NCBI GenBank assembly: GCA_003170475.1
Contig: PMZI01000007.1
Span: 1-53,841, forward strand
Direction of reading: 5' to 3'
Source of the DNA: Ignavibacteriota bacterium
GTDB lineage: Bacteria > Bacteroidota > Ignavibacteria > UBA10030
Length of the DNA stretch: 53,841 bases
Shown: one piece after another, positions 1 to 53,841 of the stretch
How positions within the stretch are numbered: position 1 is the first letter of the stretch
Layout: every line of letters starts with the position of its first letter
Program-made: the position numbers and the translations under genes
Notes under the pieces: generated by a model
What the model was told of the DNA's origin: nothing
Seen by the model: only the letters and a program-made list of their open reading frames with translations
The model's database searches: none

Positions 1-923
1 TCGCCAATGTTGAGGGTCGTGCCCCGAAGAAACTCGGAAATTCCCATTCGCTTTCTTCCCTCCTGCTGAACTTCCTCGAGAGCAAGAACTCCCGTCTGCG
101 TCCGCACGAGAACACGATCAGCGCGAACATCGACGATTTCTCCCGCCTTCTTTCCAGGCAGCAATTCGGCACTTTCAGCAATCGACGTCCGATAGATCCG
201 CACAATCTTCCGATTCAGCATCGTCCAGGCGCAAGGGCTCGGCGAAAGGCCGCGAACGAAATCGTGGACCTGTTGCGAGGGTTTGTTCCAATCTACTGAA
301 CAGTCCTCCCTGAAGATCTTCGGCGCCAGCGACGCGAGAGACTCATCCTGAGGCTGCCCCGCGACATTGCCAACTTCGATGGCGCGGACTGTTTGCAGTA
401 CAACCTGTGAGCCAAGTTCTGCCAATCGATCATGCAATTCCCCGGCAGTCTCATTCGGACCGATCCGCAGGCGAGCCTGGAGAAGCACGGAACCCGTATC
501 GACTTTCTCCCGGAGGAAGAACGTCGTCACACCGGTTTCTTCTTCACCCTGAATGAGTGCCCAATTGATTGGCGCGGCCCCTCGATATTTCGGCAGAAGG
601 GACGCGTGAAGATTGAAGGATCCCAAGCGAGGAATCGTGAACACTTCAGGCGGGAGAATCCTAAACGCTACAACGACGATAAGATCTGGCTGCAGACTGG
701 CCAGAGCCGAGGCAAACTCTGATGCTTTCAACTGTTCGGGTTGTAAAACGGGAAGATCCTTCTGGAGGGCAAATTCTTTGATCGGAGTGGGGGCTATGAT
801 CTGACCCCGTCCGCGTGGCTTGTCGGGTGCCGTGACAACGGAGACGACATCGTAGCAATGCTCCAGCAGCGTCTTCAGGCTGGGAATGGCAAACTCCGGC
901 GTGCCCATGAAGATGATTCGCAT
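1..923 (-). CDS. fmt: Methionyl-tRNA formyltransferase, 3' end cut by window
   Basis: Formylates the amino group of methionyl-tRNA(fMet) with 10-formyl-tetrahydrofolate, the step that prepares the initiator tRNA; cytosolic. The frame is open from an ATG at 923 to the window edge, about 307 codons, so only the last few residues of a roughly 310-residue family member are missing. The N terminus MRIIFMGTPEFA is the family signature. The catalytic triad is visible: Asn104 and His106 in FNLHASLLPKYRGAAPIN and Asp142 in KVDTG, matching the known Asn-His-Asp arrangement. It starts 5 bases after the stop of the deformylase gene, the usual def-fmt pairing, since the deformylase removes the formyl group added here. 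Identification is firm. Confidence 0.95.
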   Translation of the reverse strand, partial: MRIIFMGTPEFAIPSLKTLLEHCYDVVSVVTAPDKPRGRGQIIAPTPIKEFALQKDLPVLQPEQLKASEFASALASLQPDLIVVVAFRILPPEVFTIPRLGSFNLHASLLPKYRGAAPINWALIQGEEETGVTTFFLREKVDTGSVLLQARLRIGPNETAGELHDRLAELGSQVVLQTVRAIEVGNVAGQPQDESLASLAPKIFREDCSVDWNKPSQQVHDFVRGLSPSPCAWTMLNRKIVRIYRTSIAESAELLPGKKAGEIVDVRADRVLVRTQTGVLALEEVQQEGRKRMGISEFLRGTTLNIG

Positions 924-928
924 AGAGC

Positions 929-1519
929 TCACTCTTCGAGAGAAGTGACAACAGGATAAGACGTGTCCACTTCGCCCTTCTTGATCCTCTTCAGATCACC
1001 GTTGAGAAATGTCTTGCGCGTCTTACCGATGCGATCCACAAAAAGAATTCCGTTGAGGTGGTCGATCTCGTGCAGAATGACGCGACCCAGATACCCTTCT
1101 GCCGTCAGTTCAGATTCATCGAAATTGTGATCGCGAAATTTCACCCGAATTCGCTCCGCTCGATCGACCTCAGCACGCAATTCGGGGATGCTCAAACACC
1201 CCTCCTCTAGCGATATCGTTCCTTCTTCGTCCACAACAACCGGATTGATCATCACGAGCGTCTTCACTTCTGAGGGTGGAGGCAGGTCTTCCTCGTCTTC
1301 CTCATCCCGGGCCGCTCGTTCGATGGCAGTCTGATCCACAACCAGCATTTGCCGCATGTCACCCACTTGAGTTGCAGCAAGGCCGATGCCGTTTGCCTTC
1401 CGCATCGTTTGAGCCAGGTCGATCATCAACTTCATGGTCGAGCCTTCGAGTCCATCGATGGGCTTTGCCTTTTTCTTCAGAATGTCGGTGCCGTACAAAT
1501 AGATGGGAAGAATTGCCAT
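929..1519 (-). CDS. def: Peptide deformylase
   Basis: Metalloenzyme that removes the N-formyl group from nascent proteins. The three family motifs are present in order: GIGLAATQ (residues 44-51), EEGCLS with the metal-binding Cys108, and HEIDH at 150-154 supplying the two metal histidines and the catalytic glutamate. I chose the ATG at 1519 (196 residues), which begins MAILPIYLYG like other members and has an AGGA about ten bases upstream; a longer frame to 1561 adds 14 residues unlike the family. Between motifs 1 and 2 there is an acidic, proline-containing insertion around residues 68-84 (RDEEDEEDLPPP) that probably forms a surface loop. It forms an operon with fmt immediately downstream. 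Confidence 0.95.
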   Translation of the reverse strand: MAILPIYLYGTDILKKKAKPIDGLEGSTMKLMIDLAQTMRKANGIGLAATQVGDMRQMLVVDQTAIERAARDEEDEEDLPPPSEVKTLVMINPVVVDEEGTISLEEGCLSIPELRAEVDRAERIRVKFRDHNFDESELTAEGYLGRVILHEIDHLNGILFVDRIGKTRKTFLNGDLKRIKKGEVDTSYPVVTSLEE

Positions 1520-1599
1520 GCGTTCGTTCCTGCAAGCCTCTGTTCGGGTGGTTCTAAGCAAGTGAGAAAAATGTACTCACGGCAACGCTCGGAAGCAAC

Positions 1600-2307
1600 T
1601 CATTGCACAATCCGTCGGGCGCCTTCGTATCGCTGCTTGTAATAGAAGCTCTCCAGCGAGGAGATGGTGACCCCAAGTGAAACGCTCGCATGCGCAAAGA
1701 GATCATCGCCAAGATAGATTCCGACATGGGAAGCCACTTCGCCGGTCGTACTAAAGAAGACGAGATCCCCGAATTTCAGGTCTTCATATGTGACAGGGAT
1801 ACCTAACTTGAACTGCTCCCCGCTGCTCCGCGGCAACGCCTTTCCGATGGAGTTTTTGTATACATGCATCGTGTACGCGGAACAGTCAATCCCATGATCG
1901 TCCTCTCCCCCAAGCTTGTAGGAGACGCCCATCATCTTTGAAATCTCGCGCATCATTTTCGACTGGTCGAGGTTGGAGATCGAAGTGTTTTTTTCTGTCT
2001 TGAAACTTCTCGCACCCGAAGCAATCTTCTCTGCACCCTCGACGCTGGCTTCTTCATCTTTTCCGCGAACGCTCGATGTATCTTTTTTTGCCGGCGGCGG
2101 CTTCGCACGAATGGACGAAGGCGAAGACCGCGAGTCGCCGCTTCTGAACCGCGGAGCGATCGGTGCGCAGCTGCTTAGAATCAACAGAGTCAGGAGCAGG
2201 ACAAGAGCGGAGACTTGACACTGCTGAGCTCTGATAACCCTGTAGGACCACAAAAGCCCCGACTTTCGCCGGGGCTTTCCAGTGTGTGGCGATTTTCTAT
2301 TTTTCAT
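1600..2307 (-). CDS. NlpC/P60-family cell-wall peptidase, lipoprotein
   Basis: Probable exported gamma-D-glutamyl/L-diamino-acid endopeptidase acting on peptidoglycan. Counting from the ATG at 2307, the C-terminal third carries the NlpC/P60 triad: Cys142 in GIDCSAY, His194 in SHVGIYLG and His206 in FAHAS. A hydrophobic stretch ends in the lipobox-like LSSC, Cys47, so the mature protein is probably lipid-anchored, with a low-complexity linker (residues 55-105) before the catalytic domain. The start is uncertain. The ATG at 2307 overlaps the sigma-factor stop (TAATG), suggesting translational coupling, but a terminator-like hairpin lies at 2253-2278, inside the first 20 codons. A TTG at 2253 would give a more ordinary signal peptide. 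The enzymatic call is firm; substrate is inferred. Confidence 0.85.
   Translation of the reverse strand: MKNRKSPHTGKPRRKSGLLWSYRVIRAQQCQVSALVLLLTLLILSSCAPIAPRFRSGDSRSSPSSIRAKPPPAKKDTSSVRGKDEEASVEGAEKIASGARSFKTEKNTSISNLDQSKMMREISKMMGVSYKLGGEDDHGIDCSAYTMHVYKNSIGKALPRSSGEQFKLGIPVTYEDLKFGDLVFFSTTGEVASHVGIYLGDDLFAHASVSLGVTISSLESFYYKQRYEGARRIVQ
2253..2278 (-). terminator. Hairpin after the sigma-factor gene
   Basis: On the minus strand AAAGCCCCG and CGGGGCTTT form a 9-bp perfect stem that can be extended by a G-U and a C-G pair closing a GAAA tetraloop. It is followed by only four T residues. It resembles an intrinsic terminator or a transcript-stabilising hairpin about 30 bases past the rpoD stop codon. 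It lies inside the longest possible reading frame of the NlpC/P60 gene, which bears on where that gene starts. Confidence 0.6.
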
Positions 2308-3164
2308 TACCCTAGGTACGCCCGCAGGGCTTTGCTCCGGGACGCATGCCGTAAACGGCGAATTGCTTTTTCTTTAATCTGTCTGACCCTCTCCCGAGTG
2401 AGGTTGAACTTCTCACCGATTTCCTCCAACGTCAGGGAGTGTTCCTGATCGAGTCCGAAGTAGAGCCTGATCACTTGCGCTTCGCGCTCGCTCAGCGTCC
2501 TCAGGGCACGGCGCACTTCCTCTTTCAAGGAATCTGCCATCAAATCGCTGTCCGGAGACGGCTGGCGCTGATCCTGAATCACGTCGAGAAGCCGGTTGTC
2601 TTCCCCTTGAGCGAACGGAGCGTCCATCGACAAGTGGCGACCCGATATCTTGAGCGTGTCTGAGACTTCAAAGAGCGACATATCAAGCTCTTCGGCCAGT
2701 TCACTCGCGCTCGGTTCGCGCTCAAACTCTTGTTCAAGGGTGCTAAATGCTTTGCCGATCTTGTTGAGAGCTCCGACGCGGTTCAGCGGCAAGCGGACGA
2801 TACGCGATTGCTCGGCAAGAGCTTGAAGAATCGACTGCCGGATCCACCACACGGCATATGAAATAAACTTGAACCCACGCGTTTCATCGAACCGCTTTGC
2901 GGCCTTGATGAGTCCGAGATTGCCTTCGTTGATCAAATCTCCAAGCGACAACCCCTGGTTCTGGTATTGTTTCGCTACACTTACGACGAAACGCAGGTTT
3001 GCCTTCGTTAATTTCTCAAGGGCTTTCTGGTCGCCTTTTTTGATCCGACGAGCAAGGTCGATTTCCTCTTGTGGAGTCAATAAATCGACCTTACCAATCT
3101 CCTGGAGATACTTGTCCAGAGACTGGCTCTCTCGGTTGGTATATTGCTTGCTAATCTTTACCAT
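2307..3164 (-). CDS. rpoD: Primary RNA polymerase sigma factor (RpoD/SigA type, short form)
   Basis: Sigma-70-family factor that directs RNA polymerase to housekeeping promoters. The 285 residues hold region 1.2 ([14 protein letters not shown] near residues 17-30), region 2 with the -10 recognition and melting segment ([16 protein letters not shown]), region 3, and region 4 with the -35 helix-turn-helix ([19 protein letters not shown]). Region 1.1 is absent and the protein is less than half the size of E. coli RpoD; this short primary sigma is typical of the Bacteroidetes/Chlorobi group. The ATG at 3164 has GAGG about eleven bases upstream. It lies between deoB and the NlpC/P60 gene on the same strand, with 236 bases between it and deoB in which I could not pick a convincing promoter. 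Confidence 0.93.
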
Positions 3165-3400
3165 GAAAATCGTACCTCATTACGATAAGAGCCTCACAAC
3201 GGCCCGTTCCCCAAGAGCACTTTCACACACATAACATCGCTCGGGCATCAAAAAGTTCTGGTATATCACCTACAAAGCGTGAAAAACGCGTCAGCGTGTG
3301 TCTTTTCTTGATCTTCGATCGCTCTGAACCCCTTTGTACGACAAAAACGGCGGATTTCAGTCTAGTTCGGCATTTCCCGCCTTCATGTCCCCCTATTCCC

Positions 3401-4585
3401 TTAGACTAACGAAGGAAGAAAACTGTTCCCCGAGATCCCCTCTCCCCCTTCGACCGAGAAGTATTCCACTACCGTTTTCGCAATGTCTGCGAAGGTTGAG
3501 CGGGTTCCCAGGTTCACGTTACTTTTTCCCGCCTTCACATAACAGAGAAGGGGGACGTATTCCCTCGAATGGTCCGTGCTCTGATCTGTCGGGTCGTTAC
3601 CGTGATCTGCCGTCAGAATGAGGATGTCTCCATCATGGAGCACATCCAGCAATGAAGGAAGTTCTTTGTCAAACGCTTCCAGCGCAGCCGCCATTCCCTT
3701 CGCATCCTGGCGATGACCGTAGAGCATATCGAAATCCACGAGATTCGTCATCACGAGACCCGAGCCGAGCCGAGCAGCGGCATCACGGGTGACGCGGATC
3801 CCCTCAGCGTTCGACGTAGTGTGCAACTTTTCTTTCAAACCCTGACCGCAAAACAAATCGTCGATCTTGCCAACGCCAATCGTCTCTATGCCCGCCCCAT
3901 ACAACACATCAAGGAATGTTTTGCCCGGGGGCAAGAGCGCGAAGTCCCTTCGATTCGTCGTCCTCGTATACAATCCGGATTTGCCGATAAATGGCCGGGC
4001 AATGACCCTCCCGACGCAGTGCTTTCCTATGACTACTCGAGCCCGCGTCGCTTGACAAATCTCATACTGTCGATCAATCGTGATTACACCTTCATGAGCG
4101 GCAATCTGAAAAACCGAATCGCCGGACGTGTAGACAATCGGGTAACCCGTCCTGACGTGCTCGTCACCCAGTTCCTGAATAATCTCAGTTCCCGAGGCCG
4201 CTTTGTTCCCAAGGTATCCCTTGCATCCCGTCTCTGTTAGAAAACTGTCCAGCAGCTCCTTTGGAAAACCATTCGGATATAAGGGGAACGCTTTGTCCGT
4301 AATCAGACCACCGAGTTCCCAGTGTCCGGTGGTGCTGTCTTTCCCGGCAGACTGCTCCGCCATTCTCCCGAAACAACCTTCCGCGACGTCCACAATATGC
4401 ACACCGGGGGCATCCACGACATTCCCGAGGCCAAGCTTCTGCATGCGAGGCAGATGGAGAACACCTACTGCCTCCGCGGTGTGACGGAGGGTATTCGCAC
4501 CCTCGTCGCCGTACATCCGGGCATCAGGCAAAGCCCCGATGCCGATGCCATCAAGTACGATAAGAACAACCTTCCCGGGTTTCAA
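3401..4585 (-). CDS. deoB: Phosphopentomutase
   Basis: Interconverts ribose/deoxyribose 1-phosphate and 5-phosphate, linking nucleoside salvage to central metabolism; a metal-dependent member of the alkaline-phosphatase superfamily. The 394 residues match the family length. Visible motifs are VLIVLDGIGIGALPDA at the N terminus (metal-binding Asp12), GKDSTTGHWELGG around 81-93 with the conserved threonine that carries the phosphate, TSGDSVFQIAAHE, and LTADHGNDP near the C terminus. The likely start is a TTG at 4585 preceded by AAGGAG about ten bases upstream; no ATG fits as well. It follows the small zinc protein by 94 bases in the same direction and may be co-transcribed with it. Confidence 0.94.
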   Translation of the reverse strand: MKPGKVVLIVLDGIGIGALPDARMYGDEGANTLRHTAEAVGVLHLPRMQKLGLGNVVDAPGVHIVDVAEGCFGRMAEQSAGKDSTTGHWELGGLITDKAFPLYPNGFPKELLDSFLTETGCKGYLGNKAASGTEIIQELGDEHVRTGYPIVYTSGDSVFQIAAHEGVITIDRQYEICQATRARVVIGKHCVGRVIARPFIGKSGLYTRTTNRRDFALLPPGKTFLDVLYGAGIETIGVGKIDDLFCGQGLKEKLHTTSNAEGIRVTRDAAARLGSGLVMTNLVDFDMLYGHRQDAKGMAAALEAFDKELPSLLDVLHDGDILILTADHGNDPTDQSTDHSREYVPLLCYVKAGKSNVNLGTRSTFADIAKTVVEYFSVEGGEGISGNSFLPSLV

Positions 4586-4679
4586 GGTAGCTGTTCTCCT
4601 TGGGCTACTCGACCCATCGGATCGTGCACGAATCGTAATGGAACGGCGTATTGAGGATTACGAGGAATGAACGCAAATG

Positions 4680-4874
4680 TTAGGCGTATATCTGTTTTTC
4701 GTTACACTTGCAAATCTGAACTCGCGAACGGTTGAAGCGATACGAACCGTGTTCCGAACGAACCGACTGGACAAAGAGCGTTGGAACTCTCACCGACCCG
4801 CACTTTGGGCACTTCACACCTTTTTCCTGCGAGGCCTTCTTCGCTTTCTCTGCAAAATCTTGTTGCTTTGCCAT
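4680..4874 (-). CDS. Small zinc-ribbon-like protein of unknown function
   Basis: A 64-residue basic protein. Its four cysteines are arranged as C22-x2-C25 and C55-x1-C57, a pattern that could bind one zinc ion. I do not recognise the family. Support for a real gene is good: an AGGAG sits six to seven bases before the ATG, the frame fills most of the gap between the GAF/GGDEF-like gene (34 bases upstream) and deoB, and the sequence keeps a folded-protein look (PTLFVQSVRSEHGSYRF between the Cys pairs). It could bind nucleic acid or a partner protein, but nothing in the sequence decides this. Confidence 0.75.
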   Translation of the reverse strand: MAKQQDFAEKAKKASQEKGVKCPKCGSVRVPTLFVQSVRSEHGSYRFNRSRVQICKCNEKQIYA

Positions 4875-4908
4875 TATGATCTCCTCTTCTGATTCTTATT
4901 CTCAAATA

Positions 4909-6819
4909 TTAGAAAACTCTTACAACGTTTCCGCCTGCTTCGACTGCCTTCTTTAGCGTCTGGCTGGCGTTTTCCAAGAGCTCGATGTCACTCGTCTCGC
5001 TAACGGCACCGCACACTCCGATGCTGACCGTAACGGAGAAGCTCTTCTGGTCGACATTGATAATGTTGCTGGCGATGTTTTTGCGCAGTTTTTCCGACCA
5101 AATATGCGCATCTTTCGTGGATGTACTCACCAACAGAACAGCAAACCGGTTGTAGTCATATCGTCCCACAAGGTCATAAGGACGGACCGACGACTTGATC
5201 ATTCTGCCGATGTTTTGCAGCACGAAATCGAATCCTTCTTTTCCATACCGATGAAGATGTTCGTTCATCGAATCGATCGACAACATAACAAGAGTCAGAT
5301 CACTCCCAAAGTCGTTCGCCCGATGCACTTCCTCCTGGACACGACTGACGAAATAGCTTCTCGTTGCCACGCCCGTCGTCTCATCCATCAGGACGTAGTT
5401 GTTCACGACATCCGTTAAGTTCAGGATTTCAAGACCTGCGGCCGTTGTCTCGACGAGTTTCTCTAGCAATTTCACATCCGGCTCGGAATAAGCTTTCGTA
5501 TCCTTGCTCTCCACCGTCAGAACTCCGTAGCAACGGCTCGTGGAAATGATGGGGAGGATGATCATCGCTCCCTTCGAATCGACACGTTCGGCCTTGTAGA
5601 ATCGTGGAAGTTCGACACCCTCCATGGAATCGACGATTCTCGGGATCCCGGCCTGAATAACACTCCCCACAAGACTCTGGTGCGGATCGATTTCTTGTGT
5701 CGGACCGACGTAGGCATCGTTCATTCGATTCATCACAAATTGAACGACCCAGGATTTTCGGTTGTCGTCAAACAGAACGACCGTTGCATAGTCCCACGTA
5801 ACAAGACGAGACGTTTCTTCTGTCAGCGTGCGGACAGCATTGTGGAGACTGAACTCAATTTTGTGCTGCTCACGCATCCGGGTGATCGAACGAAGGACCT
5901 CGGAATCCAGAAGCAGATCATACTTGTCTGTATAGCTGCGAATTAACGCAGAAATCAGCTTCGTGAACTGCCCGAGGGAGCTCAGGGTCTCCGGGCCGTA
6001 GGCATCTTCATCAATGCAGTCTAAAGTAAGCACCGCAACCGGCTCATGCGGTACTGTAGCGGATTTCGTATAGAAAATCGGGACTGCAACGAATGTTTTT
6101 ACTGGTTCTACGCCTTCATAGTAGCCCAGCATTTCCAGCTGGCCGGCAGCGTTTACCTGACTGAGGATCTTGGGCTGACCCGTGAGAGCAACCTGACTGA
6201 TCACATCGGTCCCGAGTTCTCTCCGCCGATGCGTCATGAATTTGTCGCTGTCGGAGACAAAGCTCTCCAGAACGACCTGGTTCTTTTCCTTGTTTACCCA
6301 GAAGAAAGCCACGGTATGGGCGAAGTTGACTTCCTTCACAACCGTGAGCACCTTCTTCATCAGAAGGCCAAATTCGGACTTCGGCCCCCCCTCGCGGACG
6401 AAGACATCCTCATTGACATCAAAGAAATCGGAGGCCTGGAATTCGTATTCCGCGGCCGGAGCCACTTGACTCCTTTTCACCGATTGCCCTGCTTCTTTGT
6501 TGGTCGGATCCTCAACGACATCCACGTGATATTTCCGTCCCGTCGGCTGTAAATCGTCGAAGACGAGCTTTTTCATTTCAGCTTCTTGCTCCTGTAAGGT
6601 GACTGAAGACTTCTCCCCTCCAGCCTTTTTCTGCTCTTTCGGACGCCAGCGAGTGACGACGGCATAAGCAAATAGCGACCCGCTCAGAAGAAATGCAACA
6701 ATCTTCAGAAATGGCGAGACCAGCAGCAGACCAGTCAGAAATAAAATAACGCCCGACAACACAACTAATTCCTGTCTTAACAAGAATCGATCAATCCAGG
6801 AACGAATTGTCTCTGACAT
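4909..6819 (-). CDS. Membrane protein with two GAF-like domains and a degenerate GGDEF domain
   Basis: Probable signal-sensing protein of the inner membrane. Residues 18-55 form two hydrophobic helices; then comes a charged linker, two GAF-like segments (about 140-300 and 320-465) and a diguanylate-cyclase-like fold from about 470 to 636, introduced by DETTGVATRSYF in place of the usual DxLTGLxNR. The catalytic GGDEF half-site is replaced: where active enzymes read GRYGGDEF this one reads GRYDYNRF (residues 552-559). Diguanylate cyclase activity is therefore unlikely; it may bind nucleotide or act as a protein-protein module. It starts an apparent minus-strand operon with the zinc protein and deoB, and has a good promoter upstream (6875-6903). 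Confidence 0.82.
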   Translation of the reverse strand: MSETIRSWIDRFLLRQELVVLSGVILFLTGLLLVSPFLKIVAFLLSGSLFAYAVVTRWRPKEQKKAGGEKSSVTLQEQEAEMKKLVFDDLQPTGRKYHVDVVEDPTNKEAGQSVKRSQVAPAAEYEFQASDFFDVNEDVFVREGGPKSEFGLLMKKVLTVVKEVNFAHTVAFFWVNKEKNQVVLESFVSDSDKFMTHRRRELGTDVISQVALTGQPKILSQVNAAGQLEMLGYYEGVEPVKTFVAVPIFYTKSATVPHEPVAVLTLDCIDEDAYGPETLSSLGQFTKLISALIRSYTDKYDLLLDSEVLRSITRMREQHKIEFSLHNAVRTLTEETSRLVTWDYATVVLFDDNRKSWVVQFVMNRMNDAYVGPTQEIDPHQSLVGSVIQAGIPRIVDSMEGVELPRFYKAERVDSKGAMIILPIISTSRCYGVLTVESKDTKAYSEPDVKLLEKLVETTAAGLEILNLTDVVNNYVLMDETTGVATRSYFVSRVQEEVHRANDFGSDLTLVMLSIDSMNEHLHRYGKEGFDFVLQNIGRMIKSSVRPYDLVGRYDYNRFAVLLVSTSTKDAHIWSEKLRKNIASNIINVDQKSFSVTVSIGVCGAVSETSDIELLENASQTLKKAVEAGGNVVRVF

Positions 6820-6866
6820 CCGGGCGTCAGTCCTAAGAAGTAAGAAATATGAGTCTGGCCCTTAAA

Positions 6867-6894
6867 TTAGCTCAAATTTATCCATTTAGCTCAA
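6867..6894. promoter_or_regulatory. Two 9-bp direct repeats spanning the promoter -10 region
   Basis: TTAGCTCAA occurs twice on the plus strand, at 6867-6875 and 6886-6894, a period of 19 bases. The pair brackets the -10 element of the minus-strand promoter for the GAF/GGDEF-like gene. Near-identical repeats about two helical turns apart over a promoter are a common operator layout, so a repressor site is a reasonable inference. Confidence 0.4.
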
Positions 6895-6903
6895 CAAAGT
6901 CAA
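6875..6903 (-). promoter_or_regulatory. Sigma-70-type promoter for the GAF/GGDEF-like gene
   Basis: On the minus strand TTGACT (6898-6903) and TAAATT (6875-6880) are separated by exactly 17 bases, giving a predicted start near 6868 and a leader of about 50 bases to the ATG at 6819. The -35 matches the consensus at five of six positions and the -10 at four of six. Confidence 0.6.
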
Positions 6904-6966
6904 GGTAAAAAGTGAGATGATGCCATTGAACCTACGCTATTCTCAGCTTTTAATTTCCCACCATGA

Positions 6967-6980
6967 GACGCCAAGGCGTC
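6967..6980. repeat. Perfect inverted repeat upstream of the guanylyltransferase promoter
   Basis: GACGCC-AA-GGCGTC is a 6-bp perfect inverted repeat with a two-base spacer, ending 15 bases before the -35 box of the plus-strand promoter at 6996-7024. It could be an operator half-site pair or chance. Confidence 0.3.
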
Positions 6981-6995
6981 CCCTCGACTATCGCC

Positions 6996-7024
6996 TTGCA
7001 GTAGTACCTTTTTTTAGATAATAT
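6996..7024 (+). promoter_or_regulatory. Sigma-70-type promoter for the guanylyltransferase gene
   Basis: TTGCAG (6996-7001) and TAATAT (7019-7024) are spaced by 17 bases, and the spacer contains a run of seven T. The predicted start is near 7031, about 40 bases before the ATG at 7072. This is the only strong promoter I see for the plus-strand run 7072-13686. Confidence 0.6.
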
Positions 7025-7071
7025 TTGGATTAGCAATTACTGGACAATCACCACTCCAAGACCACATTCTC

Positions 7072-9582
7072 ATGAAAGCCGTGATCATGGCGGGGGGCTT
7101 CGGTACCCGCCTCAGGCCACTCACTTGCAACATCCCAAAGCCGATGGTTCCCATGCTGAACAAGCCGATGATGGAGCACATCGTCGAGCTCTTGAAGAAG
7201 CACGGAATCACCGATATGATCTCTACTCTCTATTACCAACCGGAGGTCATTGCCAGTCACTTCGACGATGGACGACGGTTCGGGATCTCCATGCAATATC
7301 TGAGGGCAGAGGCAGATTTTGGTACCGCCGGAAGCGTACGCAATGCTCGCAGCTTCCTTGACCAGCGGTTTATCATTATCAGCGGCGACGTCTTTACTGA
7401 CTTCGACCTGACTGCTGCAATACGGTTTCATGAAGAGAAGAAGGCAAAAGCAACCATTGTTCTGACGCACGCCTCAAACCCCCTTCAGTATGGGGTTGTA
7501 CTGACGCACGACAACGGAAAGATCTCCCGATTTCTCGAAAAGCCGACATGGGGGGAAGTCTTCAGCGATACCATCAACACAGGGATCTACATTCTCGAGC
7601 CTGAAGTACTCGATCTCATCCCTCACAAGGAGGAGTTCGACTTCAGCAAGAACCTCTTCCCCATCCTTCTGGAACAGGACATGGGACTCTACGGCTATGT
7701 CGCCGAGGGCTATTGGAAAGACGTGGGAAGCCTGAATGAGTACCAAGATGCGCATTCCGATGCGCTCCGCGGCCTTGTGAAGGCAAACATTCCAGGAGTG
7801 AAGCAGACGACGAACCTCTATGTCGGGGCGAACTCCCGGATTGATGCAGATCCAAAGAATCTCTCCGGCCTTGTCGTCATCGGAAAGAACACCCACATTC
7901 ACAGCGATGTGACGATTGCAAACTCGGTCATTGGCGACAACTGCGATGTGCAGCAAGGAAGCGTCATTAAGAACTCCGTAATCTGGTCCGGCACAAAAAT
8001 CGGCACCAATGTGGAGATGTCGGCAGATGTCATCGGCACGGAGTGCACCATCGGCGATGACGTGGTGATATCCGAAAACGTGTTCATGAGCGACAAGTGC
8101 ATCATCGGAAGACGGAGCCGGCTCTCGGCAAACATTAAGCTGTGGCCTGAGAAAGTCGTGGAAGAAGGCTCGGTCGTGACGCGAAGCCTGGTTTGGGAAG
8201 ACCGCTGGCTAAGGGAATTGTTCCGCGAAGCGAGAGTGAGCGGCATTTCCAATGTTGAGATGAATCCGGAATTCGCCGCAAAACTCGGAGCAGCCTTCGG
8301 CGCTCTGGTGGGATCCGGATCAACCGTTGTGACGAGCCGTGACTCCGACAACGTATCGCGTATGATCAACCGCGCCTTCATGACAGGGTTGATGTCCGCC
8401 GGCGTTCACTGCGCCGATCTTCGGGCTGCTTCCATCCCGATCGTGCGGCACGAGCTGCGAAGCGGTACAGAGCGCGGCGGGATACACGTCCGGAAGTCGC
8501 CTCACGAAAAGAACATTACAGATATTATTTTCTTTGATGCAGATGGAAAGGATCTCCCAAGCGGAAAGGCCAAATCTGTCGAACGGCTCTTCTTTGGAGA
8601 AGATTTTGCACGATCGAGCTACGACACAGTCGGGCAGATCAGGTTTCCTGAACGATCGACAGAAAGTTACATCGAGCGAGCGTATGCGGCGTTGAATGTC
8701 CAGGCGATTCGATCCGGCGGATTGAAGATGGTCATCGATTATTCCAACGGGATTGCATCGACGATCTTCCCGAATATCCTGGGCAATCTCAATGTGCAGA
8801 CTGTTTCGCTGAACGCTTATCTCGACAGCCAGAAATTGACTCGTTCGAAGGAGCTTGGCGAGCAGTCGATGAGAGAGCTCGCGCACGTTGTCACCTCCCT
8901 CCAGTACGATGTTGGCTGCATGCTTGATCCGGGCGCAGAGAAGATGACGGTCATCGATGAGCGTGGTCACACCATCGACGCCGACCGACTTCTCACCCTC
9001 ATGACGAAGCTTGTCGTGTTGGCTCATCCGGATGTCAAGAAGATTGCGGTTCCGGTTTCTGCTTCCGCGGAAATAGATCTCCTCGCCGAAGAATTTGGTC
9101 TCTCAATTGTGAAAACGCGTGACAGTCACCTGGCGTTGATGGAAGCGGCCTCGAATAAACAGATACGGTTCGTCGGTGGAACGAAGGGCGGGTTTATTTT
9201 TAACGAGTTCCTGTTCGCCTCTGACGGCATGTACTCCGTTTCGAAACTGCTCGAATGCCTCGCACTCACAAAGAAACGGTTGGGAGCACTGGATAGTGAG
9301 ACCCGCAGGCTTCATCTCGTCAAACGAGCCGTCGCCTGTTCATGGAATCTCAAAGGCCAGGTCATGCGGCATTTGATGAAAGACACGGAACGTCTGCCCA
9401 GGGAACTTATTGACGGCGTCAAGGTTTTCCCGCATTCCAATGATCGGCTCACGTCGGTTATGCTCAATCCGGACCGCACCAGACCGGTATTTCACATCAA
9501 CGCCGAATCAGCCGATTCAAATTTGGCGTTGCAGCTGGCGAATGAATTTGAAGCGAAGCTCCATGTGTGGATGAATACCTAG
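7072..9582 (+). CDS. Mannose-1-phosphate guanylyltransferase fused to a phosphomannomutase-like domain
   Basis: An 836-residue fusion. Residues 1-235 are a nucleotidyltransferase with the signature GGFGTRLRPLT (8-18), expected to make a nucleotide sugar such as GDP-mannose. Residues about 255-380 are hexapeptide (left-handed beta-helix) repeats. From about 385 to the end is a phosphohexomutase fold. In that last part the phosphoserine loop, normally TASHNP, reads RKSPHE (474-479, keeping Ser476), and the metal loop, normally DGDADR, reads DPGAEK (619-624). The mutase domain is thus probably inactive, altered or regulatory; fusions of this type with a changed mutase loop are known from other bacteria. 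The ATG at 7072 follows a good promoter. Sugar specificity is inferred from the family only. Confidence 0.85.
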   Translation: MKAVIMAGGFGTRLRPLTCNIPKPMVPMLNKPMMEHIVELLKKHGITDMISTLYYQPEVIASHFDDGRRFGISMQYLRAEADFGTAGSVRNARSFLDQRFIIISGDVFTDFDLTAAIRFHEEKKAKATIVLTHASNPLQYGVVLTHDNGKISRFLEKPTWGEVFSDTINTGIYILEPEVLDLIPHKEEFDFSKNLFPILLEQDMGLYGYVAEGYWKDVGSLNEYQDAHSDALRGLVKANIPGVKQTTNLYVGANSRIDADPKNLSGLVVIGKNTHIHSDVTIANSVIGDNCDVQQGSVIKNSVIWSGTKIGTNVEMSADVIGTECTIGDDVVISENVFMSDKCIIGRRSRLSANIKLWPEKVVEEGSVVTRSLVWEDRWLRELFREARVSGISNVEMNPEFAAKLGAAFGALVGSGSTVVTSRDSDNVSRMINRAFMTGLMSAGVHCADLRAASIPIVRHELRSGTERGGIHVRKSPHEKNITDIIFFDADGKDLPSGKAKSVERLFFGEDFARSSYDTVGQIRFPERSTESYIERAYAALNVQAIRSGGLKMVIDYSNGIASTIFPNILGNLNVQTVSLNAYLDSQKLTRSKELGEQSMRELAHVVTSLQYDVGCMLDPGAEKMTVIDERGHTIDADRLLTLMTKLVVLAHPDVKKIAVPVSASAEIDLLAEEFGLSIVKTRDSHLALMEAASNKQIRFVGGTKGGFIFNEFLFASDGMYSVSKLLECLALTKKRLGALDSETRRLHLVKRAVACSWNLKGQVMRHLMKDTERLPRELIDGVKVFPHSNDRLTSVMLNPDRTRPVFHINAESADSNLALQLANEFEAKLHVWMNT

Positions 9583-9615
9583 CAAACGAGTGTCAAAGGT
9601 CTCAGGGAGATATGA

Positions 9616-10086
9616 ATGAAAATTGTTGATTTGCTCAGTGAACAGGTTGTTCGAACGAATTTACCGGGTACAACTAAAAATGAAGTGATCAACGCGATTA
9701 TCGACCTTGCCGCAGGACAAGATCGCGTTCTCGACAAAGAGAAAGTGCGTGAGGCTATTTTCGAACGCGAGAAAATCATGTCCACGGGTGTGGGTGCCGG
9801 GTTCGCGATCCCGCATGCCAAGTCTGACGCTGTGAGCGATATCGTCGCTGCCTTTGCTATTACGGCGCAACCGATCGACTATCAGTCTCTCGATGATCAA
9901 CCAGTCCGGATCATTTTTCTGCTCGTCGGGCGTGAAAACATGGTCGGGCCGCATATCAAACTCCTCAGCCGAATCTCTCGCCTGATGAACAATGAAGAGT
10001 TCCGAAAGAGACTTCTCGAGGCACCGACCCCAAAGGACGTGCTCGAGATCTTTCGAAAAGAAGAGGCAACGCATTTTGATGCCTGA
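9616..10086 (+). CDS. ptsN: PTS EIIA-type (fructose/nitrogen) phosphotransferase domain protein
   Basis: A single-domain 156-residue EIIA of the fructose/mannitol/Ntr class. The phosphoryl-accepting histidine is His67 in GVGAGFAIPHAKSD, the family signature. Such stand-alone EIIA proteins usually regulate carbon, nitrogen or potassium metabolism by their phosphorylation state instead of moving sugar. No EIIB, EIIC, HPr or EI gene lies in the window, which supports a regulatory role. It begins 33 bases after the guanylyltransferase stop, same strand. The symbol ptsN is by similarity of architecture and is less certain than the fold. Confidence 0.85.
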   Translation: MKIVDLLSEQVVRTNLPGTTKNEVINAIIDLAAGQDRVLDKEKVREAIFEREKIMSTGVGAGFAIPHAKSDAVSDIVAAFAITAQPIDYQSLDDQPVRIIFLLVGRENMVGPHIKLLSRISRLMNNEEFRKRLLEAPTPKDVLEIFRKEEATHFDA

Positions 10087-10201
10087 ACGCCCGTCGCCAT
10101 AAGGAGAGGGAGACTCCTCTCGGATTTCAGTCACCTCTAAGGTTTACGGTTCATTTCGTGCGGTGCAAATTGCAGAGCGCCGCTGCCAACACAGGACGAT
10201 C

Positions 10202-11455
10202 GTGAAATTCAAATCAATCAAAGGAACAAAGGACATTCTTCCGGGCGAGGTGGAGACCTGGCAGCACGTCGAAGAAACGATTCGGCGTGTGCTGAGTTCA
10301 TTCAACTATCGCGAAATCCGAACGCCGATCTTTGAACAGACATCCTTATTCGCACGCAGCATCGGAGAACTGACAGATATTGTCAGCAAGGAGATGTACA
10401 CGTTCATCGACAGAAGTGAGGATAGTCTCACGCTCAGACCGGAAGGTACTGCTGCCGCCCTGCGGGCATATATTCAAAACAATCTCGGCGAACAGGCACC
10501 CTTGACCAAGTTGTATTACCTGGGACCGATGTTTCGCCAGGAGCGCCCACAAGCCGGGAGGTTGCGCCAGTTCCACCAATTTGGCGCAGAGGCGCTCGGG
10601 AGTTCATCACCTCAACTTGACGTTGAAATGATGCTCATCGCATTGACCGTCTATCGCGAACTTGGCATCACTCAATTCTCCCTGAAAGTGAATTCCGTCG
10701 GCTGCCAACTGTGCCGTCCAGCGTACAAAACCAAGCTCCTCAACTCTCTTCGCAACGTTGAGTCACAGTTGTCACCGGAGAGCCAGGCCCGTGTGAATCA
10801 GAATCCGTTGCGCGTCCTTGATTCGAAAGACGAAAGGGACCAGGAACTCACACGAAATGCGCCCCTGATGAAAGATCATCTCTGTCCCGAGTGCAGCCAG
10901 CATTTTCTGGAGGTGCAGAAGCTCCTCGAATCCACACAGACTCCCTTTGAAATTGATGGCAGACTGGTGCGCGGTCTCGACTACTATACCAAGACAGCGT
11001 TCGAAATAACCAGTTCGTCGTTGGGATCACAGGATGCACTTGCAGGCGGCGGACGGTACGATCTGCTGGTCGAAGAACTCGGGGGAAAGCCCACGCCGGG
11101 AATCGGATTTGCCGCCGGGATGGAGCGGCTGATGATGGCACTCGCCAAGGTCGGTACTCCCCTTCTCATCGACCTCAACCCACTCTTGTACATTGTTACG
11201 ACGGATGAATCGTCACGTCGTTGGGCGTTTGCAAATGCGTCACTGTTGCGATCAAGAGGCTTACGGATCGAACTCGATTATCTCGGACGCAGTGTGAAGG
11301 CTCAGATGCGGGAGGCGAACCGTTTGGAAGCCCGATATTCGGTGGTGATCGGCGAAACGGAGCTGCATACACAAAAAGCAAAGCTCAAGAACATGCATAC
11401 TGGCGAGGAATCGTCAGTGAACCTTGACGAACTCCAATCCGCGCTCAGAAGCTGA
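10202..11455 (+). CDS. hisS: Histidyl-tRNA synthetase
   Basis: Class II aminoacyl-tRNA synthetase that charges tRNA(His). I chose the GTG at 10202 (417 residues): the protein then begins MKFKSIKGTKDILPGE as in other family members, with AGGA five bases upstream. A longer frame from a GTG at 10163 adds 13 unrelated residues. Motif 2 is FRQERPQAGRLRQFHQFGAE, the histidine-A region is LVRGLDYYTKTAFE, and motif 3 lies in PTPGIGFAAGMERL. The C-terminal anticodon-binding domain follows. The stop codon overlaps the start of the next gene (TGATG). Confidence 0.96.
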   Translation: MKFKSIKGTKDILPGEVETWQHVEETIRRVLSSFNYREIRTPIFEQTSLFARSIGELTDIVSKEMYTFIDRSEDSLTLRPEGTAAALRAYIQNNLGEQAPLTKLYYLGPMFRQERPQAGRLRQFHQFGAEALGSSSPQLDVEMMLIALTVYRELGITQFSLKVNSVGCQLCRPAYKTKLLNSLRNVESQLSPESQARVNQNPLRVLDSKDERDQELTRNAPLMKDHLCPECSQHFLEVQKLLESTQTPFEIDGRLVRGLDYYTKTAFEITSSSLGSQDALAGGGRYDLLVEELGGKPTPGIGFAAGMERLMMALAKVGTPLLIDLNPLLYIVTTDESSRRWAFANASLLRSRGLRIELDYLGRSVKAQMREANRLEARYSVVIGETELHTQKAKLKNMHTGEESSVNLDELQSALRS

Positions 11456-11865
11456 TGCCTCGAAAGAAAAAACAGCGCAATCCCGAGTACTCGCTGAATG
11501 TTTTTCACTATTTCGATGATCGGACCCGACGTGAGCTCCAGATATTCCTGGTTCAAACCATTAAAGAATTCACGAGTTTCAACTATGAGATCCTCCTTGA
11601 CGCCGTTCTGCGGGAAAGGTTGATCCAGTTAAAAATCCTTGGCCTTCGGACAACCCCACTGATCATGCCGGGAGTGGGCCCAGCCAAAGGGCTTAGCGAC
11701 TTCTCAAACCTGCAGGGCACGTACAGTCTCAGCGTCATTAAGCTCGACGGTGAAACGAACGACTTCCAGGTTGATGTCACCCCTACTCGCATTGCCATCC
11801 AGGGGAACCCGGCTCACCCGTTCATTATCGTTTCCAGCACGCCAGTCCCACTGCAGGCATCCTGA
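11455..11865 (+). CDS. Conserved-looking protein of unknown function, coupled to hisS
   Basis: A 136-residue protein with a basic N terminus (MPRKKKQ), an alpha-helical first half rich in charged residues, and a second half that looks like beta strands (GTYSLSVIKLDGETNDFQVDV). No signal peptide, membrane segment or known motif is visible and I do not recognise it. Its ATG overlaps the hisS stop by one base (TGATG), so translation is probably coupled. The frame is read cleanly up to 28 bases before lgt. The position between hisS and lgt suggests a housekeeping role, but that is inference. Confidence 0.75.
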   Translation: MPRKKKQRNPEYSLNVFHYFDDRTRRELQIFLVQTIKEFTSFNYEILLDAVLRERLIQLKILGLRTTPLIMPGVGPAKGLSDFSNLQGTYSLSVIKLDGETNDFQVDVTPTRIAIQGNPAHPFIIVSSTPVPLQAS

Positions 11866-11893
11866 CACGTCTCACGAAATGAATCCCTAAGCT

Positions 11894-12925
11894 ATGTGCC
11901 CTCGCCTTCTCCAAATCGGACCATTTACCATCTACGGCTACGGGTTGATGCTCGCGCTCGGATTCATCATCGCGAACGCACTCCTGACAAGTGAACTGAA
12001 ACGAAAGAGCATGAATGTCGACGTCAGCATCCCCTTCCTGCAGATTTCTCGGTTGCTGTATCTCGTTGTCGTAGGCCTCTTTCTCCTTACCTATGTTCTT
12101 CAATATTCCTTCAGCCATCTCTTTGAGTATGTGGTCTCGTCTCCGCTCCACATTCTCATTACAGCTGCTGTTTCCGCGCTGGGGTGGTTTCTCTTCTCGT
12201 CCATCATCACGAAGCGGCCACCAAAGGGAAACGGCTACGACCTCGCGACGGCAATCACGTTCATCGCGCTTGTTGGAGGCGTGCTGGGGTCAAAGCTCCT
12301 GTTTCTTTTTGAGAACACCAGAGACTTCATCGTCGAGCCCTTCGGCTTGGCGTTCTCGCCGTCAGGACTGACATTTTTCGGAGGGATGATTCTTGTCACT
12401 GCTCTCCTGTACTGGACATGCAAGATAGCCGGAGTTTCCTTTCTCGGAATGGCAGATGCCACAGCGCCTGGACTCCTGCTTGCATACGGGATCGGACGCA
12501 TCGGATGCCATTTGTCGGGAGACGGGGACTACGGATTTCCAACGACATTGCCCTGGGGAACAGACTATTCAAAAGGAACCTACCCGCCGTCGATCGCGTT
12601 CAAGGATTTTCCGGAGATCACCAGTAAGTTTCCTGGCGGAGTGGTGCCGGATACCACGCTGTGCCATCCCACACCGATCTATGAGTTTTTGCTGTGTGGA
12701 GCTCTCTTCCTCGTGCTCTGGCGGTTCCGGAAAACCCTTAAACCAAACGGCAAGATCTTCATGCTGTACCTGATGTTCGCTGGCGCTGAACGATTCTCTG
12801 TCGAGTTCATTCGAGTCAACCCTCGCTTCATTCTGGGCCTCTCCGAAGCTCAGATCATTGCACTGGCGATGCTGCTTATTGGCGCGTACGGATGGTACCA
12901 TCTTTCTCCGAAGGCTTCGAGGTAG
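11894..12925 (+). CDS. lgt: Prolipoprotein diacylglyceryl transferase
   Basis: Inner-membrane enzyme that moves a diacylglyceryl group from phosphatidylglycerol to the lipobox cysteine of prolipoproteins. The N terminus (LLQIGPFTIYGYGLMLALGF) and the signature loop GRIGCHLSGDGDYG followed by HPTPIYEF are diagnostic. At 343 residues it is longer than the usual 260-300: extra hydrophobic sequence lies around residues 50-110, where the protein reads LLYLVVVGLFLLTYVLQYSF and then a second hydrophobic stretch. The window itself encodes at least two lipoproteins (NlpC/P60 and the TPR protein) that would be substrates. The following gene starts three bases after its stop. Confidence 0.92.
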   Translation: MCPRLLQIGPFTIYGYGLMLALGFIIANALLTSELKRKSMNVDVSIPFLQISRLLYLVVVGLFLLTYVLQYSFSHLFEYVVSSPLHILITAAVSALGWFLFSSIITKRPPKGNGYDLATAITFIALVGGVLGSKLLFLFENTRDFIVEPFGLAFSPSGLTFFGGMILVTALLYWTCKIAGVSFLGMADATAPGLLLAYGIGRIGCHLSGDGDYGFPTTLPWGTDYSKGTYPPSIAFKDFPEITSKFPGGVVPDTTLCHPTPIYEFLLCGALFLVLWRFRKTLKPNGKIFMLYLMFAGAERFSVEFIRVNPRFILGLSEAQIIALAMLLIGAYGWYHLSPKASR

Positions 12926-12927
12926 CG

Positions 12928-13686
12928 ATGCAGAACCTGATCATCGGAAGACATCCCGTTCTCGAGTCACTCCGATCGGAGAATCCCCCCGAGAAGATCT
13001 ACATTCTTTTTGGAACACGAGGAGCTGCGATTCAGCAGATCCAACAAGTCGCGAAGCGACAGGGTGTGCTCGTCAAAGAAGTGGACCGTCAGCGCTTTCT
13101 GGAACTCAGCAGCGATCCCAACACCCAAGGGGTGGTGGCACTCGTAGCGACAAAGCAATATGTCGACATCGAAGGTCTTCTTCAGGTCGCCGCAGAAAAA
13201 CAGGAGCCGCCGTTCCTTCTGATCCTGGATGAGATTGAGGATCCACACAACGTTGGTGCACTCATCCGTACAGCAGAGTGCGCCGGCGTGCACGGTGTCG
13301 TCCTGCCCAAACATCATGCAGCGAGTCTGAACGAAACCGTGGCCAAAGCATCCGCAGGAGCATCGCTCCACCTTCCGGCAGCGAAGGTAACCAACATCGC
13401 GAATACTCTTGATGAGTTGCGCTCGAAAGGTGTTTGGATCGTGGGGACAGATATGCTGGCCGAGAAGGCGTTTGATGAAATGGATTATCGCGGAGCGATC
13501 GCCATTGTCGTTGGCAATGAAGGGAAAGGAATCAGGAGACTGGTGAAGGAGAAATGTGACTTTCTCGTGAAGATACCGATGTATGGCACTATCGGTTCCC
13601 TCAACGCTTCCGTTGCAGGGGGACTTGTGTTATTCGCCGCAGCTCGAAGCAGACATTCGTCACAAATCAACCAGGGAACGAAATAA
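12928..13686 (+). CDS. rlmB: TrmH/RlmB-family RNA 2'-O-ribose methyltransferase
   Basis: SPOUT-class methyltransferase, most likely modifying the 23S rRNA ribose as RlmB does. I use the ATG at 12928 (252 residues, MQNLIIGRHPVLESL), with GAGG seven bases upstream; the longer frame overlaps lgt. The N-terminal substrate-binding domain reads GRHPVLESLR, and the C-terminal catalytic domain has DEIEDPHNVGALIRTAE, IVVGNEGKGIRRL and KIPMYGTIGSLNASVA, the three motifs that form the knotted AdoMet site. The target nucleotide cannot be read from sequence; other TrmH-family roles are possible. Last gene of the plus-strand run. Confidence 0.9.
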   Translation: MQNLIIGRHPVLESLRSENPPEKIYILFGTRGAAIQQIQQVAKRQGVLVKEVDRQRFLELSSDPNTQGVVALVATKQYVDIEGLLQVAAEKQEPPFLLILDEIEDPHNVGALIRTAECAGVHGVVLPKHHAASLNETVAKASAGASLHLPAAKVTNIANTLDELRSKGVWIVGTDMLAEKAFDEMDYRGAIAIVVGNEGKGIRRLVKEKCDFLVKIPMYGTIGSLNASVAGGLVLFAAARSRHSSQINQGTK

Positions 13687-13827
13687 GGATCCTGACTTCA
13701 CTTTCCCCTTGTCGTGTGCCCCTTCTGGATGTTTCGCCGACCCGAATGTTTGCCTCTCTGAACAGTTTTCTGTTGTCCAACAAACTTCTCCACAGTTTCG
13801 CGAGGGCGCACCACCATCTTCTGCCGG

Positions 13828-15204
13828 TTACGAAGCCCCTTCATCCGGTTCTCCCTCTTTCGTCAACCCATATCTTTTCATTTTTGTATAGAGATGGCTT
13901 CGCTGAATATCGAGCGCTTCTGCTGTTTTTGAGATATTCCATTTGTGAATCTCAAGCTGCCGCTGGATGAAAGCTGCCTCTGCACGCTCCTTGAACTCTT
14001 GAAACGTGCCCCCTCGTCCGATCAAGTCATCAGCGTCGGTTCGTCCCCCAGGAACACCGGCATCCAGCAATGAAATGTCGATGGTTGTGCCCGGAGACAA
14101 GATGACCAGGCGCTCCACGGTGTTTTTGAGTTCTCTCACGTTGCCGCGCCATTCGAAGGTCGAGAGCCTTCTCAGCGCTTCCTCCGTGAGGGCTTTACGA
14201 GCCATTCCGTTCCGCATGCAAACATCATCGACAAATGACTTCACAAGCAACGGAATATCATCTCTGCGCTCCCGTAACGCAGGGACATGTACGGGGATGA
14301 CTCTCAAACGATGATAGAGGTCGTCGCGGAAATTCCCCTTCTTGATCTCCTCCTCCAGGTTCTTATTGGTCGCCGCGATCACACGCACGTCGACAGAAAT
14401 CACTTTGGTTCCCCCAACCCGCTCGATCGTTCCTTCCTCAAGCGCCCGCAGGACTTTTGCCTGAGCCCGAAAGCTCATGTCTCCTATTTCGTCCAGAAAG
14501 AGTGTCCCGCCATCGGCTTGCTCAAACTTGCCAATCCGCTGTGACGTCGCCCCCGTGAACGATCCCTTTTCGTGCCCGAACAACTCGGACTCTATGAGCT
14601 CCGACGGAATCGCGGCACAGTTCACTTCAATAAAGGGCTTGTTGCTCCTCTTGCTGAGACGCTGAATCGCACGGGCGACGAGTTCCTTGCCGGTCCCGTT
14701 TTCCCCGGTGATGAGCACCCGCACATCCGTGGGCGCCACGCGCTCGATGACTGCGAGAATTTCTTTCATCTTCGCGCTTGCTCCAAGAATCTGCCATTTC
14801 CCTTCGACTGATTCTCTCAGCTTCCGGTTGTCTTCTGCCAGTTTGGCCACCTGCAAGGCATTCCGCACCGTCACCAGCAGTTTGTCCCTGTCGAGCGGTT
14901 TGGAAAGGAAATCGAATGCACCGAGCTTTGTCGCCTCAACTGCGGTTTCGATTGTTCCATGACCAGAGACCATGATCACCGGCAGGTCAATGCTCTTCTC
15001 CCGAAGCTTCTGGAGCACTTCGAGCCCATCCATTCCGGCCATCTTCACGTCAAGGAGCACAAGATCGATTCGAGCCGCAGCAAGCTGTCGGAGTGCCTCC
15101 TGGCCATTCTCGGCAAACTGGACTTCATATGATTCAAACTCAAGAACCATCTTGAGAGAATCACGGACACCTTTTTCATCATCGACGACGAGAATCGTTT
15201 TCAT
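13828..15204 (-). CDS. NtrC-family sigma-54-dependent response regulator
   Basis: A 458-residue transcription activator: receiver domain with phospho-acceptor Asp52 (LVLLDVKMAGMDG), AAA+ domain with Walker A GENGTGKE and GSFTGA loop (the usual GAFTGA with a conservative Ala-to-Ser change), and a Fis-type helix-turn-helix near the C terminus (WNISKTAEALDIQRSHLY). It should activate sigma-54 promoters after phosphorylation; the partner kinase is not in the window. It lies 9 bases downstream of the exported-protein gene in the same direction. The 141 bases to the convergent rlmB gene hold no clear terminator; only a weak AACAG-TTTT-CTGTT hairpin was seen. Confidence 0.9.
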   Translation of the reverse strand: MKTILVVDDEKGVRDSLKMVLEFESYEVQFAENGQEALRQLAAARIDLVLLDVKMAGMDGLEVLQKLREKSIDLPVIMVSGHGTIETAVEATKLGAFDFLSKPLDRDKLLVTVRNALQVAKLAEDNRKLRESVEGKWQILGASAKMKEILAVIERVAPTDVRVLITGENGTGKELVARAIQRLSKRSNKPFIEVNCAAIPSELIESELFGHEKGSFTGATSQRIGKFEQADGGTLFLDEIGDMSFRAQAKVLRALEEGTIERVGGTKVISVDVRVIAATNKNLEEEIKKGNFRDDLYHRLRVIPVHVPALRERRDDIPLLVKSFVDDVCMRNGMARKALTEEALRRLSTFEWRGNVRELKNTVERLVILSPGTTIDISLLDAGVPGGRTDADDLIGRGGTFQEFKERAEAAFIQRQLEIHKWNISKTAEALDIQRSHLYTKMKRYGLTKEGEPDEGAS

Positions 15205-15213
15205 ACCCTTCGC

Positions 15214-15933
15214 TCATTCTTCAATTGTCAAATTCAAATAATCTGACGGCAACAGATTCTTTACCGTCAGGAGATCGTGGCCAAATCGCTCCCCCTGTTT
15301 GTTGGATCGACGGTCCCTTGGATCATCGACTCCTCCCACAACAAATTGCGCCTCACCCCATTCAATAAGATCTCCGGAGGTACGGGCAAGTTCACGGGAT
15401 TCCGATGCAAATGCGATATACGCTGACCCAAAGAAGTGCTGCAACTTGTCCTTGTCCCCTTCCGGAGGCGTGTCAACGTAGAGACGAGAGGGAAGATTTC
15501 GATAGCGCGCCTTGAAGAGACTGTCTTCTTCAAATGTCAATGGGAGACCCAGCGTTCCCACCACGGGGACCTTCAGGTCCACGTTCTGATGATCCAAAGC
15601 TGCGATCATCGAGAGGAAGAGCGCCCGGGTAATATTGTGATCGGCAATCTTCAAGGCATTGAGATAGATGTAGTCCATCGCTCGGACATCGCCGCATCGG
15701 TGGACGAGTTCAGCGAATCTCCGGTCGCGAACGTATGCCCGGACTTGTTTCGTTTCCTTGATGATATCGGGGGTAAACACCCCACCGATGAAGCGGAGGA
15801 GATTGAATTTCTCCTTTTCTCCCTCATCAAAGTTCCACGTCAGTCCGTCGGGCCCGGGTTTGCCATCGCATTGGGCGACCGCATCGGATCTAGCAACGGA
15901 AAGCAAAACCAGAAGAACAAAGAGAGTTTTCAT
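15214..15933 (-). CDS. Exported protein of unknown function
   Basis: A 239-residue protein with a clear signal peptide (MKTLFVLLVLLSVARSDAVA, likely cleaved after Ala20), so periplasmic or surface-located. The mature part has no cysteine pair or known catalytic motif. A notable segment is GDKDKLQHFFGSAYIAFASE, followed by a glycine/aspartate-rich stretch and KQGERFGHDLL; the DK-x-x-HF pattern recalls small periplasmic YfiM-like proteins, but the match is too short to name the family. The gene lies directly upstream of an NtrC-type regulator and downstream of the carboxylase subunit, all on the minus strand. Confidence 0.75.
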   Translation of the reverse strand: MKTLFVLLVLLSVARSDAVAQCDGKPGPDGLTWNFDEGEKEKFNLLRFIGGVFTPDIIKETKQVRAYVRDRRFAELVHRCGDVRAMDYIYLNALKIADHNITRALFLSMIAALDHQNVDLKVPVVGTLGLPLTFEEDSLFKARYRNLPSRLYVDTPPEGDKDKLQHFFGSAYIAFASESRELARTSGDLIEWGEAQFVVGGVDDPRDRRSNKQGERFGHDLLTVKNLLPSDYLNLTIEE

Positions 15934-15982
15934 GAAGCTATTGAAAGCTCGACGAGACCTTGAGTTCGATTCCCCTCGATGG

Positions 15983-17638
15983 TCAAGTCTGAATGACTCC
16001 GGGATTGAACCTCGGGATATCGGGGTTGGAAGCTGCCATCTCTATTCCACGGGAAATGTGGGCGCGAGTTTCAACGGGCTCGATGATTCCGTCAACCCAG
16101 AGACGTGCCGCGGCAAAAAGAGGATCGAGCTCAACTTCATAGCGGTCTTGCGTTTCCTTGAGTAATTTCGCCTGTTTCTCCTTCGAGATGTGCTCCCCCC
16201 CCCTTTCCATTGCCTGGACTTTGATGCTGAGGAGGGTCTCGCTGGCCTGTTTCCCTCCCATGACCGCAATTTGAGCGCTCGGCCATGCGAAGATGAAGCG
16301 CGGGTCATAAGCCTTCCCGCACATCGCATAGTTGCCTGCACCGTAGCTATTTCCGACGATGATCGTGAACTTTGGAACGACACTATTCGCAACGGCGTTC
16401 ACCATCTTCGCTCCCGATCTGAGGATCCCTCCTTGTTCGGCCCTGCTTCCGACCATGAATCCCGTGACGTCTTGAAGAAACACGAGCGGAATCAACTTTT
16501 GATTACAGTTCATGATGAAGCGAGCTGCCTTGTCAGCGCTGTCGCCATAGATCACACCGCCGACCTGCATTTCCCCTCTCGCAGTCTTCACGACAGCGCG
16601 CTGATTTGCGACAATTCCCACGGCCCAACCATCGATTCGGGCATAGCCGGTAATCACCGTCTTGCCAAAATCTGCTTTATACTCGTCGAGTTCGCTGTCA
16701 TCAAGGATACGCGAAAGCACCTGGTACATATCGTATGGCTTTGCCCGATCAACAGGGATGATCCCATCAATTTCGTGTGGGCGAAGCAGTGGCGGTTTTG
16801 ATGAGGTCCGATCAAACTGTACGCGAGGTGTGTGCCCATGTTTCGCGAGGATGCTCCGAATCTTTTTCAGGCACTCATCATCATCTTTCATTTTGTGGTC
16901 GGTGACGCCGCTGATTTCGCAGTGAACACCGGCACCACCAAGCGCTTCGTTGTCGATTTCTTCTCCAATGGCCGCTTTCACGAGATGCGATCCTGCAAGA
17001 AACACGCTTCCGGTTTTTTCCACGATCATTGCCTCGTCGCTCATGATCGGGAGATAGGCACCCCCTGCAACGCAGGGCCCCATAATGGCTGCGATCTGTG
17101 TAATGCCGATGGACGACATGATTGCATTGTTCCGGAAAGCTCGACCGAAGTGTTCCTTGTCCGGAAAAATCTCCGCTTGAAGCGGCAGGAATACTCCGGC
17201 AGAATCCACCAGATAGACGATCGGGAGCCGGTTCTCGATGGCGATCTCCTGGGCTCGCAGGTTCTTCTTACACGTGATGGGAAACCAGGCTCCTGCCTTG
17301 ACCGTTGCATCGTTGGCAACGATAACGACATCCCGACCATGAATCTTGCCGATGCCGAAAATCGTCCCTGAAGAAGGTGCTCCGCCATATTCCTCGTACA
17401 TTCCATAGGCGGCAAACAGGCCGACCTCCAGAAACGACGTTCCCGGATCGATGAGTTTTTCGAGGCGCTCGCGCGCGAACAACTTTCCCTTCTTGCGATG
17501 CCTCTCGATTGCCTCTTTTCCCCCACCGAGTTTCACGACTGCGCCTTTTTTGCGTAGTGCCTCAATCAGGCCACGGTGGTGGTCGCTGTTCTTCTGAAAC
17601 GAGGCGTCGTGCTTGATGTCAGACCCGATGCGAGCCAT
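15983..17638 (-). CDS. Acyl-CoA carboxylase, carboxyltransferase (beta) subunit, methylcrotonyl-CoA type
   Basis: Biotin-dependent carboxyltransferase that moves CO2 from carboxybiotin to an acyl-CoA. The 551 residues hold the two crotonase-like halves: the N half with VYLVDSAGVFLPLQAEIF and AAIMGPCVAGGAYLPIMSDE, and the C half with FLQDVTGFMVG and IIVGNSYGAGNYAMCGKAYDPRF. The segment VFPDKEHFGR-like (IFPDKEHFGRAFRN) points to 3-methylcrotonyl-CoA carboxylase, not to propionyl-CoA carboxylase, which would place it in leucine breakdown, but propionyl-CoA is possible. The partner biotin-carboxylase/biotin-carrier subunit is not in the window. Neighbours (acyl-CoA dehydrogenase, MeaB, glutaryl-CoA dehydrogenase) fit acyl-CoA catabolism. 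Confidence 0.88.
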   Translation of the reverse strand: MARIGSDIKHDASFQKNSDHHRGLIEALRKKGAVVKLGGGKEAIERHRKKGKLFARERLEKLIDPGTSFLEVGLFAAYGMYEEYGGAPSSGTIFGIGKIHGRDVVIVANDATVKAGAWFPITCKKNLRAQEIAIENRLPIVYLVDSAGVFLPLQAEIFPDKEHFGRAFRNNAIMSSIGITQIAAIMGPCVAGGAYLPIMSDEAMIVEKTGSVFLAGSHLVKAAIGEEIDNEALGGAGVHCEISGVTDHKMKDDDECLKKIRSILAKHGHTPRVQFDRTSSKPPLLRPHEIDGIIPVDRAKPYDMYQVLSRILDDSELDEYKADFGKTVITGYARIDGWAVGIVANQRAVVKTARGEMQVGGVIYGDSADKAARFIMNCNQKLIPLVFLQDVTGFMVGSRAEQGGILRSGAKMVNAVANSVVPKFTIIVGNSYGAGNYAMCGKAYDPRFIFAWPSAQIAVMGGKQASETLLSIKVQAMERGGEHISKEKQAKLLKETQDRYEVELDPLFAAARLWVDGIIEPVETRAHISRGIEMAASNPDIPRFNPGVIQT

Positions 17639-17656
17639 GGATTTGAGAGAAAGTGT

Positions 17657-20600
17657 CTATCGTTTCAAGGTCGTGTCACGGCGGTTGTTGCCACCGAAAA
17701 GCCAAACCGAATAAATGAGATCTCTTGCCTCTTCGTTTCGGGGATTGAGATTTGCTGCCTGGAGCGCGTAGCCCACTGCTCGTCCCGTATCGCCGAGACG
17801 TCGGTAGCATTTCGCCAACTGAAGGAGCAGAACATCCTGATGCACCCTTCGGTCGGCGATGTAGCGCTCTCGGATCTGAAGAGCTTTGCGGTAGTTGTCG
17901 AACGCTGGTTGGTATTGCTGAATTCCGAAATAAAGATCACCCAGCCTCACTCGATAAAAATCCACTGTGTCAGCGGAAATCTCGACGCAACGTTTCAGCA
18001 ACATTTCAGCATGAGACGCGTCAAACGAAGCGAAAGCCGTGGCCAGGTTACGCCCTGCCGAATACTCCGCCCAGGCTAGTTGTTCCATCAGGGCCGGATC
18101 ACCGGGAGCCAGAGCAACCTGCCGCTCGAGGTATCGAGTGCGCTCTTCCGGACGACCTAAACGATCGCACAACGAGGACAACGCTTCGAGGGCGTGAGCG
18201 TCTTTTGGGTGCGACGCAAGAAAATCGGTGAGCAAGGAATAAGCAATTGACAGGTTCCCCCTGCTCGGCTCAGCATGCAGCATTCCGATGTTCCATTTCT
18301 CCCCATCTGTCAGCGCTCTCTTTGAGAGCACCTGGTCCAGCAGCAGATCTGAACGACCAAACACTCTGCGTTCATCGTAACGGTTGATTTCCGTGACTCC
18401 CCGATCGACAAAAAAGGCTTTCGGCGCCCAATGTTCCAATAACGGCTTATCTTCCGTGTTCAAAGGTCCGGAACTTGCATATTCGCGGACAGGACCCTCG
18501 GAGAGCATCTGCAACGAGAGCAATGTCGCAGGATCAGATATCCGGATTCGAGCGAGATCTGCCTTCACCTTCTCCAGCTGGAACTTTGTAAGGAGCTTCT
18601 CCTCGTCAATCCTCAGTACCTCAGAAGAACCGACGAGCAGAACATCCGTTGTCAACGACTGCCAAACCGTCACATGGGGGAACACCGATCGAAACGTGCG
18701 AACGACGAGCCGAAATGTTTCATCGTCGACTTCATACAGGTGAAACCACTGGACCATGAGACCATGGGTCTTTAGCTTGAGTCTGCAGACCTCGAAGAAT
18801 TCTGTCGAGTAAAGATTCCCAATGCCTGCGATCCAGGGATTCGATGGCTCACTGATTATAACGTCGTAGTTCGTCGTCGAAAGTTTGAGGTAGGCGAGTG
18901 CGTCATCCACATACAGCCGCATCCTGGAATCGGCCAGCGGACGGTTGTTCACATGTTCAAAGTGCCTCGATGCAGAAATGACCTCTGGAGAAATTTCCAC
19001 ACTCTCGACAAGCTTTACCGGATGGGTCAGAACACTCCCCACGGTCACTCCGCTTCCAAAACCAATGACAAGCACCGTGTCTGGCTGGGGATGAAACATC
19101 ATCGGCACTTGACCGAGGAGAACCTGCGTCGGAAGATCACTGACCGAAGATGCGTCGCCTTTGCCGTTGATCAGGAGGACATTTTGCGTTCCGCTGGCAA
19201 TGGGCTGTTCGATCACGCCCACAGTGGCTGAAGCCCCCTCTTTGTAGAAGAGAACCTTGTTCGAGCGTACGATTTTCTCAAACTCCGCAAAGCTTGCCGG
19301 CGGCGTGCGATTGTTGCCGAACTGACGAAAGACCCCCGTGAGAGTCACGCTCTCATTCCAGTTGGACCCGAAGCCGATGGTGAGACCGGTCAAGACGACG
19401 GCAACACCTGTCACGATTCCACGACGAAGTTTAGATGATTCCTCATCGAACAGCGACAAAACGATTCCGCACACCAGATTGAGGACAAAGCCGACCTCCA
19501 TCGCATGTCGAACCCCAATCAACGGTATCAAGATGAGTCCTGCTCCCAGCGAACCAAGCACCGTGCCAAGCGTGTTCACCGAAAAGACCGTACCAACCGT
19601 CTTTCCCAGCACGACGACTGATCGAGTGGCGATGCGACTTGCCAGAGGAAGGGACATCCCGAGGAATATCGTCGGGACAATCATGACGAGAAATCCGACG
19701 ATGAATTGAAGAACGAGGAAAATCGAATACGTGCCTTCGGAACGAGTGAGTATAGCGCCAAGGTGCCAATAGATGTACGGAATGCGTCCGTAGAGCGGAA
19801 GCATCAGGGCCATCGAAAGTCCAACTCCCAATTGACAGAGTGCGAGTGCTCCAAATAGGTTCTTGATGTTCCTGATGAACACCGCCACCAGCCAACTGCC
19901 GATCGTGATCCCTGAGATAAACGCGACAAGCATCAAAGTGTAGGAATAGGTGGAAGACCCGAGAACCGGGATGAGGAGTCGCACCCAGGCGACTTCGTAG
20001 ATCATCGCCGCCAGACCGGAGGCTCCAGCGACCCCGACTGCCAGGAGAACCTGGCGATCAGTCGTCGGTCGTTCGATCTCCAGTTCAGGTTCCTCGCTCA
20101 CCGCGGGCATCGCTGGCATTCGTTTGCCAAGGACAAAAGCCGCCGCGGCAATCAGCATATTCACTATCCCTGCGCCGATGACGGTCGCTTGAAGCCCCGC
20201 CATCTGAACAAGGAAGAATCCCCCCAACAATGAACCGATGACTGCACCAAGACTGTTCAGGAAGTAAAGAGTCGCGACGTTCTTTCCTGATTCCTCCACA
20301 CTGTTTGAGATGAATCGTACGAGCACCGGAAGAGTACCCCCCATGAGAATCGTCGGAAAGAGGAGCATGATGGCACTGATAAGCAGCTTCAAGACGAGAA
20401 CAGTACCACCGTCGCTTGGAAGTTGCAACGCATGAACGATGGCAATGAAGGCACTCTTCGCTACGCCGAGAAATGCTGGATAGACAACGCAGTAAATGCC
20501 GATAAAGAACTCAAGGCCTGCGTACAGCCTGATGGGTGACTTCGACCGGTCGGCTCTCCTTCCCCACAGCGATGCACCGATGGCGAGCCCGCCCATGAAT

Positions 20601-20746
20601 GTGGCGAGGACGACGGTTTGCGCGTACGTCGTGTTGCCGAGAAAGAGGGAAAGGTACTTGAACCAGGCAATCTGATACACGAGACCGGTGGCACCCGAGA
20701 TGATGAAGAGGGTTGCAACGACGCCGTAGATAGTTTGTTTCTTCAT
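17657..20746 (-). CDS. Multi-pass membrane protein with spermidine-synthase-like domain and C-terminal TPR repeats
   Basis: Large fusion of about 1030 residues. The first 470 residues are mostly transmembrane helices in two related halves, resembling the membrane part of MFS/spermidine-synthase fusions. A Rossmann domain with AdoMet-binding loop VLVIGFGSG at about residue 560 and VESVEISPEV follows. The last 230 residues are TPR-like repeats (for example YFGIQQYQPAFDNYRKAL). Where true spermidine synthases carry catalytic aspartates, this protein reads ISEPSNPWIAG, so polyamine synthesis is unlikely; the substrate is unknown. The ATG at 20746 is used; a GTG at 20767 would add seven residues, and neither has a good ribosome site. 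It follows the acyl-CoA dehydrogenase closely. Confidence 0.85.
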   Translation of the reverse strand: MKKQTIYGVVATLFIISGATGLVYQIAWFKYLSLFLGNTTYAQTVVLATFMGGLAIGASLWGRRADRSKSPIRLYAGLEFFIGIYCVVYPAFLGVAKSAFIAIVHALQLPSDGGTVLVLKLLISAIMLLFPTILMGGTLPVLVRFISNSVEESGKNVATLYFLNSLGAVIGSLLGGFFLVQMAGLQATVIGAGIVNMLIAAAAFVLGKRMPAMPAVSEEPELEIERPTTDRQVLLAVGVAGASGLAAMIYEVAWVRLLIPVLGSSTYSYTLMLVAFISGITIGSWLVAVFIRNIKNLFGALALCQLGVGLSMALMLPLYGRIPYIYWHLGAILTRSEGTYSIFLVLQFIVGFLVMIVPTIFLGMSLPLASRIATRSVVVLGKTVGTVFSVNTLGTVLGSLGAGLILIPLIGVRHAMEVGFVLNLVCGIVLSLFDEESSKLRRGIVTGVAVVLTGLTIGFGSNWNESVTLTGVFRQFGNNRTPPASFAEFEKIVRSNKVLFYKEGASATVGVIEQPIASGTQNVLLINGKGDASSVSDLPTQVLLGQVPMMFHPQPDTVLVIGFGSGVTVGSVLTHPVKLVESVEISPEVISASRHFEHVNNRPLADSRMRLYVDDALAYLKLSTTNYDVIISEPSNPWIAGIGNLYSTEFFEVCRLKLKTHGLMVQWFHLYEVDDETFRLVVRTFRSVFPHVTVWQSLTTDVLLVGSSEVLRIDEEKLLTKFQLEKVKADLARIRISDPATLLSLQMLSEGPVREYASSGPLNTEDKPLLEHWAPKAFFVDRGVTEINRYDERRVFGRSDLLLDQVLSKRALTDGEKWNIGMLHAEPSRGNLSIAYSLLTDFLASHPKDAHALEALSSLCDRLGRPEERTRYLERQVALAPGDPALMEQLAWAEYSAGRNLATAFASFDASHAEMLLKRCVEISADTVDFYRVRLGDLYFGIQQYQPAFDNYRKALQIRERYIADRRVHQDVLLLQLAKCYRRLGDTGRAVGYALQAANLNPRNEEARDLIYSVWLFGGNNRRDTTLKR

Positions 20747-20773
20747 GAGTGGTTTTTCAAATGACACGATTGA

Positions 20774-21946
20774 TCAGAACGCGAGAATGTTTTTGGCTAT
20801 CACCATTTTCTGTACTTCAGAAGTCCCCTCACCGATCGTGAGGAGCTTTGCATCACGGTAGAATTTCTCGACGGGGAAGTCCTTGATGAATCCATATCCG
20901 CCATGAATCTGAACGGCCTCGTTTGCGACCCGAACAGCTGCTTCACTCGCAAACAACTTCGCCTGAGCGGCAATAAGATTGATATTCTCACCATTGAGTT
21001 TCGCCATCGCAGCTCGATACGTCAGCAGCCGGGCTCCCTGGATCTCTGTGGCCATATCGGCGAGCTTGAACTGGACCCCCTGAAATTCGCTGATCGCTTT
21101 TCCGAAAGCCTGTCGCTCCTTCGAGTACTTCACCGATGCATCGAGTGCGCCTTGCGCCAGACCCACGGAGAGCGCGGCGATGCCAATGCGACCGGAGTCG
21201 AGGACGACAAGAGCCTGGGTGAATCCTTCCCCCTCCTTGCCAATCAAATTCTCTCTTGGAACTTTGACTTCGTCGAACATCATCGAAACCGTGTCGCTTG
21301 CCCTCATCCCCAACTTGTTCTCTTTTTTTCCAGCACTCACGCCCTTCATGGTGCGTTCGATGATGAAGGCGGAAATCCCCTTGTTGCCTTTTGTTGTATC
21401 CGTTTTCGCCATCACGACATAGGTTGAAGCATGTGAACCATTCGTGATAAACGTCTTACTGCCGGTGATGACATACGAATCGCCGTCGCGGACAGCCGTC
21501 GTTTTCATTCCGGAGGCATCACTCCCGGAGCCAGGTTCCGTCAGGCACCAGGAACCGAGCGAACTTCCGGTGGCAAGAGCGGGAAGATACTTGTTTTTCT
21601 GCTGCTCATTCCCGTGTATGAGGATATGCTGAATACAGAGACCGCTGTGGGCTGCCAGGGTGAGACCAATGGAAGGGTCGACCCGAGACAGTTCCTCCAT
21701 AATGATGACGAAGTGAATCGGGGAAAGTGCAGCACCTCCGAATTCAGACGGGACCACGGCGCCCAGGAGACCAAGTTCGCCCATCTTTCGGACAATGGAA
21801 TCCGGGAATTCCTGCGCCTCGTCATACTTCATAACGTTCGGAAGGATCTCGGCAAGAGCGAATTCACGAACTGACTGCTTGAGCATATTCATGTCATCCG
21901 TCAGCTCGAAATCAATCGCCTGCTCTGAAGAAAGACCATCAGCCAT
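20774..21946 (-). CDS. Acyl-CoA dehydrogenase, short-chain/butyryl-CoA type
   Basis: FAD enzyme that forms the alpha-beta double bond of acyl-CoA esters and passes electrons to electron-transfer flavoprotein. The 390 residues contain CLTEPGSGSDASG (FAD/substrate signature), ERQAFGKAISEFQ, and near the C terminus GEGTSEVQKM, in which Glu373 sits at the catalytic-base position of short/medium-chain enzymes. In isovaleryl-CoA dehydrogenase that position is not glutamate, so despite the methylcrotonyl-type carboxylase nearby this is probably not the isovaleryl enzyme. AGAGGA lies five bases before the ATG at 21946. Exact chain-length preference cannot be read from sequence. Confidence 0.92.
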   Translation of the reverse strand: MADGLSSEQAIDFELTDDMNMLKQSVREFALAEILPNVMKYDEAQEFPDSIVRKMGELGLLGAVVPSEFGGAALSPIHFVIIMEELSRVDPSIGLTLAAHSGLCIQHILIHGNEQQKNKYLPALATGSSLGSWCLTEPGSGSDASGMKTTAVRDGDSYVITGSKTFITNGSHASTYVVMAKTDTTKGNKGISAFIIERTMKGVSAGKKENKLGMRASDTVSMMFDEVKVPRENLIGKEGEGFTQALVVLDSGRIGIAALSVGLAQGALDASVKYSKERQAFGKAISEFQGVQFKLADMATEIQGARLLTYRAAMAKLNGENINLIAAQAKLFASEAAVRVANEAVQIHGGYGFIKDFPVEKFYRDAKLLTIGEGTSEVQKMVIAKNILAF

Positions 21947-21987
21947 ACAGTTCCTCTTGAATTAGGACGCGCCTCGTTTGATGCACA

Positions 21988-22953
21988 TTACATCTTTCCG
22001 CTCACAGACCGAAAATCGTCGATCAAGTCGGCGGCAACATCATAGGGATTGGATTGCCGTTGGAGAAGCAGTTCCAGTTTCTTATGGAGTTTGCCCAATC
22101 GTTCCTGGTTCCAGAAGTCGGAGTGAAGCTGATCATCGATGATCTCGCGAATTCTTCCCTCGAGTCGGGCTTTCCTTCGCCGCTCGAGGCCGCCGTTCGC
22201 TTCGAGAAACGACCTGTGCCGTTGAATAAACGAAGCAACTTCTTCGATCCCCTGACCGTTGTTCGCCTGGGTCTGCACCACGTCAGGCATCCAACTCTCT
22301 GCATCATGCGCACGAAATCCCAGAATCATCTTGAGGGACATCACAGCCTGCTCCGCACCCGGTCTGTCGGCCTTGTTCAGAACGAAGAAATCGGCGATCT
22401 CCATCAGTCCTGCTTTCATCGCCTGAATACCGTCGCCAGACTCGGGAACAAGCACTACGACGGTCGTGTCGGCGGCACCGGCGATGTCCAGCTCCGATTG
22501 ACCTACGCCCACCGTCTCCATCAGCACAACGTCATATCCTGAAGCGTCCAGAACATCCGCCGCTTCTTTCGCCCGCTTGCTCAGCCCGCCAAGGCTTCCC
22601 CTCGAAGCCATGCTTCGTATGAAAACTCCTTCGTCCAGTTCAACTTCACTCATTCGGACCCGGTCACCGAGCAAAGCTCCGCCGGTAAAAGGACTTGTGG
22701 GGTCGACAGCAATGATGCCGACTTTTTTCTGTAGAGTACGAAAGTGCTTGGCAAGCTTGTTGGTCAGGGTGCTCTTGCCCGCCCCCGGTGGTCCGGTAAT
22801 TCCTACACGATATGCCTTGCCCGTCTGGCCATAGACGCGCTTGAGAATTTCTCTGGAGAGCGCCGAGCCGTTCTCCACCTGGGATATTGCCCGGGCAATG
22901 GCCCTGCGGTCTCCGGCGAGGAGTTGACGTATGACAAGGTCCGTGTCTTCCAT
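21988..22953 (-). CDS. meaB: MeaB/ArgK-type GTPase for methylmalonyl-CoA mutase
   Basis: G3E-family GTPase that protects and reloads methylmalonyl-CoA mutase with its adenosylcobalamin cofactor. Motifs: P-loop GITGPPGAGKSTL, DPTSPFTGGALLGDR, METVGVGQSE and the base-specificity motif NKAD. I use the ATG at 22953 (321 residues, MEDTDLVIRQLLAGD); a longer frame to 23031 would run into the epimerase gene. It starts five bases after the epimerase stop codon. The mutase itself is not in the window, but this gene implies the organism makes or uses methylmalonyl-CoA, in line with the acyl-CoA genes around it. Confidence 0.93.
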   Translation of the reverse strand: MEDTDLVIRQLLAGDRRAIARAISQVENGSALSREILKRVYGQTGKAYRVGITGPPGAGKSTLTNKLAKHFRTLQKKVGIIAVDPTSPFTGGALLGDRVRMSEVELDEGVFIRSMASRGSLGGLSKRAKEAADVLDASGYDVVLMETVGVGQSELDIAGAADTTVVVLVPESGDGIQAMKAGLMEIADFFVLNKADRPGAEQAVMSLKMILGFRAHDAESWMPDVVQTQANNGQGIEEVASFIQRHRSFLEANGGLERRRKARLEGRIREIIDDQLHSDFWNQERLGKLHKKLELLLQRQSNPYDVAADLIDDFRSVSGKM

Positions 22954-22958
22954 AGGAC

Positions 22959-23882
22959 TCAGGCAAATCTCCCCTTGAAGTACTCTGCCGTCATTTTCAG
23001 ACCTTCCGACAAGCCAATGTTCGGACTCCAACCAAGTTCCCGCTGGATCTTCGCAGAAGTGATGACACTGCGCAATTGCTCACCAATCATTGCCGGTCCG
23101 TGCTCTTCGGGGCAGGCGGGATTGAGCAATCCACGCAAGATCCGGAAGAGTTGCGTCACATCGGTTTCAATTCCTGTCCCGATGTTAAAGACATTCGATC
23201 CGGGATATTTCAGAGCCAGAAGATTCCCTTTGACTACATCGCCGACATAGGTGTAGTCTCTCGTCTGCTTCCCATCGCCATTGATGATGGGCTTCTCTCC
23301 ACGGAGCATTTTCTTTGCGAAGACCGCCACAACACCCGCTTCTCCGTGGGGATTTTGCCGCGGGCCGTAGATGTTGGCATATCGCAATATGACGTGTTCG
23401 ATGCGATGAACTGCTCTGTAATAGAAGAGATACTTCTCCGTCACGAGTTTCGCGATTCCATACGGCGACAGAGGACGCACGGGATGGTCCTCATCGGCCG
23501 GAAAATAGTCCTGCTCACCATAGATCGCCCCTCCAGTCGAGGAAAAGATAATCTTTTTGACTCCCGACTGGCGTGCCGACTCGAAAATGTTCAATCCTCC
23601 GATGACATTGACATCTGCATCGAACTTCGGATCGGCGACCGAGCGGCGTACATCCATTTGAGCGGCGTGATGATTGACGACATCAAAGGAGTGGCGTTGA
23701 AACACCTGCTGAATCTCCGGCCTGCGGATGTCGAGCTGAACAAACTCCGCTTTCGGATTGAGATTTTCCTTCACCCCGGACGAAAGATCGTCGACGACCA
23801 CAACGTTGTGCCCCTCGGCGATATATGCGTCGACCACATGCGATCCAATGAAACCCGCCCCGCCCGTGACAAGAATGTTCAC
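22959..23882 (-). CDS. NAD-dependent sugar-nucleotide epimerase/dehydratase (UDP-glucose 4-epimerase-like)
   Basis: Extended short-chain dehydrogenase of 307 residues. The NAD-binding loop is GGAGFIGSH at the N terminus, the catalytic Ser/Tyr/Lys set is in FSSTGGAIYGE and SPYGIAK, and RYANIYGPRQNP is the substrate-side signature seen in GalE-like enzymes. It probably interconverts UDP-glucose and UDP-galactose or related sugars for envelope glycans. The start is a GTG at 23882 with GAGGAG eight bases upstream. It lies between purD and meaB; a glycosyltransferase gene is two genes upstream. Confidence 0.88.
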   Translation of the reverse strand: MNILVTGGAGFIGSHVVDAYIAEGHNVVVVDDLSSGVKENLNPKAEFVQLDIRRPEIQQVFQRHSFDVVNHHAAQMDVRRSVADPKFDADVNVIGGLNIFESARQSGVKKIIFSSTGGAIYGEQDYFPADEDHPVRPLSPYGIAKLVTEKYLFYYRAVHRIEHVILRYANIYGPRQNPHGEAGVVAVFAKKMLRGEKPIINGDGKQTRDYTYVGDVVKGNLLALKYPGSNVFNIGTGIETDVTQLFRILRGLLNPACPEEHGPAMIGEQLRSVITSAKIQRELGWSPNIGLSEGLKMTAEYFKGRFA

Positions 23883-23913
23883 CGTTTGTCTCCTCTCGCG
23901 TAGTGTGAGGCTC

Positions 23914-25194
23914 CTACCGCAGAGCCTTCAGTCCAATGTCACTTCTGTAATACGCGCCGTCAAAGGTAATTGCCGAGACCCCTCGGTAGGCTGCGTCGAT
24001 CGTACTTTTGAGTTCATGTTCGTATCCGATCGCTGTGACTCCCAAAACCCGCCCACCTGAAGTCACAATATTCTCGCCATCCGACCGCGTCCCGGCATGA
24101 AAAACAACGAGCCCTTCATCCGGTTGGATGGTCTCAAGACCGTGGATCGGCTTTCCGGTTTGATAGTCATCGGGATATCCCCGCGAAGCCATGACGACAC
24201 AAACCGCCGATGCCGGATGCTGCTTGACCGACTGAGGATCGAGCTTGCCTTCGGCGACAGACATCAGGATTTCTGCCAGATCTCCCTCGATGAGAGGCAC
24301 AACCACCTGTGTTTCAGGATCTCCAAATCGACAATTGAACTCAACCACTTTCGGGCGGCCATTCGAGATCATCAATCCGCAATACAGGCAGCCGCGGTAT
24401 GGCGTGCCTTCAGATCTCATTCCTTCCAGGAGGGGTTCGATAACCTCTTCTCTCACCCGTTGAAGCACTTCTGCAGTGACGATCGGAGCAGGAGCATAGG
24501 CACCCATTCCCCCTGTATTCTTTCCCTGGTCGTGATCCAAGATGCGTTTGTGATCCTGGGCCGAGGCAAGAGTGACATATCGCTCTCCATCAGTCAAAGC
24601 GAACACGGAAGCCTCTTCACCAACCAGAAACTCTTCGACGACCACTATCTCTCCTGCGGATCCAAACGCTTTGTTCAACATCATGTCCCTCAGCGCGAGC
24701 ACAGCAGCCTGATGGGTTTCGCAGATGACGACACCCTTTCCTGCGGCCAGGCCATCTGCCTTCACCACGACCGGCGACGAGAGAGTCCCAGAATATGCTT
24801 CGGCCTGATGGAGTTCGCCTGGGCGAAAGCTTCGATAGGCGGCTGTCGGAATTTTGTACTTTGCCATGAAGTCTTTAGCAAAAGTCTTGCTTCCCTCAAG
24901 CATAGCGGCGGCTTTGGAGGGACCAAAGATCTTCAGTCCGTTCTGCTCGAACTCGTCGACGATCCCATCGACCAACGGTTGCTCCGGACCGACGACGGTC
25001 AGATCAACCTTATTCTCCCTGACAAACCTCATCAAACCCTGGATGTCAGTCGGTTTCAGTGACACCAGCGCAGCGTGCTGCGCGATTCCCGCATTGCCCG
25101 GCGCACAATAGAGGGAATGAACGTGCGGACTCTGCCGCAGCTTCCAGACGAGTGTATGCTCTCTACCGCCGGACCCGATAACGAGAATATTCAT
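23914..25194 (-). CDS. purD: Phosphoribosylamine-glycine ligase
   Basis: ATP-grasp enzyme that makes glycinamide ribonucleotide, the second step of purine biosynthesis. The 426 residues start MNILVIGSGGREHTLVWKL, the family N terminus; the ATP-grasp part includes VVKADGLAAGKGV, and metal and substrate motifs HKRILDHDQGKNTGGMGAYAPAP and EFNCRFGDPETQ are intact. AGGAAG lies about eight bases before the ATG at 25194. The purine gene guaB is three genes upstream in the same run. Identification is firm. Confidence 0.96.
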   Translation of the reverse strand: MNILVIGSGGREHTLVWKLRQSPHVHSLYCAPGNAGIAQHAALVSLKPTDIQGLMRFVRENKVDLTVVGPEQPLVDGIVDEFEQNGLKIFGPSKAAAMLEGSKTFAKDFMAKYKIPTAAYRSFRPGELHQAEAYSGTLSSPVVVKADGLAAGKGVVICETHQAAVLALRDMMLNKAFGSAGEIVVVEEFLVGEEASVFALTDGERYVTLASAQDHKRILDHDQGKNTGGMGAYAPAPIVTAEVLQRVREEVIEPLLEGMRSEGTPYRGCLYCGLMISNGRPKVVEFNCRFGDPETQVVVPLIEGDLAEILMSVAEGKLDPQSVKQHPASAVCVVMASRGYPDDYQTGKPIHGLETIQPDEGLVVFHAGTRSDGENIVTSGGRVLGVTAIGYEHELKSTIDAAYRGVSAITFDGAYYRSDIGLKALR

Positions 25195-25205
25195 GAGACT
25201 TCTTC

Positions 25206-26510
25206 CTAATGCCTGACAAGTGCATTCTTGTCGAGGTCCATTAACGATTCGAACAACCTGGCGAGTTCTCCCGTCAGAACAAGTCGATTATATCGGCTGG
25301 CGAACTCCTCAGGGATTTGCTTCAACCGGTTCTTTTCAAATTGTGTGATCAGAGTTCGAAGTGCGTCCTCGTGGGCTTTCGTATCTTTCAACGGTACACA
25401 CACGCCGGACCCACACTCCAGAACGAGTTGCTTCGTGTATCCCTCGATGACCGACGCAAGGATCGGTTTGCGCGCTCCGAAGTACTCATAGAGTTTGCCC
25501 GGGGACTGATAGTCATTGTCGAGCACGAGCCAGAGGATATCAGAATCGACAAGTTGCTTCGTGCATTCTTGATGCGAAAGGTACCCGTGAAAGATCACGT
25601 CATTCTGCAAGCCAAGTTTGCTCACGAGCAACTGATCTTCTTCGCGTGTGTTGCCGACAAAGGCGAGCTCGACACGTCCTCGCAACTGGGGCGTTTCTTG
25701 AAAAATATTGTGGAGAGCCTGAAGCAGAACAGAGGGATTCCGATCGGCATAGAAAGTCCCGGCGTGCGTTATGCGCATCTTCCGACGCTGGGGAAACTTT
25801 GATGCATCCACGGATTCAAAGTCGGCCGGATCATAACCCTGAGGAATAATCACGACATCATGATAGTCCAGTCCCAGGTAATGGCTCAAGATGCTCTCTT
25901 TCACTCGGCGAACGGTCGTCACGATACGATCTGACGTTTTGAGGACCCGCTTCTCCAGGCGATAATGCTGGTACCGATGAGCGGGAGTGGGATAGTATTT
26001 GAATGGGTAATCCAGCCATGCATCCCGATAATCAAGAACAAGCGGCAACCCGAATTTCTTCTTGAGCGCTTCGCCGATGAGAAAGTCCGTTTGCGGAGGA
26101 GCTGTCGCGAAAATCAAATCAAATTTCTCGCGGGACAGCAGCTCACTCGCCACCTTCAGGGCCTTTGCTCGCCATCCAATTTTCGTATCGGGGAAGAACA
26201 GGCTATCGCCGGCAAACTGAAGAACTTTTCGAACCCTCTCTGAAGGCATCTTGACGACACCCTGCTTTTTGAAGAGACGGTTCGGGTCAAGAGAACTTGC
26301 TCTGACGATCTCTGTTCCCGCAGATTCCACTTCTTCAAGGAGGGTTTGATCTGCGGCGTAGTATCCGGTAGGGGCAACCGTAAGGACCGTGGGTTTCCAT
26401 CCATACTTGGGAAGATACTTCACGAATTTCGCGGTTCGCTGCACACCGCTCAAACCCATGGGTGGGAAATAGTACGCAACAACCAGAACTTTCCGAAACT
26501 CACTGCTCAT
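25206..26510 (-). CDS. Glycosyltransferase, GT-B fold (family 4-like)
   Basis: Retaining-type glycosyltransferase, probably using a nucleotide sugar to build an envelope polysaccharide or glycolipid. The 434-residue protein has the N-terminal YYFPPMGLSGVQRTAKFVKYL segment of GT4-like enzymes, the middle DYRDAWLDYPF, and the C-terminal nucleotide-binding half with VELAFVGNTREEDQ and SPGKLYEYFGARKPIL, whose glutamate is the usual donor-binding residue. No signal peptide or membrane helix is seen. Its ATG overlaps the peptidase stop by four bases (ATGA), so the two are translationally coupled. Donor and acceptor are unknown. Confidence 0.85.
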   Translation of the reverse strand: MSSEFRKVLVVAYYFPPMGLSGVQRTAKFVKYLPKYGWKPTVLTVAPTGYYAADQTLLEEVESAGTEIVRASSLDPNRLFKKQGVVKMPSERVRKVLQFAGDSLFFPDTKIGWRAKALKVASELLSREKFDLIFATAPPQTDFLIGEALKKKFGLPLVLDYRDAWLDYPFKYYPTPAHRYQHYRLEKRVLKTSDRIVTTVRRVKESILSHYLGLDYHDVVIIPQGYDPADFESVDASKFPQRRKMRITHAGTFYADRNPSVLLQALHNIFQETPQLRGRVELAFVGNTREEDQLLVSKLGLQNDVIFHGYLSHQECTKQLVDSDILWLVLDNDYQSPGKLYEYFGARKPILASVIEGYTKQLVLECGSGVCVPLKDTKAHEDALRTLITQFEKNRLKQIPEEFASRYNRLVLTGELARLFESLMDLDKNALVRH

Positions 26511-27577
26511 ACGATTATCAATTCCTTAGGTGATTTCGTTATCACTTCACATCCCGAATCCCGGACAACCACGTCGTCCTCAATTCGCACTCCGCCAATA
26601 CCTTTGATGTAGATACCCGGCTCAATCGTAAACACGTTTCCCACCGCCACGACGTCTTTGCTCTTTGCAGAGAGCCGAAGCGGCTCATGGATCTCGATCC
26701 CTAATCCGTGTCCGAGTGAATGGCTAAAGTACTTCCCAAATCCCTTTTGACGAATGTGATTGCGAGCGACCCTGTCGAGAGCTCGGGCGGACACACCCGG
26801 GCGCGTGGCCTCGATAGCCTTGCATTGCGCTTGCAACACGGTTTGATAGATTTTCGTCGCGCGAGCACCCGGCTTTCCCACGGCCACGGTTCGAGTCAGA
26901 TCACTGTTGTATCCGTGAAACGTGCAACCGAAATCCAGCGTCACGAATTCGCCGCGACAGATTTTCTTCTCTGTAGCTCTCCCGTGCGGCAGAGCACCTC
27001 TGGGTCCGCTGGCAACGATCGATTCAAACGCATCCCCGTCAGCGCCGAATCGTTGATGCCAGTAGCTGATTTCCGCGGCGAGATCGAGTTCCTTTATGCC
27101 GGGCTTCAACGCGAGAAGTACTTTCTTGAACACTTTGTCGGTGATCGCAGCCGCTTGCTTGATCGCTTCAATCTCGATCTCTTCTTTCAACGCTGCGATG
27201 TCTTCGATCACCATTCTTTTTGAAACAAACATCACTGCAGGAAACAACTTCTTGAGATTTTCAAACATCGAAACACTCACATACTGACTCTCAAATCCCA
27301 CTCTCTTCCTCCCGTTGAGCACGCCCCGTTTTCGAGCGGCCTGTGAAAGGGTCTCCGAGGTGACAGTGATTTCGAATCCGTCGATCTCGCTTTTCGATTG
27401 CTCGCGATAACGGTTGTCGGTGAAGAAATACTGTTTGCTGAGGGTGACAAGACAAAGCCCGTTGGATCCCGAAAATCCAGTCAGGTAGCGGACGTGAGGA
27501 AGATGTGAGACAAGGAGTGCATCCAGTCCTGTTGTTTCAAGATGCTTCCGAACCGCTTGAAGCCGTCGCTCAAACAT
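26507..27577 (-). CDS. M24-family aminopeptidase (Xaa-Pro type)
   Basis: Metallopeptidase that cleaves N-terminal residues before proline, or a dipeptidase of the same fold. The 356 residues comprise a creatinase-like N domain (ALLVSHLPHVRYLTGFSGSNG) and a pita-bread catalytic domain with the metal ligands in TLDFGCTFHGYNSDLTRTVAVG (two Asp), SHSLGHGLGIEIHEP (His) and FTIEPGIYI and GGVRIEDDV (two Glu). All five ligands are present, so it should be active. It starts 11 bases after guaB and overlaps the glycosyltransferase downstream. Confidence 0.9.
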   Translation of the reverse strand: MFERRLQAVRKHLETTGLDALLVSHLPHVRYLTGFSGSNGLCLVTLSKQYFFTDNRYREQSKSEIDGFEITVTSETLSQAARKRGVLNGRKRVGFESQYVSVSMFENLKKLFPAVMFVSKRMVIEDIAALKEEIEIEAIKQAAAITDKVFKKVLLALKPGIKELDLAAEISYWHQRFGADGDAFESIVASGPRGALPHGRATEKKICRGEFVTLDFGCTFHGYNSDLTRTVAVGKPGARATKIYQTVLQAQCKAIEATRPGVSARALDRVARNHIRQKGFGKYFSHSLGHGLGIEIHEPLRLSAKSKDVVAVGNVFTIEPGIYIKGIGGVRIEDDVVVRDSGCEVITKSPKELIIV

Positions 27578-27588
27578 TCAGTCGGTTT

Positions 27589-30248
<2,660 letters not shown>

Positions 30249-30323
30249 GGATTATCCTATGGGAGGAGCGAGGTGTGTCTATTTTAAGCAACAGAAACTG
30301 CGAAATTGCTTACAAGGTTTGAA

Positions 30324-30352
30324 AAATTAGTCAATAAACGACGCAATGTCAA
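30324..30352 (-). promoter_or_regulatory. Possible sigma-70-type promoter for gcdH
   Basis: On the minus strand TTGACA (30347-30352) is a perfect -35 box, and TAATTT (30324-30329) follows after exactly 17 bases but matches the -10 consensus at only three positions. The predicted start is about 70 bases before the gcdH ATG. It overlaps the last codons of the small ORF at 30327-30491. Confidence 0.4.
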
Positions 30353-30491
30353 GGTTGGACGGAAAGGTAGGAAATAATTGAGCCAGCTTCTCAGTCGTCC
30401 CACCATAGGCGACCGATAACTGGCCCATCAAGAAGGAGGTAGCGTTCTGCTCCCTTGAATATTTGACGGCAGTCGCGGAGAAAAGTTGCAC
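30327..30491 (-). CDS. Possible 54-residue small protein
   Basis: Open frame from a GTG at 30491 to TAA at 30327-30329, encoding a neutral peptide beginning MQLFSATAVKYSREQNAT and ending PSNLDIASFID. The composition looks like that of a folded protein (mixed hydrophobic, polar and glycine residues, normal codon choice), but there is no good ribosome site and an in-frame stop lies four codons upstream of the GTG. It may be a small gene or the last part of a decayed longer gene. I do not recognise it. Confidence 0.3.
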   Translation of the reverse strand: MQLFSATAVKYSREQNATSFLMGQLSVAYGGTTEKLAQLFPTFPSNLDIASFID

Positions 30492-30548
30492 ATGCGGAGG
30501 TTATTTTCCAAAAAAAAGTGACGAGAGGGTCAGGAGGAGGGATAAGAT

Positions 30549-30569
30549 GGGACGAATATGACTCGTCCC
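30549..30569 (-). terminator. Hairpin downstream of the NtrC-like gene
   Basis: GGGACGA and TCGTCCC form a 7-bp perfect stem with a 7-base loop, about 113 bases after the NtrC-like stop. It is followed by only a weakly T-containing stretch, so it may act as a poor or factor-assisted terminator. Confidence 0.35.
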
Positions 30570-30681
30570 GAACTCGAATCAGTTGATTGAATGGACAGTT
30601 GTGAGGGGTTTGCAGTCAACAGGATGTGAAGAAATCCGAGGGCGGATGTTTCCGAACCAAAATGCGCGAGCACATCTGCAA

Positions 30682-32058
30682 TCATTTCTCGGCTTTGATG
30701 CCGTATTTCTTAATCTTCAGATAGAGTGTCTTTGGCGTAATGCCAAGCATCTGTGCAGTCTTAATTCGGTTCCATTGATTGTGCTTCAGCGCTACTTCAA
30801 TGTGGCGTCTTTCAATTTCCTCCAGTGACAGTATCCCCAATTGTTCGATTGGAGATGTATCCGAAACCGGAGAAGCCATTTGACCGGAGAGAGAGGGATT
30901 TATCCAGAGGTCTCGTGCCTCAATCGTCTCATCACGACTCAGAACGGTTGCTCCTTCAATGACGTGCTCAAGTTCACGCACATTTCCAGGCCAATCGTAG
31001 CGTTCAAGTATGACCATTGCCTCCGCACTGACCGTCTTTGGTTTGGATTTGGACTTTCGCTTGAGGAAGTGATCCACCAAGGAAGGGATATCTTCCTTTC
31101 TTTCCTTGAGCGATGGCAACTTGATACTCACAACGTTTAGTCGGTACAGAAGATCTTCCCTGAATCGGCCGGCGTGAACCTCCGCCGGCAAATCCTTGTT
31201 CGACGCCGATACCACCCTGACATCAACCTTCATCGAATTGGTGCCACCGACACGTCGGAACTCCCCCGTTTCCAGGAACCTCAGGAGTTTGGCTTGTGTC
31301 GGCTGACTGATGTCACCGACTTCGTCGAGGAAAAGGGTACCACCATCGGCAACCTCTACGAGCCCCTGCTTGGCAGCGTAGGCATTGGTGAACGCTCCCT
31401 TCTCGTGCCCAAAGAGTTCGGTCTCAAGAAGCTGGTCGGGAATTGAAGCGCAATTGACTGCGACGAAAGGTTGGTCGCGACGCGGACTTTCGTTGTGCAG
31501 AAGGTGGGCGATCAATTCTTTCCCGGTTCCGCTTGCGCCCTGGATCAGAACAAAAGCCTCACTGTTTGCAACTTTGCGGGCATTCTCCACGGCGTTTCGG
31601 AACACTGCACTCGCTCCCACGAGGTCGCTGGCGCCGCTGATCCGATTCAATTCCCGTTTCATCACTTCTTTGTCGATCACGAGCTGGCGACGCTCCGTGG
31701 CTCGGCGAACCGTTGCGATCAGCTGCTGAGAATCGTAGGGTTTGCTGACGAAATCGTAGGCGCCAAGTTTAATGGTCTCAATCGCCGTCTTGAAATCAAC
31801 GACGTTTGTCAGCATGATGACTTGGGTGGTCGGCGAGTGTTCGTTGATGTGCTTCAGGACATCCATGCCACTGACCCGCGGCATTTTGATATCGAGGAGT
31901 ACAACATCGTAGATTGCGGTTTGGATCAGATTGATGGCTTCTGTCCCGTTGAGGGCGACATCAACATCAAATTCGGAGACTTCTTCGAGTTCGGTCTTGA
32001 GGAGAAACGTGATGGACTCTTCGTCATCGACAACCAAAATCCGGTACTTCTTCGCCAT
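30682..32058 (-). CDS. NtrC-like response regulator with altered GAFTGA loop
   Basis: A 458-residue regulator: receiver with Asp56 (VVLLDIKMPRVSG), AAA+ domain with Walker A QGASGTGKE and Walker B GGTLFLDEVGD, and a C-terminal helix-turn-helix (WNRIKTAQMLGITPKTLYLKI). The loop that contacts sigma-54, normally GAFTGA, reads GAFTNA (residues 221-226). A glycine-to-asparagine change here usually harms sigma-54 activation in studied activators, so this protein may work differently or need a partner change. It follows the single-domain receiver by 24 bases, same strand, and the two receivers are clearly similar (both contain DFVSKPYD). No histidine kinase gene is nearby. Confidence 0.88.
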   Translation of the reverse strand: MAKKYRILVVDDEESITFLLKTELEEVSEFDVDVALNGTEAINLIQTAIYDVVLLDIKMPRVSGMDVLKHINEHSPTTQVIMLTNVVDFKTAIETIKLGAYDFVSKPYDSQQLIATVRRATERRQLVIDKEVMKRELNRISGASDLVGASAVFRNAVENARKVANSEAFVLIQGASGTGKELIAHLLHNESPRRDQPFVAVNCASIPDQLLETELFGHEKGAFTNAYAAKQGLVEVADGGTLFLDEVGDISQPTQAKLLRFLETGEFRRVGGTNSMKVDVRVVSASNKDLPAEVHAGRFREDLLYRLNVVSIKLPSLKERKEDIPSLVDHFLKRKSKSKPKTVSAEAMVILERYDWPGNVRELEHVIEGATVLSRDETIEARDLWINPSLSGQMASPVSDTSPIEQLGILSLEEIERRHIEVALKHNQWNRIKTAQMLGITPKTLYLKIKKYGIKAEK

Positions 32059-32082
32059 TGCATTTTCCCCTGATTGGCGAGG

Positions 32083-32454
32083 CTAGAGTCCACTGAGGAC
32101 GCGTTCAACGGTGGTAAGCAGGTCTACAAGGTCATATGGTTTGCTGACAAAATCCTCCGCTCCAAGTTTCTTTGATTCTATGGCATTCTTCAAGTCTGCA
32201 AACCCTGTGAGCATGATGACTTTCGATGTCGGGTGGTTTTCCTTGACGAATTTCAAAACTTCGAAACCATCGACCTTTGGCATCTTGATATCGAGGAGGA
32301 TCAGATCGAAGTACTGAGTACGGAGGATGTTGATGGCTTCATCCCCGTCTCCAGCAGAGGACACTCTGTATCCTTCCCCTTCCAATTCCGCGCTCAAGAC
32401 GGTTCTGAGCGCATCTTCGTCGTCTACGACTAAAATTCTATTTTTCTCTGCCAT
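32083..32454 (-). CDS. Single-domain response regulator (CheY-like receiver)
   Basis: A stand-alone receiver of 123 residues from the ATG at 32454, which has AAGGAG seven bases upstream. The acidic pocket (VVDDED), the phospho-acceptor Asp55 in LILLDIKMPKVDG, the switch threonine (VIMLTGF) and the lysine in DFVSKPYD are all present, so it should be phosphorylated. It has no output domain; it could relay phosphate or act by protein contact. Its sequence is close to the receiver of the NtrC-like regulator downstream, suggesting duplication. Confidence 0.9.
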   Translation of the reverse strand: MAEKNRILVVDDEDALRTVLSAELEGEGYRVSSAGDGDEAINILRTQYFDLILLDIKMPKVDGFEVLKFVKENHPTSKVIMLTGFADLKNAIESKKLGAEDFVSKPYDLVDLLTTVERVLSGL

Positions 32455-32626
32455 ACGAATTCTCCTTGGGAGATCCACGGATTATTGGCCATCACGCACC
32501 CCCACTATCCGCCTGAGTCGCCGCAACATAGAGAATTTCCCATAGAAAAGCAACCCGGCGAATCCTCCACGGGCCTGTGCCGCCTGTCTCGGAATCGTTC
32601 CTGACACACCGTCTCATCTGAATTCA

Positions 32627-32655
32627 TTGCAAGTCAACGAAACATCTTGTACCTT
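32627..32655 (+). promoter_or_regulatory. Possible promoter for the receiver-DHp gene
   Basis: TTGCAA (32627-32632) and TACCTT (32650-32655) are 17 bases apart. The -10 is poor (three of six). If used, the transcript would start at or next to the ATG at 32665, giving a nearly leaderless message; the gene has only a weak GAG as ribosome site, which is compatible. Confidence 0.35.
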
Positions 32656-32664
32656 GAGTGCAGA

Positions 32665-33360
32665 ATGAGCACGCCATTACCGGAAAAACCCCACAAAGCC
32701 ATCACCGTTCTTCTGGTGGACGATGACATTGGCTTCGCACAGATCGTCCAGCAACAGTTGAAACAATTCCAGAGCCGGGAATTCAAACTCATCTGGAAGG
32801 AAACGGTCGAAGAAGCACTCGTCGAAATCCAATCGAACTCCACGATCGACCTCATCCTCACCGACTATGTCTTCCCCGGCTCTAACGGACTCGAATTTTG
32901 CCTCCAGCTCAATCAGGCGAATTCCGAGGTCCCTATCGTCTTTGTGACGGCAACACGGGACTTCAAACTTGCTATTGAGGCCATGAAGCTTGGCGTCGAG
33001 GATTTCCTTATCAAGGAAGACCTCGCGGAGTCCCTTCTTCCGCGCACGATTCTCAATGTGCTCGACCGCGTGCGCATGCACAAGCAGATCAAAGCGGTTG
33101 AAAAGAGGATGCTTATCGCTGAAAAACGTGCCGAGGCGATCCGTGAGCTTGTGGTGACTGTCTGCCACGAATTCAACAACCCCCTCGCTGCAATCAAAAT
33201 CAGCGCAGACCTCATTCGCCGTCAGACATTGCACGAGGAAGACAAGAACCTCCTGAGGCAGTTTGAAGACAACTTTCAAAAGATTGAATCAGAAGTGAAG
33301 CGACTGCGCGATATCAGTTTTGAGCGGATCGACTTCCACGACTCGCCCAAAAATCCCTGA
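32665..33360 (+). CDS. Receiver-histidine-kinase DHp protein without ATPase domain
   Basis: A 231-residue signalling protein. Residues 14-130 are a receiver with Asp67 (LILTDYVFPGSNG); a helical linker (about 133-163) leads to a HisKA-type segment VVTVCHEFNNPLAAIKISADL with the phospho-accepting His168, and the second DHp helix runs to about 218. The protein then stops: there is no HATPase domain with N, G1 or G2 boxes. It cannot autophosphorylate by itself and could serve as a phosphotransfer or dimer partner for another kinase. It is divergent from the CheY-like gene. The reading frame downstream does not continue into kinase sequence, so this is not a simple frameshift. Confidence 0.82.
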   Translation: MSTPLPEKPHKAITVLLVDDDIGFAQIVQQQLKQFQSREFKLIWKETVEEALVEIQSNSTIDLILTDYVFPGSNGLEFCLQLNQANSEVPIVFVTATRDFKLAIEAMKLGVEDFLIKEDLAESLLPRTILNVLDRVRMHKQIKAVEKRMLIAEKRAEAIRELVVTVCHEFNNPLAAIKISADLIRRQTLHEEDKNLLRQFEDNFQKIESEVKRLRDISFERIDFHDSPKNP

Positions 33361-33430
33361 CCACCGCACCATTCCGAGCATTCCAACGCTTTGCACTTTG
33401 TTTTTTGTGCGTCGTTCCACGTTTCTCCCC

Positions 33431-33459
33431 TTGCAACTGAGCGAGTTTCTTGCTATACT
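33431..33459 (+). promoter_or_regulatory. Strong sigma-70-type promoter ahead of an intergenic transcript
   Basis: TTGCAA (33431-33436) and TATACT (33454-33459) are separated by exactly 17 bases, the best promoter match in the window. The predicted start is near 33466. It precedes a terminator at 33578-33612 and the Nif3-like gene at 33631. Confidence 0.65.
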
Positions 33460-33465
33460 TCATTG

Positions 33466-33612
33466 TCAAAGCAACGATGTATGGTTCCTCAGAGTTCAGT
33501 CCATTGGCGATGTCAAATCGGATAAGGCCCAAACAGCTCGATTTCAAGTTTCCCAGGAAAACATCAAAGAAATCCGCAAAGTGTCCCGCTCAAAAAGCGG
33601 GACACTTTTTTT
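33466..33612 (+). ncRNA. Predicted small RNA or attenuated 5' leader of about 147 nt
   Basis: The stretch between a strong promoter and a near-ideal intrinsic terminator encodes no convincing protein: the only open frame (49 codons from 33477) has no ribosome site and reads through the terminator stem. The transcript would be about 147 nt. It does not resemble 4.5S, 6S, tmRNA or a riboswitch I know. Because the terminator ends 18 bases before the Nif3-like start codon, the same unit may be a leader that controls read-through into the nif3-zinc-ribbon-RNase HI genes. Confidence 0.45.
33578..33612 (+). terminator. Strong intrinsic terminator
   Basis: AAAGTGTCCCGCT (33578-33590), a five-base loop and AGCGGGACACTTT (33596-33608) form a perfect 13-bp stem, with a seven-T tract from 33606. 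The T-run on the plus strand sets the direction. It lies 18 bases upstream of the Nif3-like ATG and 217 bases after the receiver-DHp stop. Confidence 0.85.
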
Positions 33613-33630
33613 GTTCAAAGGCATAGATCG

Positions 33631-34737
33631 ATGAATTTGGCCAACATTGAAAAGTTGTTCGAGACATGGGCACCGCGATGGACAGCGTGGGAGCGCGACA
33701 ATGTCGGAATCCAGATCGGCCGCAGATCCAAACGGGTTTCGAATATTCTCGTGGCCCTCGATGTCACTCCCGAAATCGTCAGGGAGGCTATCGCAACCAA
33801 AGCCGACCTGATTGTGACACATCATCCTTTGTTGTTCCGACCCGCTTCGTCAGTTTCTGATGCAGATCCCGTGGGTGCGCTGGTCTTGATGCTTGCTGAA
33901 AAGAGAATAGCGCTTTTCTCTGCCCATACGAATCTTGACTCCGCAGTAGGTGGAGTCAGTTTCACACTTGCCGGCGAACTTGGGATTGACAAGCCGGCAT
34001 TTCTTGTGCCGCTCAAAGATACTCTGATGAAAGTTGCAGTCTTCGTTCCCGAGCAGCATGCAGACGTCGTGGCAACGGCAATGGCGGAGGGCGGTGCCGG
34101 AGTATTGGGAGAGTACCGATCGTGCTCGTTTCGCACCACGGGCAAGGGAACGTTTCGGAGCTCAGAGTACTCATCACCGACGATCGGCAAACCTCTTCAG
34201 CTTGAAACAGTGGATGAGGTCCGCCTCGAAATGATCGTACCTCGCTCTTGTGTTACCGCGGTCGTCGCCGCGATGAAATCCGCTCATCCGTACGAAGAAG
34301 TCGCCTACGACCTCTATACGCTCGAGAACGGGAATCCCAATTTCGGCATGGGGGCTATCGGAAATCTTTCGAAGCCGATGACGGTTCGAGCGTTTCTGGC
34401 ACATGTGAAGAAGAAATTGCACGTCGGCTCACTCAGGTTTTCAGGTTCACCAGCTCAGACGGTACAGCGCATTGCGGTGTGTGGTGGCAGCGGATCTGAG
34501 CTGCTCGAAGACGCCATCCGCGCGAAGGCGGATGTTTTTGTTACCGCGGACGTTCGCTATCACGGGTTTCAGTCAGCGGACAATCGGATTATTCTCGTCG
34601 ACGCGGGCCATTATGAAACCGAACATGTTGTTTTGAATTCCATCGTTGGTCATCTTCGCTCTTGGGCGAAATCCCGGGGCGAGAATCTTGTTGTCACCAA
34701 ATCGAAGCAATCAACCAATCCAATTCATGTTTTCTAG
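33631..34737 (+). CDS. Nif3/YbgI-family dinuclear-metal protein
   Basis: A 368-residue member of the Nif3-like family, sometimes annotated as GTP cyclohydrolase I type 2; the true substrate is unsettled. Metal-binding motifs are TWAPRWTAWERDNVGIQIG, LIVTHHPLLFRP and FSAHTNLDSA in the first half and VDAGHYETEHV at the end. The centre (about residues 135-235) is the extra PII/CutA-like domain found in longer members (VAVFVPEQHADVVATAM, VTAVVAAMKSAHPYEEVAYDLY). AAAGG lies nine bases before the ATG, directly after the terminator at 33578-33612, so expression may depend on read-through. It leads a run with the zinc-ribbon protein and RNase HI. Confidence 0.9.
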   Translation: MNLANIEKLFETWAPRWTAWERDNVGIQIGRRSKRVSNILVALDVTPEIVREAIATKADLIVTHHPLLFRPASSVSDADPVGALVLMLAEKRIALFSAHTNLDSAVGGVSFTLAGELGIDKPAFLVPLKDTLMKVAVFVPEQHADVVATAMAEGGAGVLGEYRSCSFRTTGKGTFRSSEYSSPTIGKPLQLETVDEVRLEMIVPRSCVTAVVAAMKSAHPYEEVAYDLYTLENGNPNFGMGAIGNLSKPMTVRAFLAHVKKKLHVGSLRFSGSPAQTVQRIAVCGGSGSELLEDAIRAKADVFVTADVRYHGFQSADNRIILVDAGHYETEHVVLNSIVGHLRSWAKSRGENLVVTKSKQSTNPIHVF

Positions 34738-34755
34738 AAACTGAAGGAGTATCAT

Positions 34756-35487
34756 TTGGAAAACCGATTACGCTTGTTGTATGCCCTTCAACGAGTAGAC
34801 TCGAATCTCGATGAGCTCCACGAACTCAAAGGAGATCTCCCTCACCTCGTGGAGGTTCTGGAGAAGAAACTTCAGGAGAAAGACACTCTGCGGAAGTCGC
34901 TGGAAGCAACAGTGAAACATTCCCATGTCCGCCGGGATGAAATCGACCTGGAGATCATCACCACCAAGGAGAAAATCGAGAAGTACAAAGAGCAGCAATT
35001 CCAGATCAAGACGAACAAGCAATACGACTCACTGACGCGGGAAATCGACCTGTCACAGGAAAGAGTGAAGACTCTCGAAAAAGAGATGGAATCGATCGAG
35101 GGGAAAGGCGCGAATGCCAAAACAGATCTTGAGACGCTCGCGCCGGAACTTGAAGAACTGCGAAAAGAGTTGAAAGAGCGTCAGGCGGAGCTCGATCTCG
35201 TGAATAAAGAACACGAGGATGAAGAACTCAAACTCAAGCACGAACGCGAAAAACTCATCGTGAGAATCGACAAGAGCGATGTCAAGTCCTACGAGCGGAT
35301 TCGGAAAGCCCTCGGCGGTAAGGCGGTCGTGGGTGTACGACGAAACGCCTGCGGAGGGTGCTTTAAACGCGTGCCACCTCAAGTTTCCGTGGAACTTCGA
35401 AAGAATTCGCGGGTGATGATATGTGAGCACTGCGGCAGGCTCCTCGTGTCCGACGATATCGTTGAAAGCTACACGGAAGCGATATGA
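34756..35487 (+). CDS. Coiled-coil protein with C-terminal C4 zinc ribbon
   Basis: A 243-residue protein: a long antiparallel coiled coil (about 10-185, heptads rich in E, K, L) and a C-terminal zinc ribbon with two Cys pairs, CGGC and CEHC. Similar proteins are widespread next to nif3-like and RNase H genes; their role is not established, with nucleic-acid binding often proposed. The start is a TTG at 34756, supported by GAAGGAG six to seven bases upstream. The stop overlaps the RNase HI start by four bases (ATGA). Confidence 0.88.
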   Translation: MENRLRLLYALQRVDSNLDELHELKGDLPHLVEVLEKKLQEKDTLRKSLEATVKHSHVRRDEIDLEIITTKEKIEKYKEQQFQIKTNKQYDSLTREIDLSQERVKTLEKEMESIEGKGANAKTDLETLAPELEELRKELKERQAELDLVNKEHEDEELKLKHEREKLIVRIDKSDVKSYERIRKALGGKAVVGVRRNACGGCFKRVPPQVSVELRKNSRVMICEHCGRLLVSDDIVESYTEAI

Positions 35488-35900
35488 CGGTTCTTGCGTT
35501 TACTGATGGGGCTGCCCGTGGGAATCCGGGAGAAAGCGGGATCGGCGTCATCTTCAAAGATGAAAAGGGCACCATACTCACAAAGATATCCGGGTACATC
35601 GGAAAGGCCACGAATAACGTTGCGGAATACCAGGCGCTGATTGTATGCCTCAAGAATGCCCCCGGAACAATGTGTTCCCGACTCGTCGTTCACTCTGACA
35701 GCGAATTGATGGTGCGTCAACTCCTCGGGGAGTACAAAGTGAAGGATCCCACATTGAAATTGATGTTTCAGAAGGTACACCGACTTCTCGCCAAAGCTTC
35801 GTTCGAGTTCGAGATCAAGCACGTCGGCAGAGAGTTGAACAAGGAAGCAGACCAGCTCGCGAATCTGGGAATCGATTCGCGGAAGCCAATTCGAATTTGA
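35484..35900 (+). CDS. Ribonuclease HI-like protein
   Basis: Cleaves the RNA strand of RNA-DNA hybrids. The 138 residues are slightly shorter than E. coli RNase HI and lack its basic protrusion. The four metal-binding acidic residues are present: Asp8 in FTDGAARGNPG, Glu48 in NNVAEYQAL, Asp72 in HSDSEL and Asp123 in NKEADQLAN. It overlaps the zinc-ribbon gene by four bases and is followed 29 bases later by the RNase P RNA. This shorter, RnhA-like subclass is common in this gene context. Confidence 0.9.
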   Translation: MTVLAFTDGAARGNPGESGIGVIFKDEKGTILTKISGYIGKATNNVAEYQALIVCLKNAPGTMCSRLVVHSDSELMVRQLLGEYKVKDPTLKLMFQKVHRLLAKASFEFEIKHVGRELNKEADQLANLGIDSRKPIRI

Positions 35901-35927
35901 GGCATCCTCAAGAGAGAGTTTCAAACT

Positions 35928-36336
35928 GAGCAGGTGTGGCCGGCCAGGCAGTCGCTCCATCTGATGTTTCGGATGGGGAGGAAAGTCCGAACACCACAGG
36001 GCAAGGCGCCTCAGGTCAACTGAGGGTCCTGCAGGCAAGAACCTGCAGGAACGGACAGTGTCACAGAAAACAGACATCTTCCGCATCGGTGGAAGAGAAA
36101 GGTGAAAAGGTGGTGTAAGAGACCACCGCTCCGGCAGTAATGACGGAGGCACGACAAACCCCGCCCGGTGCAAGACCAAGCATGTCACGCTTGAGGTGGC
36201 CCGTTTCATCCTGTACCTTGTGTGCAGGTGCGTGACGGGTAGGTCGCCTAGAGAAATGACTGCCTCGTTTCGTCTCAACTTCTGTTGGGGCGGAATTAGA
36301 CAGAATTCGGCTTATCGGCCGGCCACTCCCTGCCTT
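35928..36336 (+). ncRNA. rnpB: RNase P RNA
   Basis: Catalytic RNA that matures tRNA 5' ends. Diagnostic conserved segments are GAGGAAAGTCCGAACACCAC (CR I, near 35976), the pairing TCAACTGAGG and CCTGCAGGCAAGAACCTGCAGG stem region, GGTAGGTCGCCTAGAG with the following AATGACTGCC, and ACAGAATTCGGCTTATCGGCC at the 3' side (CR V, near 36300). The ends close a long P1 helix: GCAGGTGTGGCCGGCC near 35930 pairs with GGCCGGCCACTCCCTGC near 36318. A TTTT follows. About 409 nt, standard ancestral type A size. End points are approximate. Confidence 0.93.
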
Positions 36337-36355
36337 TTCATAATTTCAAGAGCAC

Positions 36356-38095
36356 ATGACTCCACTTCGAGAATATCGCTGGACTTTTCCCAAGACCGAA
36401 CTTCTGCCGGAGGACTTGGAGAGAACCAAAAAGCTTACGGATGAACTCGGCATCTCGCCGGTCCTTGCCGAGATTCTCGTGCGCCGGGGAGTCGAATCCT
36501 TCGATCAGGCCAAATCATATTTCCGACCAACGCTCGATGACCTTCTTGACCCCTTTCTGATGGACGGAATGGATCGAGCTGTCGAGAGAATTGTCCAGGC
36601 AATCTCCACGAAACAGAAGATCCTTGTCTACGGCGATTACGATGTAGACGGAACGAATAGCACGGCTCTGCTTTGGACGTTCCTCAACAGCATTCATGCC
36701 GATGTCGAATACTTCATCCCGGATCGAATCAAGGACGGATATGGCCTTTCGATTCCGGGCATCGACCGCGCCCATCAGCGCGGCGTCCAATTGTTGATCT
36801 CTGTGGATTGCGGAATCACAGCTATTAAACCGGTTGAACATGCACGCGAGCTTGGGATCGAAACCATCGTCTCCGACCATCATGAACCCGGCGATACGAT
36901 CCCCGACGCATACGCCGTTCTCGATCCGCTCAAGCCGACATGCCGATACCCGTACAAGAATCTCTGTGGATGCAGCGTCGCCTTCAAGCTTGTCCAGGCT
37001 CTCTCTCAACACCCTGTGATACATCCCCTTCTCGAAGACGGAGATCAATCCCTCTACCGCTATCTTGATTTCGTCACGCTCGCAACGACTGCCGATATTG
37101 TCAACCTCACGGGAGAGAATCGGGTCCTTGTCAAGCTTGGGCTTGAACTCCTCAATACAAACCCGAGACCGGGTGTACACGCTCTCATCGAGACATCGGG
37201 ACTCAAGCTTGGGAGTATCACTTCAGGGCAGATCGTCTTTGTGCTCGCACCGAGAATCAACGCTGTCGGCCGTCTCGGTGACGCAACCCGGGCTGTGGAA
37301 CTTCTCACATCGGAATCGTTTACCGTTGCGCTCGAACGCGCCAAGGTCTTTGAGGACGAAAACCGAAACCGTCGGAAGATCGACGAAGACACTTTCCTCG
37401 AAGCGCAGGAAATTGTCGAAAAATACCTCGACATCGAAAATGAAGGTGCAATCATCCTGCATCAGGAAACCTGGCATCCCGGAGTCATCGGCATCGTCGC
37501 TTCCCGATTGGTCGAGCGGTACTACCGACCGACGATCATGATGACAACGGTCGATGGTGTGGCCAAGGGATCGGCGCGTAGCGTCTCCGGATTCGACATC
37601 TATCAAGCGTTGAAACGATGCGAGGACAAGCTCGTACAATTTGGCGGACACAAGTACGCCGCCGGGCTCTCGGTCGAACTCGACAGGCTTGACGAGTTTA
37701 AAGAAGCTTTCCATGCCATCGCCAAAGAACTCCTGACCGGAGATCTTCTCATTCCCGAAATCCGAATCGACGCAGAACTACCGTTGAAAGAACTGACAGC
37801 CAAGTTCGTTAGAATTTTGAGCCAGTTTGCTCCGTTTGGTCCGGGCAATATGAGACCGGTGTTTGTGGCGCGAAATGTGGAACTTTATGGTTCACCGCGG
37901 ATTGTTGGCAAGAATCATCTGAAGTTCAAAGTGAAGGCAAATGGCCAGGTGTTCGATGCGATTGGATTCAACCTCGGCGGGTTGATGGAGAAGGTGATGA
38001 ACGGTCGAAGGAACATCGATATTGCCTTTTCTCTTGATGAAGGAGAGTTTGCGGGCGAGACGGTCCCTCAACTCAAGATTCGGGATCTGAAGTAA
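36356..38095 (+). CDS. recJ: Single-stranded-DNA-specific exonuclease RecJ
   Basis: A 5'-3' single-strand exonuclease for recombination and mismatch/base repair. The 579-residue protein has the DHH phosphoesterase motifs: motif I YGDYDVDG (Asp94, Asp96, Asp98 area), VDCGIT, and motif III SDHHEPG, then a DHHA1 part with GRLGDAT and SARSVSGFDIYQAL, and a C-terminal OB-like fold. After motif I it reads NST where most have TST, a mild change. The ATG at 36356 lies 20 bases after the RNase P RNA. It heads the recJ-yebC-ruvCAB run. Confidence 0.94.
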   Translation: MTPLREYRWTFPKTELLPEDLERTKKLTDELGISPVLAEILVRRGVESFDQAKSYFRPTLDDLLDPFLMDGMDRAVERIVQAISTKQKILVYGDYDVDGTNSTALLWTFLNSIHADVEYFIPDRIKDGYGLSIPGIDRAHQRGVQLLISVDCGITAIKPVEHARELGIETIVSDHHEPGDTIPDAYAVLDPLKPTCRYPYKNLCGCSVAFKLVQALSQHPVIHPLLEDGDQSLYRYLDFVTLATTADIVNLTGENRVLVKLGLELLNTNPRPGVHALIETSGLKLGSITSGQIVFVLAPRINAVGRLGDATRAVELLTSESFTVALERAKVFEDENRNRRKIDEDTFLEAQEIVEKYLDIENEGAIILHQETWHPGVIGIVASRLVERYYRPTIMMTTVDGVAKGSARSVSGFDIYQALKRCEDKLVQFGGHKYAAGLSVELDRLDEFKEAFHAIAKELLTGDLLIPEIRIDAELPLKELTAKFVRILSQFAPFGPGNMRPVFVARNVELYGSPRIVGKNHLKFKVKANGQVFDAIGFNLGGLMEKVMNGRRNIDIAFSLDEGEFAGETVPQLKIRDLK

Positions 38096-38145
38096 ACTTA
38101 CCGTCAATCGTAGCTGTCACAACCTCTTTACCGAAAGCACCAGGC

Positions 38146-38898
38146 ATGTCAGGTCACTCGAAATGGCAACAGATCCGTCGAAAAAAAGCCGTGACGGATG
38201 CGAAACGCGGCAAGATGTTCACCCAGATCATCAAGGAAATCACCATCGCCACCCGGCTCGGCGGCGGCGATCCTGACGGCAATCCGCGCCTTCGGCTCGC
38301 CATCGACAAGGCGAAGGGCGCTAACATGCCCGCCGAGAATATCAAGCGGGGCATCATGAAGGGAACGGGCGAACTCCCTGGAATGGCCTACGAAGATGCA
38401 ATGTACGAAGCGTACGGACCTGCCGGTGTCGCGCTCCTGATCGAAGCTGTCACCGACAATAAGACCAGAACCGTCAACGATATTCGATACGTTCTCGATC
38501 GCAATCACGGAAAGCTCGCAGCGACGGGAGCTGTTGCCTATCAATTTCACCGCAAAGGCCAGATTATTGTCCTCACGAACAAGATCAGTGAAGACGATCT
38601 CATGGGGCTGATTCTCGATGCAGGAGCTGAAGACATGACATCAGATGGGGAGCACTACCTGGTGATCACCCTCCCTGAGGCGTTTGAGCAAGTGAAGAAA
38701 GCGATTGAAGGGAAGCACATCCTGATTGAACACGCAGAACTCCAGATGATCCCCGAAAACACGATAAAGGTCGATGGCAAAGATGCCGAGAATCTTCTCA
38801 AATTGATCGAAGGACTTGAGGATCATGACGACATTCAACACGTCTATGCTAATTTTGATGTAGACGAAAGTGTGCTTGCGGCATTAAACGTGGGATGA
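38146..38898 (+). CDS. YebC/PmpR-family DNA-binding protein
   Basis: A 250-residue member of the YebC family, known as a transcription regulator in some bacteria and, more recently, linked to relief of ribosome stalling. The N terminus MSGHSKWQQIRRKKAVTDAKRGKMF and the segments GGGDPDGNPRLRLAIDKAK and YEAYGPAGVALLIEAVTDN are the family signature. Its place 50 bases after recJ and 10 bases before ruvC is the common yebC-ruvC order in bacteria. Confidence 0.95.
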   Translation: MSGHSKWQQIRRKKAVTDAKRGKMFTQIIKEITIATRLGGGDPDGNPRLRLAIDKAKGANMPAENIKRGIMKGTGELPGMAYEDAMYEAYGPAGVALLIEAVTDNKTRTVNDIRYVLDRNHGKLAATGAVAYQFHRKGQIIVLTNKISEDDLMGLILDAGAEDMTSDGEHYLVITLPEAFEQVKKAIEGKHILIEHAELQMIPENTIKVDGKDAENLLKLIEGLEDHDDIQHVYANFDVDESVLAALNVG

Positions 38899-38908
38899 TT
38901 CGACGACT

Positions 38909-39481
38909 ATGATCATACTCGGTGTCGATCCTGGGACTCTCGTAACTGGCTATGGAGTTGTCGAAGAGCGGAACGGCAAGTTCAAGGTTCTCGCGTATGA
39001 TGTGGTCAAGAACAGCAGCGAACAATCGATGCCCATCCGATTGAGAGCCATTTACTCAACCCTCTGCAAGGTCATCGAGCGGTACCACCCGGATGAGTTT
39101 GCCATCGAAACCGCCTTCTACGGTAAGAATGCTCAATCGGCAATGAAACTCGGCCATGCCCGCGGTGTGGCGATACTCGCCGCCGTCAACGCTCAAATTC
39201 CAACTTCCGAATACTCTCCGCGGGAAGTGAAGCGGGCGGTGGTCGGCAGCGGCGCAGCATCGAAGGATCAGGTCAGCTACATGATCCAGGCGATTCTCAA
39301 TCTGAAATCTGCGCCAAAATACTACGACGCGACGGACGCTCTGGCTGTCGCTCTTTGCCATTACCACAAGTCAGCAAAGCAGCGCCGATCAAAAAAAGGT
39401 GCCGTCGAATCAGTGCAAATTCCGCGCACGTGGCATTCATACGTTCAAGCTCATCCTGAAAAAGTGGCGAGACCGCGATGA
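38909..39481 (+). CDS. ruvC: Holliday-junction resolvase RuvC
   Basis: Endonuclease that cuts Holliday junctions produced in recombination. The four catalytic acids are present: Asp7 (GVDPGT), Glu67 (FAIETAFYGKN), Asp140 and Asp143 (YYDATDAL). At 190 residues it is somewhat longer than the usual 165-175, with a basic C-terminal tail (SAKQRRSKKG). The stop overlaps the ruvA start by four bases (ATGA). Confidence 0.95.
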   Translation: MIILGVDPGTLVTGYGVVEERNGKFKVLAYDVVKNSSEQSMPIRLRAIYSTLCKVIERYHPDEFAIETAFYGKNAQSAMKLGHARGVAILAAVNAQIPTSEYSPREVKRAVVGSGAASKDQVSYMIQAILNLKSAPKYYDATDALAVALCHYHKSAKQRRSKKGAVESVQIPRTWHSYVQAHPEKVARPR

Positions 39482-40086
39482 TTGCATCCCTAACAGGCAT
39501 TCTCAAGAGCAAGAGCCCGACGGAAATCCTCATCGACGTCAACGGAGTCGGCTACTCCGTCACCATACCGCTGTCCACCTACGAAAAGCTTGGAGAGGTC
39601 GAATCACAAGTCACGCTCCTCACGCATCTTCATATTCGGGAGGATGCGATGCAGTTGTTTGGGTTCGCATCTCCGGACGAGCGGTTCTTTTTCAAGCTCC
39701 TTATCACCGTCAACGGCATCGGACCGAAGATCGCCCAGGGAATCCTCTCCGGAATAACAGTTGCAGACCTGAAGCAGCACATTGCACAGGAGAATATTTC
39801 GGCCCTGACAGCAATTCCGGGAGTCGGCAGAAAAACCGCCGAGAGACTCATCATCGAGCTCCGCGACAAAATCGGTAAGATCGATGTGACCTCATCGGGA
39901 GCCATGACAATCCAGGGCGAAGACGGCGACCTGCGACAGGAGGCTCTCCTGGCGCTCACGTCCCTCGGCTACAACAGACCCTTCGCAGAGAAGGCACTAC
40001 GGCAAGTGCTCGCAGAGACGAAGGGCGAAAAACCCTCTCTTCAGGATCTGATCAAGAGGGCTCTTCGCACCACGAGTACAATGTGA
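39478..40086 (+). CDS. ruvA: Holliday-junction branch-migration protein RuvA
   Basis: Tetrameric DNA-binding part of the RuvAB motor. The 202 residues start MIASLTGILKSKSPTEILIDVNGVGY (OB domain), followed by the helix-hairpin-helix pair GIGPKIAQGILSG and IPGVGRKTAERLIIELRDK, and a C-terminal RuvB-binding domain (DLRQEALLALTSLGYN). It overlaps ruvC by four bases and lies 60 bases before ruvB. Confidence 0.96.
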   Translation: MIASLTGILKSKSPTEILIDVNGVGYSVTIPLSTYEKLGEVESQVTLLTHLHIREDAMQLFGFASPDERFFFKLLITVNGIGPKIAQGILSGITVADLKQHIAQENISALTAIPGVGRKTAERLIIELRDKIGKIDVTSSGAMTIQGEDGDLRQEALLALTSLGYNRPFAEKALRQVLAETKGEKPSLQDLIKRALRTTSTM

Positions 40087-40146
40087 GCACAGACCATCCA
40101 TACTGAAGTTTGATATTCACCCCCCTTCTTGTTACTTTCTGGCACC

Positions 40147-41184
40147 ATGAGAAAATCGGACCACACATCACCGGAGCGTTTGGAAAACGAAGTGGAGTTG
40201 GATCAAACTCTTCGACCGGGTCGCCTCGAGGACTTTGTTGGGCAGCAGAAGCTCGTCGACAACTTGCGGGTGTTCATCACAGCCGCACGGCATCGAAACG
40301 AACCCCTTGACCATGTTCTTCTCACCGGACCACCAGGACTCGGAAAAACGACGCTCGCCTTCATCGTGGCAAACGAGATGGGTGTGGGCATTAAGGTGAC
40401 TTCCGGTCCCGCGCTCGAAAAACCCGGCGACCTGGCCGGCATCCTCACTTCCCTCCAAAAAGGGGAAGTACTGTTTATCGACGAAATTCACAGGGTCCCC
40501 GTCAAAATCGAGGAGTACCTTTACTCCGCGATGGAAGAATTTCGGGTGGACATCATCATCGACAGCGGTCCCGGAGCAAAAACCATTTCGCTGAACCTTG
40601 AGCCCTTTACGCTGGTCGGCGCTACCACACGAGCCGGACTTCTGAGTTCGCCATTGCGTTCGAGGTTCGGGATTACCAACAGACTCGACTACTACAATGT
40701 GGCTCAACTCCAGGGAATCGTTGCCCGATCTGCCAAAATCCTGGGGATCGAGACCACGCCGGATGCGCCGCCGGAAATAGCACAGCGATCACGAGGGACT
40801 CCCAGAATAGCGAACAGGCTTCTCAAACGCTGTAGAGACTTCGCTCAGGCGGAAAAAAAGCTTGCCCAACATGGCGGGATCGTAACGTTGGAGGTTGCAC
40901 AGTATTCGCTGCGCGCACTTGAAGTCGACGAGTATGGGTTGGATGAGATGGACAAGCGGATCCTTCAGACGATCATTGAGAAATACAGCGGGGGGCCTGT
41001 CGGACTCAACACTTTGGCCGTCGCTGTCGGAGAGGAGTCAGGGACAATCGAAGAGGTGTACGAACCTTACCTGATTCAAGAAGGATTCCTCAAACGGACT
41101 TCACGTGGCCGGGAAGCGACATCGGTTGCGTACAAACACTTTGGTGCAGTGAAAAAGGCCCGCGGACAAGACACCCTGTTCTAA
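40147..41184 (+). CDS. ruvB: Holliday-junction branch-migration helicase RuvB
   Basis: Hexameric AAA+ ATPase that drives branch migration with RuvA. I use the ATG at 40147 (345 residues); the frame is open from a TTG at 40129. Motifs: [13 protein letters not shown], Walker [12 protein letters not shown], Walker B LFIDEIHR, the RuvA-contacting hairpin region, sensor [15 protein letters not shown], and the winged helix at the C terminus ([20 protein letters not shown]). No strong ribosome site is visible before either start, so translation may be coupled to ruvA. Confidence 0.96.
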
Positions 41185-41218
41185 ACTCTGCCTGACTCCT
41201 CCATTGTCACACCCTCGC

Positions 41219-42151
41219 ATGAGAACTCAACTTCGAATCACATTCATCATGCTCGTCATCCTTAGCCAATGCTTGATCGCGAGACGGCAGGATAGCGGAA
41301 AGGTTGCATCTCAGAATCCATCACCAATGGAAGACGAAACGCGAAAGCATGAGCGCATCGAGGAAAAGGAATATCCGGGAATCAGGTTCGAAGTCAACCA
41401 TTTGTTTTCTAAGCCAGTCCAACTCTTCATTCCGCAGAAGAGCCTGAGAGCAAGGTCATTTGACCTCCTCATCCATTTTCACGGGGCTCCCTACGTTACC
41501 GAATTCGCTGCGACGAAATACAGTGGGGATATCATCGCAGGGACGCTGAGCGTGGGCTCGGGATCAAAGGTCTATAACGACGCATTCCAGGATACGTCCA
41601 AGTTCAAAGCGCTTATCGATTCCGTCCTAGCAGAGGCAAGACACCAACTTCGACATGACGTGAAGCTCAGGCGTGTTCTGTTGAGTGGATTTAGTGCCGG
41701 TTATGGAGCGATCCGGAGAATCATTTCATCCGAATGGAACTTTGCGAGAGTTGATGCCATTCTCCTGCTCGACGGTTTTCATACAAGCTACATGCCTGAG
41801 AGAAAGGTTCTGGCCGAGGGAGGCAAAATTGATTCCACGGGCCTTCTGCCCTACATCCGATATGCTCAGGCAGCCGCGGCAAAGAAATCGCGAAAAAGGT
41901 TTCTTATTACTCATTCAGAGATTTTCCCCGGTACATTTGTGAGCACCACGGAGGCGACCGATTTCCTTCTCCACACACTCTCCCTGAAGCGCACACCCGT
42001 CCTACAGTGGGGCCCGCTGGGGATGCAGCAACTGAGCTCAAACCGCCGCAACCACTTCGCAGTGTACGGATTCGCGGGCAACACTGGCCGGGATCACGTC
42101 GACCACCTCCAAGCCTTGTACTCATTTCTCCAGGAATTGATGAAACTCTAG
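41219..42151 (+). CDS. Exported alpha/beta-hydrolase-like protein
   Basis: A protein of 310 residues from the ATG at 41219, with a hydrophobic N terminus typical of a signal sequence. The body has an alpha/beta-hydrolase look: HFHG at 87-90 (oxyanion hole), the nucleophile elbow LLSGFSAGYGA with Ser159, a possible acid at Asp185 (LLLDGFHTS), and a late histidine in GRDHVDHLQALY. It may be an esterase or peptidase in the periplasm; the substrate is unknown. A Cys18 follows ILSQ but does not make a standard lipobox. It lies 34 bases after ruvB and seems unrelated to recombination. Confidence 0.75.
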   Translation: MRTQLRITFIMLVILSQCLIARRQDSGKVASQNPSPMEDETRKHERIEEKEYPGIRFEVNHLFSKPVQLFIPQKSLRARSFDLLIHFHGAPYVTEFAATKYSGDIIAGTLSVGSGSKVYNDAFQDTSKFKALIDSVLAEARHQLRHDVKLRRVLLSGFSAGYGAIRRIISSEWNFARVDAILLLDGFHTSYMPERKVLAEGGKIDSTGLLPYIRYAQAAAAKKSRKRFLITHSEIFPGTFVSTTEATDFLLHTLSLKRTPVLQWGPLGMQQLSSNRRNHFAVYGFAGNTGRDHVDHLQALYSFLQELMKL

Positions 42152-42190
42152 CTTGAGCATAGATCGAATACCCCTTCAATCAATCATCAA

Positions 42191-42811
42191 TTGACAATCG
42201 CAAATCGGAAAGTGACAAAACTCCCCCGCTCGTTTTATCTTCGACCGACACCCCGAGTAGCCAGAGACTTGCTCGGAAAGTACCTGGTCCGCCTGATTAG
42301 AAAGCGCGTATTGGTCGCACGGATTGTTGAAACGGAGGCATACTGTCAGAACGATCCGGCGTCCCATTCATATCGGGGGATGACGAAACGGAACGAGGTA
42401 ATGTTCTCTCAAGGGGGGCACCTTTACGTCTATTTTACCTACGGAATGCACTTCTGCGCAAATGTTGTGACAGGGAGAGCGGGAAAGGGAGAAGCAGTTC
42501 TCCTGCGAGCGGTCCAGCCGATCGAAGGAACGGATATCATGCTGAGAAACAGAAAGCATCGGCGCGAGAGCAATAGACGTGGGGACGCTGATTTGCTAAT
42601 CCTCACGAACGGTCCGGCGAAGCTTTGTCAGGCACTGAGTATTGGAAGGAGAGAAAACGGAATGGATCTTCTTGGCGACGAAATCTATCTGCTCGACTCG
42701 CCGAAGCTCCTGCCGTCGGAAATTGCAGCATCAACGCGGATTGGGATACGTGTCGGGAAAACAGCCAGGTGGCGTTTTTTTATCAAGGGACATCCATGGA
42801 TCTCGCGATAA
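42191..42811 (+). CDS. DNA-3-methyladenine glycosylase (AAG/MPG type)
   Basis: Excises alkylated and deaminated purines in base-excision repair. The 206-residue protein has LPRSFYLRPTPRVARDLLGKYL, the active-site segment RIVETEAYCQNDPASHSY with catalytic Glu49, and YVYFTYGMHFCANVV, all typical of the human AAG-like family. The start is unsure: a TTG at 42191, or a GTG at 42212 that would begin MTKLPRSFY; neither has a clear ribosome site. It ends eight bases from the convergent uvrA gene, another repair gene. Confidence 0.9.
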   Translation: MTIANRKVTKLPRSFYLRPTPRVARDLLGKYLVRLIRKRVLVARIVETEAYCQNDPASHSYRGMTKRNEVMFSQGGHLYVYFTYGMHFCANVVTGRAGKGEAVLLRAVQPIEGTDIMLRNRKHRRESNRRGDADLLILTNGPAKLCQALSIGRRENGMDLLGDEIYLLDSPKLLPSEIAASTRIGIRVGKTARWRFFIKGHPWISR

Positions 42812-42819
42812 ATCCCATT

Positions 42820-45699
42820 TCATCGCTTGGACGCGAGTTCGCGCTTGAGGAAATGACCTGTGTAAGACTTTGAGTTCTTTGCCACATCTTCGGGTACGCC
42901 TTCTGCAACGATCTCTCCCCCCTCATCGCCACCTTCCGGACCAAGATCGATAATCCAGTCGGCAGTCTTGATGACGTCAAGATTGTGTTCGATCACGAGA
43001 ACCGTGTTGCCTTTATCCACAAGCTTGTTCAGGACAGACAAAAGCATTCTGATATCCTCAAAATGCAATCCCGTAGTAGGCTCGTCAAGGATATAGAGGG
43101 TCTTTCCCGTGCCCACCTTGGACAATTCCGTGGACAGTTTGACCCTTTGCGCTTCGCCCCCTGAAAGGGTTGTCGCCTGCTGACCCAACCGGATGTAGCC
43201 GAGTCCAACATCATGCAACGTTTGAAGGTGTCTTGAAATCCTTGGAAACTCGCTGAAGAGTTCCATGCCATCGTCCACCGTCATGTCCAGTACATCGGAG
43301 ATCGATTTCCCTTTGTAGTGAACTTCCAGCGTCTCACGATTGTAGCGTTTGCCCTTACAGGTATCGCAAAGGACGTAGACATCAGGGAGAAAATTCATCT
43401 CTATTCTTCGAAGGCCATCCCCTTCGCACTCCTCGCATCTCCCTCCCTTCACATTAAAACTAAACCGCCCGACCTTGTATCCCCTGAGCTTCGATTCCGG
43501 AAGCTGCGTGAACAAATCACGAATGAGGGTGAACACACCGGTATACGTCGAAGGATTGGACCGGGGAGTCCGACCGATGGGAGACTGGTCAATATCGATA
43601 ACTTTGTCGACGTGCTCGAGTCCTTTGATAGACTTGAACGCCAAAGGGATCATCCGCGTCTTGTAGAACTTGTTCGAGAGAATCGGGAAGAGCGTTTCGT
43701 TGATAAGCGTTGATTTTCCGGAGCCGCTGACGCCGGTCACGCAAACGAATGTTCCCAGGGGGATGCTTGCCGTAAGGTCCTTTAAATTGTTCCCCGAGGC
43801 ACCCGTGAGGCTAAGCCATTTCCCCTGACCGGTCCGACGCTTCGCTGGCACCTCAATCGTCCGCTTCCCGTTGAGATACAGCGCTGTGAGCGATTGTCCG
43901 TCGAGTCCATTTCCCGCCTTCTTCAGCTTCTCGTTCTTGAGCTTGAGCGAACTCGGCGGTCCGCTCGTGACGACATAGCCACCGTGTTCTCCTGCTCCCG
44001 GGCCTAGGTCGATCACATAGTCGGCGCTCTCGATCGTCTCCTTGTCATGCTCCACAACGATGATCGTATTACCGAGATCGCGGAGCGATTTCAGAGAATT
44101 GATGAGCTTGATATTATCGCGCTGATGCAGACCGATGCTCGGCTCGTCCAGAATGTAGAGCACACCAACCAGCTGCGTCCCAATCTGTGTCGCCAGCCTG
44201 ATTCGCTGGCCTTCCCCGCCCGACAATGTCCGCGCCGTACGATTGAGCGTGAGGTATTCCAGACCGACATTGAGCAGAAAATCGAGCCGCTGAATGATCT
44301 CCTTGAGGATTGGCCGTGCGATTTCAGTCTGACGCGGAGAGAGCGACACGGCACCAAAGAATTCCCGCGCGGCACGAATCGATAGCGAAACAACGTCCTG
44401 CATGTTCGACTTCTTGCCCGTGGCAGCATCCTCGAGCTTGATGGAAAGGCTTTCTTTGCGGAGGCGCCCTCCGTTGCAGGATTCACATTTTTTCGTCGTC
44501 ATGAACGACTCGACCCACTCTCGGATGTTGTTCGAGTTTGAGTCCTGATAGAACCGCTTCAACATATCCATCACACCGCCATAGCGATGCCGATATGTTA
44601 CCTTCCTGCCTCCATTCTGATTGTACTCGATCTCGAATTTCTCGTCCCCTGCTCCATGAAGTAAGACCTCCCGGGCCTTGGAAGAAAAATTGCCCAGAGG
44701 AGTATCGAAGTCGAACCCATAGCGTTTGGAGACCGCCCGAACCTGGCTGAACATCCACGTCGGCCGTGGCTTTCCTAACGCGGCAAGTCCTCCTTGATTG
44801 ATGCTCAGGGATTCGTCGGGAATAATCAATTGAAGGTCAAACGCCTTTTTCTCACCCAACCCCTCGCATTCCTGGCAGGAGCCGGACGGAGTGTTGAAAG
44901 AGAAGGATCCCGGTGAGGGCTCTTCGTAGCTGATCCCACAATCGTGACACGCGTAGTGACTACTGAAGAGGTGGTCGTTCTCGCCGTCGAAGACGATCAG
45001 TGCCCCGCTACCGTAGCGGAGCGCGACTTCAACTGACTCAGCAATCCGGGAACGGGCATCCTTCTTGACAGCCAGCCTGTCGACAACGATCTCGATATTG
45101 TGAATCTTGTATCGATCGGCCTTCATTCCGTCTGTAATCTCTCGGAGAGTCCCATCAATCCGGACTCTGACGAATCCATCTTTCAGGATTTGCTCGAACA
45201 ATTCCCGATAGTGACCTTTGCGGCCTTTTACAACGGGGGCGAGGATTTGAATTTTCGAGCCGGCCGGAAATTGCTGGATGGAGTCGATGATCTGATCGAC
45301 GGTCTGGCGCTGAACTTTGCGACCGCAGTTGTAGCAGAACTGTGTCCCCGCTCTCGCAAAGAGCAGGCGGAGGAAATCATAGATTTCCGTGACCGTACCG
45401 ACGGTCGATCGCGGATTGGAACTGACCGTCTTTTGCTCGATTGAAATGGACGGGCTGAGTCCCTCGATGTAATCGACATCGGGCCTCTCCATGAGCCCGA
45501 GAAACTGTCGTGCATAGGCCGAGAGGCTCTCCACGTACCGTCGTTGACCTTCCGCGTAAATCGTATCGAATGCCAGGCTGGATTTCCCCGACCCGGAGAG
45601 TCCGGTGATGACGATCATCTGGTCGCGCGGCATCTCCACATCGATGTTCTTCAGATTGTGGACGCGCGCGCCTTTAACGATAAGTTTCTCTTCTGCCAT
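42820..45699 (-). CDS. uvrA: Excinuclease ABC subunit A
   Basis: Damage-recognition ATPase of nucleotide-excision repair. The 959 residues (ATG at 45699, [16 protein letters not shown]) contain two ABC modules with Walker [13 protein letters not shown] and [12 protein letters not shown] and two signature motifs ([11 protein letters not shown] and [11 protein letters not shown]). Cysteine pairs for the three zinc modules are intact (CYNCGRK, CHDCG with [15 protein letters not shown] with CDTCKGKRY). An eight-residue longer start at 45723 is less like the family. It ends the minus-strand run of the chaperone block and converges with the glycosylase gene. Confidence 0.97.
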
Positions 45700-45735
45700 T
45701 CGCTCCGATGCCTCACACACCAAGCGCGTTCAGCG

Positions 45736-46632
45736 CTAGTGGATCCGTTTTCTCTTGTTCAGGTATTCAAACAGGGCCCGATCGAACGGGGTCGCCGTGT
45801 CGAGCAACACATAATCTATGGCGTTCTCTCTGCACTCCCGTTTATAGAAGTCCAGGAACTCATGCATCGATTCACGATATGCCGTCTGGATGTGCCACGG
45901 CTGAGTAAGCAGCTCCTCTTTCGTTTCCATATCGCGGAACACTGCCTCTGTGCCGAACGCAAACGACCGCTCCAGCGGGTCAAGAACCTGCATAACAATG
46001 ACTTCATTCCCTCGATGCCTGAAGTGCTTGAGGGCCGTCATCACCTGCGCAGGATCATCAAGGAGGTCGCTCAGGACAACAATCAGTCCCCTCCTCTTGA
46101 TTCGCTCTGCCACTTCGTGGAGCGATTGTGCTGTTCCCGTTTTATTTCCGGGCCGGAGCATCTCCAACTCCCGCAAAATCTGTTGCAGATAGAGCTTGGT
46201 CGCCCTGGGAGGCAGCGAAGTGCGGACCTGCTGGTCATAGACGGTGAGACCCACCGCATCACGTTGTTCAACCATCAAGTAACCGAGCGCGGCAGCGAGA
46301 TATGATGCATACTCAATCTTCTTCAGTTGTCCGGCTGAAGCATAGTCCATCGACTTGCTGGCGTCCAGGATCAGGTACGTCTTGAGATTCGTCTCTTCCT
46401 CAAACTCCTTGATGTAGTATCGATCGGTCTTCCCATACGCCTTCCAATCGATGTGTCGGATCTCATCCCCGGGCATGTACGGACGATGCTCCGTGAACTC
46501 CACGCTGAAACCATGATATGGACTTTTGTGCAGACCGGTGATGAAGCCCTCGACAACCAGTCTCGCGCGCAATTCCATGTTCGCCAGCTGAGCGACGACC
46601 TTTGGTTGAAGATATTTCAACGCTTCCTGCAT
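45736..46632 (-). CDS. DUF58-family protein with von Willebrand A-like domain
   Basis: A 298-residue protein from the ATG at 46632. The DUF58 signature is [32 protein letters not shown] metal-ion-dependent adhesion motif follows, DASKS with Asp90, Ser92 and Ser94, typical of a vWA fold. Such proteins usually accompany a MoxR ATPase and work as a chaperone-like pair; no MoxR gene lies in the window. It starts seven bases after the stop of the TPR lipoprotein gene, so the two are probably co-expressed. A longer frame to 46746 would overlap that gene. Confidence 0.85.
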
Positions 46633-46639
46633 CAGTTGC

Positions 46640-47116
46640 TCACTTTGTTGTCGTCGGCTGGTTCTTGAGATCCGCAAGCTCCGCCTTCGCTGAAGACGCC
46701 GGAAGCGAGTTCGGATATCGCTGGAGAAAAAGTTCGTATGCCGCAATTGCTGAGTCGGGCTTGTGCAGATGCTCGATGAAGATGCGAGCTCGCTGATATG
46801 ACGCTCCCTGAGCAGTGGGGTGTTCAGGAAAATCCATGGCGAGTTTGGTGTACACAGATTCAGCCTTCACATATTCCTTTTTGCCGTTCAGGTAGATTGC
46901 ACCTATCGCAAACAGAGCTTCGGGAACTTTGTCACTTTTCGGATACTTCTGGATCAACATCTGGAAGTCACTCACTGCATCGTCAAGCTCATCATTCCTC
47001 TGATGCAATGTGGCCGATTTGAGGAGTTCTCCGTCTGTCGGTTCCTTAGAGCACCCGGGCCCCAAGATGAAGCCCAGAGTGACAAACAAACAGAATCCCA
47101 CAGACACGCTTTTCAT
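46640..47116 (-). CDS. TPR-repeat lipoprotein
   Basis: A 158-residue protein with a signal peptide ending in the lipobox LGPGC (Cys22), so probably anchored in a membrane. The mature part is made of TPR-like helices (about 40-145; for example AYELFLQRYPNSLPASSAKAEL), similar to BamD or YbgF style repeats but with too few repeats for BamD. It may be an assembly or scaffolding factor for the envelope. It is 77 bases downstream of rsmB and 7 bases upstream of the DUF58 gene. Confidence 0.82.
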   Translation of the reverse strand: MKSVSVGFCLFVTLGFILGPGCSKEPTDGELLKSATLHQRNDELDDAVSDFQMLIQKYPKSDKVPEALFAIGAIYLNGKKEYVKAESVYTKLAMDFPEHPTAQGASYQRARIFIEHLHKPDSAIAAYELFLQRYPNSLPASSAKAELADLKNQPTTTK

Positions 47117-47193
47117 ACCTTCCTCAGAATTATCGACGTCTTTAGAATAAGTTCGATGATCTGCATGCTGACATACGAACGGAGGAGAATCGT

Positions 47194-48531
47194 TCAGGCT
47201 TGGTGGCCATGCTTCTTCATAACAGCAATGAAGAAGCCATCGGTTCCGTCACGAACGGGTGAAAACTTGATGTATTTGCCGACATTGTACGGTGCAAAGT
47301 CAAATTTCGCCCTGTCGAGCGGAGGATCGTCAATGGCAAAATCCGCATGTGCGCTCAGGAATTTCTCCACGACCGTCTCGTTCTCTTCGCAGAAGAGTGT
47401 GCACGTCGCATAGGCAATTCTCCCTCCGGCCTTGACGAAGGGAACGCACTCCTCAAGAATATGCAGCTGCTTCTCCGAAACCTCACGGACAGTTTCCTCG
47501 GTCACCATCCATTTCATTCCAGGATTCCTGCGCAATGTCCCAATTCCGCTGCACGGCGCATCAATCAATACGATATCGAAATATTCCGTGTACTTGTCTG
47601 CTAGGTCCGTGACATCTTGCACCAGTCGAATCCTGACATTGGAAACACCTGCTCGCTGAGCCCTCTTCCGCAATTGATCAAGTCTAAAGCTATGGACATC
47701 GGCGGCAACAATTTCTCCCCGATTCTTCATGATTGCTGCGAGTTCCAGCGTCTTTCCGCCTGCTCCGGCACAGGCATCAAGCACTTTTGCCGTTGGCTTT
47801 GGATCGAGGAGGAACGGGAGCAGTTGGCTTCCTTCGTCCTGCACTTCAAAAAGACCGTCACGAAAAGCCGGGATCTGAAAAATATTGATCCTCTTCGGGA
47901 CAACAAGTCCAAAGGGAGAAAGCCTGGTGCGCTCCGTTACGACACCTTCCTGCTTCAAGGTTTCCTGGCAGCCTTCTACGCTTGACTTCAATGAATTCAC
48001 GCGCAGAGTCAGAGGCGCTTGGCCGTTGAGGCTCTCACACAGCAGCACGGTCTCTTTTTCCCCGTACTGATCGAGAAACCGTCGGACCATCCAATCAGGA
48101 TAGGAATACTCCTCTCCTATCCTCTCTACAAGATCTGTTGTCTGTGCAGCATGCGGAGTCGAGAGCGACTGAAGCAGCGAACCGAGGAGAGGTTTCAGTT
48201 TCCCAGACTTCATTGCAGGTTGCAGATCCACGACTTCGATCGGGGTGCGCTGCTCTACAGCAAGCAAATACGTGACAATGAGGAGAAGGAACCCATCTTC
48301 GGGGATCATGTCCTCGGCATTGGCGCCCAATGCATGCATCAAGAGCGACTCGCATTTGCGGAGATGCCTCAAGGTGCCATAGGTGGATTCAGCGATGAAC
48401 CGTCGATCGTGAGATCCGAGATACTTGTGCGATCGAAAGAAGATGTCGATGACACCATCCGCCGGTTTCTCGGACGAACGGACCAACTGCAACAATTCGC
48501 TCGCATGTCCAATCAATGAGGAGAGCTTCAT
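47194..48531 (-). CDS. rsmB: 16S rRNA (cytosine-C5)-methyltransferase RsmB
   Basis: Methylates a specific cytosine (967 in E. coli) of 16S rRNA. The 445 residues comprise an N-terminal NusB-like RNA-binding domain (about 1-140) and a methyltransferase domain: AdoMet loop DACAGAGGKTLELA, the conserved DAPCSGIGTLRRNPG with one active-site cysteine, and the second in AYATCTLF. Both cysteines used by m5C enzymes are present. It starts 93 bases after the clpB stop, across a hairpin (48574-48603). Confidence 0.92.
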   Translation of the reverse strand: MKLSSLIGHASELLQLVRSSEKPADGVIDIFFRSHKYLGSHDRRFIAESTYGTLRHLRKCESLLMHALGANAEDMIPEDGFLLLIVTYLLAVEQRTPIEVVDLQPAMKSGKLKPLLGSLLQSLSTPHAAQTTDLVERIGEEYSYPDWMVRRFLDQYGEKETVLLCESLNGQAPLTLRVNSLKSSVEGCQETLKQEGVVTERTRLSPFGLVVPKRINIFQIPAFRDGLFEVQDEGSQLLPFLLDPKPTAKVLDACAGAGGKTLELAAIMKNRGEIVAADVHSFRLDQLRKRAQRAGVSNVRIRLVQDVTDLADKYTEYFDIVLIDAPCSGIGTLRRNPGMKWMVTEETVREVSEKQLHILEECVPFVKAGGRIAYATCTLFCEENETVVEKFLSAHADFAIDDPPLDRAKFDFAPYNVGKYIKFSPVRDGTDGFFIAVMKKHGHQA

Positions 48532-48573
48532 GCTTCAAAGATACAGAGAAATTGGTCTGCACACAAAAAGGAA

Positions 48574-48603
48574 ATCCCCTTCCTAAACAATCCGGAAGGG
48601 GAT
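48574..48603 (-). terminator. Hairpin after clpB
   Basis: ATCCCCTTCC and GGAAGGGGAT form a perfect 10-bp stem with a 10-base loop. On the minus strand it is followed by a T-rich tract (TTTCCTTTTTG). It is likely the clpB terminator, about 22 bases after the stop, yet the same-strand rsmB gene starts only about 43 bases further on. Confidence 0.7.
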
Positions 48604-48624
48604 CTGGTCAAGATAAGGTGAGGA

Positions 48625-51273
48625 TTACCCCACTATGGTAGATTTGACTTTCGTGATGAATTCTACATGGCCGCGATCATCGACATTCACTGTCACATGA
48701 TCGCCGTCAACCACATCGCCGGCGAGAATCTTCTCTGAAAGACGATTGATGACGTATTTCTGTATTGTGCGTTTCAACGGCCGAGCTCCAAAGGCTGGAT
48801 CGTAGCCTGCCTTGGCAAGCCATTCACGAAGATCCTCCGAGAACTCAAGCACGATATTCTTCCCTGCCAGAAGTTTCCGGACACCATTCAGCTGAAGTGT
48901 GACGATTTGCTGGATTTCAGACATTGTCAGCGGCTTGAAGAGAATGATCTCATCGATCCGGTTGAGAAACTCCGGTCGTATCGACTGTCTGAGCATCTCC
49001 AGAAGTCCCACGCGCAACTCTTCCATGAGGTCATCCCGGTTGGTCTCGTTCAGTGACTGGACTTTGTCCTGGATGAGATGCGATCCCAGGTTCGAGGTCA
49101 TGATGACAATAGTGTTCTTGAAATTCACAGTCCGGCCCTTGCTATCGGTGAGCCTTCCTTCATCAAGAAGCTGCAGCAGGACGTTAAACACGTCCGGATG
49201 TGCTTTCTCAATTTCGTCGAGCAGAACGACAGAATAGGGTTTTCGCCGCACTGCTTCTGTCAGTTGCCCGCCTTCTTCGTATCCAACATATCCAGGGGGA
49301 GCACCAATGAGCCTCGAAACCGAGAATTTCTCCATGTACTCGCTCATGTCTATGCGAACCATGGCTGTTTCGTCATTGAAGAGAAACTCAGCCAGAGCCC
49401 TGGCGAGCTCCGTCTTACCGACACCGGTACTGCCAATGAATATGAACGATCCAATCGGACGTTTTTCATCCTGCAGTCCAGCGCGGCTTCTGCGAATTGC
49501 ATCCGCCACTGCCCGCACTGCATCTTCCTGGTCCACCAACCGTTCATGGATTCGGTCCTCAAGATGCAGAAGTTTGGTCCGGTCGCTCTCGAGCATTCGC
49601 TGCACGGGAATGCCTGTCCATTTCCCCACGATCTCAGCGATATCCTCAGCGTCAACTTCCTCTTTGAGCATCTTCTTGTCCTTTTGGACATCATTGAGGC
49701 CGGCGGAGGCCTCCTTGAGCTTCTTTTCGAGTCCGGCAATCACTCCGTATCGCAATTCCGCAACCCGGGCAAGATCTCCCTGACGCTCCTTCTGCTCCGC
49801 CTCAAGCTTCGCCTGCTCCATCTCCCCTTTCATGGTTCGGATGGACTGTATCAAGTTCTTCTCGAGCTGCCAGTGGGCGCGCAACTCTGACCTCTGCTGG
49901 TTCAGATCCGCGAGCTCCTGGTTGATCGTTGCCAGACGCGCTTTTGATTCATCATCACGTTCACGTTTGATTGCTTCGCGCTCGATCTCAAGCTGTTTGA
50001 TGCGTCGTTCGACCGAGTCGAGTTCCTCAGGCATCGAATCGATTTCGATCCGAAGCTTAGACGCAGCCTCGTCCACCAGATCGATTGCCTTGTCAGGAAG
50101 AAACCGGTCTGTGATATATCGATGGCTCAGTTGTGCGGCTGCAACGATGGCGCCGTCCGTAATGCGAACGCCATGGTGCACTTCGTAGCGCTCTTTCAAT
50201 CCTCTGAGGATGGAGATGGTATCCTCAACAGTCGGTTCGTCAACCAGAACCGGCTGGAATCTCCGCTCCAGCGCCGGATCTTTTTCCACATACTTGCGAT
50301 ATTCATCGATGGTTGTGGCCCCGATAGCCCGCAGATCTCCGCGTGCAAGAGCCGGCTTGAGCATATTCGCGGCGTCCACCGATCCCTGGGCTGCTCCGGC
50401 CCCAACAAGTGTGTGCATCTCATCGATAAAGAGAATAATCTCTCCGTTAGACTCTGTGACTTCCTTGAGGACGGCTTTGAGCCTTTCCTCAAACTGGCCT
50501 CGGAAGCTCGTGCCGGCCACAAGCGAGCCCATATCGAGAGCAACGATGCGTTTTGTCTTAAGACTCTCTGGCACATCGCCCTGGACGATCCGCTGAGCAA
50601 TTCCCTCGGCGATTGCGGTCTTTCCCACTCCCGGATCACCGATAAGCACAGGATTGTTCTTTGTTCTCCGAGAGAGGACCTGCAGCACACGACGAATTTC
50701 ATCTTCGCGGCCTATGACGGGGTCGAGCTTCCCTTTGCGCGCGAGTTCGTTCAGGTCACGCCCGAATCGCTCAAGCGACTGGTATTTTTCTTCAGGGTTC
50801 TGATCTGTGACGCGTTGTGACCCACGGACTTCTTTGAGAGCCTTATAGATTCCATCCTTGGTAATTCCCTGGTCAAGAAGAAGACGTGTGGCTCCGAGCG
50901 CTTTTGCGCGAGATCCCGCCTCGAGAAGTCCCAGCAACAGATGCTCGGTACTCAAGTACTCGTCCTTCAGTTGAGCAGCCTCTTTTTGAGCAGCTTCAAA
51001 CACTTGCGTTAAAGCCGTCGAAACCTGCTGGTTACTCGCCCCTGCACCCTGAACCTTCGGAAGTTTTTCGATCGCTTCATTGATCTTGATCTTCAGATAA
51101 TTGACGTTCGCTCCCACTTTCTGAAGGAGCGGCGTCACAATCCCTTCGCTGTCCTGTATCAATGCCGCCAGAAGATGTTCCGGTTCCACGGACTGATTGT
51201 TGTAACTCGAAGCAATCTCCAGTGCATTTTGAGTAGCCTCTTGGGCTTTAATGGTGAATTTGTTGAAGTTCAT
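48625..51273 (-). CDS. clpB: Protein disaggregase ClpB (Hsp104 family)
   Basis: Hexameric ATPase that pulls proteins out of aggregates together with DnaK. The 882-residue protein has the Clp N domain (residues 1-145), AAA-1 with Walker A GDPGVGKT and the middle coiled coil (about 410-530) that contacts DnaK, and AAA-2 with [12 protein letters not shown] and pore loop GYVGYEEGG. The C-terminal domain is complete. It follows dnaK on the same strand by 78 bases containing a hairpin (51295-51320); AAGGA lies nine bases before the ATG, just past that hairpin, so read-through from dnaK is likely. Confidence 0.97.
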
Positions 51274-51294
51274 ATCGTGGCGTCCTTAGACCAG

Positions 51295-51320
51295 AAAGGC
51301 GAGGGTGTTCCCTCGCCTTT
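51295..51320 (-). terminator. Hairpin between dnaK and clpB
   Basis: AAAGGCGAGGG and CCCTCGCCTTT form an 11-bp perfect stem with a four-base loop, about 31 bases past the dnaK stop and 21 bases before the clpB ATG. On the minus strand only TTTC follows, so it may be a weak terminator or a processing/stability element separating dnaK and clpB messages. Confidence 0.6.
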
Positions 51321-51351
51321 CCAGATATTGTCTTCTTATCGGAGGTTCAGG

Positions 51352-53304
51352 TTATTTGTCGTCGACAACTTCGTAATCGGCATCTTCGACTTTCTTCCCT
51401 TTGTCTCCACCCGGTTGCTGTTGTTGCTGCTGCTGCTGTTGCTGATCGGGACCCGGTTGTCCGGGTCCAGGGCCTCCTGCTTGCTGACCCTTGGCAGCTT
51501 CGTACATCTTTGTTGAGGCTTCGTTCCAGGCGTTGTTCAGCACTTCCATCTTTGCCTTGATATCGCTGTGATTACCTCCCTTTACGGCCTCTTCAAGCGC
51601 ACTCATCGCAGCTTCGACCTTTGCGCTGGTCTCGGCAGGCATCTTGTCTCCGAGATCCTTGAGCTGCTTCCGGGTCTGGAAGACGAGGTTGTCTGCTTGA
51701 TTTTTGATCTCAATCTCTTCTTTCCGCTTCTTGTCTTCGGACGCATGAGATTGAGCATCGGATTTCATCTTGTCAATCTCCTCTTTGTTCAGACCACTTG
51801 AGGAGGTAATACGAATGCTCTGTTCCTTGTTGGTGGCTTTGTCCTTTGCCGCCACATGAAGAATGCCATTTGCATCGATGTCAAATGTCACCTCGACCTG
51901 GGGCACGCCGCGGGGTGCAGGCGGAATCCCGTCGAGATGGAACCGACCCAAAGTCCGATTGTCTACCGCCAATGGGCGTTCACCCTGCAACACATGGATC
52001 TCCACGGACGGCTGACTGTCAGATGCCGTTGAAAAGATTTCGCTCTTCTTCGTCGGAATAGTTGTATTCGCCTGAATCATGGGTGTCAGAACCCCACCGA
52101 GCGTTTCGATGCCTAGAGTCAGTGGAGTGACGTCGAGCAACAGCACGTCGGTTACATCACCGGAAAGCACGCCCCCCTGGATTGCGGCACCAATGGCCAC
52201 GACTTCATCCGGATTCACTCCCTTGTGTCCCTCTTTGCCGAAGACGTCCTTCACAAGCTGTTGAACACGAGGCACGCGGGTCATGCCACCTACCATAATA
52301 ACTTCATCAATCTGGGTTGGATTCAGTCCTGCATCCTTCAAGGCTTTCTCGACGGGCGGAAGACACCGCTTGATGAGATCCTCCACGAGTTGTTCAAACT
52401 TCGCACGAGTCAGAGTCATGTTCAAGTGCTTCGGGCCATCTGCGGTGGCGGTAATAAAGGGCAGGTTGATCTCGGTCTGCAGAAGCTGCGAGAGTTCCAT
52501 CTTCGCCTTCTCAGCGGCTTCACGCAACCGTTGCAATGCCATTGGATCCTTCCGCAGGTCAATGCTTTCCTGCTTCTTGAATTCGTCCGCTATGTAGTCC
52601 AACACACGCATATCGAAGTTGTCACCTCCAAGATGAGTGTCGCCATTGGTAGATTTCACTTCGAACACACCATCCCCGAGTTCGAGAATGGAGATATCGA
52701 ATGTGCCACCACCAAGGTCAAACACTGCGACTTTCGAGTCCTTTGTCTTCTTATCAAGACCATAAGCGAGTGCAGCTGCAGTCGGCTCGTTGATAATGCG
52801 GCGAACCGTCAGACCGGCAATTTCCCCTGCCTCTTTCGTGGCCTGACGCTGGGCATCGTTGAAGTATGCCGGAACCGTGATGACAGCTTCTGTGATCTTC
52901 GTCCCGAGGTAGTCTTCAGCCGTCTGTTTCATTTTTTGTAAAATCATCGCTGAGATTTCCGGCGGAGAATAGACCCGGTCGCCAAGCTGCACGCGAGCCG
53001 TATTGTTGTCCCCCTGAACCACCTTGTAGGGCACGAGCTTCATTTCCTCATTGACTTCGTTGAAAAACCGGCCCATGAAGCGTTTGATGGAATAAACGGT
53101 ATTCTGCGAGTTCGTCACTCCCTGACGTTTAGCAGCAGCGCCGACGAGCCGTTCTCCGGATTTCGGAAATCCAACCACGGAAGGAGTTGTACGCGCGCCC
53201 TCTGCATTAGCGATGACAACGGGGTCATTCCCTTCCATCACGGCAACCACAGAGTTGGTTGTGCCGAGATCAATTCCGATGATCTTGTTTGAATTCGTTG
53301 ACAT
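51352..53304 (-). CDS. dnaK: Chaperone DnaK (Hsp70)
   Basis: ATP-driven chaperone for folding and disaggregation. The 650 residues start [20 protein letters not shown]; the nucleotide domain has [15 protein letters not shown] and the linker [16 protein letters not shown] leads to the substrate domain. The C-terminal tail is unusual: ten glutamines in a row (encoded at 51415-51444 by mixed CAG/CAA codons), flanked by PGPD and PGG, before the end [10 protein letters not shown], which stands in for the common acidic tail. AAAGGAG is about nine bases before the ATG. No CIRCE element was seen upstream. grpE and dnaJ are not in the window. Confidence 0.97.
51415..51444 (-). repeat. Ten-codon CAG/CAA (poly-glutamine) tract in dnaK
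   Basis: Ten consecutive glutamine codons, six CAG and four CAA, on the minus strand near the 3' end of dnaK. The mixture of codons makes simple slippage less likely than in a pure repeat and suggests that glutamine itself is kept in this tail. Confidence 0.9.
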
Positions 53305-53463
53305 AGTAATCGACTCCTTTGTATTGAGTACGGCGATCGTGCCGCTGCGATGAATGAACTATTTCCTGACTTACTTTCAATAGGAAGGGCCGAGTCCACC
53401 CCACCAGTGGACCCGACCAATTCTTGCATCCTCGGTGAAACAGAGAAAGGAAGACCTTACACC
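53305..53463. other. hsp20-dnaK intergenic region with a hairpin
   Basis: The 159 bases hold the dnaK ribosome site and an 8-bp hairpin (GAGTCCAC at 53392-53399 with GTGGACCC at 53407-53414, one G-U pair) without a T tract. I could not identify a sure heat-shock promoter or CIRCE repeat; TTGAAA near 53375 has no partner at the right distance. Confidence 0.45.
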
Positions 53464-53841
53464 TTACTTCACCTTCACTTCGATTGGTTTCGGCTTTGCT
53501 TCTTCCATTTTGGGCAATGTGACCGAGAGAATTCCGTCCTCCAGCTCTGCAGTGATATTGTTAGCATCGACTTCGACGTCAATCTTGATCGAACGGCTGA
53601 AATCCCGAATCCGCATTTCGTTCAACAGAATCTGTGCATCCTTCGGTGGCTCGTACGGTTTTCGTTGAGCATCGACTGTCAGAATGCCGTTTTCAAAAGT
53701 AACCTTTACCTGGTCTTTCTTGACACCGGGAAGTTCGGCAGTCACGACAAGCTCATTTTCACGCTCAGCGACGTTGACAGCCGGAGACTGTGTGGCCCCC
53801 ATGATGGTGTCCGTGGTAAATAGACTTTCTAGAATATGATT
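53464..53841 (-). CDS. Small heat-shock protein (Hsp20/alpha-crystallin), 5' end cut by window
   Basis: Chaperone that holds unfolding proteins. An ATG at 53802 gives 112 residues, but the frame stays open to the window edge (13 more codons, ending NHILESLFTTDTI before the ATG), and family members usually have 30-40 residues ahead of the SPAVNV segment. The true start is therefore probably outside the window. The alpha-crystallin domain reads VTAELPGVKKDQVKVTFENG through ITAELEDGILSVTLPK, ending with a short basic tail. It precedes dnaK and clpB, making a heat-shock group. Confidence 0.9.
   Translation of the reverse strand, partial: NHILESLFTTDTIMGATQSPAVNVAERENELVVTAELPGVKKDQVKVTFENGILTVDAQRKPYEPPKDAQILLNEMRIRDFSRSIKIDVEVDANNITAELEDGILSVTLPKMEEAKPKPIEVKVK

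Follow-up and report, generated by a model that had tools for sequence, protein, structure and literature searches.

A putative promoter, a short leader ORF and a candidate attenuator in front of the nif3-zinc ribbon-rnhA-rnpB gene run of an Ignavibacteriota bacterium

In attenuators of the trp/his/leu type, a promoter is followed by a leader ORF, a terminator and the structural genes. The pyrBI attenuator of Escherichia coli depends on UTP-sensitive pausing of the polymerase, and the E. coli ampC attenuator is growth-rate dependent, a ribosome on its very short leader being thought to block the terminator. The pyrBI leader ORF reaches into the terminator, and the genes that it controls serve pyrimidine synthesis. 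Passages of PMC4824070 describe the folding of the pyrBI hairpin as set by the distance between ribosome and polymerase; in measurements in E. coli described there, repression was almost complete for a terminator a few bp behind a stop codon, whereas translation cost a terminator 30 bp downstream of a start codon only about 10% of its efficiency, the reason given being that the first ribosome rarely catches the polymerase within the first 100 bp. Masking of terminators by ribosomes is also treated in part of PMC5021804, and part of PMC7366714 mentions short ORFs reminiscent of leader peptides in 5' UTRs of Bacteroides.

We analysed a window, i.e. the whole stretch of 53,841 nucleotides of an Ignavibacteriota draft genome from which the lines above are taken, with regard to positions 33431-33612, directly upstream of a nif3 gene. 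As judged by comparison with relatives, these positions are rather probably the promoter, translated leader and attenuator of a gene run consisting of nif3, a zinc-ribbon gene, rnhA and rnpB. The order of elements is that of the trp/his/leu-type attenuators, but the nif3 leader differs from these in lacking an antiterminator pairing, in preceding genes other than those of amino-acid synthesis, and in that no regulatory codon run of the trp/his/leu kind is present in the leader peptide of the window. With pyrBI it shares a leader ORF that reaches into the terminator and, as we would expect, a hairpin whose folding depends on the distance between ribosome and polymerase, while the controlled genes are different. 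The ampC attenuator resembles it in a terminator that would be blocked by a ribosome on the leader and again differs in the genes.

The unit starts on the forward strand with a putative promoter, whose -35 element TTGCAA (33431-33436) is separated by 17 nt from a -10 element TATACT (33454-33459) with TG ahead of it; from the latter, transcription is predicted to start near 33466. It continues on the same strand with a short leader ORF of 38 codons at 33510-33626 (MSNRIRPKQLDFKFPRKTSKKSAKCPAQKAGHFFCSKA and a stop codon) and a predicted intrinsic terminator at 33578-33612, consisting of a 13-pair stem with a 5-nt loop (33578-33608) and a T7 tract ending at 33612. The genes of the run, all on the forward strand, are nif3, coding for a DUF34 protein of 368 aa (33631-34737; PF01784), a C4 zinc-ribbon gene with a TTG start (34756-35487; PF02591), whose CT398-like coiled-coil match PF24481 lies just below the cut-off (26.8 bits vs 27), an RNase HI-like gene, rnhA (35484-35900; PF13456 and PF00075), whose start overlaps the stop of the zinc-ribbon gene, and the RNase P RNA gene rnpB (35936-36330; RF00010, 239.8 bits), the only copy found in the 4.08 Mb draft genome. 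The TTGCAA-17-TATACT site, the 13-pair stem with seven T and the gap of 18 bases to the ATG at 33631 had all been pointed out in an initial annotation, and each was found again at these positions. The same annotation had called the terminator the best one in the window, which agrees with our listing, where no other hairpin combines a stem of this length with a T7 tail (hairpin and promoter listings jointly span the whole window). On the minus strand, 53418-53388 form another hairpin of 13 pairs, which contains G-T pairs and has a poor T tail. The gene 5' of the promoter (32647-33360), on the same strand as nif3, codes for a response regulator/histidine kinase with receiver and HisKA domains; it belongs to a group of response-regulator type neighbours at 30682-33360, the other two of which, at 30682-32058 and 32083-32478 on the minus strand, were assigned from their translations only.

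The conservation of the terminator was assessed with a 280-nt query (33361-33640) in 32 genomes of the same family, 25 of which gave a match. For 18 of these 25, no part of the query ahead of position 205 is matched, which leaves essentially the terminator alone; the match reaches further upstream in seven, namely the genome of the window, five others of its genus and one more (G024). The initial annotation had held that a lack of conservation beyond the stem would speak against its proposal. Conservation of sequence is indeed lacking outside the genus, but the promoter and the ORF do recur there as features. A nif3 match was found in 31 of the 32 genomes (all but G023) and a locus was available for 30 (G001 has the match without a locus). 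In 29 of these 30 loci, GTGTCCCG or ATGTCCCG stands 34-90 nt before the nif3 start, and in the thirtieth (L033) there are N bases where the stem motif is expected. A second collection contributed 80 more loci (the best 80 of 502) and raised the total to 110, of which 105 are distinct and still include near-duplicates (e.g. L047/L061, L055/L070, L056/L071, L085/L094 and L107/L135). With a rule asking for a hairpin within 110 nt of nif3 and, in the 8 bases that follow the stem, for 5 T or more, a hairpin with T-tract was found 4-62 nt upstream of nif3 in 100 of these 105 loci, in most of them no more than 30 nt from the start codon. The five exceptions are L033, L053 with the same stem and no T-tract, L080, in which that stem stands 152 nt upstream, and the two loci L125 and L136, recorded as Rhodothermales. 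By a fixed rule (score 10), the hairpin is present at 75 of 99 nif3 starts vs 0 of the 321 starts of other ORFs, chance ORFs among them, that these loci contain, and stricter limits gave 73 and 64 of the 99, still with 0 of 321. A genome-wide repeat family was also considered for the hairpin and rejected, as this is the only copy in the genome with up to 3 mismatches allowed. These comparisons argue that the predicted terminator before nif3 is real and old in the relatives.

The stem itself shows the marks of conserved pairing. For the analysis of covariation, we took 33 of 81 listed hairpins, those 25 nt long, in order to avoid gaps; 29 of them are distinct and 94.6% of the cells are paired. 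Counting sequences and not independent events, the covariation score was 0.590 vs 0.225 in shuffles, none of 500 shuffles being as high, and reached at most 0.163 when the partner was slid; seven of nine pairs change on both sides vs 5.3 in shuffles, a number reached by 16 of the 500. A short motif, which by itself makes part of the positions invariant, served to place 97 of 100 hairpins in register, the other 3 not fitting. In these 97, the stem positions GNNC read GCAC in 51 and GTCC in 46, always paired (33581-33605 in the window), while the two positions next to them show four and six standard pair types. The limitation of four stem positions to two states is, as far as the alignment tells, more than a plain terminator or pairing alone needs. 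An operator-like palindrome in place of the terminator, which the conserved arms had brought to mind, was dropped owing to the T-tract; as an extra role of the hairpin, it may still apply.

The promoter had been described as the best in the window, which we could not confirm: its score of 9 of 12 is shared by all the other sites listed, and the counts of these sites differ from those in shuffles by less than 2 sd (16 vs 10.4 (sd 3.0), 8 vs 11.0, 9 vs 7.9 and 4 vs 3.4). What supports the candidate promoter at 33431-33459 is comparison with relatives alone, and not the consensus score. With a single sigma-70-type pattern, TTG-N16-19-TAnnnT, and single-base shuffles as null, a site 55-190 nt before the stem was present in all of 97 loci, that of the window among them, vs 26% of shuffles, with a spacing of 17 in 93 of the 97. 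The -10 ends cluster 140-80 nt before the base of the stem, where three bins hold 21, 29 and 54 of 97 vs 3.4, 5.1 and 7.7 expected; the next bin towards the stem holds 9 of 98 (5.5 expected). The bins between -60 and +40 nt, counted from the base of the stem, all contain 0 promoter-like sites, and the 20 nt beyond +40 contain one in 100 loci. Judged by this pattern, nif3 thus shows no promoter of its own after the hairpin, which bears out the earlier statement that no other promoter for this gene is evident.

In contrast to the initial annotation, which saw no convincing ORF between promoter and terminator, the 38-codon ORF at 33510-33626 is supported by the relatives; its 38 aa are below the 60-aa limit of the ORF list. 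It crosses the terminator and stops 4 nt before the ATG of nif3. Starting at another in-frame ATG, at 33477, the peptide would have 49 aa; 33510 is preferred because the ORFs of four loci of the same genus (L028-L031) begin there. The search took the longest ORF with an ATG start, a minimum of 16 codons and an end no more than 20 nt short of the stem, a rule which picks an unlikely ORF in some loci (e.g. L130 and L175); it gave a leader ORF in 89 of 98 loci vs 36.6% of dinucleotide shuffles. The stop codon lies within -20 to +3 nt of the stem in 62 of the 98 vs 5.5% of shuffles and beyond +3 in 27 of the 89, i.e. a tight spacing of stop codon and hairpin is not universal and is absent in the window. 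Lowering the limit to at least 10 codons gave an ORF in 91 of 100 loci, and two of the nine loci without one (L048 and L074) are cut at a contig end. The leader ATG sits 58-104 nt before the stem in 87 of the 89. In 38 of 90 loci, it follows the -10 element by 12-15 nt, which would leave a 5' leader of about 6-9 nt and a nearly leaderless mRNA if transcription starts at the usual distance; the 5' leader of the window, from 33466 to 33510, would be about 44 nt long.

The leader ORF also carries a coding signal. In 18 pairs of loci, hand-picked after the substitution counts had been viewed and including two that align poorly (L128/L130 and L102/L115), the substitutions favour the frame of the ORF, with a score of 1136 vs 885 (sd 43; z 5.9; 0 of 2000 simulations), and 7 of the 18 pairs are below 0.05 on their own. 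Codons with amino-acid changes exceed silent ones in 13 of 19 pairs, and constraint on the sequence of the leader peptide appears weak. Its composition is basic: in 64 peptides whose stop codon lies no more than 3 nt into the stem, lysine makes up 18.3% and arginine 8.9% of residues vs 9.3% and 3.5% in the Nif3 proteins of the same loci, which is a 2.0-fold and a 2.6-fold enrichment dispersed over the positions listed, and D, E and G are depleted. In the genus of the window and some neighbours, the peptide starts roughly with MSxRIRxKQLxxKFP. Three leader peptides gave no match in Pfam at E values up to 1.

Behind nif3, a relative of the zinc-ribbon gene follows in 98 of the 102 loci with room for it, and a relative of rnhA in 45 of the 102, some of which perhaps lack room. 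In 40 loci chosen by hand from L057-L136, rnpB was found on the same strand after nif3 in 28 (16 of 20 and 12 of 20), besides the window, and was not found downstream in 12. Of 17 loci, 5 have a promoter-like site in the 120 nt ahead of rnpB and 12, the window included, have none. In these 12, rnpB may be co-transcribed with nif3, while the 5 loci with a site of its own and the 12 of 40 without rnpB speak against an attenuator that serves this gene. Related neighbourhoods have been reported: part of PMC3372290 describes NIF3 genes adjoining DUF164 genes, with RNase H neighbours, and an RNase P RNA downstream of a DUF164 gene in Borrelia burgdorferi, and mentions no leader or attenuator.

The distribution of the unit was followed further in 198 genomes drawn over the phylum, from which loci were taken for the best matches. 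The 25 loci examined comprise 9 that the set already contained and 16 new ones. Terminator and promoter are each present in all 13 new loci inside the class, and 12 of these 13 have an ORF with 10 codons or more; the three new loci outside the class have no terminator. L185, on a short contig and with a match not at the expected place, and the class families f8, f9, f11, f12, f13, f15 and f16, in which nif3 matched weakly, were left out. By eye, a short ORF and a hairpin were seen in one more family of the class (f10, locus L212) and no comparable unit in eleven other families with 1-3 loci each (f19, f21, f24, f26, f29, f31, f33, f36, f38, f40 and f41). In four genomes of another family (L213-L216), a tRNA-Leu(CAG) gene is followed by a hairpin with T-tract, assigned by eye, and nif3, with RNase P RNA downstream, and L194, L195, L197 and L203 also hold upstream parts of this arrangement. 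In two genomes of a further family (L217 and L218), a hairpin was seen by eye directly 5' of nif3, again with RNase P RNA downstream. The hairpin before nif3 and rnpB is therefore more widespread than the leader ORF, which is one of at least two possible predecessors.

Several other explanations have to be weighed against an attenuator. The first alternative of the initial annotation was a free regulatory small RNA, here of about 147 nt, as a promoter-like site and a strong terminator 147 nt apart would suggest, and the whole RNA from promoter to terminator does fold better than shuffles (z -3.23). The folding energy comes, however, from the terminator: the leader of the window without it folds no better than shuffles (z +0.90), and the 95 nt before the stem have a mean fold z of +0.09 over 98 loci, 2 of which are below -2. 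Neither at gathering nor at permissive thresholds does any family of Rfam 15 reach its gathering score in this segment, the hairpin region alone is what matches in 18 of the 25 family genomes, and the recurring feature of the segment is a short ORF. A structured small RNA or riboswitch was consequently dropped, as no structure beyond that of shuffles precedes the terminator, and we regard a free small RNA in general as improbable. An even smaller chance is given to the hairpin acting on translation or stability of the nif3 mRNA, e.g. as a protective 5' hairpin after processing, instead of as a terminator. Its closeness to the nif3 start in most loci and the four stem positions confined to two states would be in line with such an element, but a protective hairpin has no need of the T-tract that is present in 100 of the 105 loci; L053, with the stem and no T-tract, was likewise entered against this explanation. 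Least credible of all is that the terminator belongs to the upstream response regulator/histidine kinase gene and merely insulates nif3. That gene is on the same strand, but a promoter-like site recurs between it and the terminator, and no such site was seen around the hairpin or directly behind it.

More serious, if still rather unlikely, is a fixed partial terminator, in which case the leader would be an independent gene for a small basic protein and the nif3 run would live on constant, unregulated read-through. A stop codon followed by a terminator is what an ordinary gene end looks like, the ORF and its basic composition persist, and in four members of the phylum tRNA-Leu takes the place of the ORF before the hairpin and nif3. 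On the other hand, the leader peptide changes rapidly in sequence for a protein with a function, the three peptides searched have no Pfam match, and the ORF crosses the hairpin in some loci, that of the window included, so that a terminated transcript would have no stop codon. The arrangement with tRNA-Leu bears on the attenuator as well: read-through may not need translation there, and the claim that translation of the leader is essential is weakened by it.

An attenuator remains the reading that we favour, in agreement with the second alternative of the initial annotation, i.e. control of the nif3 run by read-through; it is backed by the hairpin in 100 of 105 loci, the lack of a promoter near it and the presence of rnpB behind nif3 in 28 of 40 loci. 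The layout of promoter, ORF, terminator and genes is supported by comparison among relatives, and from a promoter, an ORF and a terminator followed by genes with no other visible promoter we infer control by read-through. Polymerase would start near 33466, transcribe the ORF for the basic peptide and meet the terminator 18 nt before nif3, so that nif3, and probably part of the rnpB supply, would be made only upon read-through. An antiterminator was searched for and not seen in the leaders, the exact complementary runs having a mean of 2.53 for the 5' arm (2.97 in shuffles) and of 3.07 for the 3' arm (2.92 in shuffles); the simplest switch would therefore be a ribosome that masks an arm of the hairpin. 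Close behind the polymerase, it would cover the 5' arm and raise read-through, in most relatives while standing at the stop codon just before the stem and in the window while translating through it. With slow or absent translation of the leader, the hairpin would form and the transcript would end after about 147 nt, and such a terminated RNA may thus still be made. The signal might be general translation activity or growth rate, which is a guess. What occlusion by a ribosome should leave behind in a sequence is seen here, namely an ORF that runs to or into the hairpin, a terminator without a later promoter and no antiterminator. Since nearly all leader ATGs sit 58-104 nt before the stem and in E. 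coli the first ribosome rarely catches up over such a distance, the model needs a pause of the polymerase, which is hypothetical here, or else the race would be won only by fast initiation of translation.

A wider reading, to which we give a rather low probability and which is therefore offered tentatively, is that rnpB, nif3 and the zinc-ribbon gene form part of a translation sensor beyond one class, in which read-through of the terminator is set by the RNA just upstream. This RNA would be the basic leader ORF with a ribosome on it in Ignavibacteria-like members and the tRNA-Leu gene in another family, and the supply of the tRNA-processing ribozyme would follow the activity of the translation machinery.

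The principle of such an attenuator is known. In the open-licence literature, as covered by titles and the openings of abstracts, we found neither a leader nor an attenuator described upstream of nif3 or rnpB and no paper with 'RNase P RNA' together with 'Nif3', and a word search in the main text of a review on DUF34 (PMC8469502) gave no 'leader', 'terminator' or 'RNase P'; this is weak evidence that an attenuator before the nif3 run has not been described. If the proposal is true, an attenuator without a match in Rfam would be widely conserved before genes that often include rnpB, in bacteria whose regulation has had little experimental work, and production of a core tRNA-processing ribozyme would be tied to translation of a leader. 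It would also hint at the conditions that call for the Nif3/zinc-ribbon pair, which is poorly understood, and the tightness of the coupling between ribosome and polymerase could be tested on a natural case in bacteria other than E. coli. As a minor observation, transcripts terminated within the ORF would, in the window and other loci where the ORF crosses the terminator, end without a stop codon, unlike those of most relatives, and could be substrates of ribosome rescue.
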